A stretch of DNA of 64,000 nt from Polaribacter sp. HaHaR_3_91 (GTDB lineage: Bacteria; Bacteroidota; Bacteroidia; Flavobacteriales; Flavobacteriaceae), in NCBI RefSeq assembly GCF_019278525.1, contig NZ_CP058986.1, forward strand, positions 2,736,001 through 2,800,000. The letters run 5' to 3'. This document shows, piece by piece, positions 1 through 64,000 of the stretch. Each line of letters begins with the position of its first letter. Position 1 is the stretch's first letter. The notes under the pieces were generated by a model that was given only the letters and a program-made list of their open reading frames with translations, made no database searches and was not told the origin of the DNA. A program made the position numbers and the translations under genes.

Positions 1-421
1 CCATAATATCTTGGGCAGTATCTAAAGAATCTAAATCGATATCTGTAGCAACAAAACTCCAATCATATTCTGCAATTCCTAATAATGGATAAATACCTGT
101 AGCACCTGTACCGATATCTAAAATTTTAATATCTTTTTCTTCTGATAACAAATCTGCTAAGTGATGAATGTAATCTAAACGACCAGGTATTGGTGGACAT
201 AAATTTTTATCGCCAAAATTCCAAGTAGAAATTTTATCTAAAGAAAATAATAAAGCTTTATTCAATTCTTTTACTGCATCAGGGTTCGAAAAATCTATAG
301 TAACAGTGTCAAATTGATTTTTAGCAACATATTGCTTTAATGCTGGGTTTATGGTAATTAATTCATCAAAGTTATAGCCTTTGTTGAATTTATTTTTTGG
401 GTGTAATCCTTTGTCTTTCAT
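1..421 (-). CDS. rlmF: 23S rRNA (adenine(1618)-N6)-methyltransferase, 3' end outside window
   Basis: The first 140 residues are present, read leftward from the ATG at 421; the rest lies beyond position 1. RlmF is a SAM-dependent enzyme that methylates A1618 of 23S rRNA. The start MKDKGLHPKNKFNKGYNF matches the family's LHPRNRH opening. It is followed by a CPPIPGRLDYIHHLADLL block and a glycine-rich SAM motif (DIGTGATGIYPLLG), all typical of RlmF/YbiN. It is transcribed in the same direction as bshC but is separated from it by a terminator-like hairpin, so it probably has its own promoter. Identification is from recognisable family motifs; function is inferred from the family. Confidence 0.9.
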   Translation of the reverse strand, partial: MKDKGLHPKNKFNKGYNFDELITINPALKQYVAKNQFDTVTIDFSNPDAVKELNKALLFSLDKISTWNFGDKNLCPPIPGRLDYIHHLADLLSEEKDIKILDIGTGATGIYPLLGIAEYDWSFVATDIDLDSLDTAQDIM

Positions 422-544
422 TCTATTTGATGTAATTATTGTGTAAATAATTTACACAAATTTCACTGATTATAACAGCGTGTCAAAAGTAGGCTATATA
501 AGCTGAATTTATAATGTAAGTTTTAAAAATTAAAAAAAATTTTA

Positions 545-600
545 TGAGATTTCTCAATTGCTAAAAAAAATCAGTGAAGCTCAGTAGCTTCTCTCATTTT
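545..600. repeat. degenerate dispersed palindromic element
   Basis: A GAGATTTCTC stretch followed by an inverted GAAGCT/AGCTTC pair. It resembles the GAGATTTCTCGACTGCGCTCG-like intergenic element common in flavobacterial genomes and related copies at 4887-4946, 14177-14248 and 14523-14572. This copy is strongly decayed. Assignment is by eye. Confidence 0.35.
563..591 (-). terminator. Rho-independent terminator of bshC
   Basis: Read on the minus strand, a GAAGCT/AGCTTC stem with a 4-base loop is followed, after a short spacer, by eight T residues (A8 at 563-570 on the plus strand). It lies just past the bshC stop codon. Confidence 0.6.
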
Positions 601-607
601 ACTAGTA

Positions 608-2200
608 TTACAACTCTAAAATTGTAAACTCTAATTGCAATGGTTTTAATGCCATTTTTAATGCTTTTGTAAATGACGAACCATACTCTAAATAATATTC
701 AGAAAAATTACGTTGACGTTCTTCTAAACTATGATTTGGTAAAATTTCATTTTGTAATAATGTAATTCTTTCTACTAAATCTTTTTGTCTTTTTTTCTCT
801 GCTTTTAACAAACGCTTTTGTAAATTTTCTAAACCTTTAATTTGCTTTCTTTCTTGCGCATTTACAGCATTCACAAAAGAAACATCTGTTTGTTTAGCTA
901 CTTCTTTAAGTTCTAAAAATTGCTTTTCTAAAAACTGAATCTTTTCATCGAAGTTTACTTTTATATCAGAGTTTTCTTTCACTTTTTCAGATAATAAATC
1001 ATGTTGATTTAAAAACAGTTCTTCTAAAGAAATATTTAATTTCTCTAATTTTTTTGCTTGTTTTTCTGATACTACTTGTACCGAATTACGCAATAATAAA
1101 ATAGGAAATGGAATGGCTACTGCTTCAAAATAATCTTTTAATTCTAACCAATACGCCATCTCTCCTCCTCCTCCTAAATAACAAAGATTTGGTAAAATTA
1201 CCTCTTGGTATAAAGGTCTCATAATTACGTTTGGCGAAAATGATTTTGGATTTTCATCTACTTCCTTTAAGATTTCAGCCTTAGAAAAAGTAATATCGGT
1301 ATTGTTTACTTTGTAAACTCCTCTTTCTAAAATAATACGTTCTCTAAAATCATCACCCAAATAAAATAAATTAATTTCTCTTGGGTTTACTTGAATTTTA
1401 TAATTCTTTTCTAAATCTGTAATTGTTTTAGAAACGGCTTTAAATGAAGTTTCATTTTCAAGTTCGTCTTTTACAATTGGGGTAAACAATTGTTTTAGAC
1501 TAGTGTCATCTCCATCTATAATTATCAAACCATAATCGCTAAATAATTCGTTTGCAATATAACGAGTTGCATCCGCTAAGTTATTATGTTTTAAATATCC
1601 ATCAGAAAATAACTCTTTTAGAAATTCAGCATTTTTAGAATGCCCTAAGTGTTCCGAAAAAACGTCAAAAACAGCAGCTAATCCTTCAGTAGAAAATCGT
1701 CCAACTGCTCCACCATCTTTTCGGTTCCAAAGCACTTTTTTTCCATCAAAATTAAAATAATTAATCTCTTCAAAATCATGATCTTCTGTCGCCATCCAAT
1801 AAATGGGAACAAAATTTTGTTCAGGAAATTTTTCTGATAACTCTTCACACAAATTAATTGTTGAAAGAATTTTATATAAGAAATATAAAGGTCCTGTAAA
1901 CAAATTTAATTGATGACCTGTAGTTACAGTAAATGTATTTTGCAACTTTAAGCTCTCTATATTTTCTTCCGTTTTTTTTGAAACATTAAATCCTTGATAT
2001 TGATTTTTTAAAGCATCAACCAACACCAATCTAGATTGCAATCTAAATGATTTTTGCTTCTCCTCTATCTGACTATGAAAACCAGAAATATCAGGAAAAT
2101 TATTATAAAATGGTTGTATAGACTCTTTCTTTTCTAAATAATCTAGCATTATCTTAGAAAAAAATCCTGTTTTTTGAAATGGTATCTGTGTTACTTTCAT
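608..2200 (-). CDS. bshC: bacillithiol biosynthesis cysteine-adding enzyme BshC
   Basis: A 530-residue protein. BshC catalyses the last step of bacillithiol synthesis, adding cysteine to glucosaminyl-malate in the cytoplasm. Recognisable blocks include VTTGHQLNLFTGPLYFLYK near residue 95 (Rossmann core with a tRNA-synthetase-like HxxH/HIGH position), IYWMATEDHDFEEIN near 135, and a long charged coiled coil near residues 410-490, as in the family. Length is normal for BshC. The frame extends upstream to a GTG at 2212, but the ATG at 2200 gives the usual MKVTQIPF start and is preferred. bshA and bshB are not nearby, which is normal for Bacteroidota. A terminator-like hairpin follows the stop. 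Confidence 0.93.
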   Translation of the reverse strand: MKVTQIPFQKTGFFSKIMLDYLEKKESIQPFYNNFPDISGFHSQIEEKQKSFRLQSRLVLVDALKNQYQGFNVSKKTEENIESLKLQNTFTVTTGHQLNLFTGPLYFLYKILSTINLCEELSEKFPEQNFVPIYWMATEDHDFEEINYFNFDGKKVLWNRKDGGAVGRFSTEGLAAVFDVFSEHLGHSKNAEFLKELFSDGYLKHNNLADATRYIANELFSDYGLIIIDGDDTSLKQLFTPIVKDELENETSFKAVSKTITDLEKNYKIQVNPREINLFYLGDDFRERIILERGVYKVNNTDITFSKAEILKEVDENPKSFSPNVIMRPLYQEVILPNLCYLGGGGEMAYWLELKDYFEAVAIPFPILLLRNSVQVVSEKQAKKLEKLNISLEELFLNQHDLLSEKVKENSDIKVNFDEKIQFLEKQFLELKEVAKQTDVSFVNAVNAQERKQIKGLENLQKRLLKAEKKRQKDLVERITLLQNEILPNHSLEERQRNFSEYYLEYGSSFTKALKMALKPLQLEFTILEL

Positions 2201-2373
2201 CTTAAATAACACTTTTTTGGCAACAATCAGATTCTGAAGTAGAATTCATTTAGTTTGATTAATTTTTGATAAAAATACGAATAATTTTTCCTTTGTCGTA
2301 AGAGCCAATCCAATCTAACAAAGTTTTAACAAGATAAAGAATCAATCTTCTGAAAAACAAAAAAATATATTCT

Positions 2374-2381
2374 TACTTTTG
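2374..2381 (+). promoter_or_regulatory. Bacteroidota -7 promoter box
   Basis: TACTTTTG matches the TAnnTTTG box and lies 18 bases before the ATG at 2400. It overlaps an in-frame TTG at 2379, which rules that codon out as the start of the peptidase gene. Confidence 0.7.
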
Positions 2382-2399
2382 GTTTCCAAACTCTTATTT

Positions 2400-4877
2400 A
2401 TGAAATTTAAAATCTTTTTTAGTATTGCTTTCTTAACTATAGGAAGCCTTTTTTCACAAACAGTACAATCTCCTTCCGAATTTTTAGGCTATGAAATTGG
2501 TTCTCGTTTTACCAGACATCATAAAGTTGTAGACTATTTTAAATACGTTAGCAATACTTTAACTAATGTAAAATTAGAAAAATACGGAGAAACCAACGAG
2601 CACAGACCGTTGTATTTAAGCTATATTTCTTCTCAAGAAAATATAGATGATTTAGAAAATATTAGAAAATCAAATCTATCTCAAACAGGTATTATTGATG
2701 GCAATTCGGTTAATAAAAAAGCCATTGTTTGGTTAAGTTACAATGTACATGGTAATGAAGCTTCTAGTACAGAATCCTCTATGTTAACAATTTACGAATT
2801 GGTAACCAATAAAAAAGACTGGTTAAAAAACACCGTTATCATCATGGACCCTTGTGTAAACCCTGATGGAAGAGATCGTTATGTAAATTGGTACAACCAA
2901 GTAAAAAGTACACCTTTTGATGTTGATCAAGATGCCAAAGAACATCATGAACCTTGGCCAGGAGGAAGACCAAATCATTATTTATTTGATTTAAATAGAG
3001 ATTGGGCTTGGGCAACTCAAGTAGAATCTCAGCAAAGAATAAAAATGTATAACAAATGGATGCCACATGTTCATGTAGATTTCCATGAACAAGGTATTAA
3101 TAGTCCTTATTATTTTGCTCCTGCAGCAGCTCCTTTTCACGAAGTTATTACAGAATGGCAAACTGAGTTTCAAACACAAGTAGGTAAAAATCACGCTAGT
3201 TATTTTGATAAAGAAGGTTGGTTATATTTTACAAAAGAAAGTTTCGATTTGTTATACCCAAGTTACGGAGACACATATCCTATTTATATGGGAGCAATTG
3301 GTATGACGTATGAACAAGCGGGTCACGGACGTGCTGGTTTAGGAATAGACACAAATGAAGGTGAAGTTTTAACTTTAAAAGCTAGAGCAACTCACCACAT
3401 GACAACCGGTTTATCTACTGTAGAAATTTCATCAAAAAATGCAGAAAAATTAAATACCGAGTTTAAAAAATTCTTTAAAAACAATAATTCTGATTACAAA
3501 AGTTTTGTTTTAAAGAATGATAATGATGATAAAACAGATCGTTTAAAAAGCTTATTAGATAAACACGAAATTAAATACGAATTTGCAAACAGCGGACCTG
3601 TAAAAGGTTATAATTACAGTACTCAAAAAGAAGAAAAATTTACAACTTCTAAAGGAGATTTAATAATTCATACAGATCAACCAAAAGGAACAATGGTTCA
3701 GGTTTTATTTGAACCTAAGGCAAAATTAGTAGATTCTTTAACGTATGATATTACTGCTTGGTCTTTACCATATGCTTACGGTTTTAATGCTGTTGCTTCT
3801 AAAACAAAAGTTAGTTCTACTACTAATACAACTGCACAAAGTATTACAAATTCTATTGATAAAAGTGCTTACGCTTACATTGCTAAGTGGAATAGTATTG
3901 AAGACGCTACTTTTTTAGCTGCTATATTAAAAGAAAATATGACTCCTCGTTTTGCTGAAAAGTCATTTTCTTTAGAAGGAAATTCTTACGAAAAAGGAAC
4001 TTTAGTTATTCTAAGAAACGATAATAGAATGGCTAATTTTGATGATAAATTACTTGAAATAGCTAATAATAACAACAGAAAAATTCAAGCAGTTTCTACC
4101 GGTTTTGTAGACACTGGTTTAGATTTTGGTTCTGCTAGTGTAAAACCAATTAAAAAACAAAGAGTTGCTTTACTTTCTGGTGATGGAACTTCTTCTTTAA
4201 GTTTCGGAGAAGTTTGGTACTTTTTTGAACAAGAATTAAAATACCCTTTAACTGTAATAAACTCAGATTATTTTAGCAGAACAGATTTTTCTAATTACGA
4301 TGTTATTATACTTCCTGACGGTCGTTACGGAAGTGTATTAAATCAAAACACTTTAGATAAATTATCAACTTTTACACGTTCTGGAGGAACTTTAATTACA
4401 ATTGGTGGAGCTTTAAATAGTTTTGCTGATAAAAAAGGATTTTCATTGAAACGAAAAAAATCTAAAGAAGAAACTACAGAAACTAATTTAACACCATATG
4501 CAAATCAAGAAAGAAAAAGTATAGGGAATTTAATTACAGGTGCAATTTTTAAGAGTAAAGTTGATGCTACACACCCTTTAGCTTTTGGTTATACTGAAGA
4601 ATATTTTTCTTTAAAATTAAGTGGATCAACTTTTAACTATTTAGAGAATGGTGGAAATGTTGCTTATTTTGAAAAAGGAACCAAAAATATTTCTGGTTAT
4701 GCAGGAAGTAAAGCTGTTAAAAATGTACCAGAATCTTTATTATTTGGTGAAGAAAAAATGGGTAGCGGAAGTATTATTTATATGGTAGACAATCCTTTAT
4801 TTAGATCTTTCTGGGACAACGGAAAGCTTTTTGTTGCTAATGCTGTTTTCTTATTAAATTCTGATAATTTAAAATAA
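2400..4877 (+). CDS. secreted M14-family zinc metallocarboxypeptidase
   Basis: An 825-residue protein with a signal peptide at residues 1-20 (KIFFSIAFLTIGSLFSQ), so exported. M14 peptidases use one zinc ion to cleave peptides. The zinc-binding HxxE reads NVHGNEASS (His117, Glu120), followed by NPDGRDRY with the substrate-binding Arg, then VDFHEQG (likely third zinc ligand, His229) and a candidate catalytic Glu in MTYEQAG. A second half (residues 400-825) contains a Rossmann-like segment (VALLSGDG, YDVIILPDGRYG) resembling glutamine-amidotransferase folds, as in long Bacteroidota M14 proteins. There is no T9SS sorting domain, so it is probably periplasmic or outer-membrane associated. The ATG at 2400 is fixed by the promoter box just upstream. 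Confidence 0.88.
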   Translation: MKFKIFFSIAFLTIGSLFSQTVQSPSEFLGYEIGSRFTRHHKVVDYFKYVSNTLTNVKLEKYGETNEHRPLYLSYISSQENIDDLENIRKSNLSQTGIIDGNSVNKKAIVWLSYNVHGNEASSTESSMLTIYELVTNKKDWLKNTVIIMDPCVNPDGRDRYVNWYNQVKSTPFDVDQDAKEHHEPWPGGRPNHYLFDLNRDWAWATQVESQQRIKMYNKWMPHVHVDFHEQGINSPYYFAPAAAPFHEVITEWQTEFQTQVGKNHASYFDKEGWLYFTKESFDLLYPSYGDTYPIYMGAIGMTYEQAGHGRAGLGIDTNEGEVLTLKARATHHMTTGLSTVEISSKNAEKLNTEFKKFFKNNNSDYKSFVLKNDNDDKTDRLKSLLDKHEIKYEFANSGPVKGYNYSTQKEEKFTTSKGDLIIHTDQPKGTMVQVLFEPKAKLVDSLTYDITAWSLPYAYGFNAVASKTKVSSTTNTTAQSITNSIDKSAYAYIAKWNSIEDATFLAAILKENMTPRFAEKSFSLEGNSYEKGTLVILRNDNRMANFDDKLLEIANNNNRKIQAVSTGFVDTGLDFGSASVKPIKKQRVALLSGDGTSSLSFGEVWYFFEQELKYPLTVINSDYFSRTDFSNYDVIILPDGRYGSVLNQNTLDKLSTFTRSGGTLITIGGALNSFADKKGFSLKRKKSKEETTETNLTPYANQERKSIGNLITGAIFKSKVDATHPLAFGYTEEYFSLKLSGSTFNYLENGGNVAYFEKGTKNISGYAGSKAVKNVPESLLFGEEKMGSGSIIYMVDNPLFRSFWDNGKLFVANAVFLLNSDNLK

Positions 4878-4886
4878 GTTACTTGT

Positions 4887-4946
4887 TAGGTTGAACGCAG
4901 TAGAAACCTATTTAAATAATCATATAGTTCTCTACTTCGCTCGAAC
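4887..4946. repeat. dispersed palindromic element
   Basis: The left arm reads GGTTGAACGCAGTAGAAACC and the right arm GTTCTCTACTTCGCTCGAAC, an imperfect inverted pair between two convergent genes. It matches the copy at 14177-14248 in layout and sequence. It may also act as a bidirectional terminator. Confidence 0.5.
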
Positions 4947-4962
4947 AGATAATAGTAAAATT

Positions 4963-5688
4963 CTAACTCAAATCACAATACCAAAAACTCGTATCGTGAT
5001 TTGAGTTTTCTTTTTTAGGTTGATGACAGTTATCGTCATCATTATCATGCAATGTGTAAGAACGTAACACTTTCTCTCCTATAGAGAACTCAATCGGATT
5101 TTTAAAGATAGGTCCATCGAAAACAAAAGTGTGAAACTCTCCATTTTCTCCGCAAACATCTACATTTTCTGGTAAGTCTTTTATAAATTGCTCATCGATA
5201 ACTCTACCAACAAACTCCTTGCCTAGTAATTTTGCATTTACACAAACAGTAATTGCTTTAAAGCCTAAATCTAAAAATTCTTGTAAAACTTCTTTGGTGT
5301 CTTTTTTCCAAAGCGGGTACACACCTGTAATATTTACCTCAGCTAGTTTGGTATCTCTGTATGCTTTTAAATCTTCCAGAAAAATATCACCAAAAATAGT
5401 ATGAGAATATTTTTTTTCGACTAAAGAATCCATTGCTTCTTTCATTATTTCTGCATACAAATCCATCGTTACATCCACAGGAAATTCTATTGTTTTTAAA
5501 TCGATTCCTATAGATGCGGCTTGTTTAAATAATAAATCATTTCTAAGACCATGCATAGAAACTCTATTAAAATCTTTATTAATTGTGGTAACTAATAAAT
5601 CTAAATTGTACGTAGGGTCTTGTAGAATTTTATAAAGTGCCAACGCAGAATCTTTACCTGAACTCCAATTAAAATACGTTTTTTTCAT
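4963..5688 (-). CDS. PP-loop ATP pyrophosphatase, Dph6-like (diphthine-ammonia ligase family)
   Basis: A 241-residue cytoplasmic protein of the N-type ATP pyrophosphatase superfamily. The PP-loop is SSGKDSALAL near residue 10, where the family usually has SGGKDS. The next block, VSMHGLRNDLLFKQAASIGI, is typical of the Dph6/MJ0570-like family. In archaea and eukaryotes Dph6 amidates diphthine on EF2; bacteria lack diphthamide, so the substrate here is unknown. The ATG at 5688 gives MKKTYFNW; another in-frame ATG at 5703 adds five residues and overlaps the rimO terminator tail. It lies directly downstream of rimO on the same strand. Family is confident, function is not. Confidence 0.8.
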   Translation of the reverse strand: MKKTYFNWSSGKDSALALYKILQDPTYNLDLLVTTINKDFNRVSMHGLRNDLLFKQAASIGIDLKTIEFPVDVTMDLYAEIMKEAMDSLVEKKYSHTIFGDIFLEDLKAYRDTKLAEVNITGVYPLWKKDTKEVLQEFLDLGFKAITVCVNAKLLGKEFVGRVIDEQFIKDLPENVDVCGENGEFHTFVFDGPIFKNPIEFSIGEKVLRSYTLHDNDDDNCHQPKKENSNHDTSFWYCDLS

Positions 5689-5706
5689 AAGAACAATTTG
5701 CATAAA

Positions 5707-5733
5707 AAAAATCCTACATAAAGTAGGATTTTT
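5707..5733 (-). terminator. Rho-independent terminator of rimO
   Basis: A perfect 11-base inverted repeat AAAAATCCTAC/GTAGGATTTTT with a 5-base loop, followed on the minus strand by more T residues. It sits between the rimO stop and the PP-loop gene start, so the latter may depend on readthrough or on a promoter inside rimO. Confidence 0.85.
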
Positions 5734-5739
5734 GATTAT

Positions 5740-7092
5740 CTATTTTCTTTTTTGATTTAAAGAAATTGGTTTTTCAATTTTAGTTACTGGTGTTCCGTAT
5801 AAATCGTAATCTCCAGCTTCATGAATTTTAATATCTATAAACTCACCAATTTTAATATAATGTTCTTTTGCATCTACAATAACATCATTATCTACATCTG
5901 GCGAATCAGACTCTGTTCTTCCATAGAAAAACTCTCCGTCTTTTCTATCAAACAAACATCTAAATGTTTTTCCTATTTTCTCTTGATTCAATTCCCAAGA
6001 AATTTGAGATTGAATTTCCATAATTTCATTTACTCTTTGAAACTTTACTTCTGCAGGTACGTCATCTTCTAAAACATACGCTCCAGTATTTTCTTCATGA
6101 GAATATTCAAAAGCGCCCATACGTTCAAAACGCATTTCTTCAATCCAATCTTTCAACTCTTGAAACATTTCTTCTGTTTCTCCAGGATATCCAACAATTA
6201 ACGTAGTTCTAATGGCCATTTCTGGCACTTTTTCTCTAAATTTATGAATTAAAGCTGTAGTTTTTTCATGGGTTGTACCACGTTTCATAGACTTTAACAA
6301 CTCTGTATTAATATGTTGTAAAGGAATATCTAAGTAGTTACACACTTTAGGCTCACGTTTCATTACCTCTAAAACATCCATTGGGAAACCTGTAGGAAAA
6401 GCATAATGCATTCTAATCCATTCAATTCCATCTACTTTAGCCAAAGCTTCTAACAACTGAGCTAAAGATCGTTTTTTATAAATATCTAATCCGTAATATG
6501 TTAAATCTTGCGCGATTAACATTACTTCTTTAATTCCTTTTGCTGCTAATTTTGTTGCTTCTGTAACAATATCTTCAATAGGCGTAGAAACGTGTTTTCC
6601 TCTCATTAAAGGAATTGCACAAAACGAACAAGGTCTATCACAACCTTCTGCAATTTTTAAATATGCATAATGTTTAGGAGTTGTTGTTAAACGTTCTCCT
6701 ATTAATTCGTGTTTATAATCTGCTTCTAAAGCTTGTAAAAGATTCGGTAAATCGTGCGTACCAAAATATTGATCTACATTTTTAATTTCTGCTTCTAAAT
6801 CTGGCTTATAACGTTCACTTAAACAACCAGAAACAAAAACTTTATCAATTTCACCAGCTTCTTTTCTTTTGGCATAATGCAAAATAGTATCAATAGACTC
6901 CTCTTTTGCTTTACCTATAAATCCACAAGTATTGATTACGACAATATTTCCATCATCATTTTCATCTTCATGAACAACCTCTTTTCCATTGGCTTTTAAT
7001 TGCCCCATTAATACTTCTGAATCGTAAATATTCTTAGAACAACCTAAAGTAACAACGTTAATCTTATTTTTTTTGATGGTTTTTGTACGCAT
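5740..7092 (-). CDS. rimO: ribosomal protein S12 methylthiotransferase RimO
   Basis: A 450-residue radical-SAM enzyme that adds a methylthio group to the conserved Asp of ribosomal protein uS12. The N-terminal UPF0004 domain has its three cluster cysteines in VTLGCSKN (Cys18), NTCGF (Cys56) and SGCLSE (Cys90). The radical-SAM CxxxCxxC is EGCDRPCSFC (Cys141, 145, 148). A C-terminal TRAM domain follows at about residues 375-440. TLGCSKN and CDRPCSFCAIP separate RimO from the tRNA enzyme MiaB. The ATG at 7092 is preferred over an upstream in-frame TTG at 7113 because the TTG lies inside the -7 box TATATTTG. Confidence 0.95.
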   Translation of the reverse strand: MRTKTIKKNKINVVTLGCSKNIYDSEVLMGQLKANGKEVVHEDENDDGNIVVINTCGFIGKAKEESIDTILHYAKRKEAGEIDKVFVSGCLSERYKPDLEAEIKNVDQYFGTHDLPNLLQALEADYKHELIGERLTTTPKHYAYLKIAEGCDRPCSFCAIPLMRGKHVSTPIEDIVTEATKLAAKGIKEVMLIAQDLTYYGLDIYKKRSLAQLLEALAKVDGIEWIRMHYAFPTGFPMDVLEVMKREPKVCNYLDIPLQHINTELLKSMKRGTTHEKTTALIHKFREKVPEMAIRTTLIVGYPGETEEMFQELKDWIEEMRFERMGAFEYSHEENTGAYVLEDDVPAEVKFQRVNEIMEIQSQISWELNQEKIGKTFRCLFDRKDGEFFYGRTESDSPDVDNDVIVDAKEHYIKIGEFIDIKIHEAGDYDLYGTPVTKIEKPISLNQKRK

Positions 7093-7110
7093 ATCATTTT
7101 TTTCTGACTG

Positions 7111-7118
7111 CAAATATA
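7111..7118 (-). promoter_or_regulatory. Bacteroidota -7 promoter box of rimO
   Basis: On the minus strand the sequence is TATATTTG, a full TAnnTTTG match, 19 bases before the rimO ATG. Confidence 0.7.
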
Positions 7119-7203
7119 CAGCTTAATTAGGGTTTATCTATATAGTTTTTATATGGTTATTAATTACGATTTTTTAATACCAAAAATCTTGTTTTTTCCC
7201 ATA

Positions 7204-7229
7204 AAAAAACCTCAAAAAATTCGAGGTTT
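7204..7229 (-). terminator. Rho-independent terminator after the PlsC-like gene
   Basis: Inverted repeat AAACCTC (7207-7213)/GAGGTTT (7223-7229); on the minus strand it runs into a T tract. It lies about 30 bases past the stop of the acyltransferase gene. Confidence 0.75.
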
Positions 7230-7257
7230 AATACTTATTATTTTCTGATTAGAATTG

Positions 7258-8073
7258 TTAACTCCAAAATTCTCTTTTCTTATTCAATTCTTCTTCTTCT
7301 TCAGTCAATGCCTCTAACTCATTAACAGACAAAACCTTTAAAAAAGATTTGTGTTGTTCTATAGCAAACTCAATTTTAGTTACTATATCTGCTACACTTT
7401 CATTTTCATAATCTATATCTAATGGTTCTTTAATAACCATAGACTGCAATACATTACGTTTTTTAATACTCAAGCCTTTTTTATCAAAAGACCTTCTAAA
7501 TCCATCAATTACAATAGGCACTACGACTGGTTTGTAGGTTTTAATAATATGAGCTGTACCTCTTCTAATTGGTCTAAAAGGGGTTGTTGTACCTTGCGGA
7601 AATGTAATTACCCAACCATCTTTTATTGCTTTTCCTATATTAGAAATATCAGAATTTTTAACTTGTCTTTTTACATCTTTACCATCACTTCTCCATGTTC
7701 TTTCTATAGACACAGAGCCCATATAAGCAAAAATTTTAGGCAATATACCTGATCTCATTGTTTCTCCTGCCGCAACAAAATATACATTTAACTTCGGTTT
7801 CCATATATAACCTATATTCTTTATAGAATCGTCTCTACCGCTTAAAGAAGCATTAAAAACATGATACATAGCAGCTACATCTGCAAAATAAGTTTGATGG
7901 TTTGAAATAAATAAAACTCCAGAATCTGGTAAGTTTTTAAGATTTTCTGAACCTTCTATGTTTAGACTATTGAATTTACGATATCTACCGTGAGATACAA
8001 TTCCGAAAATTCTTATAAGCCATTTTTTTAGGACTAAAATATGGCCAAATGGATTCCTTTTAAATAAAGGCAT
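7258..8073 (-). CDS. PlsC-like 1-acyl-sn-glycerol-3-phosphate acyltransferase, divergent motifs
   Basis: A 271-residue membrane-associated acyltransferase-like protein of the lysophosphatidic acid acyltransferase (PlsC) fold, which normally transfers a fatty acyl chain in phospholipid synthesis. Block I reads SNHQTYFADV, giving His-x5-Asp instead of the usual His-x4-Asp. Block III reads FPQGTTTP instead of FPEGTRS, so the usual Glu is Gln. A hydrophobic N-terminal segment could anchor it. The ATG at 8073 is chosen because the -7 box TAAGTTTG lies just upstream and an earlier in-frame TTG at 8115 lies before that box. The end is rich in Glu and Lys. The fold is confident; the exact acyl acceptor is unknown. 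Confidence 0.75.
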   Translation of the reverse strand: MPLFKRNPFGHILVLKKWLIRIFGIVSHGRYRKFNSLNIEGSENLKNLPDSGVLFISNHQTYFADVAAMYHVFNASLSGRDDSIKNIGYIWKPKLNVYFVAAGETMRSGILPKIFAYMGSVSIERTWRSDGKDVKRQVKNSDISNIGKAIKDGWVITFPQGTTTPFRPIRRGTAHIIKTYKPVVVPIVIDGFRRSFDKKGLSIKKRNVLQSMVIKEPLDIDYENESVADIVTKIEFAIEQHKSFLKVLSVNELEALTEEEEELNKKREFWS

Positions 8074-8099
8074 TCTATATTCGTTTTTAGTTAGTTTAA

Positions 8100-8107
8100 C
8101 AAACTTA
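8100..8107 (-). promoter_or_regulatory. Bacteroidota -7 promoter box
   Basis: Minus strand TAAGTTTG, a full TAnnTTTG match 27 bases before the ATG of the PlsC-like gene, which implies a short leader. Confidence 0.6.
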
Positions 8108-8127
8108 CAAAACAATTAAGAAAGATG

Positions 8128-8754
8128 CTATTTAAAGAGTTCTTTAATTTCAGAAAGCATCATAGCTGTTGCTCCCCAAACAATATAACTATCTAATTTA
8201 AAGCAAGGTACTTCTACATCCTCCATATAAGAAGTGTTCATTTTTATAGCCGTTAAATTCGTTTCACTTAACAAATCTCTTAATAAAACTTCAATTGTTT
8301 GCTCAACTTCATAATTTAGATTAAAATTTGGTTGTTGATTCGCATATCCTAAAAAAGGTGTTGCTAAAAAATTACTTGGAGGAATATAAACATCTGTTAA
8401 TTCTCTAATTATTTCAATAGATGCCTCAGTTACACCAACTTCTTCAAATGTTTCTCTTAAAGCTGTTTTTTCAAGATTTTCATCTTCAATATCCTTCTTA
8501 CCTCCCGGAAAACTTATCTGAGCAGAATGTATGCCCTTATAACTTGCTCTCTGTGTTAGCAAAAAACAAGTTTCATTTTTTAAATTTGGATAAAACAAAG
8601 CCAATACTGCTGCTTTTCTTGGATTATTTGCAGTAATTTTATCGGCATCGTACTTTAATCTAATTTTTGGAGCTAATTTAAATTGTGCATTTAAACCTCC
8701 TAACTCAGTTGTTTTAAGTTGAGATATTTTATTTTTGAAATCATTAAAATTCAC
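8128..8754 (-). CDS. CoA pyrophosphatase-type Nudix hydrolase
   Basis: A 208-residue cytoplasmic hydrolase. Nudix enzymes of this group split CoA or its derivatives into 4'-phosphopantetheine and 3',5'-ADP, clearing oxidised CoA. The CoA-pyrophosphatase signature (LLTQRASYKGIHSAQISFPGG) runs into the Nudix box, ending TALRETFEEVGV near residues 95-125, with the paired Glu residues that bind metal. The start is a GTG at 8754, supported by a perfect -7 box (TAATTTTG, minus strand) 21 bases upstream. It precedes the PlsC-like gene on the same strand with a 54-base gap that contains that gene's own promoter box. Confidence 0.88.
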   Translation of the reverse strand: MNFNDFKNKISQLKTTELGGLNAQFKLAPKIRLKYDADKITANNPRKAAVLALFYPNLKNETCFLLTQRASYKGIHSAQISFPGGKKDIEDENLEKTALRETFEEVGVTEASIEIIRELTDVYIPPSNFLATPFLGYANQQPNFNLNYEVEQTIEVLLRDLLSETNLTAIKMNTSYMEDVEVPCFKLDSYIVWGATAMMLSEIKELFK

Positions 8755-8774
8755 TTATAAAAATTTTATTTTAA

Positions 8775-8782
8775 CAAAATTA
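8775..8782 (-). promoter_or_regulatory. Bacteroidota -7 promoter box of the Nudix gene
   Basis: Minus strand TAATTTTG, 21 bases upstream of the GTG start at 8754; its placement supports that non-ATG start. Confidence 0.6.
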
Positions 8783-8847
8783 TTCATTTCTATTTTAAAC
8801 AAACTGTATTTGGCAAGAATTTTGAAAGACCTTATTAAAATACAACT

Positions 8848-9117
8848 ATGACTAAAAAACACAAAAAACTAATTTTAAGCATTGTACTAGATCTTATTGG
8901 TATCATTCCAATACCTTTTCTAGATGTTCTATGGGCACCATTATCTAGTTATTTAATGACTAAAATGTACAAAGGGAAACAAGGAAAAATTGCTGCTGTA
9001 ATTAGTTTTATTGAAGAAGCTCTCCCTTTTTTAGATATTATACCAACATTTACAATAATGTGGTTTTACAGCCATGTAATTAAAAAGGAAGAAGTAGAAG
9101 AAATTATAACGCTTTAA
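8848..9117 (+). CDS. small conserved membrane protein, function unknown
   Basis: An 89-residue protein with a basic N-terminus (MTKKHKK) and two to three hydrophobic segments (about residues 8-35, 46-62 and 64-78), so an inner-membrane protein. Family not recognised beyond similarity in style to short Bacteroidota membrane proteins. Its TAA stop overlaps the stop of the convergent gene on the other strand by four bases. It is divergent from the Nudix gene. The ATG at 8848 is the only sensible start. Confidence 0.75.
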   Translation: MTKKHKKLILSIVLDLIGIIPIPFLDVLWAPLSSYLMTKMYKGKQGKIAAVISFIEEALPFLDIIPTFTIMWFYSHVIKKEEVEEIITL

Positions 9118-9425
9118 TCTTCTTTTTTAAATAAAAAACCGAGCCCTAATCTAGTTAAAAACTTTTTTTCAAAAGCCCAAAAGAATTTAAATTGCCCAAA
9201 AAACCAACCTACAATTGGAAGTGTAGCTTGGTAAATAGGAAAAATTAATAAAATTCTTAAAGGCCAAAATACCCAAGGATTTGTTGTTTCTTGAGACAGC
9301 CCAATGTAACTAGTTATAGGTTTAGCTACCCAAGTAGCAAAAGAACCGTTTATAGAAAACACTAAAATAATTGCAACAATAGACCAATTATTTTTTACTC
9401 CCCAACGTTGTTTTAATTTCTCCAT
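9114..9425 (-). CDS. small membrane protein, likely DUF6787-type, function unknown
   Basis: A 103-residue protein. It opens with MEKLKQRWGVKNNWS and has two strong transmembrane segments (about residues 15-36 and 50-75), with aromatic FWAFEKKF towards the end. Small proteins of this pattern are common in Flavobacteriaceae; I recall a DUF6787 label for them but cannot verify it. The gene is convergent with and overlaps the stop codon of the 8848 gene. No catalytic motif is visible. Confidence 0.7.
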   Translation of the reverse strand: MEKLKQRWGVKNNWSIVAIILVFSINGSFATWVAKPITSYIGLSQETTNPWVFWPLRILLIFPIYQATLPIVGWFFGQFKFFWAFEKKFLTRLGLGFLFKKED

Positions 9426-9465
9426 ATTTTTGCGAAATTACAACTAGGAAACCAATTAAGGAAAT

Positions 9466-12400
9466 TTAGTAGACACTAATTTTTTTACTAAAACTACCAT
9501 TGGAATTTCTTACTCTAATGATGTAAATTCCTTTTTTAAAATTAGTGGTATTCATTTTTATTTCAGACTGTTTTAAAGTGTTCTTTTTAGAAACAACATT
9601 TTGTCCTAATAAATTATATATTTGAACTTCATCTAAAATTTCTTTTGATGAAATAATAAGGTCTTTATCCTGTTTTTTAACAGTAAATTTATTTGTTGCA
9701 TTAATTTCTAAACCAAGGGTTGTTTTATTAAAAGTTATAAAAAAACGATTATCATAAACACCTGCATCAAGGTTTACTATTGCATTCTTCGAAGTAATAT
9801 CGAAATAATCTTGAGTTACACTATCATATAAATAAACATCAGAATCTATATCTGTCATGTTATCTATTTTAAATGTAACATCCCTATTTAAATTGGTTTG
9901 CACTTTTAAAGGTATTACTAAAGATTGATTAAAATCTTCTATACCTGTAATAGCATACGGTAAATCTTTTCCTTCTATTTCTAAAGCCATATCCGTAGAT
10001 TTATAATCCCACATTTCTGCTTCAAACCCATCTTCATACTCAGCCGTAAGTCCTCTAAACCCTATACTTACTTGTCTGTGATACGTTTGGTCTGTTAACA
10101 AAAATTCAAAACCTATTCTTAAAATAGGGAAAGATGTTTTCTTAGCAACATCTTTATTTTTATGAAATACTTCTGTTGCAGCCCCAGAAACATCAAAAAC
10201 TCTTTGTGCATTATTAAAACTGACAGTACCTCCAGATGCTGATGCCTCTACAAAGAAACCTTGACCTATATCTATATTCTGATTTGGAGTCTTCGTCCCT
10301 ATTCCTCCAATACCAGATGCTGGGGCTCCTATACCTGAGGTTCTCGTTGCATAACCTCCTAAATACTCTCCTCTTACATGAGATGTATCATCACCAGACT
10401 CATAAAAATAAAGAGTTCCAACAATAACTCCAGAATTATCGGTTATAAAAGTATCTGCATTTATTGGTGTTGGATATGGGTTTCCTAAAACACTCCATGT
10501 ACCAGAACCATAAGCAGCTATTTCACTGTTGTAGTCTCCATCATTTGGTCTACCTACAAATGTATAATTTTGACCTGTTGCATTTCCTGTACTTTTTTTA
10601 GTAAAACCTTCTACAGGATTTAATAACGTTGTAGACTCATCTATCTGCCTTGTCCAATCATTATTATTTACAAACTTAGCCAACCATCTCCTACTTAATG
10701 TTATAGGAGAAGTATTATTATCTCCATTATAATTATCTGTAAAAGTAATATGTAAAGGTGTACCAGTTGCTGCTAATGGAGTTGTACCGTCCTTTAAAAC
10801 TCCTTTTATATTGTATGTTTCTCCGTCTGTTGTTACTGGTGATGACCAATAACTTGTTTGATAAATGTTAGATAAATTCCCTTTTACATCTTTATAAAGG
10901 TTTCCTGAACCTGAAGCATTTTTAACACCTGTATGTGTTTGCTTTAATTGAGCACTACCTAATAAACGGATATCACCATTTAATTCTAAAGCATTTGCTA
11001 CAGTAAGCTCTACTCCATCAGCAACAGTTAGCGTTTGTCCACTTTCAACATGTAAACAATCGCAATTTGTATTTACCGTAATTGTAACATCTCCTTGTGT
11101 TCTAATTCCTTTGGTTAAATCTGTTCCACTATCATCTGGTGTTCCAGAATTGTTACCCCCTGTCCAAGTTCCATTATATACAATTTCATTATCAGCACAT
11201 TCTATAAAATCAAATCCTAAAACGTTTGTTTGTGCAACTGCAAAACTTACATCTGCTGCATTAGAACTTGTAAAAGCCGCGTCTGTAAATGTAAAAATTA
11301 AATTAGCTGCAGCTTCATCACTATTTATGTGACTAATTGCTTTCCCTGTAAAACTTAATTGTGCTTCTGTTGATGAGTTATGTGTTAATACTGCGGTTAA
11401 CCCAGGAGGTACATTCCCTATTGTAACTTCTAAAGCTGTAAAAACACCTGAACTAGCAAAAAAAGTATCGCCTGTTAAAGTAATAATAAAAGGCGTTGTT
11501 GTATCATCTATAGTACCATCATTTGGTGTTTCTGGTAAAAATCCTTTGGTATAATATTGGTTAATTTCATCATCTCCAGTACCTGTAATATAAAATCGAG
11601 AACCATCTCCATTAAAAACAATATCTGTAATTGTTCCTTCTTCAGCTGCTATAGAAAAGGTATTTGTATTTGTTATTGTACCCGATGTAACATCAAAATT
11701 GTTAGTTAGCGTAAATTCATAAATATTATCTCCTGTATCACCTGCTACAAAAAATTTACTCCCATCACTATTAAATGTAAATCCTTCGGTTCTTGTATCA
11801 ACAGAATTTACAGAATAAAATCCATTAATATCACTAGCTAAGGTTGTTAAATCATAGTCGTTAGCAAGTGTAAATTGATAAATTCGGTCTGTACTACCCG
11901 CTAAAATAAATAATTTAAATCCGTCAGCTTTAAAGAATAAATCTCTTGGACTATCTTCATTATCCGTTGCAATTATATTTAGCGAAAAAGTACTTGAATA
12001 AGTTGCTGATGACAAATCGAATGGAGAGGATAACGCATATTGGTTAATTTCACTATCTTCACTACCAATCACAAATAGAATTGTTCCTGTATTATCAAAA
12101 GCCAATCCTTCTGGTACTTTTTCTTCAGATTCAATAAGTAAAATATTCACTAAAGTTCCTGAACTAATATCATAAGGAGTTGAAAGACTCATTTCTAAAA
12201 CTCTATCTGATGTAGAACCTACTACAAACAATTTTGTTCCATCCGTATTAAAAACCATCCCTAGTGGATTTAATTCTAATGTTACAAATATAGTTGATGC
12301 CGAAGGAGTTACTGAAATAGTGCTAAAATCGTACGTTGGTGATAAAGCATACTCTTTTATGTCTTGATCTACAAAACCAGCCACATATACTTTGGTTCCG

Positions 12401-13233
12401 TCATTATTTATTAAAAATGCTTCAGGTTTATCCTCTGCTAATAACTTAATAGAATTTGTTTTAGTGCTAAAAGTTGATAGATCATAACCTGTTACTAAAT
12501 TGTAGCTATTTATATCATCGCCCGAATAACCTATTACATATAATTCTTTACCATTATTATTAAATTCAATTGCTCTTGCTTGCGTTTCTTCTCCACTAAT
12601 ATCTAAATCATCAGTAATTGTAGCTGTAGAAATATCATAATCAGTACCTAAACCAAACTCAAAAACCTTATCTGAACTATAATCTACAATAAACAACTTT
12701 GAGCCATCTGCATTAAATCTAAAACCAGAAAGTTCATCTCCATGATTATCTGGTACTAAGTACGCATCAATAGCTGCTTCTGCGTTAAAATAAACCGGAA
12801 TATTTATTCCCGTATCAATACTAGAAACATTCCATGGAGTAGGCACTACGTATTCTATTACATCATCTCCTGCTCCACCTAGAATATACATCTTTGTTCC
12901 GGTAGCATTAAAAATAACATCTTGCGGATTAGACTCTTCTACAAAAACATCAAAATAACCAACTATTGGACCTCTAGATGAAATATCATATGCCGTGTTT
13001 AACGAATATTGAATAACATAATCTCCATCAGAACCTATCATATAGAACTTAGTTCCACTATCTCCAAAAATCATACCCGTAGGTTTAATTTCTTGCGTAG
13101 GTACTACATATGCACCAACATGAGTAGGAGAAGTTATATTATAACTACCACTACCTGAGTATGATAAACTTTGGGCATTAATAGTTATTTGCAGTAATAC
13201 AAATAGAAAAAATAAAGGGGATGTAAATTTCAT
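9466..13233 (-). CDS. T9SS-secreted protein with ten propeller-like repeats
   Basis: A 1255-residue exported protein. A signal peptide covers residues 1-20. Residues about 45-570 hold ten copies of a unit of 50-60 residues with the pattern F-x-x-x-G-(T/S)-K-x-(Y/F)-(V/I), then D-x-I-x-(Q/E)-(Y/F)-x-L, then (Y/F)-D-(I/L)-S, like YVTN/NHL-type beta-propeller blades. A Gly-rich linker follows, then a module shared with the giant proteins of this window (YWSSPV, NYTFVGRPNDGD, VLGNPYPTPINADTF, GQGFFVEA, HRQVSIGF; about residues 690-1170). The last 80 residues are a type A T9SS sorting domain (VQIYNLLGQNV ... KGIYIIRV ... KKISVY). It should be displayed on or released from the cell surface; the ligand is unknown. 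Confidence 0.85.
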   Translation of the reverse strand: MKFTSPLFFLFVLLQITINAQSLSYSGSGSYNITSPTHVGAYVVPTQEIKPTGMIFGDSGTKFYMIGSDGDYVIQYSLNTAYDISSRGPIVGYFDVFVEESNPQDVIFNATGTKMYILGGAGDDVIEYVVPTPWNVSSIDTGINIPVYFNAEAAIDAYLVPDNHGDELSGFRFNADGSKLFIVDYSSDKVFEFGLGTDYDISTATITDDLDISGEETQARAIEFNNNGKELYVIGYSGDDINSYNLVTGYDLSTFSTKTNSIKLLAEDKPEAFLINNDGTKVYVAGFVDQDIKEYALSPTYDFSTISVTPSASTIFVTLELNPLGMVFNTDGTKLFVVGSTSDRVLEMSLSTPYDISSGTLVNILLIESEEKVPEGLAFDNTGTILFVIGSEDSEINQYALSSPFDLSSATYSSTFSLNIIATDNEDSPRDLFFKADGFKLFILAGSTDRIYQFTLANDYDLTTLASDINGFYSVNSVDTRTEGFTFNSDGSKFFVAGDTGDNIYEFTLTNNFDVTSGTITNTNTFSIAAEEGTITDIVFNGDGSRFYITGTGDDEINQYYTKGFLPETPNDGTIDDTTTPFIITLTGDTFFASSGVFTALEVTIGNVPPGLTAVLTHNSSTEAQLSFTGKAISHINSDEAAANLIFTFTDAAFTSSNAADVSFAVAQTNVLGFDFIECADNEIVYNGTWTGGNNSGTPDDSGTDLTKGIRTQGDVTITVNTNCDCLHVESGQTLTVADGVELTVANALELNGDIRLLGSAQLKQTHTGVKNASGSGNLYKDVKGNLSNIYQTSYWSSPVTTDGETYNIKGVLKDGTTPLAATGTPLHITFTDNYNGDNNTSPITLSRRWLAKFVNNNDWTRQIDESTTLLNPVEGFTKKSTGNATGQNYTFVGRPNDGDYNSEIAAYGSGTWSVLGNPYPTPINADTFITDNSGVIVGTLYFYESGDDTSHVRGEYLGGYATRTSGIGAPASGIGGIGTKTPNQNIDIGQGFFVEASASGGTVSFNNAQRVFDVSGAATEVFHKNKDVAKKTSFPILRIGFEFLLTDQTYHRQVSIGFRGLTAEYEDGFEAEMWDYKSTDMALEIEGKDLPYAITGIEDFNQSLVIPLKVQTNLNRDVTFKIDNMTDIDSDVYLYDSVTQDYFDITSKNAIVNLDAGVYDNRFFITFNKTTLGLEINATNKFTVKKQDKDLIISSKEILDEVQIYNLLGQNVVSKKNTLKQSEIKMNTTNFKKGIYIIRVRNSNGSFSKKISVY

Positions 13234-13311
13234 AGTTGAGTTAATTCTATTAAGAATTGAAAAAACTGAACAATAAACTTACAAAAAAATACTTATTATT
13301 TAGATATGAAA

Positions 13312-14157
13312 CTATTTTTTCTTCCTTAACATTAACCATAAACCAATTAAAACTAGCGGTATACTTAAAACCTGACCTGTATTTAAAGAGTTTAAAATCC
13401 AATCTTCTCTACCATCTACTTGTGCTTCTTTTAAGAACTCTATAAAAAATCTTAAAGACCAAAGTACTACCATAAAAAGACCGAAAAGATATCCTGTTTG
13501 TTCTTTTTTATCTGTTTTCCAGAATAAATGCCACATCACAAAAAACAATGCTAAGTAACTGAATGCTTCATATAACTGTGTTGGATGCCTTGGTACTGTT
13601 TCTCCTGCTGCTTTAAAAATTACTCCAAAGCTAGAACCTGTTTCTTTTCCATAAATTTCTGAATTGAAAAAGTTTCCAAAACGGATAAAAAAACCTGCTA
13701 AAGCAACCATAATTGCCAATCTATCTAAGATAAATAACCAAGGTTTTTGTAAGTGTTTTTTTGCATAAAAATACATCGCGATAGGAATTCCAATTGCGGC
13801 TCCATGACTTGCAAAACCAGTAAAACCAGTAAATTTCCATCCTTTTATAATTCCTAATAAAGAATCGTTTGCACTTTCTTTAATAGGTAAAAATATCTCT
13901 AATAAATGATTCTGATAATAAGACCAGCTATAGAAAAACACATCTCCTAAACGCATCCCTACAAGCATCGAAACAAAAACATACATAAATAATACATCTA
14001 ATTTTTCTGCAGGAATTTTATCTTCAACATAAATTTTCTTCATTAGTCTTAAACCTAATAAGAATGCCGCTACAAACATTAGACTGTACCAACGTACGAT
14101 AAAAAAACCTAAATCTATTCCTATTGAAGGATCCCATGTAATTGCTAAAAAGCTCAT
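13312..14157 (-). CDS. lgt: prolipoprotein diacylglyceryl transferase Lgt
   Basis: A 281-residue inner-membrane enzyme that transfers diacylglycerol from phosphatidylglycerol to the lipobox cysteine of prolipoproteins. It has about seven transmembrane helices. The family signature is present: GFASHGAAIGIPIAMYFYAK (with the essential HG pair), then RFGNFFNSEIYGKETG (the Lgt signature with Arg, Asn and Glu), then PRHPTQLYEA. The extended loop after GDVFFYSW fits Bacteroidota Lgt. It lies downstream of yidD and cysS on the same strand, separated by short palindromic repeats. Confidence 0.95.
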   Translation of the reverse strand: MSFLAITWDPSIGIDLGFFIVRWYSLMFVAAFLLGLRLMKKIYVEDKIPAEKLDVLFMYVFVSMLVGMRLGDVFFYSWSYYQNHLLEIFLPIKESANDSLLGIIKGWKFTGFTGFASHGAAIGIPIAMYFYAKKHLQKPWLFILDRLAIMVALAGFFIRFGNFFNSEIYGKETGSSFGVIFKAAGETVPRHPTQLYEAFSYLALFFVMWHLFWKTDKKEQTGYLFGLFMVVLWSLRFFIEFLKEAQVDGREDWILNSLNTGQVLSIPLVLIGLWLMLRKKK

Positions 14158-14176
14158 ATATTTCTTATTCTATGTT

Positions 14177-14248
14177 GGTCGATCGCAGTCGAAACCTCAT
14201 TATAAAATCTACTATTATAAAAATATCTCGACTGCGCTCGAGATGACA
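14177..14248. repeat. dispersed palindromic element
   Basis: GGTCGATCGCAGTCGAAACC and the inverse TCTCGACTGCGCTCGAGATG flank about 27 AT-rich bases. It is the best preserved of four related intergenic elements in the window and lies between yidD and lgt. Confidence 0.6.
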
Positions 14249-14255
14249 ATTTAAT

Positions 14256-14489
14256 TTATTCTTTTTTATCCGGAACAGGATCATAACCGCTTCCTCCCCA
14301 AGGATGACAACTAAATATTCTCTTTAACGCTAACCATCCACCAGAAAACAAACCATGTTTTTGCAATGCCTCAATGGTGTAATGTGAACACGTTGGGCTG
14401 TATCTACAAGTAGCTGGTGTAAATGGTGAAATTGCTACTTGATAAAAACGAACTAGCAATATAAATGGAAAAGATAATATTTTTTTCAA
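14256..14489 (-). CDS. yidD: membrane protein insertion efficiency factor YidD
   Basis: A 77-residue protein of normal YidD length. YidD is a small peripheral inner-membrane protein that assists YidC-dependent insertion. The core is unmistakable: [20 protein letters not shown], then Y-T-I-E-A, then [20 protein letters not shown]. The start is a TTG at 14489, since no ATG is available in frame before the conserved core. It lies between cysS and lgt on the same strand. Confidence 0.93.
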
Positions 14490-14522
14490 TGATTAAAATT
14501 TAAGAATTAAATGAATAAATCT

Positions 14523-14572
14523 TGATGATGAGATTTCTCTATCGTTTCTCTTTCGAAATGACAATTACACTC
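14523..14572. repeat. degenerate dispersed palindromic element
   Basis: GATGAGATTTCTC ... TTCGAAATGACAAT matches the outer parts of the flavobacterial GAGATTTCTCGACTGCGCTCGAAATGACA-type element, with a decayed centre. It lies between cysS and yidD. Confidence 0.45.
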
Positions 14573-14599
14573 AAAAACTTGAAATTTGTAATTACCTTT

Positions 14600-16078
14600 T
14601 TAATTTATTAAAAAAGTGGTACCTTCTTTTCCGTCTTTTAATTGAATTCCTAATGCAATTAGTTCATCTCTAATTTGATCTGACAAGGCCCAATCTTTAT
14701 TTTCTCTGGCTTCTTTTCTTAATTTAATCAACAATTCTACAACACCGTTTATTTTTTCTGAATTGTCTTGAGAATTTTCATTCATCAACCCTAAAACATC
14801 AAAAACAAATGCATTTACTGTAGTTTTAAATTCGGCTAAATCTTCTGCTTTTAAACTTGCTTTATGTTCTTTTATTTGATTGATAACTTTTACAGCTTCA
14901 AACAATTGTGGAATTAACATTGGTGTATTAAAATCGTCATTCATGGCAGCATAACATGCTTTTTTCCATTCTTGAACATTAAAAGTAGATGTTTTTCCTG
15001 CTTCAATCTTGTCTAAGAAATTAACAGCTTCCATCAATTTAGAATGTCCTTTTTCTGACGCTTCTAATGCATCTCCAGAAAAATCTAAAATACTTCTGTA
15101 ATTGGCTTGCATGTTAAAAAAACGAACTACACTTGCAGAAAATGGTTTTGGTAAAATGTTGTTTTCCCCAGATAAAATTTCATTAGGTAAAATAAAATTC
15201 CCAGTAGATTTAGCCATTCTCTGTCCATTTAAAGAAAGCATATTTGTGTGCATCCAATAATTTACAGGCGTAACACCACTACATGTTTTAGATTGTGCAA
15301 TTTCACATTCGTGATGCGGGAATTTTAAATCCATTCCACCACCATGAATATCAAAACTTTCGCCTAAATACTTTGTGCTCATTACGGAACATTCTAAATG
15401 CCATCCTGGAAAACCATCGCTCCAAGGAGAAGGCCAACGCATAATATGTTTTTCATCTGCTTTTTTCCAAAGTGCAAAATCTTGTGGATTTTTCTTATCA
15501 GATTGACCGTCTAGAGTTCTTGTATTATTTAATAAATCTTCTACTTTTCTACCAGAAAGAATTCCGTAATTTTCTTTTTTGTTATACTCATGTACATCAA
15601 AATAGACAGAACCATTTACCTCATATGCAAAACCTTTTTCTATGATTTCTTTAATCATTTCTATCTGCTCAACAATATGTCCTGTTGCAGTAGGTTCTAT
15701 ACTTGGTGGTAGAAAATTATAGTTTTTTAAAACATCATGAAAATCTACAGTATAGCGCTGTACAACCTCCATCGGTTCAATTTGTTCTAAACGTGCTTTT
15801 ACAGCAATCTTATCTTCGCCTTCATCCGCATCGTTTTCTAAATGGCCTGCATCGGTTATATTACGCACATAACGCACCTTGTAGCCTAAATGCAATAAAT
15901 ATCTATACACAACATCAAAGAACATAAAGGTTCTAACATTTCCTAAATGTGCGTTGCTATAAACGGTTGGACCACAAACGTACATACCCACGTATCCGTC
16001 TGTTATAGATTTAAAATTCTCTTTTTTCTTTGTTAAAGAGTTGTATACTTTCAGTTGATTTTCTTTGTACAGTTCCAT
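14600..16078 (-). CDS. cysS: cysteine--tRNA ligase
   Basis: A 492-residue class I aminoacyl-tRNA synthetase that charges tRNA-Cys. The zinc cysteine and HIGH region read [18 protein letters not shown] near residue 30. Further zinc ligands are in WHLECS (Cys near 232) and HHECE. The KMSKS loop reads RMAKSTGN near 293. A C-terminal DALR-like helical domain is present. Length is normal. The ATG at 16078 gives [20 protein letters not shown], as in related Bacteroidota. A near-match to the -7 box lies about 27 bases upstream. Confidence 0.96.
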
Positions 16079-16309
16079 TAAATAAGTGACTAATTACAGC
16101 CGATAAAGATAGACACTTTAAAAAGAATGACGAAATGGATTTTGTTAGAAGTTTACTAACATTTAAAGTTGGTTAAAATAAATATGAATGTTATTCCTTT
16201 ACTAAGATAAAGTTCTTTAAAAATTATAATTAAATTTACACTTTTATTCATGGAAGATACAAATTTTGTAACATCATGAATAACTAGTATCAAAAAACAT
16301 ACCTTATAA

Positions 16310-16636
16310 ATGAATTGGATTCTATTAATTATAGCAGGACTTTTTGAAGTTGCTTTTGCTGCTTGTCTAGGTAAGGCAAAAGAAAGTACAGGTACAGAAA
16401 CCACTTATTGGTACATTGGTTTTTTAGTATGTTTATTTATTAGTATGTTTCTACTTTTAAAAGCTACACAAGAGGTACCAATTGGAACCGCGTATGCCAT
16501 TTGGACCGGAATAGGTGCTGTTGGAACAGTTTTATTAGGAATTCTTGTTTTTAAAGAACCTGCTACTTTTTGGCGACTTTTTTTTCTTTCTACTTTAATC
16601 TTTTCTATCATTGGGTTAAAAGTGGTGTCTAATTAA
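16310..16636 (+). CDS. SMR-family small multidrug/guanidinium exporter
   Basis: A 108-residue inner-membrane protein with four transmembrane helices. SMR proteins work as antiparallel dimers that exchange protons for cations through a membrane Glu, here Glu13 in AGLFEVAFA. The block PIGTAYAIWTGIGAVGT is typical of the Gdx/SugE branch, which exports guanidinium, rather than of EmrE. Position 16 is Phe where most Gdx proteins have Trp, so the substrate is not certain. It precedes an MFS exporter on the same strand, but that gene has its own promoter box. Confidence 0.85.
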   Translation: MNWILLIIAGLFEVAFAACLGKAKESTGTETTYWYIGFLVCLFISMFLLLKATQEVPIGTAYAIWTGIGAVGTVLLGILVFKEPATFWRLFFLSTLIFSIIGLKVVSN

Positions 16637-16720
16637 ATGTTTTAGTTTTGAGAATAAAAAATAACATTAAAATTAAATAAAACTATTCTATAACATGCTT
16701 CTAAGAAGTAGAACAAATAG

Positions 16721-16728
16721 TACTTTTG
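16721..16728 (+). promoter_or_regulatory. Bacteroidota -7 promoter box of the MFS gene
   Basis: TACTTTTG, a full TAnnTTTG match 34 bases upstream of the MFS start. Confidence 0.6.
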
Positions 16729-16762
16729 CCAAACTTTTAAAAAAGGATGTCAAAAAAATTAT

Positions 16763-17917
16763 ATGATTAAAAAGAGTTTATTATCACTAGCATTAGGAAC
16801 TTTTGCCATAGGAATGACAGAGTTTACAATGATGGGTATTTTACCTGATATTGCTAAAGACTTAAATATTGATATTCCTTCTGCAGGACATTTAATTTCT
16901 TTATATGCACTAGGCGTTGTTATTGGTTCTCCCATTTTAGTTCTATTTACCGCTAAATATTCACCTAGAAAAGTATTAATTTTTTTAATGCTATTGTTTG
17001 CTGTTTTTAATGCATTATTTGCTGTTTCTCCAATATATTCCCTTTTACTCGTTTCTAGATTTATGGCAGGTTTGCCACATGGTGCGTTTTTTGGAGTTGG
17101 CTCTGTAGTAGCTGCAAAATTTGCAGACCCTGGTAAAAAAGCACAGGCAATTGCTATTATGGTTACCGGTATGACAATTGCAAACCTTATTGGAGTTCCT
17201 TTAGGTACTTATATTGGGCATCATTTTTCTTGGAGATACACGTATTTAATAATAAGTTTATTTGGTTTATTATCGATGCTTTCGATATACTTCTGGATAC
17301 CTAAAATGCAACCACTTTCACAAGTTAGTAAAAAAAGTCAACTAGCATATTTTAAAACAAAAAAAGCATGGGTTATAATCGGTATGGTTTCTATTGGAAC
17401 CGGTGGTTTATTTGCTTGGTTAAGCTATATAGCACCTCTTATGACAGAAATTACCAAAATTAATGAAGACGGAATTCCGTTTGTAATGGTTTTAGTTGGT
17501 TTGGGAATGATAATAGGAAACCTTTTAGGCGGAAAATTAGCAGATATTATTACGCCACAAAAAACAGTAACCGTTTCTTTTATATTTATGATGCTCTGTT
17601 TAATAATCATTTATTTTACAGCCCACATTCCATTTATGAGTTATTCAATGGCATTTATTACGGGTGTTGCTGCTTTTAGTTGTTCATCTCCAATACAAAT
17701 GCTTTTAATAGATTCTGCAGAAGGATCAGAAAGTATTGCCGCTGCCGGAGGTCAATCTAGTTTTAATTTAGGAAATACCATGGGTGCTTTTTTCGGCGGA
17801 TTGCCAATTACGTATGGTTATGCCTATAATTCGCCTTTGCTTATTGGAGTTGGTATGGTAGCAATAGGTATTTGTTTTTCTTATTACTATTTAGTTTTAC
17901 TAAAAACAAAGGATTAA
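16763..17917 (+). CDS. MFS exporter, DHA1 / AraJ-like family
   Basis: A 384-residue inner-membrane transporter with twelve predicted helices. The opening LALGTFAIGMTEFTMMGILP and the loop after helix 2 match the arabinose-efflux (AraJ)/PbuE/chloramphenicol-exporter group of DHA1 proton antiporters. Helix 4-5 carries LLVSRFMAGLPHGAFFGVG. Substrate cannot be told from sequence; sugars, purines or drugs are possible. It follows the SMR exporter by 126 bases but has its own -7 box. Confidence 0.85.
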   Translation: MIKKSLLSLALGTFAIGMTEFTMMGILPDIAKDLNIDIPSAGHLISLYALGVVIGSPILVLFTAKYSPRKVLIFLMLLFAVFNALFAVSPIYSLLLVSRFMAGLPHGAFFGVGSVVAAKFADPGKKAQAIAIMVTGMTIANLIGVPLGTYIGHHFSWRYTYLIISLFGLLSMLSIYFWIPKMQPLSQVSKKSQLAYFKTKKAWVIIGMVSIGTGGLFAWLSYIAPLMTEITKINEDGIPFVMVLVGLGMIIGNLLGGKLADIITPQKTVTVSFIFMMLCLIIIYFTAHIPFMSYSMAFITGVAAFSCSSPIQMLLIDSAEGSESIAAAGGQSSFNLGNTMGAFFGGLPITYGYAYNSPLLIGVGMVAIGICFSYYYLVLLKTKD

Positions 17918-17985
17918 TATAAATGTTATTAAAAAAATAAATCAGATTTATTATTCTGCCTTACAAAATTTAAAATTGAGTCTAC

Positions 17986-18570
17986 TTATTTTTCTTTAGG
18001 TTTATAAATTACAATAACCTGAACTACAATACCTAGAAAAATTAATACGTATATTTCTAGTTGTGTAAAAAGCTCTATTGAATCAATTGCCCTCTTACTT
18101 ATAGACATTTGCCTTTTTCCTTCATTCATTTGAATTTCAGACAATGCATATAAGTTTTCTTTTACATTTAATATCTTACTATTATAAGAACTTTTTTCAA
18201 AAGGTGTGGAGTTTTCTGACTCTATTAAAACTGCTAAATTATTTTTAAAATCATTAAAAACTTTAGCTTCTTTTTTGGTTAATTTTGTTCCTTCAAAGGT
18301 ATTAATAGCCTTTTCAATATCTACATTTACTTGTTTATTTCTACCTAAATAAAACGTAGAGTCCAATTTAGCTAGTGCCAATTCTTTTTCTTGAACAGAT
18401 TTAGAAATTTTAAAAATTAAATCTTTAGCAACAAGCCTATCTTCATAAATAGTTTCTAAAGAATCTTTTATTCTTACAAAATTATTTCTATCGATTAGAT
18501 TCGTAGCAATAATTAAAATAAAAATCATTAATATTCCAAGAACCCATTTTACTTTTGTATACAATTTCAT
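17986..18570 (-). CDS. membrane protein with MCP-like four-helix-bundle sensor domain, no signalling domain
   Basis: A 194-residue protein. A transmembrane helix at residues 8-26 is followed by a mostly helical, charged periplasmic region of about 130 residues, then a second transmembrane helix at 169-188 and a tail of only a few residues (YKPKEK). The layout and sequence style match the 4HB_MCP ligand-binding part of chemoreceptors, but HAMP and methyl-accepting domains are absent and the sequence ends naturally. Flavobacteria glide and generally lack classical chemotaxis. It may be a stand-alone sensor or accessory subunit. It converges with the MFS gene. Confidence 0.65.
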   Translation of the reverse strand: MKLYTKVKWVLGILMIFILIIATNLIDRNNFVRIKDSLETIYEDRLVAKDLIFKISKSVQEKELALAKLDSTFYLGRNKQVNVDIEKAINTFEGTKLTKKEAKVFNDFKNNLAVLIESENSTPFEKSSYNSKILNVKENLYALSEIQMNEGKRQMSISKRAIDSIELFTQLEIYVLIFLGIVVQVIVIYKPKEK

Positions 18571-18678
18571 TTTTTTTTAGATTAAAACAAACAATATCAA
18601 ATATACGAAAAATAACAGGTAAAAAAAGCAACTATCCAGATTACAACCGCATCCAACACTTAAAAATGCAATAAAGCA

Positions 18679-20775
18679 CTAACTAATATTAGACCAAATT
18701 TTAGAATTTTTAGACAATTCTAAATAGGCTGTTTTAATATTTTTATTTTCTGGTTTCGATAAATTACCATCTTCTTGCAAAATTGCAATTGCTGTATTTC
18801 TTGCAGCAACTAAAATTTTAGAATCTTTTACAACATCGGCAATTTTAAGGTTTAAAACACCACTTTGCTGGGTACCCATTAAATTTCCTGGGCCTCGCAA
18901 TTTTAAATCTACCTCAGCAATTTTAAATCCGTCTGTGGTATCTACCATGGTTTTTAAACGTGTTTTTCCTTCTTCGGATAGCTTATAACTAGACAATAAA
19001 ATACAGTAACTTTGGTCGGCACCTCTACCAACCCTTCCTCTTAATTGATGTAATTGTGAAAGCCCGAATCGTTCTGAACTCTCAATAATCATTACACTGG
19101 CATTAGGTACATTTACACCAACTTCTATTACAGTTGTTGCTACCATAATTTGTGTTTCTCCTTTTACGAAACGCTGCATTTCATGTTCTTTATCTGCAGG
19201 TTTCATTTTTCCATGAACAATACTTATTTGATATTTTGGTGTTGGAAAATCTCGAGAAATACTCTCATAACCATCCATTAAATCTTTATAATCCATGGCT
19301 TCAGATTCTTGAATTAACGGATAGACAATATACACTTGCCTTCCTTTTTCAATTTCATCACGCATAAATTTAAAAACCGACAATCTATTTTTATCAAATC
19401 GATGTACTGTTTTTACTTCCTTTCTTCCAGGAGGTAATTCATCTATTACAGAAATATCTAAATCTCCATATACAGACATTGCCAAAGTTCTTGGAATTGG
19501 TGTTGCCGTCATTACTAAAATATGGGGCGGCAAAGAATTTTTAGTCCACAATTTAGCCCTTTGTGCAACTCCAAATCGATGTTGCTCATCAATAATTGCA
19601 ATTCCTAGGTTTTTAAATTTCACTTTATCTTCTAACAAAGCGTGTGTTCCAATCAAAATATGTAAAGTTCCGTCTTCTAAATTCGCATGGATTTCTCTTC
19701 GTTTTTTTATTCTAACCGATCCTGTTAATAAATCGATATTAATATCCATGTCTTTCAACATCTCTGAAATAGCATGATAATGTTGGGTTGCCAAAATTTC
19801 TGTTGGCGCCATAATAGTTGCCTGAAAACCATTATCTATAGCTAAAAGCATGCTTAATAAAGCAACAATCGTTTTACCAGAACCAACATCTCCTTGTAAA
19901 AGACGATTCATATGCGCACCTGAAGCAACATCTTTTCTAATTTCCTTTAAAACTCTTTTTTGAGCGTTTGTTAAATCGAAAGGTAAATGATCTTTATAAA
20001 AAGTATTAAAATAATCACTTACGTTTTCAAAAACAAAGCCTTTTATTTTTGTTTTATTAATGAGTTTCTTTCTCAATAACTGCAACTGAATAAAAAATAA
20101 TTCTTCGAACTTTAAACGATTTTGGGCTTGAGCTAAGTTTTCTTGATTTTTAGGAAAATGTGCATTCAGCAAAGCATCACGCTTAGACATCAACTTAAAG
20201 TCATCTATTATTTCTTGTGATAATGTTTCTGTAAATACTTCAAAAAACTGCTGTAATACATACTGAACATAACTACGCATTAATTTATTTGAAACACCAG
20301 AGTTCACTAATCTTTCTGTTGATGGATATACAGGCTGCATTTTAGATTGCAACTTTTTCTTGTATTCCGTAACCAATTCTAACTCTGGGTGTGGAATACT
20401 AAAATTGCCGTTATAATGGTTCAACTTACCGTAAACCACATAGAGTTCATTAATTTTTAAAGAGTCTTTAATCCATTTTTGACCTTTAAACCAAACCAAT
20501 TCCATAGAACCTGTAGCGTCTTGAAAAGTTGCTACTAGCCTACTTCCTCTTTTTTGAGCTACCGATTTTACGCGTGTAATTTTCCCTACAATTTGTACTT
20601 CAGAAGAATTGGGCTGTAAATCTTTTATAGCATAAAAAGCTGTTTTATCTATATATCTAAAAGGAAAAAAGTTGAGTAAATCATTACATGTTTTTATACC
20701 TAATTCGGTGTACATAAGCGCTGCTCTCTGTACACTAATTCCTTTAATATATGTTATTGGATAGCTTAAATTCAA
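18679..20775 (-). CDS. recG: ATP-dependent DNA helicase RecG
   Basis: A 698-residue cytoplasmic helicase that remodels stalled forks and Holliday junctions. An N-terminal wedge/OB domain (about residues 60-150) is followed by a superfamily 2 motor: Walker A GDVGSGKT near 294, motif II DEQHRFG near 397, motif III MTATPIPRT, motif VI QLRGRVGRG. The C-terminal TRG-type segment (LRGPGNLMGTQQSG) is present. The start is a TTG at 20775, giving MNLSYPITYIKGISVQR as in other Bacteroidota RecG; the next Met (residue 22) would cut conserved sequence, and a near-perfect -7 box (TATTTTCG, minus strand 20795-20802) lies 20 bases upstream. Confidence 0.95.
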   Translation of the reverse strand: MNLSYPITYIKGISVQRAALMYTELGIKTCNDLLNFFPFRYIDKTAFYAIKDLQPNSSEVQIVGKITRVKSVAQKRGSRLVATFQDATGSMELVWFKGQKWIKDSLKINELYVVYGKLNHYNGNFSIPHPELELVTEYKKKLQSKMQPVYPSTERLVNSGVSNKLMRSYVQYVLQQFFEVFTETLSQEIIDDFKLMSKRDALLNAHFPKNQENLAQAQNRLKFEELFFIQLQLLRKKLINKTKIKGFVFENVSDYFNTFYKDHLPFDLTNAQKRVLKEIRKDVASGAHMNRLLQGDVGSGKTIVALLSMLLAIDNGFQATIMAPTEILATQHYHAISEMLKDMDINIDLLTGSVRIKKRREIHANLEDGTLHILIGTHALLEDKVKFKNLGIAIIDEQHRFGVAQRAKLWTKNSLPPHILVMTATPIPRTLAMSVYGDLDISVIDELPPGRKEVKTVHRFDKNRLSVFKFMRDEIEKGRQVYIVYPLIQESEAMDYKDLMDGYESISRDFPTPKYQISIVHGKMKPADKEHEMQRFVKGETQIMVATTVIEVGVNVPNASVMIIESSERFGLSQLHQLRGRVGRGADQSYCILLSSYKLSEEGKTRLKTMVDTTDGFKIAEVDLKLRGPGNLMGTQQSGVLNLKIADVVKDSKILVAARNTAIAILQEDGNLSKPENKNIKTAYLELSKNSKIWSNIS

Positions 20776-20993
20776 CTGATAGAAATATAAAAAACGAAAA
20801 TACAGAAATCTACAGGAATAAAAGAAAAAATAATACTTTTTGAAGGTTCTTGTATTTCACAACAAAAGCAATCGTTGATATTCTTACAAAAAAATAGCCC
20901 CATTGATTTTTGTAATAAAAACCAATAGAACTATTTAAACAAATAATTAATCCCAACGTTTGCTATTTACAAAACGTCATTTCTCCCCACTCA

Positions 20994-23900
20994 CTAATTT
21001 AATATAACTTTTTTAGAAATTTTTCCTTTTTCTGTTTCAACATTTATGATATAAATCGCTTCAGATAATTTATTTGTTTTTAACCTCTGTTGCGTAGTTG
21101 TTTGATCTAAATCTTTCCAAGAACCAATTGTTTGACCTAATAAATTAAATAGTTTTACGCTTTTCAGTTGAACATTATTCTCGTTATTAATAACGATTTC
21201 TTGCGTATCATTATCCATGAAAACAGTAATACTTTTGTTTAGTATTGCTATATCGTCTGCAACATCCAGAGTACTGTTTGTACTTTGTTGAAATGTTAAG
21301 AAAAAACGATCTGTATAACTTCCGCTTGAAAGGGTTAAAGAAAAACGACCATCACTAATTAAGTACGTCACATTTGTTAATTTATCTTTTATATAAACTT
21401 CTCTATCAATAGCTTCCCATTCATCAATACCTATAGTTACCCTTCCGTCATGAGCTAATGACAAGTATAAAGGAACTTCTAAATCATCGGAAATATTTTG
21501 TACTCCTGCAATAGCGTATTTACCTTCATCATTAGAGAATTTCCAATAAAAATCGGTTTCACCAACATCTAACATTGCTGCATCATACCCTTTTTCAATC
21601 TCAAAAGAATTACCATTTTTAAAAGAAATACCTATCTGTCTATGTAGTCCTAAACCTTCTTCATTTATATAATCCATCCCTAATTTAATAATAGCAAGTT
21701 TGCTTACCGCTTTTACACTTTCTTTTTTAGAATGAGTATCACTTTTAAAGAAAATGGACTCACTTCCTTCTTTCACATACTCTCTTTGACTATTATTAAA
21801 TTCGATTGAACCTCCATCTGAATCTCCTTCAACAAAGAACCCTTGCCCCATAGCAATATATGGCCCAGGTATTTGATATTCTCCAGTTCCAACTGATGGA
21901 GCCCCTTCATTTACAACACGTCCTTTTAAAGTAAACGCATCTAAATATAAACTTACAACAGTATTACTTGAGTATTTCACCTTTACAGTATCTCCTACTT
22001 TAACATCTGTAAGAGACTGAATCTCTAAATACATATCTGCACCTGAAGAAGCTAATTGAAGCTCTTGAATATCTCCTTGATTCACTTGAATACTTAATGA
22101 AATACCACCAACACTCTTATACTTTAAAATAAATTTATCTGCATCAATAGAACTCTCGAAAGAAACACCTTCATTATAGGCAGTTAGACGCGCACCACTA
22201 ACTCCTATATTAACAGGATCAGTATAAACTATTGCTCCGTTAAGGTGAACACAAGTTTCTGCTTCAACTAAACTTAAAACCGAGTCCGAACCATTATTAG
22301 AGGAAACCTGATTAGCAGCCAATCCCATAGAAATATTTCTAAGAGCATAACCTCCAACATAACCTCCATAATTATGCCCTGCAGTACCCCATCCACTTTG
22401 TTCAGCTGCATGTTCCCAGAAGTATAAATTACCAGTAATAGAACCTGTTCCACTTTCTGTATTGTCTTCTATAAACTTCTTTGCACTAATTGCTCCTGCA
22501 AAAGGATTCCCTACTAAATAAGATTCATCAGTTCCCACTGTTGTACTCATATCTCCATCTTTTGGAGTACCTACAAATGTATAATTTTGCTTTTGATCAG
22601 GTCCTTTAAAAATAAAACCATCCGTTTCAGAAATTGTTTGATTTTTGTACTTATGCTCCCAATTAGACCTATCTCCTGCTCCATTAGCATAGGTATACAC
22701 CCAGTAATCTGCTATAGATATAGGATCTGTACTCCATGTACCATTATAACCACCAATAAAAGTTATGTTTTTTGCAATATCAGTCGGTCCTTGACCAATT
22801 ACACCTCCATGACTTAAGACATTGCTACCGTCTTTTAGAACACTTTCTATGGTATAATTAGTTTCTCCAACAGTATTTACAGGAGAACTCATGTAATTAT
22901 ATCTATACATACTAGGTACCATAGATTTTTGATCTACCAATAATTTACCAGAACCTGTAATTTGTTTTACTCCATCATGTGTTTGTACCAGTTGTGCTTT
23001 ATTAGTATCATCTGTACTAACTAATCTAATTTCTCCGTCTAAAACAATGTTATTAGTTACAACTAATAAATGATCTGTAACACTAAACACAGTATTACTT
23101 TTAACTTCTAATTTACGAGCACTTAATTTCTCTATATGTTCGTAACTTTCCGAAACAACCACTTCTCTAGATCTATCTGGATAACCATTAGACCAATCTC
23201 CACTTATTCTATTTGTAAAACCAAATCTATGTAATCCTGGTTTTATGTTAGCCTCAATATTTGCAGAAGCAATCTCAGATAACAATGGATCATGAGCATG
23301 ACGTTCTATAGAAGCATCACTTTCTAAATCTGTATATGTAGTAATATCATCATTTATAAAAGCAATCCATTCTTTCGATTCAAAGTTTGTATTTGGTACA
23401 GATACAGAATCTATGCGCACATAACTTGTGCTATCTGCAATGTTTCTTATTACATCTGTTCTATTAACCCAAGCTTTATAATCAATGTCTTTTGTTAATA
23501 CAATAATATCATTTTCACCACTAAAGTCTGTAACGTCTGTATTTACATGCTCCGTTGCAGTAGATAATTTATTTGTAACAGACCCCATGGATATTAATAT
23601 AGACTTCCCTCCATCAATACTACTTGTATTAGCAAATGCAGCGGTTGGAGACAATGAGCCTGATGGATCTAATGTTCTGTCTTTATAGAAAGCAACATTA
23701 GCTGTATTTGGAGCAACTATATTATTAGGATCTATGTTTGTTATTTCTATCCAACGCTCTCCATCAGACTGAAATACTTGCGTTATCATTGCTGTTCCAC
23801 AGCCATTAATATTATTATTTAATGCATAAGTTAAATAATTGGAAGGATAAGTTGTAATTGCCCTTGCAGTATCATCTGTTTCTATACTTGCTACTAAACC

Positions 23901-26900
23901 GTTACTACCCACAGATTGACCAGAAGCTGCAATATCTAAAATAGCATTATCTGTAGGTTCGCTAATATTCGCTGAAGCATCTGTTCCGTTTCCATTAGTT
24001 ACATTTGTTGTCTTTAATACACCAGGTACTCCTGCCTCCATAACATCTGGACAACCATCTCCGTCTGAATCTAAATCTAAACTATTAATAATACCATCAT
24101 TATCTTCATCATTAAATTCTGCTGGACATTGTAAAACACTAAAAACAATATTATCTACCCCAACATCATTACCTGCACCACCATTGGGTTGGTCATTATA
24201 AATTACAATATCTACTTCATCAGTAGTACCTGTAAAATCTAAGTTTACTCTTACCCAAGTATCATTATTAGTAACCCCCAATGAACTTGAAGAAACCGTT
24301 TGTAAAACGTTTCCACTTGTATCTTGTACTTCTAATCTGAATATAGGAGCATCTGCACAACCATTACATAAACCCGCCATATCTAATCGAAATCTATAAT
24401 CTGCCCCAATAATTAAATTATTCAATCTATGACGATAAAACTCAGTGTTACCTGTATTTATCATATTAATGGATAAGTATCTACCACTTGTAGAACCACC
24501 TGCAGGTCCTGTAAACTCATCTATATTTGCATCTATATCTCCAATTTGATCTGTACGGTTGTAAGCAGGTAAACCAGGAGCGTTAGAAGAAACAATAGCA
24601 TAAGAACCATCTGGTATGGCACCATTAGTATCATAAAGATGATTTTCTACATACGGATTACTTGATCTTCCTGTACCCGTACCAAAATCTTCACTATACA
24701 ATTCGACAATTTCAACCTTATCTTCAATAGGACAATTACCGTTTTCTATAATATCTATAATACCATCGTTATCATCATCAATATCTAAACTATCATCAAT
24801 ACCATCATTATCTGTATCTATTAAACAAGTAGCAAAACTTCCTTCTGTAGCTCCTCTTGTATCTACGAAAGCGCCATAAACCTTAATTTCATTATCTAAA
24901 GCTACACCTACCAATGTGGAAGCTGAAATTTTTATTCCAGAATAAGCCTGTGTCGTTTTAAAGCCAAGATTAAGATCACCAGAACCTGATACTCCAATAA
25001 TATTTGTCAATAAATCTAACCCTATTAAATTACCAACGGTACTAGACTCTAACTCTGCCCCACTAGAACTTAAAGTAGTAATAGTTAAACTGTTTTGTAA
25101 AATACTTAAACTAATTAAAGCATCATCATAGTTGATTGAGAAACCAGCATATGATCCAGCAGGGAAACTATTCGTTGCATCTCTTACAGTTAAACTAGCA
25201 GAGCCTCCGACACTTGCTAAAACATTAATTGTTGCATAATCTGTATCGTCACTTGTTATTACATTACCTGCATTAACAACACTACAACCTACACATGCTA
25301 ATCCCGAAACACCTGTCTGTTGAAAATCTATATAGGTTGAAAATGTTGGAGAACTTAAATTGTAAGACGTATTACATTCTAACGTTGTACTGCACATTTT
25401 TTGAATGACACTATTATATATTTTAATGGTACCTAAATCTACAGCAGCGACTGGTGCTGCAAACTTAATTCTTACCTCATCAAAAATTCCCGTAGCAGGA
25501 AAACCAATAGTCTGCTTGTTTTCTGCAGCTAACAAAGGCGCACCTACCAAAAGAGTACCTCCTGACTTAGACTCTACCAAAGTTCCATTTAGATAAGTAG
25601 AAATAGTAGTATTACTTAATACATCTATTGCCACTAGTGATTCTGACTCTATTACAAAACCCACATAATAAGGATTCGTTGTTGTAGCTGCATAATTGTC
25701 TAAAACATCATAAACACCTATTTCTAAAGCTCCTAAAACATCTATATTTAAACCTAATTCTGCATAGTCATCTGTATCTGAATTTATAATATTATCTAAG
25801 CCATCAATACTAATACCCGCACTTACTAAACCTGTATCTCCAGGATTATAAACCTCTACAGGATAAGTGGTATTTGTCCACGCTACTTGTTCATTACAAG
25901 TTAAAGCCGCTGCCGAACAGTATTCTTTTATAATAGGATAATTTACTTGAACCTCTCCTAAAGTAACACCAGCAGGCTTAGAAACAGTAATTCTAATTTC
26001 ATCATAACTTAAAGTAGTTATAAACCCTCTATTTTGTGACGCAGCACCTAAAAGTGGTGCATTTATAAGATTGGTGTTTCCAACACTTGTTTCTCGTATT
26101 CCATCATTTAAATAAGTGGTAATTATAATATTATCTAAAACACCTACATCTAATAAGTTGGCTAAAGTCACATTAAAACCAGCATACGTACCTGCCGCAA
26201 AAGGAGTAGTTACACTTGTTACATAATCTGGCTGTTTTTTTACTGATAAAAAAGAAGAAGCAGCAACACTAACACCTATTGCTCCTGCATTTAAAGTAGC
26301 ATGATTATTTTTATCTGAATCAATTACATAATCTGCATTTGCTACAACATCACCTAAACTAAGATTAAGTCCTGTAACCCCCACTTCATCTATTGCCATA
26401 GGATAATCAGGCCCTGCAATTACTTTCTCTTCATTACAATCAAGTGTTGTAGTTTCTTCTTTATAAATTTTTACAAATGGATAATTAACCGTTAAACCTC
26501 CAAGAACACCACTAATGGTAATAGTCATTTTATTAAAATCTCCTGGTGCTACAAAACCAATATTTACCTTAGATGCACCAAGTCCTATAATTGAAGATAG
26601 TAAATCACTAGAAGGAGTAAAATCACCTCCTACTTGAGTATTACCATTGAATAACTTAATAGTAATTGTACTTAAAACATCTAATCCTGTACCAATATTA
26701 AAACCTGCATAAGTTCCTGCAGGAAAATCCCCTAATGCAGAAGGAGCTGTAATTGTTAATGAAGAACTAGGGTTTAACACTGCTACAGTAGTCGTTGATG
26801 TAGAATTTGTAGTTATATTATTATCCACCGCATTTGCTCCATCTCCAGACCATGCATCAGAAGTACATAACAGACCTGCAAGTCCAAGATCAATACATGA

Positions 26901-27140
26901 ATTAGAACCATCTGCAATAACTCCATCAAAATAAGTAAGATCATTAACCAAGGGTACAATTTGGTTTTTGGGTAAATCTGCAAGGGTATTTACTGCAAGT
27001 AATTTTGTTGGTGAAATTTTTGTTGTTTTTGTCTTAGGCGGACCTTCAAGACCATTTGCCTTATCATTCGTAGCATAAATATTTATTATACTTAAAACGA
27101 ACAATAGGGTGAACCATTTTTGAGTTGTTGTTGTTTTCAT
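20994..27140 (-). CDS. giant T9SS-secreted surface protein, 2048 residues
   Basis: Signal peptide at residues 1-24 (WFTLLFVLSIINIYA). Four divergent repeats of about 180 residues fill residues 60-760, each with a Cys-rich entry (LDCNE, LTCNE, LECNT) and a PAGTYAGF-type motif. Calcium-binding thrombospondin type 3-like repeats (DTDNDGIDD ... DDDNDGI) lie near 773-800 and again near 1010-1035, around a galactose-binding-like domain (about 813-985). A lamin-tail-like block (MITQVFQSDGERWIEI) starts near 1116. The shared C-terminal module (about 1300-1960) contains a nested CBM6/35-like domain (about 1626-1740). The last 80 residues are a type A T9SS sorting domain. Likely an adhesin or polysaccharide-binding protein; ligand unknown. 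Confidence 0.85.
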   Translation of the reverse strand: MKTTTTQKWFTLLFVLSIINIYATNDKANGLEGPPKTKTTKISPTKLLAVNTLADLPKNQIVPLVNDLTYFDGVIADGSNSCIDLGLAGLLCTSDAWSGDGANAVDNNITTNSTSTTTVAVLNPSSSLTITAPSALGDFPAGTYAGFNIGTGLDVLSTITIKLFNGNTQVGGDFTPSSDLLSSIIGLGASKVNIGFVAPGDFNKMTITISGVLGGLTVNYPFVKIYKEETTTLDCNEEKVIAGPDYPMAIDEVGVTGLNLSLGDVVANADYVIDSDKNNHATLNAGAIGVSVAASSFLSVKKQPDYVTSVTTPFAAGTYAGFNVTLANLLDVGVLDNIIITTYLNDGIRETSVGNTNLINAPLLGAASQNRGFITTLSYDEIRITVSKPAGVTLGEVQVNYPIIKEYCSAAALTCNEQVAWTNTTYPVEVYNPGDTGLVSAGISIDGLDNIINSDTDDYAELGLNIDVLGALEIGVYDVLDNYAATTTNPYYVGFVIESESLVAIDVLSNTTISTYLNGTLVESKSGGTLLVGAPLLAAENKQTIGFPATGIFDEVRIKFAAPVAAVDLGTIKIYNSVIQKMCSTTLECNTSYNLSSPTFSTYIDFQQTGVSGLACVGCSVVNAGNVITSDDTDYATINVLASVGGSASLTVRDATNSFPAGSYAGFSINYDDALISLSILQNSLTITTLSSSGAELESSTVGNLIGLDLLTNIIGVSGSGDLNLGFKTTQAYSGIKISASTLVGVALDNEIKVYGAFVDTRGATEGSFATCLIDTDNDGIDDSLDIDDDNDGIIDIIENGNCPIEDKVEIVELYSEDFGTGTGRSSNPYVENHLYDTNGAIPDGSYAIVSSNAPGLPAYNRTDQIGDIDANIDEFTGPAGGSTSGRYLSINMINTGNTEFYRHRLNNLIIGADYRFRLDMAGLCNGCADAPIFRLEVQDTSGNVLQTVSSSSLGVTNNDTWVRVNLDFTGTTDEVDIVIYNDQPNGGAGNDVGVDNIVFSVLQCPAEFNDEDNDGIINSLDLDSDGDGCPDVMEAGVPGVLKTTNVTNGNGTDASANISEPTDNAILDIAASGQSVGSNGLVASIETDDTARAITTYPSNYLTYALNNNINGCGTAMITQVFQSDGERWIEITNIDPNNIVAPNTANVAFYKDRTLDPSGSLSPTAAFANTSSIDGGKSILISMGSVTNKLSTATEHVNTDVTDFSGENDIIVLTKDIDYKAWVNRTDVIRNIADSTSYVRIDSVSVPNTNFESKEWIAFINDDITTYTDLESDASIERHAHDPLLSEIASANIEANIKPGLHRFGFTNRISGDWSNGYPDRSREVVVSESYEHIEKLSARKLEVKSNTVFSVTDHLLVVTNNIVLDGEIRLVSTDDTNKAQLVQTHDGVKQITGSGKLLVDQKSMVPSMYRYNYMSSPVNTVGETNYTIESVLKDGSNVLSHGGVIGQGPTDIAKNITFIGGYNGTWSTDPISIADYWVYTYANGAGDRSNWEHKYKNQTISETDGFIFKGPDQKQNYTFVGTPKDGDMSTTVGTDESYLVGNPFAGAISAKKFIEDNTESGTGSITGNLYFWEHAAEQSGWGTAGHNYGGYVGGYALRNISMGLAANQVSSNNGSDSVLSLVEAETCVHLNGAIVYTDPVNIGVSGARLTAYNEGVSFESSIDADKFILKYKSVGGISLSIQVNQGDIQELQLASSGADMYLEIQSLTDVKVGDTVKVKYSSNTVVSLYLDAFTLKGRVVNEGAPSVGTGEYQIPGPYIAMGQGFFVEGDSDGGSIEFNNSQREYVKEGSESIFFKSDTHSKKESVKAVSKLAIIKLGMDYINEEGLGLHRQIGISFKNGNSFEIEKGYDAAMLDVGETDFYWKFSNDEGKYAIAGVQNISDDLEVPLYLSLAHDGRVTIGIDEWEAIDREVYIKDKLTNVTYLISDGRFSLTLSSGSYTDRFFLTFQQSTNSTLDVADDIAILNKSITVFMDNDTQEIVINNENNVQLKSVKLFNLLGQTIGSWKDLDQTTTQQRLKTNKLSEAIYIINVETEKGKISKKVILN

Positions 27141-27189
27141 TTTTCGGGGAATTAAAAAATTTATAAACTTTTTGTATGCTATTCTTCTA

Positions 27190-27232
27190 GGATAAAATTA
27201 TATATATAATCTTATCCTCAGAATAATTATTC
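27190..27232. promoter_or_regulatory. two adjacent palindromes upstream of the 2048-residue protein gene
   Basis: 27190-27217 is a 28-base palindrome (GGATAA-A-TTATATATATAA-T-C-TTATCC, one mismatched pair). 27221-27232 is a perfect 12-base palindrome, GAATAATTATTC. They lie 50-92 bases before the start codon, where an operator or a 5' mRNA hairpin would sit. Confidence 0.45.
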
Positions 27233-27318
27233 TAAACATTGTGTTTGTTATGAATTTTAATAAAATAATAAATAGGGTAATTTTTTACAGGACTATACTA
27301 TACCTAGTCAATTACCTA

Positions 27319-27597
27319 TTACGCTACCCTTAGATTTCTACGCTTTGTCTTATCAACTTGCAATAGACGGTATTTGCTATTCACCTTGATAACCATATTA
27401 AAACAAGTATGATTATTCATTAAAGTTACTACTTGGTTCTCCGGAGGTTTACCAATAGTATCAACAATAAGTATTGTTTTAGTAGCTGTAGACTTGTTAG
27501 TAAGTCTTTTCACCTCCTTATTATTCTCTGCAGAAGTATTTAAAATACTTAGAACGAATAAAAGAGTGAACCATTTTTGAGTTGTTTTTCTTTTCAT
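27319..27597 (-). pseudogene. N-terminal remnant of a paralogue of the 2048-residue T9SS protein
   Basis: The 92-residue frame opens MKRKTTQKWFTLLFVLSILN, nearly the signal peptide of the neighbouring giant (MKTTTTQKWFTLLFVLSIIN). Its ENQVVTLMNNHTCFNMVIKVNS aligns with the giant's NQIVPLVNDLTYF region. It stops there with an unrelated basic tail (RLLQVDKTKRRNLRVA). The leader is duplicated too: both genes have TTTTTTAAT followed by C4-5 and GAAAAA directly before ATG. The body of the gene has been lost, leaving a signal peptide and about 45 mature residues. It could still be expressed as a short secreted peptide, but remnant is the simpler reading. Confidence 0.7.
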
Positions 27598-28518
27598 TTT
27601 TTCGGGGGATTAAAAAATTCATAAACTTATTTATATCATTACTTAAGGTTAAAAATACAATTCTTACCTAAAATAACTACACAATGATGTTTGTCCCTAT
27701 TTTAGTAAAATAACATAGCAATTATCTTAAATCTAATTTATATAAAACTCTAAAAACTAATTTAGTAGATTTTATTAGACATATCAATAATATAGTTTTT
27801 TATTGATAAAAACAAACTTTTACTTATTAAATATCTAATATTTTACCAAAAAACACAAACATAACCTTAGCGATACATTAAATAAACAAGCAATTATGCA
27901 AAAGAGTATTCCCTACCCTTTTTCAAACTTTTCTACAGGTAAAAAATAAGACTAAAATATCAAGTAGTAACTTTAAACTAGTGAAAATTTTCACTGTTTT
28001 TTATTTCCTCTATTTTTATGAACTCTATTTTAAGAAACAGAAATAACAATTGTCTCATTCAAATTATAAGAGAAATTTAATACAAAACAGAACCTAATAA
28101 TTATACTGTAAGTTATAAATATTAAATTAAGTTATGAAGCCTGAAATGTCACTCATAAATTTATGTTGCATCTTTTTTATATCCTTAATTTGTAAAATAT
28201 AGCACTTCAAATCAAAATAATTGTAATAAATACAGTTTCACGCGACTCAGAAAAAACAAACCAAAAGCTAAAAAAAGACTGTGCTTATTTAAATAATTTC
28301 AACTAAAAAAAGGTACCATTTTTTCTTTTTAAATACCCTCAAAGAACAATTTTAATAATTAATTTTAAAATAAATTGAGTCCTACATTTTACAAATAAAC
28401 ACAATAAAATTACCAATATCTATAAGAAAACATCGAGTGAGTAGTAAGTGCGTAGTGATATTGAAGAGGTTTGAAGAAAATACTTTTTTAAATTAATTTC
28501 TATTTAAATTACTATATA
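27598..28518. other. AT-rich intergenic region between divergent giant genes
   Basis: About 0.9 kb without a supportable gene. It holds the duplicated leader of the 27319 remnant at its left end. The remainder is AT-rich with stops in all frames; I see no tRNA, no repeat array and no recognisable protein remnant. Confidence 0.6.
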
Positions 28519-28526
28519 TAATTTTG
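28519..28526 (+). promoter_or_regulatory. candidate -7 promoter box for the 4090-residue gene
   Basis: TAATTTTG is a full TAnnTTTG match. It would give a leader of about 210 bases that includes a C5 tract (28574-28578) and a short hairpin ACACC/GGTGT at 28588-28605. Confidence 0.45.
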
Positions 28527-28741
28527 CTTTACTATTTAATAATGTAGATAGAAAGGTCCCCACAAAATATTTTCCCCCAAAAAAAACACACCTTTAAAAT
28601 GGTGTAAAAACAGCTACGAAAAAAATATCCATATTCATCATTAATTTGGTTATGATTTTACGTGCTAAAATAAATTTCTGTTCATGGTTTTAAATTATGA
28701 ACAATAAAAACTGATCAAGAAAAAAAAGAATTTTAAAAATT

Positions 28742-31700
28742 ATGAAACAATTTTATTCTAACAAAGTTAATAGTATTTCTTTTAAAATTACTTCTAATTG
28801 TAGCTTACTAAATTTAATCCGTAATACCTTTTTGGTTTTTACATTGTTTGCTTTTCAAAATTTAGCTGCACAAAATATAAGTTCAACAAGTGATGTAAAA
28901 TCAAAACATGCACGTCACTTAAAAAATAAGGTTAGACTTCAAACAACTAACAATAGTGTAAATGTAAGTACAGATACTAATGTGGTAGAAAACAACTTAA
29001 CCACTTCTACAAAAACGGTATATACTCCTCTTATTTACAGAGACGAACCTACAAAAGAAACATTCAACTTTAATTCTTCTGTTAACTTTTTAAATAATAA
29101 TACGGCCTATGCTATAGCAAATAGTACTGCCCAAACCACAGCTGTAAAACAACTTTACCTAACAAGTACTAATGCATTAGATAGAGTAGACCCCGTAGCT
29201 ACAAATGATGCAACGACTGCTACTTCGGCTAGTATTTCGCATACAATACCTGCTGTTTCTGTAGCTAATAAAACAACGTACACCAATACAACGGATAAAA
29301 AAAATAACCATTCATTTACACATAATACCACCGCTGCCAATCAATATTTAATTGTTGCAGTGTCTCATGAAAGTGATGGCTTTGATTCTCATATCACATC
29401 AATGACCTATAACAGCATCCAGATGGATTTTTTATATTGGGAATATACAGACAATGAAAAATATAAGGTTGAAATGTGGGGAATAGCAAATCCAGTCATA
29501 GGAACCCATACTGTAGCTTTTTATATTGCAGATGATGGAAGTAAATTAGCTGCTGCTGGGGCCATTAGTTTTAATAATGTAAATTTAAGCAACCCTACAA
29601 GCTCATATAATAGAAACTATGGTGATGCTACTTCTTTTTCTACACCCGTTACCGTGCCAACAAATGGAATGGCACTAGATGCTATTGTTTGGAAAAAAGA
29701 CTATCACGACCACACACACTTTGCAGGGAGTGGACAAACAACTCAATGGGACTTAGGCCCAGATAATAATGACCTAATTGGTGCAGCAAGTACGGCAACA
29801 GCACCCGCTAACGGTACCATGTCTTGGTCTGGTGGTGAGGACGAATATGCGCAAGTATCACTTGTTTTAAACCCATTATCTACCTCAAATTTAAAAACGG
29901 TATCTTTTACTCAAACCCCAGTATTATGTAGCCCTTTAGGTATAGACGCAGGTACTCCAATAGGTGTATCAACTTATGTAAATATAGATAGTGGTACTAT
30001 GCCAGCAAACCCTAACATAACAGCTATTTTACAGTATGGTACTACTAATATTGTAACCTTAACAAACCCTAATTATAGTGGTGGTATCTTAAATTGGAGT
30101 GGCTATTTGAGTTCTAATGCAATCATACCTGCAGGACAAGCAATCACTTTAAAAATAACTACAGCTCAGCCTAATGTTACGTTTAAAATAGATTACGATA
30201 GCCAAACAAAACCTTCAAAAATAGATTTACCTCTTTCTACGTATATAGACATTTCATCCTATGCTGTTTATGACGCACCTTATCCAGGTGGTAACATCAT
30301 TACAGGAGCTAGTGCAGGTACTCCAACTTATCTAAGAGCAACAGTAACAAGTCCGTTTGGATATAATGACATTACGGGTTTAAAAATTAATATTTTAGGA
30401 GCCCCAGTAACAGCAACTTCTGTAGCAACAATAGATTGTACAAGAACGTATGAATACGTGTGGAACACTACAGGATTAGGAGGCACATACTCAATTCCTG
30501 CAACCGCAGAAGAAGGATTCGAAGGTACAGGAACAGCCACAAAACCACTTAGTTTTGATATCTGCTCACCGCTTATTGAAGCTCCAGTATTTAATTTAGG
30601 CGCAACCTCTACACGTTGTCAAGCTGCCGAAAATAAAGCTTATACAGCTACAGCTGCGAACGCAACAAACATTAGTTATAGTTTAGACACAGCAAGTATA
30701 ATAGGTGGTAATTCTATAAACACCACTAATGGAATAGTTACTTATGTTGCCGGTTGGTCAGGTATATCAATAATAACAGCTAACGCAACTGGTTGTGGCG
30801 GACCAAAAACGTCTACACATACTGTTACAACTACACCTAACGTAGAAACACCAGTTTTTTCGGCTGCCATTTCTACGAGTAGATGTAAAGGTGCTGCAAC
30901 AACAACTTATGCAGCTACAGCAACTCATACAACAGGTATTACTTACTCATTAAGTCCGCTTCTTGCAGGATCAATTAATTCTGCAACAGGAGCAGTTACT
31001 TGGAGTGCCCTTTTTAATGGAAACGCAACAATTACCGCTACAGCAGCCGGTTGTAATGGTCCTAAAACCAAAAACTTAATAATTTCTAGTACAGCTATAA
31101 TTGCAAATGCAGATGCTGTAACAGGGCTTCAAGGAAGACCTATTCCGGTTAATGTTTTAGCCAATGATGAATGTGATATAGATATTACTACCGTATCCAT
31201 AACCGTTCCGCCTGTAAATGGTAACGTACAAGTAGATGATAACGGAAAAGTTTTATACTTGCCTAATGGTAACTTTGCTGGTACCGAAACCTTTACTTAC
31301 CAAGTTTGTAGTAATGGCCCAAATGCAGTTTGCGATACAGCCGTGGTAACTGTTACAGTAGAAGCAGTAACGGGAGACCCATGTTTGGAAGCAACGAATA
31401 ATAAAACATTTTATTTACCTTTTCCGGAAGATTCAAACATGTTAAGAGAATCGCTTATTAGTGCTGCTAGTACTAATTATATGAATAGTACTAATCATGT
31501 AAGAACCATACTTAGTATTAAATTCCCATACCCTAATACTACCTTAACCTACGATCATTGGGAGGATGGCTATGAAACAGATATTAATATACCTAGTCAA
31601 TCTACAACCCAAACATGGGGAGATGGAGATCTAACTAATGGTGCGGCTCCAGGATATCCAACGGATATAATTCCAGCAGGTGGATACATACTTATAGATG

Positions 31701-34700
31701 AAACATTTGCTTATAACCCAAGAAATTCAGTAGAAATTAAGTATGATGGAAAAGACAAACTGTTAACTTCGTCTGACGTTGCCATATCAAAAATATCTGG
31801 AGACACCACTCCTCAGGGTGGAAATGCTCAATTATTTGATGTTCAAAATGCAAAAACAAATGTATTTGATACAAGTCGTTTCGGTGAACTTTTTGTGATT
31901 CCTTTTGGAGAAAACATTACATTAGGTAGCACATCCGCATTTAAATACACTGCTTTATTTATTAGAGCAGCAACCGATGGTACTGTTGTTAGCTTAGATT
32001 ACGATGGTGACAATACGGTTGACTTAACACGCACCCTAAATGAAGGAGAGGTTTGGTTTTATGACGGAACTGCTTCTACACCTGGAAAAGCTAGTGACAT
32101 AAACAAGGCTAACGATATTAAATCTGGTGCTATTGTTACCGCAACCCATCCTGTAGGGATTGATTTACTATTTGGAGGAATTGACACTTATGGAACACGT
32201 AACCTAGCACTTTTACCTGGTGAATATTACAGTGACACTTACTACACACCAGTATATACTACGTTATCCACTGCACCAGTTTATGTCTTTTTTACAAATA
32301 GTTTAGACACACCTATAACCGTAAACTATACTTCTGGAACAAATGCCTCTGGTAGTGTTGTGTTACCAGCTAATGGTTCTAATTATTTAGCGTTACCAAG
32401 AGTAGCCACTGGTTATAAATTTAAAAGTGCAAGTGGTAAAGCTTTTACCGCAATTTCTGTAACCGATGCTGATTCCGATGGATCTACTTACGATTGGTCT
32501 TATAACCTTATTGCTAGTAATCGATTAACAACCTTTGCAAGTGTTGCTTGGGCACCTGGATCTAGTGATTTAACAGCAAACTATAATCCAATTTGGATTA
32601 CGCCAACAGCAAGTACCACCATCTATATAAAATATAATGGAAACGTAACAACTGCTCCAAATACACCCGCAAATGGTTGTAACCTGCCTTATGATCAGGT
32701 AATTTCGTTAAACGCGCTCGAAACCTATCAAATTTATGCCCCAGGTAACGACCAAAGTGGAGTAGCTATTTACACTTGTAACGACGTACCTTTTGCTGCT
32801 GTTTGGGGGCAAGACCCTTATGCGAATGGTACTACCACACCAACAGGATCACCTTCGCAAGATGTGGGATACGTATTGGAACCAAGATGTTTACAACAAA
32901 TTTTATTCGCAAATGATGACTTAAAAGGAACCTTAATAAACACACCCGTAACTATTGACCTTGATAATAATGATGTCGGTTTTTTATGTACTATAGATCC
33001 CTCTTCAGTTTCAACATTAGGCGTATTACAACCTACTAATGGAACAGTAGTTACCAATGGAGATGGTACAGTTACCTATACCCCAAACCCTGGTTTTTCT
33101 GGTGTAGATGAGTTTGAATATAGAATTTGCTCTAGCGATTTTCCAGATATCTGTGATGTTGCTAAAGTAAGGGTACCAGTAGGTTGTTCTATTGCTAGTG
33201 CAGGAAAAAACAAAATAAGCGGTACTGTGTTTATGGATGATTCCTTAAATGCTAATTTTGATACTGGTGAAAAAGGTAAAAATGGTATCACTATAAATTT
33301 ATATGAAGACACTAATAAAAATGATTTAGTTGATACTGGAGAACCTCTAAAAAGTACAAGCATAACAGATGCTAATGGAAATTATTCCGTAGAATTAACA
33401 ATACCAACAGGTACTGTTAATGCTGTTTCTAAGAGGGTTTCACAAAGTTCTGATGATGTTGAGGAAGATTCAGCTGGAGGAACACCACTTCTTACAAGTA
33501 CCAGTCTAGATTTAGGAACCTTTAGTGGAACTGCACGAACTGTAGGTATGAGATTTCAAAACATGGATATCCCTAAAGGTGCAATTATAACCAATGCTTA
33601 TATAGAATTTACAGCAGAAACATCTAATAGTGGATCTACCAACCTTGTTTTTTCTGCAGATGCTGTAGATAACGCTCCTACATTTACTACTGCAACAAAT
33701 AACACTTCATCACGTACTAAAACGACGGCTACTGTACCTTGGACTTCCGTTCCATCTTGGACTGCTAATTCAACTTATAACTCACCTAATATTAGAGCCA
33801 TTATCAAAAAAATAGTAGATAGACCTAATTGGACTCCAAATAATGCTATTGCAATTTTAGTGGTAGGTGACGGAACTAGAGTAGCTCAATCGTTTGATCG
33901 TAGCTCAAGCAAAGCACCACGCCTTGTAGTAAATTATCGATTACCAATAACTACAAATTATCTTGTAAAAGTTGATGAAACAACTTTACCAGCCGATTAT
34001 TCTATAACTACATCAGCTACCAAGAACGCTATTTTTAACGATTCAGATGTTTCTGATTGTGAAAATAATTTTGGAATTGCAAACTATTGTACTAACCCTA
34101 ATTTACCAGATACAGATAATGATGGTATAAATGATATTTGTGATAATGATGATGATAACGATGGTATATTAGATACCGTTGAAGGACAATGTATAGAGAT
34201 CTTATCTAATGATTGGACTAGAACTCCAATTGGAACTGTTTCTCCAACTTTAACAACTCCCGTAACAAACCCTCATCCTTTTGGAACCACTACTTTTAAT
34301 GCTGCTATAGCATCTGCAGCGACATTAGCAGATGATACAAATACATCAAATGGAAGCCATGGAACTGGATCTAATTTTTCGGGATGGCGTATAAGACATA
34401 ATGGTCAAACAGCTGGAATACCAGTTATTGCAACCATAGATTTTGCAGAAAACGTAAATAATCTTGCTTTTCAAATAGGAGATTTAGATGAAGGTACGTC
34501 AGGTTCTGGAAAAAGTGAACAAGTTACCATAGATCTAATATTATCAGATGCTACAACTTATATTTTAAAAGCTTCCGATTTTACCATTCCAGAAGGTTAT
34601 ACCTACTTAGGTAATAATGTTTTTAAAGCTAGTGGTAGCGGAACACCACCAGACTATAATGTTCTTATGGATATTCATACCAAAGTTAATGGCATAGATA

Positions 34701-37700
34701 AAATAAACATCTCATACACTTTTGCAGACGGTACACAAAACGATGGGTATATAATGATCGGTAATTTAAGCGCTTGTAGGCATCAAGATACCGATGGAGA
34801 CAACATTCCAGATTATTTAGATACAGACAGTGACAATGATGGTTGTCCTGATGCTATAGAAGGAGATGGTAATTACAACTTCTCGGACTTAGATTCAAAC
34901 AACAGACTTAAAGAAGCAATTGACAACAATGGGCAACCAGGAGGCGCATCGCAAGCAATTGGTACTTCTACAAATAAAGATATTCAAAGTACTGAATGTA
35001 ATACTGCTGTAAATGCTGTAAACGATATCAATCAAACACCTAAAAATATACCCGTTGATGGTGCATTATTAACAAATGATGAAAATGTAACAAGTGTAAC
35101 GATTGTAAAAGTAGGCACTACTGATTATCTAGTTCCTCCAGCAGTTACTGGAACCCAAGGAACTGTAACAATTACAAACGTACCAGGTGTTGATGAAAAT
35201 GGAGATCCAGTAACCAATGCAGGTACCCTACTTATTTATTCTGACGGTACATATACCTTTACACCGTCATTAGGTTTTACAGGTACAATTAACCCGATAA
35301 CTTACACCGGTTCTGGTGCAGATGACGTTACAGATACCGCAATATTAACTATAGAAGTAATTCCAAGTATTTTACCAGGAAATAATCCGCCAACGGCGCA
35401 AAATGACGTAAACACTACAGAATTAAATATACCAATTACCAATGGAACAATACTATCTAACGATAGTGATCCTGATGGTGATACGTTAAAATTAATTAGT
35501 ATTACCACCGATCTAACCGATAATTCTGGCGGTACTTCTATTACTACTCCAACTACAGTAACAACATTCCCCATTTCTGGAGCAGGACAAACACTTTCTG
35601 GAAAGGACTTAAACGGAACCCTTGTAGATGTAGCTGGTACAATCACTTTTGATGAAAATGGTATATATACTTTTACACCTGCAATAGGTTTTACAGGTAC
35701 TGTAAATGACATCACCTACACGATTAGTGATGGAAATGAAGGAAAAGACACCGCTATTCTTAGCTTATCTGTGAAACCAGATTTTGAAAACACAACCTTT
35801 GCTAATGATGATGCAAATTCTGCTCCGCAAGGAGATACTATGAATGGAAATGTATTAGATAATGATTTTGATCCGGAAGGAGATTTACACAAGGTAACTG
35901 GTGCTACTCTAAACGGCATAAATATTAATACTAATGTATTAACAAACATTCCAGATGTAGGTGATCTAACATTAAATGAAAATGGTACTTATACTTTTAC
36001 CCCTATAACAGGTTTTGTAGGCACAATTGCTATAATATATACAAAATGTGATGATGGAAATCCACAAGTATGTGACAAAGCTACTTTATACCTTACATCA
36101 TTACCAATTACTATTGTGGCTAAAGATGATATCAATCAAACACCACAAAACACCTCTGTATCAGGTCAATTAATTACCAATGATAAAGGTGTAGTAAGCG
36201 TAACTGTTTCTCACTTTGATTTAGGAACTGCCAAACAAGTTTCTGGTATTGACAAAAACGGTGATCCTATTACAAATGCAGGTATGTTAACTGTTAACGG
36301 TAATGGAACTTATACTTTTATGCCTGCTACAGATTTTACAGGTACTATAGATCCTATAACCTACATAGGAACTGGTAATCAAGGAGCTACCGATACCGCA
36401 ATATTATCTATTGAGGTAATACCAAACGTTCTGCCAGGTAATAATCCACCAACGGCGCAAAATGACGTAAATACAACAGAATTAAATACTCCAATTACCA
36501 ATGGAAAAATACTATCTAACGATAGCGATCCTGATGGAGATGAATTAACAGTAATCAGTATTACTACCGATGTAACTACAAATTCTGGCGGCATTACTAC
36601 CCAAACCACAGTAACAACTTTCCCTATTTCTGGCACAGGACAAACAGTCTCTGGTAAAGACGTAAACGGAAATCCTGTTGATGTAGCAGGAACCATAACA
36701 ATGACCAACGATGGAACGTATACTTTTACTCCTGAAAATGGTTTTACAGGTACCGTAAATGATATTACCTACACCATTAGTGATGGAAATGGTGGTACAG
36801 ATACAGCTATTCTTACAATAGATGTGGTTCCTAATTACGGAAACACAACCGTTGCCAATGATGATGCTAATTCTGCTCCACAAGGAGATATTATGACTGG
36901 AAATGTAATAGATAATGATTTTGACCCAGAAAATGATGGTCAAATGATTACTGGTGCTTCTGTAAATGGTACACCGATTACTCCCGGAACTGCTATAGAT
37001 GTTGCAGATATAGGGAATATTAAAATAAATACTGATGGTAGCTATACCTTTATACCAACCCCTAACTTTATTGGAACAGTAACTGTAACGTATACTAAAT
37101 GTGATAATGGAATTCCACAAGCATGTGACAAAGCAACCTTGTACCTTACTTCTATTCCTGCTGCTGTTATTGCTGAAAATGACATCAATCAAACTCCACA
37201 AGACGTTGAGGTTGATGGACAATTAACAACCAACGACCAAGGTGTATTAAGCGTAACCGCTGATGGTTTTGTTTTAGGAACTCCTAAACAAGTTTCTGGT
37301 AAAGATAAAAACGGAAATGCAGTGGCTAATGCTGGTATGTTAACAATTAACGGTGATGGAACTTATACTTTTAAACCAGCTGCAGAATTTACAGGAAGTA
37401 TAGATCCTGTAACTTATACAGGAACTGGTGCTGGTAATATTTCTGATACCGCACTATTATCTATTGAAGTTATTCCGAATATTCTGTCGGGTAATAATCC
37501 GCCAACGGCGCAAAATGATGTAAATACAACAGAATTAAATACTCCTATTATTAATGGAAAAATACTATCTAATGATAGTGATCCTGATGGAGATGAATTA
37601 ACAGTAATTAGTATAACTACCGATGTAACTACTAATTCTGGTGGTACTACTATTACTACTGAAACTACAGTAACAACATTCCCAATTTCTGGAGCAGGGC

Positions 37701-40700
37701 AAACAGTTTCTGGAAAGGACTTAAACGGAAACCCTGTTGATGTAGCCGGAACCATAACAATGACCAACGAAGGAACGTACACTTTTACTCCTGAAACAGG
37801 GTTTACAGGTACTGTAAATGATATTACCTACACCATTAGTGACGGAAATGGTGGTACAGATACAGCAATACTTAACATAGATGTGATTTCTAATTTTGGA
37901 AACACAACTTTTGCAAATGATGATGCTAATTCTGCTCCACAAGGAGATACCATGACTGGAAATGTAATAGACAATGATTTTGACCCAGAAAGTGACGATC
38001 AAAATATTACTACTGCTTCTATAAATGGAACAACAATTACTCCCGGAACAGCGATAGATATTGCAGGTATTGGGAATATTAAAATAAATATTGACGGTAG
38101 ATATACTTTTGTACCAGAACCAGATTTTATAGGAACAGTTCCTGTAATATATGAAGTATGTGATAACGGCTCTCCAATAACATGCAACAAAGCTACTCTA
38201 TACCTTACCTCTATTCCGGTTGTAATAATGGCAGATGCTATGATTACACAAGTATATCAGTTTGGTAATGAAAAATGGATAGAAATTACCAATGTTGGTA
38301 CAACAGATATTCCTGCAAATACAATTAATGTTCAATTATATAAAGACAAAACAATTGCAGATTTGATAGCACTTCCTATCACTCCTTTAAGTACTTCTTC
38401 AATAAAGATAAATACCATCTTAGAAGTAGGAAAATCTGTATTGTTAAAAAACAGCGGAAATACCACTATTACAAATATTGAAACTACAAATATTATTGAA
38501 AATTCAGCTATAACCGATTTAGACGATACTTTTAATGATATAATTACACTTTCAGGCTCTACAGGTATTTCTTCTTGGACAAATAGATACGATGTTGTTT
38601 CTAATATCAGCAACAAAACCTCTCTTGTAAGAATTGATGAAAGATTAACACCTAACAAAGATTATGATGCAAGTGAATGGGTCGTTTTTATAGATGATGC
38701 AATAACAACATACCAATCTGGTTATGGTGATGACATTACCAGTACTAAAAGACATCCTCAAGACCCGTTAATCTCTGAAATATTAGAATCTAATGCGAAT
38801 GCAAATACGCTGTTAGGTTTACATAGAATTAAAAAAACAAAGACAAATGCAGATGGTACTTGGGATAATGGTTATCCAGACAGATCTCGTTACGTTGTAG
38901 TTGACGAGTTTTACAATCACACTACAAGTAGATTAAGTGCTAGAAAATTAGATGTAAATTCTAATCAAGAACTAAGAGTAACAGATAATCTGTTAGTGGT
39001 TACAAATGGTATTGTATTAGACGGAGACATTAGATTGTCGGGTGCAGATGCTCAATTAGTGCAAACACATACGAGTACTAGCACTATTACAAGTAGTATT
39101 TTAGGAACTATAGGTACATTATTTGTAGATCAAAAATCTGAAGTAGACAGTAAATATCGTTACAATTATATGAGTTCTCCAGTTACTAGTTCAGGAACGC
39201 TTATTAACCCTAAACCAGACACCTATTCTCTTGAAACAGTGCTTAAAGATGGTACAACACCTAATACACCTAAAGACATTACTTTTATTGAAGGATATGA
39301 CGGTAGTGTAGACGCAAGTGGTATTTCAATAGCAAAATACTGGGTTTATACCTATGCAGCCGGTAGTAACGGAAGATCTAATTGGGTACATAAATATCAT
39401 GATGGAGAAATAACAAGAGGTGATGGTTATATCTTTAAGGGCCCAGGACAAGTACAAAATTACACCTTTGCTGGGACACCTAATGACGGTCGCTTTGAAA
39501 CAAAGAATGAAATAAGTTTAGGCGAATCTTATTTAGTAGGAAACCCTTTCCCTTCTGCTATGAATGCTAGAAAGTTTATAGATGATAATAGTGCAATTAC
39601 AGGAACCATCTATTTTTGGCAACATGTGGGAGAAAATAATACTTCAGGAACAGCAGGTCATAACTTTGGCGGGTATATTGGTGGTTACGCTACTCAAAAT
39701 AAAGACATGGCTACCAATGCCTATGTAGCCAATCCGCAAGAAGTTGTAACAATTCCGCTTGAAGCAGAAAACGCAGAATACTCAGGATTAGTAGATGCAA
39801 TAGGTATGCCTAATAGATCCATTTCACTAAACGAAACCGACTATATTAAATTCTCAAACATTTCTAATACTATAGATACATTAAGAATAATCTATGCGTC
39901 TAATGCTGATAAAAATTTAAAAATTAAAGTAAATAACATAGATAGAACAGAAATTACTTTTGAGAACTCTAGTAATTTTTATGAAGAAAAAATAATAACT
40001 TTATGTGTAGAAGCAGGTAGTGACATTACATTAACCTCTATCGACGATAAAAACTTTATTAAGGTTGATAAATTGATAATTGAAAACACAGATGGAGAAA
40101 CAGCATGTACCCCTAACACAGGAGGCATCGACTACAAAGAAAAATACAAAAACCCAGAATCATTTATTGCAGTTGGACAAGGATTTTTTGTAGAAGGTAG
40201 TGCTACCGGAACAATTAAATTCAACAATAGCCAAAGAGCGTACATTACAAAAGGAACTGGAGAATCTGTGTTTTTTAGAAGCCAACAGAAAACATCAGCA
40301 AAAACAAATAATGATGACTCTTCTCTTTTAAAATTAGGTATGAATTATGCTACTTCAGTTGGTAGTAATTTCCATAGACAAATAGGAATCTCTTTTAATC
40401 AAAGAAATTCATTTGCTTATGAAAAAGGATCTGATTCTAAAATGTACGACACCAATGCTACAGACTTCTATTGGAAGTTTCCAAACGATGCTAACAATTA
40501 TGTAATTGCTGGGGTACAAGAAATATCTGATGCATTAGAAGTACCGTTAGAAATTGTGGTAAGCAAAAATAGTATCATCACTATTAACATTGATGATATT
40601 AATAACATTAACAAAGAAGTATTTATAAAAGATAAACTTACAGGTAAAACACAACAAATAAATAATGCGAGTGCTGTGTATCAGTTACAGAAAGGCACTT

Positions 40701-41014
40701 ATACAGACCGTTTTGTATTGGCATTTGCACCAGAAAATACTGCACTTAGTTTAGAAGATAATTTCTTAACAAACCAAACAAATATTTATGCTGATAATAA
40801 AAACAAGCAAATTATTATTTCTAAAAACAATGAAATAGAAATTAATAAAGTAGAACTCTATGATATTCTTGGTAAAAAAGTAAGTATTTGGAATATTAAA
40901 GAACAAAAAAACAGGTATGAATTAGATATTAAAAAGCAAATACCAACGGGAATTTACATTGTTAAAATGAATACCAGTAAAGGCATTATGAATGAGAAAG
41001 TAGTAGTAGAGTAA
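28742..41014 (+). CDS. giant T9SS-secreted modular adhesin-like protein, 4090 residues
   Basis: Signal peptide region about 1-43 (ending FQNLAAQN). Visible order: a beta-rich domain (190-370); Ig-like segments (380-780); a tandem-Ig/cadherin-like domain with VNVLANDE (790-880); a domain of about 500 residues that may resemble IgGFc-binding proteins (880-1395, uncertain); an SdrD B-like repeat (KISGTVFMDDSLNANFDTGE, near 1490); a DNRLRE-like region (1560-1740); Asp-rich TSP3-like repeats (near 1787 and 2015); three copies of a repeat unit of about 350 residues (2090-3160); a lamin-tail-like block (3167); the shared C-terminal module with nested CBM-like domain (3675-3800); and a type A sorting domain (last 80). 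Likely a calcium-stabilised surface adhesin. Confidence 0.87.
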   Translation: MKQFYSNKVNSISFKITSNCSLLNLIRNTFLVFTLFAFQNLAAQNISSTSDVKSKHARHLKNKVRLQTTNNSVNVSTDTNVVENNLTTSTKTVYTPLIYRDEPTKETFNFNSSVNFLNNNTAYAIANSTAQTTAVKQLYLTSTNALDRVDPVATNDATTATSASISHTIPAVSVANKTTYTNTTDKKNNHSFTHNTTAANQYLIVAVSHESDGFDSHITSMTYNSIQMDFLYWEYTDNEKYKVEMWGIANPVIGTHTVAFYIADDGSKLAAAGAISFNNVNLSNPTSSYNRNYGDATSFSTPVTVPTNGMALDAIVWKKDYHDHTHFAGSGQTTQWDLGPDNNDLIGAASTATAPANGTMSWSGGEDEYAQVSLVLNPLSTSNLKTVSFTQTPVLCSPLGIDAGTPIGVSTYVNIDSGTMPANPNITAILQYGTTNIVTLTNPNYSGGILNWSGYLSSNAIIPAGQAITLKITTAQPNVTFKIDYDSQTKPSKIDLPLSTYIDISSYAVYDAPYPGGNIITGASAGTPTYLRATVTSPFGYNDITGLKINILGAPVTATSVATIDCTRTYEYVWNTTGLGGTYSIPATAEEGFEGTGTATKPLSFDICSPLIEAPVFNLGATSTRCQAAENKAYTATAANATNISYSLDTASIIGGNSINTTNGIVTYVAGWSGISIITANATGCGGPKTSTHTVTTTPNVETPVFSAAISTSRCKGAATTTYAATATHTTGITYSLSPLLAGSINSATGAVTWSALFNGNATITATAAGCNGPKTKNLIISSTAIIANADAVTGLQGRPIPVNVLANDECDIDITTVSITVPPVNGNVQVDDNGKVLYLPNGNFAGTETFTYQVCSNGPNAVCDTAVVTVTVEAVTGDPCLEATNNKTFYLPFPEDSNMLRESLISAASTNYMNSTNHVRTILSIKFPYPNTTLTYDHWEDGYETDINIPSQSTTQTWGDGDLTNGAAPGYPTDIIPAGGYILIDETFAYNPRNSVEIKYDGKDKLLTSSDVAISKISGDTTPQGGNAQLFDVQNAKTNVFDTSRFGELFVIPFGENITLGSTSAFKYTALFIRAATDGTVVSLDYDGDNTVDLTRTLNEGEVWFYDGTASTPGKASDINKANDIKSGAIVTATHPVGIDLLFGGIDTYGTRNLALLPGEYYSDTYYTPVYTTLSTAPVYVFFTNSLDTPITVNYTSGTNASGSVVLPANGSNYLALPRVATGYKFKSASGKAFTAISVTDADSDGSTYDWSYNLIASNRLTTFASVAWAPGSSDLTANYNPIWITPTASTTIYIKYNGNVTTAPNTPANGCNLPYDQVISLNALETYQIYAPGNDQSGVAIYTCNDVPFAAVWGQDPYANGTTTPTGSPSQDVGYVLEPRCLQQILFANDDLKGTLINTPVTIDLDNNDVGFLCTIDPSSVSTLGVLQPTNGTVVTNGDGTVTYTPNPGFSGVDEFEYRICSSDFPDICDVAKVRVPVGCSIASAGKNKISGTVFMDDSLNANFDTGEKGKNGITINLYEDTNKNDLVDTGEPLKSTSITDANGNYSVELTIPTGTVNAVSKRVSQSSDDVEEDSAGGTPLLTSTSLDLGTFSGTARTVGMRFQNMDIPKGAIITNAYIEFTAETSNSGSTNLVFSADAVDNAPTFTTATNNTSSRTKTTATVPWTSVPSWTANSTYNSPNIRAIIKKIVDRPNWTPNNAIAILVVGDGTRVAQSFDRSSSKAPRLVVNYRLPITTNYLVKVDETTLPADYSITTSATKNAIFNDSDVSDCENNFGIANYCTNPNLPDTDNDGINDICDNDDDNDGILDTVEGQCIEILSNDWTRTPIGTVSPTLTTPVTNPHPFGTTTFNAAIASAATLADDTNTSNGSHGTGSNFSGWRIRHNGQTAGIPVIATIDFAENVNNLAFQIGDLDEGTSGSGKSEQVTIDLILSDATTYILKASDFTIPEGYTYLGNNVFKASGSGTPPDYNVLMDIHTKVNGIDKINISYTFADGTQNDGYIMIGNLSACRHQDTDGDNIPDYLDTDSDNDGCPDAIEGDGNYNFSDLDSNNRLKEAIDNNGQPGGASQAIGTSTNKDIQSTECNTAVNAVNDINQTPKNIPVDGALLTNDENVTSVTIVKVGTTDYLVPPAVTGTQGTVTITNVPGVDENGDPVTNAGTLLIYSDGTYTFTPSLGFTGTINPITYTGSGADDVTDTAILTIEVIPSILPGNNPPTAQNDVNTTELNIPITNGTILSNDSDPDGDTLKLISITTDLTDNSGGTSITTPTTVTTFPISGAGQTLSGKDLNGTLVDVAGTITFDENGIYTFTPAIGFTGTVNDITYTISDGNEGKDTAILSLSVKPDFENTTFANDDANSAPQGDTMNGNVLDNDFDPEGDLHKVTGATLNGININTNVLTNIPDVGDLTLNENGTYTFTPITGFVGTIAIIYTKCDDGNPQVCDKATLYLTSLPITIVAKDDINQTPQNTSVSGQLITNDKGVVSVTVSHFDLGTAKQVSGIDKNGDPITNAGMLTVNGNGTYTFMPATDFTGTIDPITYIGTGNQGATDTAILSIEVIPNVLPGNNPPTAQNDVNTTELNTPITNGKILSNDSDPDGDELTVISITTDVTTNSGGITTQTTVTTFPISGTGQTVSGKDVNGNPVDVAGTITMTNDGTYTFTPENGFTGTVNDITYTISDGNGGTDTAILTIDVVPNYGNTTVANDDANSAPQGDIMTGNVIDNDFDPENDGQMITGASVNGTPITPGTAIDVADIGNIKINTDGSYTFIPTPNFIGTVTVTYTKCDNGIPQACDKATLYLTSIPAAVIAENDINQTPQDVEVDGQLTTNDQGVLSVTADGFVLGTPKQVSGKDKNGNAVANAGMLTINGDGTYTFKPAAEFTGSIDPVTYTGTGAGNISDTALLSIEVIPNILSGNNPPTAQNDVNTTELNTPIINGKILSNDSDPDGDELTVISITTDVTTNSGGTTITTETTVTTFPISGAGQTVSGKDLNGNPVDVAGTITMTNEGTYTFTPETGFTGTVNDITYTISDGNGGTDTAILNIDVISNFGNTTFANDDANSAPQGDTMTGNVIDNDFDPESDDQNITTASINGTTITPGTAIDIAGIGNIKINIDGRYTFVPEPDFIGTVPVIYEVCDNGSPITCNKATLYLTSIPVVIMADAMITQVYQFGNEKWIEITNVGTTDIPANTINVQLYKDKTIADLIALPITPLSTSSIKINTILEVGKSVLLKNSGNTTITNIETTNIIENSAITDLDDTFNDIITLSGSTGISSWTNRYDVVSNISNKTSLVRIDERLTPNKDYDASEWVVFIDDAITTYQSGYGDDITSTKRHPQDPLISEILESNANANTLLGLHRIKKTKTNADGTWDNGYPDRSRYVVVDEFYNHTTSRLSARKLDVNSNQELRVTDNLLVVTNGIVLDGDIRLSGADAQLVQTHTSTSTITSSILGTIGTLFVDQKSEVDSKYRYNYMSSPVTSSGTLINPKPDTYSLETVLKDGTTPNTPKDITFIEGYDGSVDASGISIAKYWVYTYAAGSNGRSNWVHKYHDGEITRGDGYIFKGPGQVQNYTFAGTPNDGRFETKNEISLGESYLVGNPFPSAMNARKFIDDNSAITGTIYFWQHVGENNTSGTAGHNFGGYIGGYATQNKDMATNAYVANPQEVVTIPLEAENAEYSGLVDAIGMPNRSISLNETDYIKFSNISNTIDTLRIIYASNADKNLKIKVNNIDRTEITFENSSNFYEEKIITLCVEAGSDITLTSIDDKNFIKVDKLIIENTDGETACTPNTGGIDYKEKYKNPESFIAVGQGFFVEGSATGTIKFNNSQRAYITKGTGESVFFRSQQKTSAKTNNDDSSLLKLGMNYATSVGSNFHRQIGISFNQRNSFAYEKGSDSKMYDTNATDFYWKFPNDANNYVIAGVQEISDALEVPLEIVVSKNSIITINIDDINNINKEVFIKDKLTGKTQQINNASAVYQLQKGTYTDRFVLAFAPENTALSLEDNFLTNQTNIYADNKNKQIIISKNNEIEINKVELYDILGKKVSIWNIKEQKNRYELDIKKQIPTGIYIVKMNTSKGIMNEKVVVE
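35014..38225 (+). repeat. three tandem copies of a 1.05-1.10 kb coding repeat
   Basis: Each copy encodes three cadherin/Big-like domains in fixed order, opening with NDINQTP, then NPPTAQNDVNTTELN, then ANDDANSAPQGD. Equivalent positions lie 1104 then 1053 bases apart at the NDINQTP motif, and 1059 then 1053 bases apart at the NPPTAQND motif. Copies two and three are nearly identical over long stretches of DNA, including synonymous positions, which suggests recent duplication or gene conversion. Confidence 0.9.
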
Positions 41015-41022
41015 TTTAACCT

Positions 41023-41052
41023 AGTCTTCTTATTTTACTTAATAAGAAGACT
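41023..41052 (+). terminator. hairpin after the 4090-residue gene
   Basis: A perfect 12-base inverted repeat, AGTCTTCTTATT/AATAAGAAGACT, with a 6-base loop, 9 bases past the stop. No strong T run follows, so it may stabilise the mRNA end instead of terminating alone. Confidence 0.55.
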
Positions 41053-41397
41053 AAATCTTAAGACTTAAAATAGAAAAGATTATTTATCAGAAGTTTTATC
41101 TGAAAATTTTTCTTCTTTTAATGTAATTATTAGTTGCGTCCCCACAAAACTAATCTCTTTTCTATTTGAGTCTTTTTTTTGCTTATAATTCAAAGAAACT
41201 TAAAACTATATTAAAATAATTTTAAACCATTAGTCTATAAAAATATAGTTCATTACATAAAAAAATGTTTTTTATTAAAATAAATTCATATATTAATGAA
41301 TAACCAAGATTCACAACCTACTTAACTTAGTATACTTTTAGAATACTATGTAAGTTTCATTTTATAAAATATAATAAAACTCATATAAACTAATTTA
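41053..41397. other. intergenic region without a visible gene
   Basis: AT-rich sequence between the terminator-like hairpin and the sorting-domain remnant. No open frame or family similarity was recognised. Confidence 0.5.
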
Positions 41398-41778
41398 TTT
41401 GAGAATAAACTTACCGGAACTTCATATAATATTACAGAAGGTAAAGCTACATTAACTTTAAATAAAGAGGTACATCCTGATAGATTTGTACTTGCTTTTA
41501 CACCTAATAGTAGTTTAGATGTAGAAGACGAATTATTAGCTGCAAAGACTAGTATTTATGCTGATAATAAAAACAAATTGTAATTTCTAAAAACAATGAA
41601 GTAGAAATTTCTAAAGTAGAATTGTTTGATATCCTTGGTAAAAAAGTAAGTATATCGAATATTAAAGAACAAAAAGATACGTACCAATTAAAAATTAAAA
41701 CGCAAATACCAACAGGTATATACATTGTAAAAATGAAAACCAATAAAGGTGAAACTAATAAAAAGTGGTTATAGAGTA
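41398..41778 (+). pseudogene. decayed C-terminus of a T9SS surface protein
   Basis: Translation gives ENKLTGTSYNITEGKATL, then HPDRFVLAFTP and SIYADNKNK, matching KDKLTGKTQ ... YTDRFVLAFAP ... IYADNKNK at the end of the 4090-residue protein. Near 41578 about four bases (CAAA relative to the paralogue) are missing, shifting the frame; the sorting-domain text then continues in another frame (VELFDILGKKVSI, IPTGIYIVKM). A further one-base loss near 41764 breaks the terminal NKKVVIE. No 5' part or start codon remains. It is followed by a terminator of the same family as the one after the 45173-47917 gene, so the whole 3' end of a lost paralogue is recognisable. Confidence 0.85.
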
Positions 41779-41806
41779 AAATAAACTCAATAGAATACTA
41801 TTAATT

Positions 41807-41844
41807 AAAGCTGAATAACAAAATCGTTATTCAGCTTTTTTTTT
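41807..41844 (+). terminator. Rho-independent terminator, duplicated type
   Basis: AAAGCTGAATAAC/GTTATTCAGCTTT stem, 6-base loop and T run. It is nearly the same as the terminator at 47945-47981. Confidence 0.85.
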
Positions 41845-42122
41845 GTTACACGAATACTTTACTAAGTTAAAACCAACTTAGTAAAGCATAAATATGCAAT
41901 TTTCAAAAAAAAAATGAAATATTTTTTATTTAAACATATAACAAATATTTACATGGTAAAAAGAAGAAACTATAAGAAATAACTAGAAATAAGTAATAAT
42001 TTAACAGATAATCCACTTTTTAATTTATGAATAAAAACTTAAATGTGACTTATTTAACTTATGTAGGTCATATAAGAGGTGCTTAATTAAGAGCAACTAT
42101 TATATCTTTTAAAATTTACTAC

Positions 42123-45100
42123 ATGATTAACCCCCTAAAAAAAAGAAAATTATTTCAAAAATTAATTTCTTTTAAATTAAAATCTTCTTTATTATTATTT
42201 TTAGTAGTTGCATTATCTTCAATTTCCAATACAAATGCACAATGTGATGCTTATGATTACACTTTAAATAGTAACCAAAGTAATGGTTATACCTTTTCGT
42301 CTGGTGTTACCCGTGTTATAGGTAATATTAGCGTTAGTAACGGAAGTGGTGCAAAATTTAACGATGGCGCAGTAATTTGTATTTCTGATGGTAGCACATT
42401 AAAAGTAGCCAATGCAACCTCAACAGGAAATGTTTCTTTTATAATACAAAACGGTGAATTAATTTTCGATCAAAATCCACAGTTGAGTGCTAATATTACA
42501 ATAGAAATAGGTAGTAAAGGAAAACTTACTGCTTTAAATACTATTAGTTTTAATGGTGCTAAAAATAAAATTTACAATGAAGGTACAATAAACATCAGTA
42601 AATCATTGCAGTTTGGAGGCGCTACTGAAAATGAATTTGATAACCTTGGTAAAGTAATTATTGGTACAGAAATGAATGCATCTTCTGTAGGTCTTAGTCA
42701 AATTAGAAATCAAAATGAAATGATTATTACAAATAACTCTCAAATTGGTGCTAATATTACTTTTGTTAACTGTGGTGTACTTACATCAAAACAAGCATTT
42801 AATAATAATGGACTTGTTGTTAATACTGGTACTTTTAACATTACAGGTGGTGCTTTATCTTTAGGTGTATCATCTGCTATTTTTAGAAATTACGGAAAAT
42901 TATATGTAAATGGAGATATCAATTTAACTGGAGAACTTTATAATGAAGGCTACGCAGAGGTTAATCAAAAAATACAAGGAGGTGGAGACGTTACTGGTCC
43001 ATTAACATCAGAGTCTAAAACGGGTTATATAAAAATTGGTAGCCAATCCCCTATTTCAGGTAATGTTGGTCCTAATTTAGATTTCTCATATTCTTTTAGT
43101 GGTACTCCAATACAAAACGGAACTATAGATAATACAGTAACATATAACTGTACGGGTACAGATTGTAAAAACCCAAAAGATACAGAAGAAACTTGTGCTA
43201 ATTTAGACGGAACAATACCTTGTTCTTTAACAGAACCAGACACTATAATTGGTACTTGCACTAATGAAAACGATTTACAATTTACATTAAATTTAAAAGG
43301 AAGTAACATAGGTGCTTCTTATGTAATATCAGGTACAACTGCTACTACAGGTATTTATAATACCGATACAGTTTTTATAATAACAAACGGTGCAGATGGT
43401 TTAGACAAAACAGTAACTGTTACAGATATAAATGATGCTAATTGTAATTTAACAATTACAATTTCTGGAACCTCGTCTTGTATAGATACAGATAAAGATG
43501 GTGTTATAGACAGTATTGATTTAGATGATGATAATGATGGTATTTTAGATACTGATGAAGGTTGTGGAAACTTAGTTATAAACGGAAGTTTCGAACTTCA
43601 AGATTTTTCTAGTGTTACAGAATTCCCTAATGGTTACACAGATGCATCTGGTACATTTATAGGAACTACATTTAATACAAATACACTAAAAGGATGGAAT
43701 TACACTCAAAACCTAGATGGTTGGGTTGGTGGTCAATCTCCAAGTTGGTCTACTAATATCTTTGCAGATGCATATGACGGAAAACAATACTTAGATGTTC
43801 TTGGTAACAACGATAAAAGTGCAGGAGGAGTTAGTAACATACTTTCACAAACTATTACTACAATTCCCGGTACAACGTATACCCTTAGTTTTTATTGGGG
43901 AGAAGATATTGGCCATTCTATAGGACAGGAAGTTACTTTAGATTTAAACATTAAAAACACCTCTAACGTAAGTATTTTCAACAAAACACTAAGTAGTATT
44001 GCAGAAGGAAATGTAAACGGAATTATTGGTCCTAAAAAATGGTATCGCTATAGCACTGCTTTTGTTGCTAATGACACAGAAACAACAATAGAATTTCAGG
44101 CAACACCTCCTACAGGTGGATCTATAGGTATAGGAGCTGCTTTAGATCTTGTAACTATTTTCGCTAATAACTGTGCAGATACAGACAATGATGGTATTCC
44201 TAATTCTTTAGATTTAGATTCAGATAACGACGGTATATCAGATTTAGTAGAAGCTGGAGGAGTAGATACTGACGGAAATGGTAAAATAGATGATATAAAT
44301 ACTGACGGTACCTTAGTAAATGACTCAGATGGTAACGGTTTAGATGATCATTATGATGTAAATAATGGAGGAATCGCTATTGCAAACCTAGATACAGATG
44401 GAGATGGAATACCAAATACTCAAGATTTAGATTCTGACAACGATGGTATTCCAGATGTTATAGAAGCCGGAGGTAAAGATGCAAACGGTGATGGTTTAGC
44501 TGATGACTTTGTAGACACTGACAACGATGGTTTTAATGATACTGTTGATGGAGATATTGGGCAAGATGGTGTTTCAGAAAACAAAGACAATGTTTTAATA
44601 TTAACAGGAGAAGATACTGATGGAAACGGAACCCCGAACTCATACCCTAAAGGTGATGCAGATAATGATGGTATTTTAAATCATTTGGATATTGATGCAG
44701 ATAATGATGGTATACCAGATAATATAGAAGCACAAACTACTGCAGATTATATTGCACCAAGCGGAGTTGGTAGCCAAATAACAGACATCAATAAAAACGG
44801 TGTAGATGACACTTATGAAAACGTTACTACAATTGGTCTTACACCAACAAACACAGATGGTATAGACACTCCAGATTACTTAGATACAGACACAGATAAT
44901 GATGGTATTCCAGATATTTTTGAAAATGGAGATACAGACAATATCCTAAGCGGAAATGATGTAGACCAAGATGGTTTAGATGACAACTTCGATGACAATG
45001 ATGATTCTAGTATTACTGGAGCTACAGTAAATGATGGTTTAAACCCAGATAACACTGTAATAAACCTAATAACATTAGAAAATTCTTTTGGTGATGAAGA

Positions 45101-45176
45101 CAATGACTTCTCCCTACTAATCCAACTACTGGTGATCTTGATTATAGAGATGCACCAGAAGCTGCAGATGTTATGA
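42123..45176 (+). CDS. giant T9SS surface protein, 5' part (frameshifted before the C-terminus)
   Basis: 1017 residues as read. Signal peptide about 1-39 (LLLFLVVALSSISNTNAQ). Residues 40-300 look like a parallel beta-helix (repeating short NG/IxNEG units). A TSP3-like repeat (DTDKDGVIDSIDLDDDNDGI) is near 459. A galactose-binding-like domain starts at VINGSFELQDF (485-680). Asp-rich TSP3-like calcium repeats fill 680-980. After codon 996 the sequence turns into an unrelated hydrophobic tail and stops. Shifting frame at 45111-45115 instead gives PTNPTTGDLDYRDAPEAADV, running directly into the next frame. The part has a signal peptide but no sorting domain, so this is the front of one 42123-47917 gene of about 1930 residues. 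Confidence 0.85.
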   Translation: MINPLKKRKLFQKLISFKLKSSLLLFLVVALSSISNTNAQCDAYDYTLNSNQSNGYTFSSGVTRVIGNISVSNGSGAKFNDGAVICISDGSTLKVANATSTGNVSFIIQNGELIFDQNPQLSANITIEIGSKGKLTALNTISFNGAKNKIYNEGTINISKSLQFGGATENEFDNLGKVIIGTEMNASSVGLSQIRNQNEMIITNNSQIGANITFVNCGVLTSKQAFNNNGLVVNTGTFNITGGALSLGVSSAIFRNYGKLYVNGDINLTGELYNEGYAEVNQKIQGGGDVTGPLTSESKTGYIKIGSQSPISGNVGPNLDFSYSFSGTPIQNGTIDNTVTYNCTGTDCKNPKDTEETCANLDGTIPCSLTEPDTIIGTCTNENDLQFTLNLKGSNIGASYVISGTTATTGIYNTDTVFIITNGADGLDKTVTVTDINDANCNLTITISGTSSCIDTDKDGVIDSIDLDDDNDGILDTDEGCGNLVINGSFELQDFSSVTEFPNGYTDASGTFIGTTFNTNTLKGWNYTQNLDGWVGGQSPSWSTNIFADAYDGKQYLDVLGNNDKSAGGVSNILSQTITTIPGTTYTLSFYWGEDIGHSIGQEVTLDLNIKNTSNVSIFNKTLSSIAEGNVNGIIGPKKWYRYSTAFVANDTETTIEFQATPPTGGSIGIGAALDLVTIFANNCADTDNDGIPNSLDLDSDNDGISDLVEAGGVDTDGNGKIDDINTDGTLVNDSDGNGLDDHYDVNNGGIAIANLDTDGDGIPNTQDLDSDNDGIPDVIEAGGKDANGDGLADDFVDTDNDGFNDTVDGDIGQDGVSENKDNVLILTGEDTDGNGTPNSYPKGDADNDGILNHLDIDADNDGIPDNIEAQTTADYIAPSGVGSQITDINKNGVDDTYENVTTIGLTPTNTDGIDTPDYLDTDTDNDGIPDIFENGDTDNILSGNDVDQDGLDDNFDDNDDSSITGATVNDGLNPDNTVINLITLENSFGDEDNDFSLLIQLLVILIIEMHQKLQML

Positions 45177-47917
45177 TAACACAAGTATATCAATTTGGCA
45201 TAGAAAAATGGATTGAAATTACAAATATAGGAACTACAGATATCCCTGCTAATACTATTAAAATTCAATTATATAAGGATACTACAGGCGATCAAACAGG
45301 TGTTACACCAGATGTCTCTGATATTGTAGACTCAGTTTTAAAAGTAGGCGAATCTGTATTGTTTAAAAACTCAGTAAATACAGTTTCTCATGTAAATGCA
45401 ACAGCTACAATAATTACAAATAATGAGTTAACAGATTTAGATGACACAACTAATGATATCATTACACTTTCAGCTGCTTCAGGAACTTATTCATGGGCAA
45501 ACAGATACGATGTTGTTTCAAATATTACCAACAAAACTTCATTTGTAAGAATAGATGAAACGACTAGTACTAATAAAGATTATGACGCTACTGAATGGGT
45601 AGTATTTATAGATGATGCAATAGCTACTTATGATGTAGTAAATAGTGCTATATCTACAGATATTATCCAAAGAAGACATCCGCAAGATTTATTAATATCA
45701 GAAATACTAAGTTCTAATACCGATGCAAACACATTACTTGGTTTACATAGAATTAAAGAAACTACTAGAAATTTAGACGGAACTTGGGATAATGGTTTTC
45801 CTGACAGATCTCGTTATGTTATAATAGATGAAGATTACAACCATACAACAGATAGATTAAGTGCTAGAAAACTAAAAATAGACACTTCTAAAGAATTATT
45901 AGTAACAAATAATCTATTAGTAGTTACTAATGATATCGAATTAAATGGAAACATACGTTTATCTGGTACTTCTCAATTAGTACAAACACATACAAGTTTA
46001 AGTACAGTATCTGGTTCTGGTTTACTTTTTGTTGATCAAAAATCTGAAGTACCTAGTAAGTATCGTTATAACTATATGAGTTCTCCAGTAACTACTTTAG
46101 GAGAAAACACCTATACTTTAGAAACTGTTCTTAGAAACGGAACAATAACTAATACTCCAAAAGAAATTACTTATGTTTCTGGCTATGATGGTGCTGTTAA
46201 TGGTACTGATATTTCTTTAGCAGATTATTGGGTATACACATATGCTGCAGGCAGCAACGGTAGATCTAATTGGGAGCATAAATATAAAGACGGAGCTATA
46301 AATAAAGGAGATGGTTACATATTTAAAGGACCCGGACAAGAACAAAACTACACATTTGTAGGTACACCAAATGATGGTGAGTTTAATACTATTAATGAAA
46401 TAAACCCTGGACAATCTTACTTAATTGGTAATCCTTTTCCATCTGCAATGAATGCTAGAAAATTTATAGAAGATAACGAAGATTCTATAACAGGTGCCTT
46501 ATACTTTTGGCAACATGTAGGAGAAGATGAGGATGAAGGAACTGCAGGGCATAATTTTGCAGGTTATATTGGTGGTTACGCTACTCAAAATAAAACAATG
46601 GGTACTGCAGCAAACGCTACTAGCCAAAATGAACCCGTAAATTATACTTTAGAAGCAGAAGATGCTCTTGAAGGAGATGGATTTGAAATATCAATACCAA
46701 TGATAGGTTTCTCTGTAGTTTCTTTAAATAATGAAGACCATATTACGTTTCCTAATATTTCTAGAGGTGTAGATTCATTAAGAATAACCTACGCATCTTT
46801 TTATGATAAAACATTAAAAATTAAAATTAACAATGTAGACAGAGGAGAAATTACATTCCCTAACACTGGTCTATTATATAAAGAGCTTAAAATTGCTTTA
46901 TGCATGGAAGCTGGTAGTAATGTTACATTGACTTCTAGTACTGATGGCCATAGTATTTTTGTTGACAAAATAGTTTTTAAAGATGAAGACGGACAAATAT
47001 CTTGTGCTCCGAGTACAGGTGGCGAAGAATACGCAGATAAATACAAGACTCCAGAACCGTATATTGCTGTTGGACAAGGTTTTTTCATTGAAGGTAATAC
47101 AACAAACGGAAAAATTGTTTTTAACAATAGCCAAAGAGAATACATAACAAAAGAATCTGGAGAATCTGTATTCTTTAAAAGTGAAAAGAAAACAACAGAA
47201 AAGTCATCAAACTTAGGCTTACCAATCTTAAAGTTGGGTATGAATTATTCTAATACATTAGGAAACAATTTACATCGCCAAATAGGTATTTCTTTTAACC
47301 AAACAAACTCGTTTGAGCATGAAAAAGGATATGATTCTGAAATGTATGATATTAACCCAACGGACTTCTATTGGAAATTTCCTAACAACACTAGTAGCTA
47401 CGTTATTGCAGGTGTACAACAAATTTCAAATGAATTAGAAGTTCCTTTAGAAGTTGTTGTGAACCAAAATAGTGTAATTACTATAAATATCGATGAAATA
47501 AAAAACATCAATCAAGATATATATATAAAAGACAAATTAACAGGTAAAACACAAAAAATAAATGACGCTAGTGCTACATATCAGTTAAAAAAAGGTACTT
47601 ACACAGATAGATTTGTTTTAGCATTTACCACTGTACAAGATGCTGTACTTAGTATTGAAAACGAGCTATTGTCTACCTATACAAATGTATATGCCGACAA
47701 TAAAAATAACCAAATTGTAATTTTTAAGAACAATGATGTAGAAATTAATAACATAGCGTTATTTAATATTCTTGGTAAAAAAGTAATTCTTTGGGATATT
47801 AAAGAACAAAAAAGTGACTACCAACTAGACATCTACAAACAATTACCAACAGGTGTTTATATTGTAAAAATGGACACTAATAAGGGGATTACAAGTAAAA
47901 AAGTAGTTGTAGAATAA
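45173..47917 (+). CDS. giant T9SS surface protein, 3' part (same gene as 42123-45176)
   Basis: 914 residues from an ATG that overlaps the upstream stop by four bases. It has no signal peptide and begins in the middle of the lamin-tail-like block (MITQVYQFGIEKWIEITN), at the point equivalent to residue 3167 of the 4090-residue protein. It then follows that protein nearly module for module: RSRYVIIDEDYNHTT, YRYNYMSSPV, NYTFVGTPNDGEF, IGNPFPSAMNARKFI, nested CBM6/35-like domain (about residues 490-620), GQGFFIEGN, HRQIGISF, and a type A sorting domain ending GKKVILW ... VYIVKM ... KVVVE. On its own it would lack export. The open frame upstream of the ATG reaches back to the frameshift at about 45113. 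Confidence 0.85.
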   Translation: MITQVYQFGIEKWIEITNIGTTDIPANTIKIQLYKDTTGDQTGVTPDVSDIVDSVLKVGESVLFKNSVNTVSHVNATATIITNNELTDLDDTTNDIITLSAASGTYSWANRYDVVSNITNKTSFVRIDETTSTNKDYDATEWVVFIDDAIATYDVVNSAISTDIIQRRHPQDLLISEILSSNTDANTLLGLHRIKETTRNLDGTWDNGFPDRSRYVIIDEDYNHTTDRLSARKLKIDTSKELLVTNNLLVVTNDIELNGNIRLSGTSQLVQTHTSLSTVSGSGLLFVDQKSEVPSKYRYNYMSSPVTTLGENTYTLETVLRNGTITNTPKEITYVSGYDGAVNGTDISLADYWVYTYAAGSNGRSNWEHKYKDGAINKGDGYIFKGPGQEQNYTFVGTPNDGEFNTINEINPGQSYLIGNPFPSAMNARKFIEDNEDSITGALYFWQHVGEDEDEGTAGHNFAGYIGGYATQNKTMGTAANATSQNEPVNYTLEAEDALEGDGFEISIPMIGFSVVSLNNEDHITFPNISRGVDSLRITYASFYDKTLKIKINNVDRGEITFPNTGLLYKELKIALCMEAGSNVTLTSSTDGHSIFVDKIVFKDEDGQISCAPSTGGEEYADKYKTPEPYIAVGQGFFIEGNTTNGKIVFNNSQREYITKESGESVFFKSEKKTTEKSSNLGLPILKLGMNYSNTLGNNLHRQIGISFNQTNSFEHEKGYDSEMYDINPTDFYWKFPNNTSSYVIAGVQQISNELEVPLEVVVNQNSVITINIDEIKNINQDIYIKDKLTGKTQKINDASATYQLKKGTYTDRFVLAFTTVQDAVLSIENELLSTYTNVYADNKNNQIVIFKNNDVEINNIALFNILGKKVILWDIKEQKSDYQLDIYKQLPTGVYIVKMDTNKGITSKKVVVE

Positions 47918-47944
47918 GAGTTAAAAGAATAAAGTTTATTAATT

Positions 47945-47981
47945 AAAGCTGAATAATGATAACATTATTCAGCTTTTTTTT
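47945..47981 (+). terminator. Rho-independent terminator of the third giant gene
   Basis: AAAGCTGAATAAT/ATTATTCAGCTTT stem with 6-base loop and eight T residues. Sister of the copy at 41807-41844. Confidence 0.85.
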
Positions 47982-48220
47982 GTTTAAAATTTCCTTTGAA
48001 ATAAATAATTAACTCTTAAAATACACACAGTACAGATTAAGAATATATGTAACAGTTATTCTTGACATTCTTATTATTAAATTCTCAATAAAATCTATCT
48101 TTTTTAAAAAATATACAATAATTAAATAATATCTAATGATTTATACCCAAACAATCAACCAGAATAAACATTATTTTATTATATTTAGACAATGTTTATT
48201 TAATTTAATCCCCCAAAAAA
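47982..48220. other. AT-rich intergenic leader region
   Basis: No gene seen. It ends in TTTAATCCCCCAAAAAA directly before the ATG at 48221, the same C-rich leader found before the giant gene at 27140 and the remnant at 27597. Confidence 0.5.
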
Positions 48221-48779
48221 ATGAATAAAGATAAAAACCTATTAGAATTAATTTTTCAAGTACCTGATTTTTTTAAAACTGAATACTTCACAAACAAAAA
48301 AGAAATTTTGTTTTTAACCTTAACCCTATCATTGTTGTTCATTCCACAAACTTATGCGAACATAACACCTATAAAAACAGCCTCTTTACTGTGTGAAGAA
48401 AGCGTTCCTATTTTAAATACAATAGAAAATTCGTTAAAAAAGATTACAGGACTAATAAATTAAAAACAACAAGCACTCCAGAATTATTACCAATTATTAA
48501 ATTAGGATTTGAGTATAAAAATACTGATGATTTATTATTACATAGTCAAATAGCAGTTTCTTTTCAAAATCAAAACGTAATTATTTCTAAAAAACCAGAA
48601 GTAACTTTATATAAAGTAGAATTATATAATACCCTTGGTAAAAAAACCAATTTTTGGGGAAATTAAAGAACTCAAAAAACTCTTACCAATTAGCAATTAA
48701 TAATCAAATACCAACGGATATTTACATCGTAAGGTTAAATACAGATAAAGGCATCATAGATAAGAAAGTTCTATTTTGA
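48221..48779 (+). pseudogene. collapsed T9SS protein gene: signal segment fused to a broken sorting domain
   Basis: An 80-residue frame (48221-48463) starts MNKDKNLLELIFQ and has a signal-like segment (LFLTLTLSLLFIPQTYA). After a frameshift at its end the sequence continues as TPELLPIIKLGFEYKN and LLLHSQIAVSFQNQN, matching the LPILKLGMNYSN ... LHRQIGISFNQTN block of the giants. It then jumps over about 160 residues to VIISKKPEVTLYKVELYNTLGKK, the sorting domain. Two more frameshifts follow before IPTDIYIVRLNTDKG and IIDKKVLF. A giant gene has thus shrunk to under 0.6 kb by internal deletion and small indels. The first 80 codons may still be translated. Confidence 0.75.
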
Positions 48780-48825
48780 TAAATAAATGACACACAACCA
48801 ATAACTAAACAACCTAACTCAACTC

Positions 48826-48975
48826 ATGATTGTACTCATCCAAACTCCCCCAATCAATCCTCCACCACCACCTCCAGGTCTAGAAATCGATACTGGCGTT
48901 TTAACACTAATTATCATAGCCGTTTCATATGGTATATATACCATAAAAAGTGCTAAAAAATTAATCATTAAATAA
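48826..48975 (+). CDS. PID-CTERM-like small single-pass protein
   Basis: A 49-residue frame starting MIVLIQTPPIN. Six consecutive prolines are followed by GLEIDTGVLTLIIIAVSYGI and a basic tail (KSAKKLIIK). Short Bacteroidota proteins with a PPPPPG-xPIDxG motif, one hydrophobic helix ending in YG and a Lys-rich tail are known to me as PID-CTERM sorting-domain proteins; here the PID triplet is EID. Such proteins often sit next to T9SS surface-protein genes, as here. There is no separate cleavable signal peptide. It is bounded by a strong terminator. The role is not established. Confidence 0.6.
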   Translation: MIVLIQTPPINPPPPPPGLEIDTGVLTLIIIAVSYGIYTIKSAKKLIIK

Positions 48976-48983
48976 TTGCTTAG

Positions 48984-49030
48984 AACAAAGGAAAGTTAAA
49001 TCGATATCTATTTAACTTTCCTTTGTTTTT
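48984..49030 (+). terminator. Rho-independent terminator after the PID-CTERM-like gene
   Basis: A perfect 18-base inverted repeat, AACAAAGGAAAGTTAAAT with its complement at 49010-49027, 8-base loop and T run. Confidence 0.85.
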
Positions 49031-49169
49031 ATTTAAAACAGATTCATTTATGATAACAATTATCAATAATAAAAGAATACACAAAACTCTATAAATAATA
49101 CTAAACCTTATTAAAACGTATCTAACGTTAAAAATGAATCAAAACTAATGATTCGTAAGGCAGATTTTG

Positions 49170-49177
49170 TACATTTG
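49170..49177 (+). promoter_or_regulatory. Bacteroidota -7 promoter box
   Basis: TACATTTG, a full TAnnTTTG match 22 bases before the ATG at 49200. It excludes an in-frame TTG at 49167 as the start. Confidence 0.7.
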
Positions 49178-49199
49178 TGCCTTATATTCAAAAGAAATA

Positions 49200-50411
49200 A
49201 TGAGATTACACAGAAACTTAACTTTTGCAGTTATTGACAGCATAAGAGATATATTTAATGAAGGTGTTTATGCTGATAAAGCAGTAGAAAAAGCTTTAAA
49301 ACGAGATAAACGTTGGGGAGCAAGAGACCGTAAATTTGTAGCAGAAACCATATACGACATTGTTCGTTGGAATCGTTTATATAGCGAAATTGCAGAAGTA
49401 AAAGCTCCGTATGACAGAGATAATATTTGGAGGTTGTTCTCTGTATGGTGCATTCTAAGAGGAATTGCTTTACCAGATTGGAACCAAATTGGTGATGTAC
49501 CAGAAAGAAGAATTAAAGGACGTTTTGCAGAATTATCTAGAACCCGAAAATATAGAGAATCTATTCCAGATTGGATGGATGAAATGTGTGCTAAAGAATT
49601 AGGTGAAGAAATTTGGACAAAAGAAATTGCAGCTTTAAATGTACAAGCAAGTGTAATTTTAAGAACCAATACTTTAAATATTACTAGAGGAGTTCTTCAG
49701 AAAAAATTAAAAGCAGAAGGCGTAAATACAGAATTTGTACCAAATCACCCTGATGCTTTAATTTTACCAGAAAGAGCTAATGTTTTTAAAACGGAAGCTT
49801 TTCATAGTGGTTATTTTGAAGTTCAAGATGCTTCATCGCAACTTGTTGCTGCCTATTTAGACGTAAAACCAGGTATGAAAGTTATTGATACTTGTGCAGG
49901 TGCTGGAGGTAAAACTTTACATTTATCTGCTTTAATGGAAAATAAAGGTCAAATTATTGCCATGGATATTTACGAAAGTAAATTGCGTAAATTAAAAGTG
50001 AGAGCAAAGAGAAACAAAGCACACAATATTGATATGCGTGTTATAGATTCTACAAAACCTATTAAAAAATTACAAGGTAAAGCAGACAGAGTTTTAATTG
50101 ATGCTCCTTGTTCTGGTTTAGGTGTTATTCGTAGAAACCCAGATTCTAAATGGAAATTACAACCAGAATTTATAGAAAATATTAAAAAAATTCAACAAGA
50201 CGTTTTACAACAATACTCTACAATGGTTAAACCAGGTGGAAAAATGGTGTACGCTACGTGTTCTGTATTACCATCAGAAAACCAAGAGCAAGTTAATCAT
50301 TTCTTAACATCAGATGCAGGAAAAGATTTTACCTTTGTGTCTGATAAAAAAGTGTTAGCGCATATTTCTGGTTTCGACGGATTTTATATGGCACTTTTAG
50401 AAAGAAAATAA
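49200..50411 (+). CDS. RsmB/NOL1-family rRNA (cytosine-C5)-methyltransferase
   Basis: A 403-residue cytoplasmic SAM-dependent enzyme that methylates a cytosine in rRNA, 16S C967 in the case of RsmB. An N-terminal NusB-like RNA-binding region (about 1-130) is followed by the methyltransferase core: motif I DTCAGAGGKTLHLSALM, motif IV DAPCSGLGVIRRNPDSKWK with the proton-relay/release Cys, and motif VI YATCSVLPSENQEQV with the nucleophilic Cys. The C-terminus ends FYMALLERK, as is usual. The family is clear; the exact site is not, as Bacteroidota carry several NOL1/Sun paralogues. Confidence 0.9.
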   Translation: MRLHRNLTFAVIDSIRDIFNEGVYADKAVEKALKRDKRWGARDRKFVAETIYDIVRWNRLYSEIAEVKAPYDRDNIWRLFSVWCILRGIALPDWNQIGDVPERRIKGRFAELSRTRKYRESIPDWMDEMCAKELGEEIWTKEIAALNVQASVILRTNTLNITRGVLQKKLKAEGVNTEFVPNHPDALILPERANVFKTEAFHSGYFEVQDASSQLVAAYLDVKPGMKVIDTCAGAGGKTLHLSALMENKGQIIAMDIYESKLRKLKVRAKRNKAHNIDMRVIDSTKPIKKLQGKADRVLIDAPCSGLGVIRRNPDSKWKLQPEFIENIKKIQQDVLQQYSTMVKPGGKMVYATCSVLPSENQEQVNHFLTSDAGKDFTFVSDKKVLAHISGFDGFYMALLERK

Positions 50412-50498
50412 TACAACAAAGGGTTATATTTATTGCTGATGTAACCCTTAAATTGCTGAAAAAGAAAGTATTTATTTTTTAACTTAATTTCATTTTAT

Positions 50499-52709
50499 AT
50501 GGTAAAAAAACTACTTCTTTTTATTTTAACAATTACATCTTTTATATCTTTTTCTCAAGAAGATTATTACGATGATGTAAATTTACAACTAACTGGTATT
50601 GCTTTAAAAGACGCCTTAGCTGCAAAAATTATTAGTACACATTCTAATATGTTAACCTATACACCTGGTGTTTGGGAAGCTTCTAAAATTACAGATCTAG
50701 ATACCGCAGAACCAGACAATGTTGTTTTAATTTACGGTTGGGAAGATGGTACTGACAGCGATATTACTAATGACAAAACTAGAGATAATTCTTTGCAAGA
50801 TGCTGGTACAGGTGCTACTTTTGTATGGAATAGAGAACACGTATTCTCTAAATCGCTTGCTAACCCAAGTTTAATTACAGACAACCCAGGTGCAGGAACA
50901 GATGCGCATAATTTAAGACCCGCAGACAAAAATAGAAACTCAGAAAGAAATAACTACAAATTTGCACTAGGTAGTGGAAACTCAGGACGTTCTTCTATTA
51001 CTTACAATGGCCCTGATGGAGCAGACACAAGAGGCTGGTATCCTGGAGACGAATGGAAAGGAGATGTTTCTAGAATTATAATGTACATGTATCTTCGTTA
51101 TGGCAGCCAATGTTTACCAACAAATGTTGGGGTTGGTGATACTAAATTTACACCAGATGAAATGATTGATTTATTCTTAAAATGGAATAGAGAAGATCCC
51201 ATTTCAGGTATTGAAAAAAGGAGAAACACGTATCACGAAAATACTTCTAATACGTACGCTCAAGGAAATAGAAATCCATTTATAGACAATCCGTTTTTAG
51301 CTACTAGAATTTGGGGAGGAGATAATGCTGAAGATACTTGGGGAATTTATACAAGTAGTGACACAGAAGCTCCTACTGCGCCAACTAATGTTACTTTAAG
51401 CAACCAAACCTTAACTTCTATAGATATTTCTTGGACTGCTTCTACAGATAATATTGGCGTTGTACAATACCAAGTGTATGTTAATAATGTTTTAACAAAA
51501 CAAACAACAACAGCTACCTCTGCCTCTATTACAGGTTTAGAAACAAATACAACTTATAATTTTAAAGTAATTGCTAAAGATTTAATTAACAAATCTGAAG
51601 CAAGTAATGAAGTGGTAGGTACAACCTTAGCAGATACTAAAGCACCATCAATTCCTACAAACGTAACCATTACAGACATAACAGATAGTTCTTTTAATAT
51701 AAACTGGTCTGCATCTTCAGATAACAACGAAGTAGCCGGTTATGATATTTTTATTGATGGAAACTTTAAAGAAACATCTACTACAACTACTTATGCTGTT
51801 ATTGGTTTAGCAACATCTACTACTTATAGTATTATGGTTTTAGCAAAAGATAAAGATGATAATAAATCGGCACAAAGTACTGCCATAAATGCAACTACAA
51901 CAGATGGAGCATCTGGTGGCTCTGCTTCAGAATTATTTTTCTCTGAATATTTTGAAGGAGACGGAGGAACAAACAAAGCATTGGAAATTGTTAATTTAAC
52001 TGGAGGTACAGTAAGTTTATCTGGTTATGTAATAAAACTAGATAGAAATGATACTGGCGAATGGGTATCTCCACTAGCACTAGATAGCGGAACTGTTAAA
52101 AATATTGTTCCCGGAGATGTTTTTGTAATTGGAAATGGAAAGAACTCTATTCCAGAATTACAAACTTATTCAGAAACAAATACCATTGGTCAGGTAGATT
52201 TGGTACAACCAGTTATTGAAGAAACGAACTGGGGGCAACCTATAAACTTTACAGGTAATGACGCCATTGGTTTATTTAAAGATAACATATTAATAGATAT
52301 AATAGGAGAATTTGGTAACGGCGCTAATTTTGCAGCAAACAAAACATTAAGAAGAAATGGCGATATAAGTGCACCAAATACAACTTTTGATTTACAAGGA
52401 GAATGGACACCTTTTCCTGCAAATACTGCAGACGGTTTGGGTAGTTTTACTTCTACTTTGAGTATTTCTAAAAATACATTTAAAACTTTTAAAATGTTTC
52501 CAAACCCAACAGATGGAAATAGCATCTATTTTAATATTACAGAAGACGCTACGATTCATATCTATACTGTTTTAGGAAAATTAACAAAATCTGTTAATGT
52601 TACTCAAAGTAAAAATAAAATTGATATATCAGATTTATCTAAGGGTGTTTACCTACTTAAAATTAATTCTGATAAACAATTTATCACTAAAAAATTGATT
52701 AAAAATTAA
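50499..52709 (+). CDS. secreted endonuclease I with FnIII, lamin-tail and T9SS sorting domains
   Basis: 736 residues. Signal peptide 1-20 (LLLFILTITSFISFSQ). The endonuclease I (EndA/ExeM-like) domain covers about 25-280: WNREHVFSKS (catalytic His114), GTDAHNLRPAD, then GWYPGDEWKGDVSRIIMYM and an Arg/Asn-rich QGNRNPFIDNP. Such enzymes cut DNA and RNA non-specifically with magnesium. Two fibronectin type III domains (about 290-375, 380-470) and a lamin-tail domain (LFFSEYFEGDGG ... NKALEIVN, 480-620) follow. The last 75 residues are a type A sorting domain (KMFPNPTDGN ... KGVYLLKIN). It probably degrades extracellular DNA for nutrients. Its tandem paralogue is 33 bases downstream. Confidence 0.9.
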   Translation: MVKKLLLFILTITSFISFSQEDYYDDVNLQLTGIALKDALAAKIISTHSNMLTYTPGVWEASKITDLDTAEPDNVVLIYGWEDGTDSDITNDKTRDNSLQDAGTGATFVWNREHVFSKSLANPSLITDNPGAGTDAHNLRPADKNRNSERNNYKFALGSGNSGRSSITYNGPDGADTRGWYPGDEWKGDVSRIIMYMYLRYGSQCLPTNVGVGDTKFTPDEMIDLFLKWNREDPISGIEKRRNTYHENTSNTYAQGNRNPFIDNPFLATRIWGGDNAEDTWGIYTSSDTEAPTAPTNVTLSNQTLTSIDISWTASTDNIGVVQYQVYVNNVLTKQTTTATSASITGLETNTTYNFKVIAKDLINKSEASNEVVGTTLADTKAPSIPTNVTITDITDSSFNINWSASSDNNEVAGYDIFIDGNFKETSTTTTYAVIGLATSTTYSIMVLAKDKDDNKSAQSTAINATTTDGASGGSASELFFSEYFEGDGGTNKALEIVNLTGGTVSLSGYVIKLDRNDTGEWVSPLALDSGTVKNIVPGDVFVIGNGKNSIPELQTYSETNTIGQVDLVQPVIEETNWGQPINFTGNDAIGLFKDNILIDIIGEFGNGANFAANKTLRRNGDISAPNTTFDLQGEWTPFPANTADGLGSFTSTLSISKNTFKTFKMFPNPTDGNSIYFNITEDATIHIYTVLGKLTKSVNVTQSKNKIDISDLSKGVYLLKINSDKQFITKKLIKN

Positions 52710-52742
52710 ATTATTTTTCAAACTCAATAAAACATAAAACAC

Positions 52743-54773
52743 ATGAAAAAAACGTTACTTATACTTTTATTATTCTCTTCATTCTTAATAAATGCTCAAG
52801 CAGAATCTTATTATAGCGATGTAGATTTAACAAAATATGAACTAGATTTAAAAGAAGAACTAGCTAATAAAACAATAACAGCTCATACAAACATACTTTC
52901 TTATGGTTGGCCAGCTTTACAAGCAACAGATGTAAACCCAGAAAATGACCAAGAAGTATTATTAATTTATGGTTATTCTACATCTGGCACAACTGCTAGA
53001 ACAAGAGGTATCTATGAAAACGGAGGTGGTTCTAATGACTGGAATAGAGAACACACCTATGCAAAGTCTCTAGGAACGCCTAATCTAGGTACTGCTGGAC
53101 CTGGTGCAGATGCACATCATTTACGTCCATCTGATGTTGGTTTTAATGGTCAAAGGGGGAGTCTAAAATTTGCAGATGGTTCTGGAAATGCTGGTCCAGT
53201 TTCTGGAGGATGGTATCCTGGTGATGAATGGAAAGGAGATGTTGCTAGAATGATGATGTATATGTACATTCGCTATGGTGACCAATGTAAACCTACTGGT
53301 GTTGGTATTGGAAACCTTGTTGGTCCAGATGATGAAATGATCGATTTATTCTTAGAGTGGAATGTAGAAGATCCTGTATCAGATTTTGAAAGACAAAGAA
53401 ATACCTACCATGATTCTAATGAAACTTATGCACAAGGAAATAGAAACCCTTTTATAGACAATGCTTACTTAGCTACAAGAATTTGGGGAGGAGATAATGC
53501 TTTAGATTCTTGGGGAATCTATTTAACTCCAGACACAGAAGCTCCTACAGTACCTACAGATGTTTCTCTTAGCAATATTACAACTTCAACTATAGATGTA
53601 ACTTGGACAGCTTCTACAGATAATGAAGCAGTAACAAAATATGAAGTTTATGCAAATGCGGTATTACAAGGTAACACAGCAAGTACAACATACACTTTAA
53701 CTAATTTAGCACCAAATTCATCTTATAGTATTACTGTTTTAGCTAAAGATATTGCAAATAATAAATCGGCTCAATCTGTAGCTGAAAATGCTACCACATT
53801 AACAGATGTAACACCTCCATCAGTACCTACAGATATTACTATTTCTAATCAAATAAGTTCTGGTTTTAAAATAAACTGGACAGCTTCAACAGATAATTCT
53901 GGTGTAGCTAGTTATGATATTTTTATAGATGGATCTTTAAAAGAAACAGTACAAAATACAGAATACCAGGTTACAGGTTTAACTGCATCAACAACTTATA
54001 ATGTAACTGTTTCTGCAAAAGATATTGCAGGAAATGCTTCTGAACAATCAGCTATAACACAAGCTATAACAGGAACAGAAAATACAGGAACATCTTGTGG
54101 TGAAGAAACTTTTGAATTGATACCAACTAACAGTAGCTCATATTCTACTAGAACTTGGACAGGTGATAATGGCTTAGAATGGACTGCTACTTTAGCTAGA
54201 ACAGATCAAGAATTAAATGGTAGAGCAATTACCTTTGATGTTAGAGACAGTAAAACGGGTTCACTTACTTCATCTACATTTGCAGGCGGAATAGGAAGTT
54301 TAACAGCTTCAACTTTACGTGCTTTTTCAGGAGGTTCTGGTACATTAAATGTTTTAGTGAACGGAAATATAGTAGGTACATTACCTTATGGTGATGAAAT
54401 TCAAACTACAACAATTTCAGATATTAATATTTCTGGAGATGTAACTGTTGTTCTAAATGAATCTAGCTCTGAAGGTGAACGTGTAATCATAGACGATTTA
54501 ACTTGGACATGCTACTCTACTTTAAGTACAAAAGAAAATCTATTTAACTCTTTTAAAATGTACCCAAATCCAGCAGACAGCAATAAAGTGTATTTTAAAT
54601 TAACAGAAAGTGCAGAGGTTAAGGTTTACAATGTTTTAGGAAAATTAATTAAAACACTAAATGTAAATACAAACAATAATAGTATGGATGTTTCTAGTCT
54701 TAGCAAAGGAATATACTTAGTGAAAATAAATTCTGACAACCAATCTATTTCTAAAAAATTGATAAAAAATTAA
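52743..54773 (+). CDS. secreted endonuclease I paralogue with FnIII and T9SS sorting domains
   Basis: 676 residues, tandem paralogue of the preceding gene. Signal peptide 1-19 (LLILLLFSSFLINAQA). The endonuclease I domain has WNREHTYAKSL, GADAHHLRPSD and GWYPGDEWKGDVARMMMYM. Two fibronectin type III domains (about 260-440) follow. In place of the lamin-tail domain there is a different beta-rich domain (about 455-600, TFELIPTNSSSYSTRTW ... IDDLTWTC) seen beside secreted nucleases. The final 75 residues are a type A sorting domain (KMYPNPADSNK ... KGIYLVKIN ... KLIKN). With 33 bases between them the two genes are probably one operon. Confidence 0.9.
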   Translation: MKKTLLILLLFSSFLINAQAESYYSDVDLTKYELDLKEELANKTITAHTNILSYGWPALQATDVNPENDQEVLLIYGYSTSGTTARTRGIYENGGGSNDWNREHTYAKSLGTPNLGTAGPGADAHHLRPSDVGFNGQRGSLKFADGSGNAGPVSGGWYPGDEWKGDVARMMMYMYIRYGDQCKPTGVGIGNLVGPDDEMIDLFLEWNVEDPVSDFERQRNTYHDSNETYAQGNRNPFIDNAYLATRIWGGDNALDSWGIYLTPDTEAPTVPTDVSLSNITTSTIDVTWTASTDNEAVTKYEVYANAVLQGNTASTTYTLTNLAPNSSYSITVLAKDIANNKSAQSVAENATTLTDVTPPSVPTDITISNQISSGFKINWTASTDNSGVASYDIFIDGSLKETVQNTEYQVTGLTASTTYNVTVSAKDIAGNASEQSAITQAITGTENTGTSCGEETFELIPTNSSSYSTRTWTGDNGLEWTATLARTDQELNGRAITFDVRDSKTGSLTSSTFAGGIGSLTASTLRAFSGGSGTLNVLVNGNIVGTLPYGDEIQTTTISDINISGDVTVVLNESSSEGERVIIDDLTWTCYSTLSTKENLFNSFKMYPNPADSNKVYFKLTESAEVKVYNVLGKLIKTLNVNTNNNSMDVSSLSKGIYLVKINSDNQSISKKLIKN

Positions 54774-54793
54774 GCTTACATTTAGATTTATAG

Positions 54794-54830
54794 AAAAAGG
54801 CGTCTTTGTAAAAAAAGGCGCCTTTTTTTT
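54794..54830 (+). terminator. Rho-independent terminator after the nuclease operon
   Basis: AAAAAGGCG (54794-54802)/CGCCTTTTT (54819-54827) followed by T residues. Confidence 0.8.
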
Positions 54831-54901
54831 ATGTTTTATAACTACGTAAATTACTCTTAAATTTCACTGAATTAATTCATTAGAATTAAGTTGAAAAAAA
54901 G

Positions 54902-54909
54902 TAAATTTG
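54902..54909 (+). promoter_or_regulatory. Bacteroidota -7 promoter box of purL
   Basis: TAAATTTG, a full TAnnTTTG match 34 bases upstream of the purL ATG. Confidence 0.65.
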
Positions 54910-54943
54910 CATTTTTACAACAACACCCAAATAAAACATAATA

Positions 54944-57900
54944 ATGATTCATTTCTTTGGAAATATAAACAGCAAAGTATTCGCTGTTCAAACAACAGAA
55001 AAATTAACTACAGAAACTATTGCTAAATTGACTTGGTTATTTGCCGATCAACCAAAAATAGAAGAAACAACAATAGATGCTTTTTTTGTTGGACCAAGAG
55101 CCGCAATGATTACGCCTTGGAGTACCAATGCTGTTGAGATTACTCAGAATATGGGGATTTCTGACATCATTAGAATAGAAGAATTTACTGCATCTACAGA
55201 AGAATTTTCTGATTTTGACCCAATGATTTCTGAAAAATTCAATGGTTTACATCAAGATTCATTTACAATTGAAATTAAACCAGAAGCAATTTTAGACATC
55301 GAAGATATTGCTGCTTACAATGCACAAGAAGGATTGTCTTTAAGTGATGAAGAAGTTGAATACTTAGAAAGTGTTGCTACTAAAATAGGTAGAAAATTAA
55401 CAGATTCTGAAGTTTTTGGTTTTAGCCAAGTAAACTCAGAACACTGTCGTCATAAAATATTTGGCGGAACATTTGTTATTGATGGAGAAGAACAACCTAC
55501 TTCCCTATTCAATATGATAAAAGAAACCTCTAAACAATTTCCGAATGATATTGTTTCTGCGTACAAAGATAACGTGGCTTTTGTAAAAGGACCTAAAGTG
55601 GAACAATTTGCGCCTAAAACGGCGGATAAACCAGATTTTTATCAAACTAAAGATTTTGAATCTGTAATTTCATTAAAAGCAGAAACACACAATTTCCCAA
55701 CAACAGTTGAGCCTTTTAACGGAGCAGCAACTGGTTCTGGAGGAGAAATTAGAGATAGATTGGCTGGTGGAAAAGGTTCTTTACCTTTAGCCGGAACAGC
55801 TGTTTATATGACTTCGTATTCTCGTTTAGAAGCGTCTATAGATTCAATTAAGAATACAAGATATTGGGAAAATAAATTTGAAGCAAGAGATTGGTTATAC
55901 CAAACTCCTATGGATATTTTAATAAAAGCATCTAACGGAGCATCAGATTTTGGAAACAAATTTGGTCAACCTTTAATTACAGGTTCTGTTTTAACTTTTG
56001 AACACGAAGAAAATTCTTCTGTAAGTGATTCTCCTGCAAGAAAACTTGGTTTCGATAAAGTAATTATGCAAGCTGGTGGAATTGGATACGGAAAAGCAGA
56101 CCAAGCTTTAAAAGACACGCCAAAAGAAGGCGATAAAATTGTAATTCTTGGTGGTGAAAACTACAGAATTGGAATGGGTGGAGCTGCAGTTTCTTCTGCA
56201 GATACCGGTGAGTTTGCTTCAGGAATTGAACTAAACGCAGTACAACGTTCGAATCCGGAAATGCAAAAACGTGCTGCAAATGCAGTTCGTGGAATGGTAG
56301 AAAGCGATGAAAACTTTATTGTTTCTATTCACGATCATGGAGCTGGTGGACATTTAAATTGTTTATCAGAATTGGTAGAAGATACAGGTGGTAAAATAGA
56401 TTTAGATGCTTTACCTATTGGAGATCCTACCCTATCAGCAAAAGAAATTATTGGTAACGAGTCTCAAGAAAGAATGGGATTAGTAATTGCTGATAAACAT
56501 TTAGAAACTTTACATAAAATTGCAGATAGAGAACGCTCTCCTATTTACGATGTTGGTGTAGTTACTGGTGATGATCGTTTTACTTTCGAATCTAAATCTA
56601 CAGGTGTAAAACCAATGGACTTAGCCTTAGAAGACATGTTTGGTTCTTCTCCAAAAACTGTTTTAACAGATAAAACTGTTATCAGAAAATATAAAAACCC
56701 TCGTTATAAAACAAAGAATTTAGAAATCTATTTAAAACAAGTTTTACAGTTAGAAGCTGTTGCTTGTAAAGATTGGTTAACAAATAAAGTAGATCGTTGT
56801 GTTGGTGGTAAAGTAGCCAAACAACAATGTGTTGGACCATTACAAATTCCGTTGAACAACGTTGGTGTAATGGCATTAGATTATAAAGGAAAAGAAGGTG
56901 TTGCTACAAGTATTGGGCACTCTCCTATTTCTGCGTTGATTAGTCCAGAAGCTGGTTCTAGAAATGCAATTACAGAATCTTTAACCAACTTAATTTGGGC
57001 ACCATTAAAAGACAATTTAAAAAGTGTTTCATTGTCTGCAAATTGGATGTGGCCTTGTAAAAATGAAGGTGAAGACGCTCGTTTATACAAAGCTGTAAAA
57101 GCCGTTTCAGAATTTTCTATAGGTTTAGGAATCAATGTTCCTACAGGGAAAGATTCTTTATCAATGAAACAAAAATATACTGATGGAGAAGTAATTGCTC
57201 CAGGAACTGTAATTATCTCTGCAGCAGGTAACTGTAATGCGATTACTAAAGTTGTAGAGCCTCTTTTGCATGTTGATGGAGGAAACATCTATTATATAAA
57301 TATTTCTCAAGACGAATTTAAATTAGGTGGAAGTTCATTCAACCAAACTTTAAATGCCATTGGAAATGAAGCGCCAGATGTTACCAATGTTGAGTATGTA
57401 AAAACTGTTTTTAACACGATTCAAGATTTAATTAAAGCGGATAAAATTACTGCAGGACACGATGTTGCTTCTGGTGGATTAATTACTACTTTATTAGAAA
57501 TGTGTTTTGCTGATGTAAATTTAGGTGCAGATTTTAACATTTCTGCATTAAATGAAGAGGATGCTATAAAAGTATTATTCTCAGAAAACTCAGGAATTGT
57601 TTTTCAAGCAGATGCTTCTGTAGAAACGATTTTATCAGAAAATAATATTGAGTTTTTTAATATTGGAGCAGCAAATAATTCAGGAACAGTTACTATTAAA
57701 AACAACGAAGATAATTTCTCTTTTGATGTTACTGAAATGAGAGATGTTTGGTATAGAACTTCTTTCTTATTAGATCAAAAACAAACCGCTAATAATTTAG
57801 CTCAAGATCGTTTTTATAATTATAAAAATCAACCTTTAACTTATAAATTCCCTGAGAATTTTACAGGGGAATTACCTGTAATAGGAAAAGACAAACCAAA

Positions 57901-58636
57901 AGCTGCTATCATTCGTGAAAAAGGTTCTAATTCTGAACGTGAAATGGCAAATGCAATGTATCTAGCTGGTTTTGATGTTAAAGATGTACACATGACAGAT
58001 TTAATTTCTGGTCGTGAAACATTAGAAGACATTCAGTTTATTGGTGCTGTTGGTGGTTTCTCTAATTCTGATGTTTTAGGTTCTGCTAAAGGTTGGGCAG
58101 GAGCATTTAAATACAACGAAAAAGCAAATACTGCTTTAAAAAACTTCTTTAAAAGAGAAGATACGTTGTCTGTTGGTATTTGTAATGGAGCACAATTATG
58201 GATGGAATTAGAATTGATTAACCCAGAACATAAAGTTCATGGGAAATTAGGTCATAATGATTCTCATAAGCATGAAAGTTCTTTTACTTCTGTAAAGATT
58301 CAAGAAAACAATTCTGTAATGTTATCTAGTTTAGCAGGAACAGAATTAGGTGTTTGGATTTCTCATGGAGAAGGTAAATTTAACTTACCAGAATCTGAAG
58401 AAAACTATAATATTGTTGCCAAATATGGTTACGCAGGATACCCGAATAACCCAAATGGATCTGATTTTAACACAGCAATGCTATGTGACAAGTCTGGAAG
58501 ACATTTAGTAACAATGCCTCATATTGAGCGTTCTACTTTTCAATGGAACTGGGCCAATTACCCAACAAATAGAAAAGATGAAATTACGCCTTGGTTAGAA
58601 GCATTTGTAAATGCAAAAAACTGGTTGACAAAATAA
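54944..58636 (+). CDS. purL: phosphoribosylformylglycinamidine synthase, single-chain form
   Basis: A 1230-residue cytoplasmic enzyme for the fourth step of purine synthesis (FGAR + Gln + ATP to FGAM). It is the long form with synthase and glutaminase fused. Visible: [15 protein letters not shown] near residue 165, [28 protein letters not shown] near 245, [14 protein letters not shown] near 730, [14 protein letters not shown], and a C-terminal class I glutamine amidotransferase domain with nucleophile [11 protein letters not shown] near 1085 and later HGEGKF with the catalytic His. Length is slightly shorter than the proteobacterial form (about 1290), normal for Bacteroidota. It is flanked by terminators and is therefore a single-gene unit. 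Confidence 0.97.
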   Translation: [1230 protein letters not shown]

Positions 58637-58656
58637 TTTATTTAAAAAAGTAGATC

Positions 58657-58686
58657 AAAAGGGCTTTTTTAAAGCCCTTTTTTTGG
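58657..58686 (+). terminator. Rho-independent terminator of purL
   Basis: AAAAGGGCTTT and AAAGCCCTTTT form the stem, followed by T residues. Confidence 0.85.
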
Positions 58687-58727
58687 CTCTAAAAATAGAA
58701 AATAACAACCCTATCTAATTAATAAAA

Positions 58728-59954
58728 ATGAGAGTTCCAAAAAAATATCAATTTATAGTTGAAATAGGAAAAGCGTTACACATATACGGTATTCCTTCTT
58801 ATAAAATTCAATCATATTTAACACAAGTTGCCAAAACAAAAGGCATTACAGGGAGTTTTATGGATTTACCTACTTGGGTAAATTATGTTTTTTATGATGA
58901 AAAGAACTCTTATAATTATGTTGAATGCATTCCCCCAGGATCTTTAAATTTAGGTGCTTTTTCTAGAATTGATGAATTGACCAATAAGGTTATTGATTCA
59001 GGGATGGAAGTGGATGAAATAGACAAAGAATTAAAGATTATTCATGCAAAAACAAAAGAGGTAAATCATTTTATTTTAACTTTAGCCTATGCCTTTGCTG
59101 CTGGTTCTTTTAGCTTAATGATTGGTACCAATTGGATCTCTTTTGCTTTTTCAATACTTTTAGGTTCTCTTACTTATCTATTTGTTTATTTAGCAAACAA
59201 ATCTAAATATGTAGAAAGTGTTTTAGAATCTTTATGTGCTTTAGTGGTAACTATTTTTGCTTGCCTATTAACATTTATTTTCCCTGATTTTAATTTAGGT
59301 TTAACCATATTAGCTTCTATAATTATCTTTATTCCAGGGTTGGCTATTACAACCGCATTAGAGGAAATAACCTCTAAGAGTTTGGTTGCTGGTGGCGCAA
59401 AACTCTTTGATGCAATGGTTGTTTTATTTAAACAATTTTTTGGTGTAATATTAGGCTTAGGCTTAATGACTTCTTTACTTGATATTGATTTAACTCATTA
59501 TGAATCTAATATGCCACAATGGACAATTTTTTGCGCAATACCAATATTTTCTATATGTACTTTACCCATTTTTCAAGTGCGAAAAAAGGATATGTTTTTT
59601 GGAATTTTAACAGGTATTTTTGCCTTTTTTATAACCGTTTTTTTATCGTCTGGTTTAGGAATATTGGTAAGTACTTTTATTGGTACTTTAACAGTTGTTG
59701 GTATCAGCCGTATATTTGGTAGAATTTCTAAAACACCAAAATCTGTTTACTTAACACAAGGAATTATCATGCTAGTTCCTGGTAGTAAATCTTTTATGGG
59801 ACTAAGTAATTCATTTTTCAATCCATCTATTACTGCTTCTGCAAACTTATTTGAAGAAGTTACTTTTATATTAATGGCTATTATTGGTGGACTACTTTTT
59901 GCGGGTACTTTTAGAGAAAGAAAACCGAAAGAACATCATTATAAATCTCATTAA
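58728..59954 (+). CDS. ThrE-family threonine/serine exporter
   Basis: A 408-residue inner-membrane protein. The soluble N-terminal part (about 1-115) contains the family's GKALHIYGIPSYKIQSYL segment and PPGSLNLGAFSRIDELTNKV. About ten transmembrane helices follow in two halves (ThrE and ThrE_2 domains, joined near residue 260). The helix IIIFIPGLAITTALEEITSKSLVAGGAKL matches the conserved entry of the first half, and IIMLVPGSKSFMGLSNSFF that of the second. Members export threonine and serine using the proton gradient, but some bacterial homologues carry other acids, so the substrate is inferred. Confidence 0.88.
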   Translation: MRVPKKYQFIVEIGKALHIYGIPSYKIQSYLTQVAKTKGITGSFMDLPTWVNYVFYDEKNSYNYVECIPPGSLNLGAFSRIDELTNKVIDSGMEVDEIDKELKIIHAKTKEVNHFILTLAYAFAAGSFSLMIGTNWISFAFSILLGSLTYLFVYLANKSKYVESVLESLCALVVTIFACLLTFIFPDFNLGLTILASIIIFIPGLAITTALEEITSKSLVAGGAKLFDAMVVLFKQFFGVILGLGLMTSLLDIDLTHYESNMPQWTIFCAIPIFSICTLPIFQVRKKDMFFGILTGIFAFFITVFLSSGLGILVSTFIGTLTVVGISRIFGRISKTPKSVYLTQGIIMLVPGSKSFMGLSNSFFNPSITASANLFEEVTFILMAIIGGLLFAGTFRERKPKEHHYKSH

Positions 59955-59984
59955 AAGTTCTATTCAATTTAGTGTATCATATAT

Positions 59985-60022
59985 AAAAGCAGTTTTTAGA
60001 ACCACCTAAAAGCTGCTTTTTT
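59985..60022. terminator. bidirectional terminator between convergent genes
   Basis: AAAAGCAG (59985-59992)/CTGCTTTT (60013-60020) with an inner TTTTAG/CTAAAA pair, T residues on both strands. It serves the ThrE gene and the membrane-protein pair. Confidence 0.8.
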
Positions 60023-60030
60023 TAATCTAT

Positions 60031-60492
60031 TTATTTGTAGTTTTTCTTTTTCATTCTAGAGCGCATTTGCCTTCTTAATAACAAAAATCCGTTGCTTAAT
60101 TTTCTTTTTTTCTTTAATACAGGAATACTTAAAGTAACTAATAGAGCAATACAAGCTGCAGAGCCCAAACCACCACCAAAGCCATTAAAAAAGTTACTTG
60201 TATTAAAATATATAAGTGTAAAAACGACTCCTGAGAAACCTATTAACAAATAATCTGACATAATTTTAGAGGATACCATACCTATAAAAGAAGCTCCAAA
60301 ACAAACTAGTGGCAAATTTTCTGTTAAGTAAGCTGACAATAAATTAGGAAACACTAAAACAAACACTCCTACTAAAACACCAACTAAAGAAGATGACCTA
60401 ACCGGACCTTGTTTAAATTTTACTTGTAAAAGGAATGTAACTACAGAAGAAAGTCCTCCTACTATTAACAATATAAGGTTATCTATAGCCAT
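60031..60492 (-). CDS. paired membrane protein of unknown function, subunit B
   Basis: A 153-residue protein with four to five transmembrane segments. It opens directly in a hydrophobic segment (LILLIVGGLSSVVTFLL), followed by SSSLVGVLVGVFVLVFP, then CFGASFIGMVSSKIMSDYLLIG and FFNGFGGGLGSAA. The Arg/Lys-rich C-terminus (RRQMRSRMKKK) should be cytoplasmic. It aligns along its length with the C-terminal half of its upstream neighbour (SLVG, CGAxFxGM, DYxxI, GFGGxLG in the same order and spacing). Its ATG lies inside the neighbour's end (10-base overlap), implying translational coupling. The family is not recognised. Confidence 0.8.
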   Translation of the reverse strand: MAIDNLILLIVGGLSSVVTFLLQVKFKQGPVRSSSLVGVLVGVFVLVFPNLLSAYLTENLPLVCFGASFIGMVSSKIMSDYLLIGFSGVVFTLIYFNTSNFFNGFGGGLGSAACIALLVTLSIPVLKKKRKLSNGFLLLRRQMRSRMKKKNYK

Positions 60493-61046
60493 CTAGAAAT
60501 TATAAAAGTGATAAAAAAAGCAAGGGTAACACCTCCAAAAGCTAAGGTTCCTAATTTACCACCAAAACCATGAAAAGCATCTTTTGTACCAACTAACAAA
60601 AAACCAGTTATAACACTTGCTAGTGCTATAAATATATAATCTGGTGCAATATCAACATTTGTCATTCCAACAAAAGCTCCGCAATAAACTGCAGTAGGCA
60701 TACCTTTTATAAAATTATCCTTTTTAAAAAATGAAGGAACAAAGCTAACAACCAAACCAACTAAACTTGCTGCTAAAACACTGCTTAATTTAAATGAAAC
60801 ACTTAAAACATATGTAATAATTGCTCCAAAAAAAACAAATGCAACAGTTAACACATGTTCTAAATCATGATTTTTAGCTTTTAATGATGTTTTTTTATAT
60901 CTAATTAAAAGTAATACAATGACCAAAACAACAAATACAGAAACATAAATGTTCTGTTGTTTTTCATATAATATTGCTGCTAAAAAACCTAAATGGCTTA
61001 ATAATATTAAACTAAATGAAAGCTGTTTTACGTGCTTTTTAATCAT
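60483..61046 (-). CDS. paired membrane protein of unknown function, subunit A
   Basis: A 187-residue protein with about six transmembrane segments. The N-terminal 60 residues (two helices, then a basic RYKKTSLKAKNHD linker) are unique to it. Residues 70-185 are paralogous to the downstream protein: AASLVGLVVSFVP, YCGAFVGMTNVDIAPDYIFIAL, AFHGFGGKLGTLAFG. The ATG at 61046 is preferred, because an in-frame TTG at 61073 lies inside the -7 box TATTTTTG. The conserved Asp-Tyr in a membrane segment and the GFGGxLG loop look functional. Possibly a two-subunit transporter or channel, but no family is recognised. Confidence 0.78.
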   Translation of the reverse strand: MIKKHVKQLSFSLILLSHLGFLAAILYEKQQNIYVSVFVVLVIVLLLIRYKKTSLKAKNHDLEHVLTVAFVFFGAIITYVLSVSFKLSSVLAASLVGLVVSFVPSFFKKDNFIKGMPTAVYCGAFVGMTNVDIAPDYIFIALASVITGFLLVGTKDAFHGFGGKLGTLAFGGVTLAFFITFIISRWL

Positions 61047-61070
61047 AAAATCTATTAAATTTATAAGCTG

Positions 61071-61078
61071 CAAAAATA
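61071..61078 (-). promoter_or_regulatory. Bacteroidota -7 promoter box of the membrane-protein pair
   Basis: Minus strand TATTTTTG, a full TAnnTTTG match 25 bases before the ATG at 61046. Confidence 0.6.
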
Positions 61079-61320
61079 CTTAAATTACTTGTGTAAGCTT
61101 TCTTATTTAAAAGCATTATAATAAAAATTTCAAATAATTTATTTAGGCATTTAAAAGTTCATAAAATATTTATTCTTTTTTTAATAATTTAAGAATACAT
61201 CTAACTAAAAATAGCTAAAAACATTTTAAAAGCTTTTAATTAATTCTAAAACAAACTAAAAGAGAGTAATAACAACTTAATATATAAATGTGATTCTCCA
61301 TAGAATAACAGAAACCAGTC

Positions 61321-61582
61321 ATTAAAAATTTAGTCAAATTTATACTTATTAGTCAAAAAATAATTAGAAAGAATTTAGCTTAAAAAAAATGTAGGTATAA
61401 TACCTGGAAAATATATTAAAATAAAATGTTTTTTTAACTTAATGATAAAATATGAAAAAGATCAGATAGATTTGAAAGACTTATTTTATATGTATGATTA
61501 TTATGATGAATCTCACTTTTCTAAAGGTTTTAAATTATTTACCTCAAACTATTTTAAAAATTATATTAAACAAGATTACTAA
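61321..61582 (+). pseudogene. remnant of an AraC-family regulator, DNA-binding domain only
   Basis: Translation reads IKNLVKFILISQKIIRKNLA, then after a frameshift in an A8 run (61382-61389) KKNVGIIPGKYIKIKCFFN, then IDLKDLFYMYDYYDESHFSKGFKLFT. This follows the two helix-turn-helix motifs of AraC/XylS regulators (ISQRxLxRxFKKxVGISPKxYIRIxRF ... GYYDQSHFIKxFKxFTG). No sensor domain is found upstream and the frame is broken. The last 46 codons (61442-61582) are still open from an ATG. It is probably a dead gene. Confidence 0.65.
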
Positions 61583-62232
61583 ATTGTAAAACAAACCTTA
61601 AGAAAACTCTAACAAAAAGCTAGTTGGTGAAATTAGAACTATGAAAATAAACAGACTTATCAGCAAGTACTTTTAAAAGTAATAGCACCTTTAAATATAT
61701 AAATTTTAATAATATCAGTTTTAATAATTCTGTCTTTGACGACATATCAAAATTTAAATACATGAAATTATCTAGTAGTTTCAACATAAAAAACATGAAA
61801 TTTGGCTATGAAATAGATTCGAAATACACCTAAATAAAGGGTAAAAACATCAATAAATCATTATAAAACATAAAATAGGTATTTATACCTGCTTTAATTT
61901 CTACAATAAATTATAAATTGCACCCATAATGGAAGAGGTTGGAATTAGGGGGCTAACCAAAACCGTATTCAGCTAGCTTTTTTTTTATAAAAGCTAGCTT
62001 TTTTTTATACAATAAAATATTATCAATATTACCAGGATAGATTCACCCTGAAGAATATATAAACCATAATAAGTAGAATACAATACTCATAAACAAACAA
62101 TCTATTAATTAGTATTTTAGATATATAGTACTATCAAAATTAAATTATTCTTAATAATAAACTCTTATAATAAGTATTTGTTAATTCAATCTAAAATACC
62201 TAATTTGCCTACTTCAATTATAATATGATTAT
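61583..62232. other. AT-rich intergenic region
   Basis: No supportable gene. A short frame near 61715-61833 (FNNISFNNSVFDDI ...) is not assignable. A hairpin with T runs lies at 61974-62006. The end carries a weak promoter-like TTTG (62177-62180) and TAATTTG (62201-62207) pair before the acyl-CoA synthetase. Confidence 0.5.
61974..62006 (+). terminator. terminator-like hairpin
   Basis: Two copies of AGCTAGCTTTTTTT separated by ATAAA; AGCTAGCT is self-complementary, so the copies pair with each other. T tracts follow both. The preceding ATTCAGCT resembles the terminators at 41807 and 47945, so this may be the end of another lost gene. Confidence 0.55.
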
Positions 62233-64000
62233 ATGGCAGTAGAAGTTACAAGATTATTCGATTTTCCTTATTACCAATTAGAAACCTATAATTTAGAAAA
62301 AGCATTTAGTTCTAAAGTCGGTGGTAATTGGCAATCTATTACAACACAACAATATATTGATCAAGCAAACCAAATTAGTAGAGGATTAATAAACTTAGGT
62401 GTAAAACCAAACGACAAAATAGCCGTAATTTCATCTACGAATAGAACAGAATGGAACATATGCGATATTGGAATATTACAAACTGGTGCCCAAAATGTAC
62501 CGATTTATCCAACTATCTCAGAAGAAGATTATGAATATGTGTTAAATCATTCAGAATCTATTTACTGTTTTGTATCAGATATAGAAGTTCTAACAAAGAT
62601 TAATAAGATAAAAAGTAAAACAAGTTTAAAAGCTATTTATACTTTTGATGATATATTAGGTGAAAAAAGCTGGAATGAAATATTAGAATCCGGTAAAGAT
62701 ACTAGCTCTCAAAATCTTGTTGAAGAAAGAAAAAACAATGTAAACACAGACGATTTAGCTACTTTAATTTATACGTCTGGTACAACAGGTAAACCCAAAG
62801 GTGTAATGCTATCTCATAGAAATATAGTTAGTGATGTTTTAAGTTCAGAAAAACGTGTTCCTTTTGATTATGGAAAATCTATTGGTTTAAGTTTTTTACC
62901 TATTTGTCATATTTTTGAACGCATGATTTTGTACCTATATCAATATTGTGGAGTTTCTATTTATTTTGCAGAATCAATTGAAAAATTATCTGAAAATGCA
63001 CAAGAAATAAAACCCAATGTAATGACTGCGGTACCTCGTTTATATGAAAAAATTTACGACAAAATAATTTTGAAAGGAGAAGCATTAACCGGCGTAAAAA
63101 AAGGATTGTTCTTTTGGGCAGTAAATTTAGGTTTAAAATATGAACCATATGGTGTAAATGGTTGGTGGTATGAAACTCAGTTAAAATTAGCTAGAAAATT
63201 AATTTTCTCCAAATGGCAAGCAGCATTAGGAGGAGAATTAAAAATCATGGTTTCTGGTAGTGCGGCACTTCAACCAAGATTAACAAGAGTATTTGCAGCA
63301 GCAGGCATGCCAATAATGGAAGGTTATGGTTTAACAGAAACATCTCCTGTAATCTCAGTAAATGACCAAAGAAATAAAGGTTTTAAAGTTGGTACAGTTG
63401 GTAAAGTAATAGATAATGTAGAAGTGAAGATTGCAGAAACCGGTGAAATTTTAGTAAAAGGACCAAATGTAATGTTGGGTTACTACAAAGATGCAGAAAG
63501 AACTGAAAACGTATTAAAAAGAGGATATTTTTACACTGGTGATAAAGGAGAACTAGATAGCGAAGGTTTTTTAAAAATTACTGGTAGAACAAAAGAGATG
63601 TTTAAAACTTCTGGAGGAAAATATGTTGTTCCACCATTATTAGAGGGTGAATTAAAGCAATCTTTATTTATAGAACAGGTAATGGTTATAGGAGAGGGAG
63701 AAAAAATGCCGGCAGCATTTATACAACCAAACTTCGACTTTATCAAAGAATGGATTAAGCATAAAAATTTAAACATTGGTTTATCAAACAAAGAAATAGC
63801 TAGTTCGGATATTGTAATTGAACGTATTCAGAAAGAAGTAGATAAATGTAACTTAAACTTTGGTAAATGGGAGCAAATAAAACGTTTTGAACTAACACCA
63901 GAGGTATGGTCAATTGAAGATGGACATCTAACTCCAACAATGAAAATGAAGCGTGCAATAATCAAAGAGATCTATAAAGAATTATTTGATAAAATTTATA
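62233..64000 (+). CDS. long-chain-fatty-acid--CoA ligase, 3' end outside window
   Basis: At least 589 residues, nearly complete. An ANL-superfamily enzyme that activates fatty acids to acyl-AMP and then acyl-CoA at the inner membrane face. The P-loop is LIYTSGTTGKPKGVMLSH near residue 176. Further motifs are EGYGLTETSP near 362 and GYFYTGDKGELDSEGFLKITGRTKEM near 436-461, with the adenylation Asp and hinge Arg. The C-terminal domain (KTSGGKYVVPPLLE, then LTPTMKMKR with the catalytic Lys) is present, so only a few residues should be missing. It resembles the FadD15-type long-chain ligases common in Bacteroidota. Confidence 0.93.
   Translation, partial: MAVEVTRLFDFPYYQLETYNLEKAFSSKVGGNWQSITTQQYIDQANQISRGLINLGVKPNDKIAVISSTNRTEWNICDIGILQTGAQNVPIYPTISEEDYEYVLNHSESIYCFVSDIEVLTKINKIKSKTSLKAIYTFDDILGEKSWNEILESGKDTSSQNLVEERKNNVNTDDLATLIYTSGTTGKPKGVMLSHRNIVSDVLSSEKRVPFDYGKSIGLSFLPICHIFERMILYLYQYCGVSIYFAESIEKLSENAQEIKPNVMTAVPRLYEKIYDKIILKGEALTGVKKGLFFWAVNLGLKYEPYGVNGWWYETQLKLARKLIFSKWQAALGGELKIMVSGSAALQPRLTRVFAAAGMPIMEGYGLTETSPVISVNDQRNKGFKVGTVGKVIDNVEVKIAETGEILVKGPNVMLGYYKDAERTENVLKRGYFYTGDKGELDSEGFLKITGRTKEMFKTSGGKYVVPPLLEGELKQSLFIEQVMVIGEGEKMPAAFIQPNFDFIKEWIKHKNLNIGLSNKEIASSDIVIERIQKEVDKCNLNFGKWEQIKRFELTPEVWSIEDGHLTPTMKMKRAIIKEIYKELFDKIY

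Follow-up and report, generated by a model that had tools for sequence, protein, structure and literature searches.

The stretch of DNA analysed here, referred to below as the window, comprises 64,000 nucleotides of the Polaribacter sp. HaHaR_3_91 genome (G000), which is assembled as one contig of 4,208,346 bases. Its + strand carries two open reading frames (ORFs), one of 1017 aa (42123-45176) and one of 914 aa (45173-47917), which are in different frames and overlap by the four bases ATGA. Residues 1-997 of the first ORF are genuine, and its last ~20 residues are read out of frame. The reading frame changes at 45111-45115 on the same strand, around a CCC run at 45112-45114. The last stop of the second frame ahead of the second ORF is at 45104, and the frame contains no ATG, GTG or TTG between this stop and 45173, so that there is no start for the second protein upstream of 45173. 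The open, start-less extension at 45107-45172 (+ strand) is the sole zone where a change of frame yields the full protein; the second-frame translation ahead of the second ORF reads PTNPTTGDLDYRDAPEAADV and runs directly into MITQVYQFG. The second ORF corresponds to a C-terminal module shared across a gene family. It is followed by a hairpin resembling an intrinsic terminator (47945-47976, + strand), one of three terminator-like sites that the scan found on the + strand (41807, 46542 and 47945) where chance alone would give 2.3; none of them is close to the point at which the two halves meet. A promoter scan returned 39 sites, compared to 38.7 expected by chance.

All protein features of the two ORFs are on the + strand. 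The first ORF begins with a signal peptide (MINPLKKRKLF...NAQ; 42123-42242), judged by eye. Further along, it contains a weak DUF642-like stretch at residues 519-661 (43677-44105; E 0.0021 and 18.3 bits, below the Pfam cut-off of 27) and Met-free, Asp-rich repeats resembling thrombospondin type 3 repeats at residues 685-996 (44175-45110; TSP3_bac E 0.0011, below the cut-off). The second half opens with a lamin-tail-like match (E 0.013, below the cut-off), continues with a stretch matching the sequence of RemZ at residues 204-471 (45782-46585), and ends with a RemA/RemZ-homologous stretch at residues 623-912 (47039-47908; RemZ E 1.3e-23) and a type IX secretion system (T9SS) type A sorting domain at residues 845-913 (47705-47911), which scores above the cut-offs of both TIGR04183 (33.5 bits, cut-off 23) and PF18962 (28.9 bits, cut-off 27). 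As the earlier note had stated, the sorting domain is on the second ORF only, which has no signal peptide, and the signal-like N-terminus is on the first. As sequenced, the two are not on one polypeptide.

Between the two homologous stretches, the structure predicted for the second half (mean pLDDT 83.8, pTM 0.74) contains strands at residues 489-604. Of the Foldseek structure matches we used only those to CBM6 carbohydrate-binding domains (TMt about 0.7), the best being the CBM6 of Zobellia LamC (5fui, TMt 0.76 over 126 columns) and 1o8s (0.74); the others were many long alignments of low TM, including Eph receptors, and some single-domain matches to CBM35/36 or Cry. Foldseek printed no positions. 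The CBM6-like domain was placed at about residues 487-615 (46631-47017) because the lengths fit and because paralogues whose match is limited to residues 1 to ~486 and ~614 to 914 have no counterpart to it. The second half is thus predicted to contain a CBM6-like fold with a putative sugar-binding function. Taken as a whole, the gene product is, by its sequence features, a predicted T9SS type A surface protein of ~1931 residues with a RemA/RemZ-like C-terminal region.

With only residues 1-996 of the first frame as the query, a database search retrieved a 1931-aa protein, P0001, encoded in a single open frame by a Polaribacter metagenome-assembled genome, a different strain from that of the window. 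Residues 1-997 of P0001 match the first ORF (981 of 997 identical, 98.4%), including the same N-terminus, and residues 998-1931 match the second reading frame (920 of 934, 98.5%), both without gaps. Since no gap intervenes where the match moves from residue 997 (first frame) to residue 998 (second frame), the frame must change inside 45111-45115. P0001 carries the signal-like start and the sorting domain on one chain; its 90% identity cluster has 11 members, possibly with fragments among them. A syntenic ortholog in another genome (G048) is likewise a single frame, of 1838 aa, which matches both halves and is located between the ortholog of a 2048-aa giant and an rsmB-type methyltransferase gene. 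The nearest paralogue in the window genome (L002), a 2844-aa open frame, crosses the junction in one frame, reading PNNPTSGNLDYRDIPEAADV followed by MITQVYQFG, and the 60 codons upstream of the Met of MITQ are open in 22 out of 22 other family members that were read.

On this sequence comparison, it is virtually certain that the two ORFs derive from one ancestral gene. The earlier note had proposed that they are halves of one protein, that a single base was lost at the CCC run within 45111-45115, and that restoring it would give about 1930 residues; the intact 98%-identical allele, the syntenic ortholog and the in-frame fusion of the module in the other members read support its central claim, that of one protein whose halves are separated by a single-base change of frame at the CCC run. 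The same note took a 4090-aa paralogue as the model for the architecture. This stands for the C-terminal module of ~914 aa, which the two have in common at 64-67% identity, but not for the upstream region, which in the paralogue is of Ig/cadherin type rather than of TSP3 type with an LDYRD tail. As the 4090-aa neighbour matches in the C-terminal module only, the gene is properly compared with L002, P0001 and its ortholog in G048. Relative to the intact orthologs (G048 and P0001), the frame in the window is disrupted, as in a pseudogene or null allele.

The alternative that the ORFs are two real, separate genes was rejected in view of the synteny with G048 and the intact P0001 allele. Among the relatives, we saw no conserved gene pair with its boundary at the MITQ Met. 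With the second half as the query (candidates of 503-1600 aa), nothing closer than 64% and no separate near-identical copy was found, although near-identical fragments of the second half could be hidden inside the P0001 cluster.

In the window genome the second half gives 25 matches; its own gene aside, 11 of the genes matched have open frames of 1270-4445 aa. Across the genus, with scoring limited to 9 candidates in each genome, module residues 1-476 were found in at least 50 of 166 genomes at E <= 1e-40. Among 240 database proteins fetched within length and E-value filters, 147 match the second half, 127 of them with its start aligned. In the latter group at least 150 residues precede the module in 112 proteins, 1-149 residues in 10 and none in 5. 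These five, P0123 (from P. staleyi), P0140, P0143, P0144 and P0158, start exactly at the Met of MITQ. In the genuine first half, Met is confined to residues 1, 184 and 200, and hence a gene caller tends to fall on the MITQ Met when the frame or the contig is broken upstream. We infer that false calling of the gene start explains the five proteins, and gene callers may create such a false start across the family. Three other proteins (P0231, P0233 and P0235) are minimal members of 713-715 aa in which the module immediately follows a signal-like sequence; the module may therefore also exist as a stand-alone secreted protein.

The earlier note listed phase variation through a short tract among the explanations of the break. 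Slippage in the C tract would then toggle the surface protein within a population, with the off-state captured in the window genome and the on-state in its close relative P0001. Surface proteins are common targets of phase variation. However, the tract consists of three bases only, and no hypermutable repeat tract was found at the break. The region 42123-47917 contains 14 CCC and 13 GGG runs as well as longer ones (C5 at 42131 and one A8), among which the CCC at the break is not distinctive. The sequences of the paralogues have no conserved tract at the junction, and the breaks in relatives are located elsewhere. We consider phase variation at this site very improbable. Slippage would be likelier in the C5 run and an A run that closely follow the initiation codon of the first ORF (42131-42145) than in the CCC, and at those runs the frame is unbroken.

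Programmed -1 ribosomal frameshifting or transcript slippage, by which the cell would join both frames deliberately, has an even smaller, practically negligible probability. The ORFs do overlap, the shift needed is -1, and slippery heptamers of the X XXY YYZ type are present at 45038 and 45041. Both, however, precede the stop of the target frame at 45104, so that a shift at either would lead to termination, and no such heptamer was found in the usable 66-nt zone at 45107-45172. Moreover, the intact allele P0001 and the relatives encode the protein in one frame, and the split is not conserved. A programmed frameshift was rejected on these grounds.

A more serious alternative is an error of sequencing or assembly, whereby a base of the CCC run escaped detection and the chromosome itself contains an intact gene of ~1931 aa. 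The existence of the intact 98%-identical allele would be expected in this case, as would the state of the two halves, neither of which has decayed further. Together they offer 747 possible single-base changes to a stop codon, none of which has occurred. Assuming equal rates, the absence of a further stop places the break at less than about 1.2% of neutral divergence, at which 3 stops would be expected. The dN/dS of the second half, compared to an orphan copy in G045, is 0.146, a value typical of a selected gene (0.185 and 0.199 for the neighbouring nucleases), and the substitution pattern shows that the second half was evidently under purifying selection over its divergence from G045.

In order to estimate the error rate of the window assembly, we compared G045 ORFs of at least 120 aa (taken from all six frames and thus including some non-genes, with a 3.9-kb overlap between two of the G045 pieces) with 664 kb of the window genome. 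None of the 252 comparable ORFs (>=70%; 87,908 aa) was split, which by the rule of three bounds the split rate only at roughly one per 88 kb for the 264 kb compared. In the reverse direction, 4 of 259 comparable ORFs (89,719 aa) were split in G045. The split gene itself is outside the reach of this genome pair, as the G045 copy is a 5'-truncated orphan frame of 834 aa. In a comparison with G081 the regions were non-syntenic, and only 5 and 4 ORFs were comparable, none of them split. The gene for PurL, an anabolic control matched in 162 of the 166 genomes, is intact in the window genome; among the matches listed it has internal stops in G099, G134 and G145, ends early in G074, and gives further partial matches, several of them at contig ends. 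The other giant frames of the family in the window genome likewise have no stop inside the matched module, and stops occur in 4 of the 25 matches, which are short 3' remnants. A C run of three bases is not a typical error-prone homopolymer.

The lack of further decay and the dN/dS value agree with an error as well as with a real mutation of very recent date, and the absence of split ORFs among the 252 compared favours the mutation. The independent breakage of related giants in G001, G005 and G045 and the lack of a terminator-like site near the junction also speak for it. An error of sequencing or assembly is thus unlikely, if still a reading to be reckoned with. The best reading, which we hold to be probably correct, is a recent and real inactivating frameshift in a gene family evolving by birth and death. 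Of the options in the earlier note, both early pseudogene formation and a sequencing error therefore stay in contention, with the evidence leaning towards the former in the form of a real recent mutation.

If the frameshift is real, a net change of a single base at the CCC run would break the frame of the ~1931-residue gene. The first product would probably be exported to the periplasm and, having no sorting domain, would not use the T9SS. The second, if made at all, would presumably arise by reinitiation at the ATGA overlap and, having no signal peptide, would stay in the cytoplasm. The surface protein would hence be lost. As the family undergoes birth and death, such losses are to be expected, and the case looks like an ordinary recent gene loss in a fast-changing gene family. 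In practical terms, two ORFs that an annotation would list as two proteins belong to a single broken gene of the T9SS adhesin-like type, and neither merits a function of its own. Being intact in one strain and split in another, the gene can serve as a clear marker for tracking how giant surface proteins are gained and lost in Polaribacter, a genus important in the degradation of algal blooms.

Breakage is not confined to this gene. Among the matches listed, 15 have an open frame shorter than 1300 aa or an internal stop, of which 11 were read (the other four being two in G152, one in G113 and one in G040); the survey covers breaks inside the searched module region. Six of the 11 are disrupted, namely one each in the window genome, G001 and G005 and three in G045, and their lesions differ. 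Those in G045 are a 5' truncation, a TGA inside the module and a change of frame near module residue 301. The remaining five (in G103, G083, G165, G166 and G125) are intact short members with signal-like starts, as judged by eye. As the lesions are at different places, they point away from a programmed or tract-driven site and towards a general turnover of genes that are long and dispensable. Great length also makes a gene a large mutational target, and we claim no excess of breakage over the background. G045, with three disrupted members in addition to its split ORFs in the control, is a genome or assembly rich in decay or errors. In G001, the frameshifted member L086 is about 98% identical to its sister L087 over about 4 kb, and the frameshift is at the edge of a tract that is identical in the two, as if made by recombination.

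The giants of the window are located between recG and an rsmB/F-type gene (18679-50411). This hotspot contains three giants in the window, two in G048 and one in G106; in G045 it contains a truncated orphan and a 1551-aa member. In G081, at least two giants are found beside an rsmB-type gene, on a stretch without the recG side. The interval that separates the 4090-aa gene from the split gene contains a decayed C-terminal stub (41401-41765), which occupies two frames and is 50-77% identical to the end of the 4090-aa gene. The hairpin that follows this stub (41807-41838) is nearly identical to the one that follows the split gene. Its pattern with exact arms occurs at only 3 sites in the genome, each just 3' of the 3' end of a family member or of a stub. 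More C-terminal stubs or fragments are present directly downstream of giants, at 48400-48773 in the window and at C1:867492-868229 and 878803-878931 in the same genome. The recurrent hairpins and stubs suggest old 3' ends left behind by recombination. We tentatively propose, as a conjecture that is rather doubtful at present, that repeated and independent breakage, truncation and replacement of RemA/RemZ-like giants, notably at the recG-rsmB hotspot, varies the surface sugar-binding repertoire of Polaribacter. If this were true, natural populations would be segregating for null and intact alleles, and the 3' ends of old members would persist as stubs reusable by recombination. The turnover of the family is a more interesting lead than the split gene itself.

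In a literature search of titles and abstract openings we recognised no publication on this Polaribacter gene family or on frameshifts in it, which does not prove that there is none. The closest known counterparts come from Flavobacterium johnsoniae. The second half is homologous to RemZ (Fjoh_0803), which like RemA belongs to the T9SS type A surface proteins, in two stretches (residues 204-471 and 623-912) that extend the homology beyond the sorting domain. It is also homologous to RemA over residues 378-480 and 613-901 (E 1.8e-20), which includes most of the sorting domain. RemA is termed a lectin in a title in the reference list of PMC10994853. By likeness to RemA and RemZ, a role in gliding or as a lectin is putative for the Polaribacter protein. 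Within the genus, P0001 is the same protein as that of the window and differs from it by its single open frame. The giants of G001 (2738 + 1205 aa) and G005 (1602 + 807 aa) are likewise long T9SS members halved by a change of frame, although their breaks are at other places than that in the window. Unlike RemA and RemZ, the Polaribacter protein is longer, contains the CBM6-like insert and the TSP3-like repeats, and is split in the window genome.
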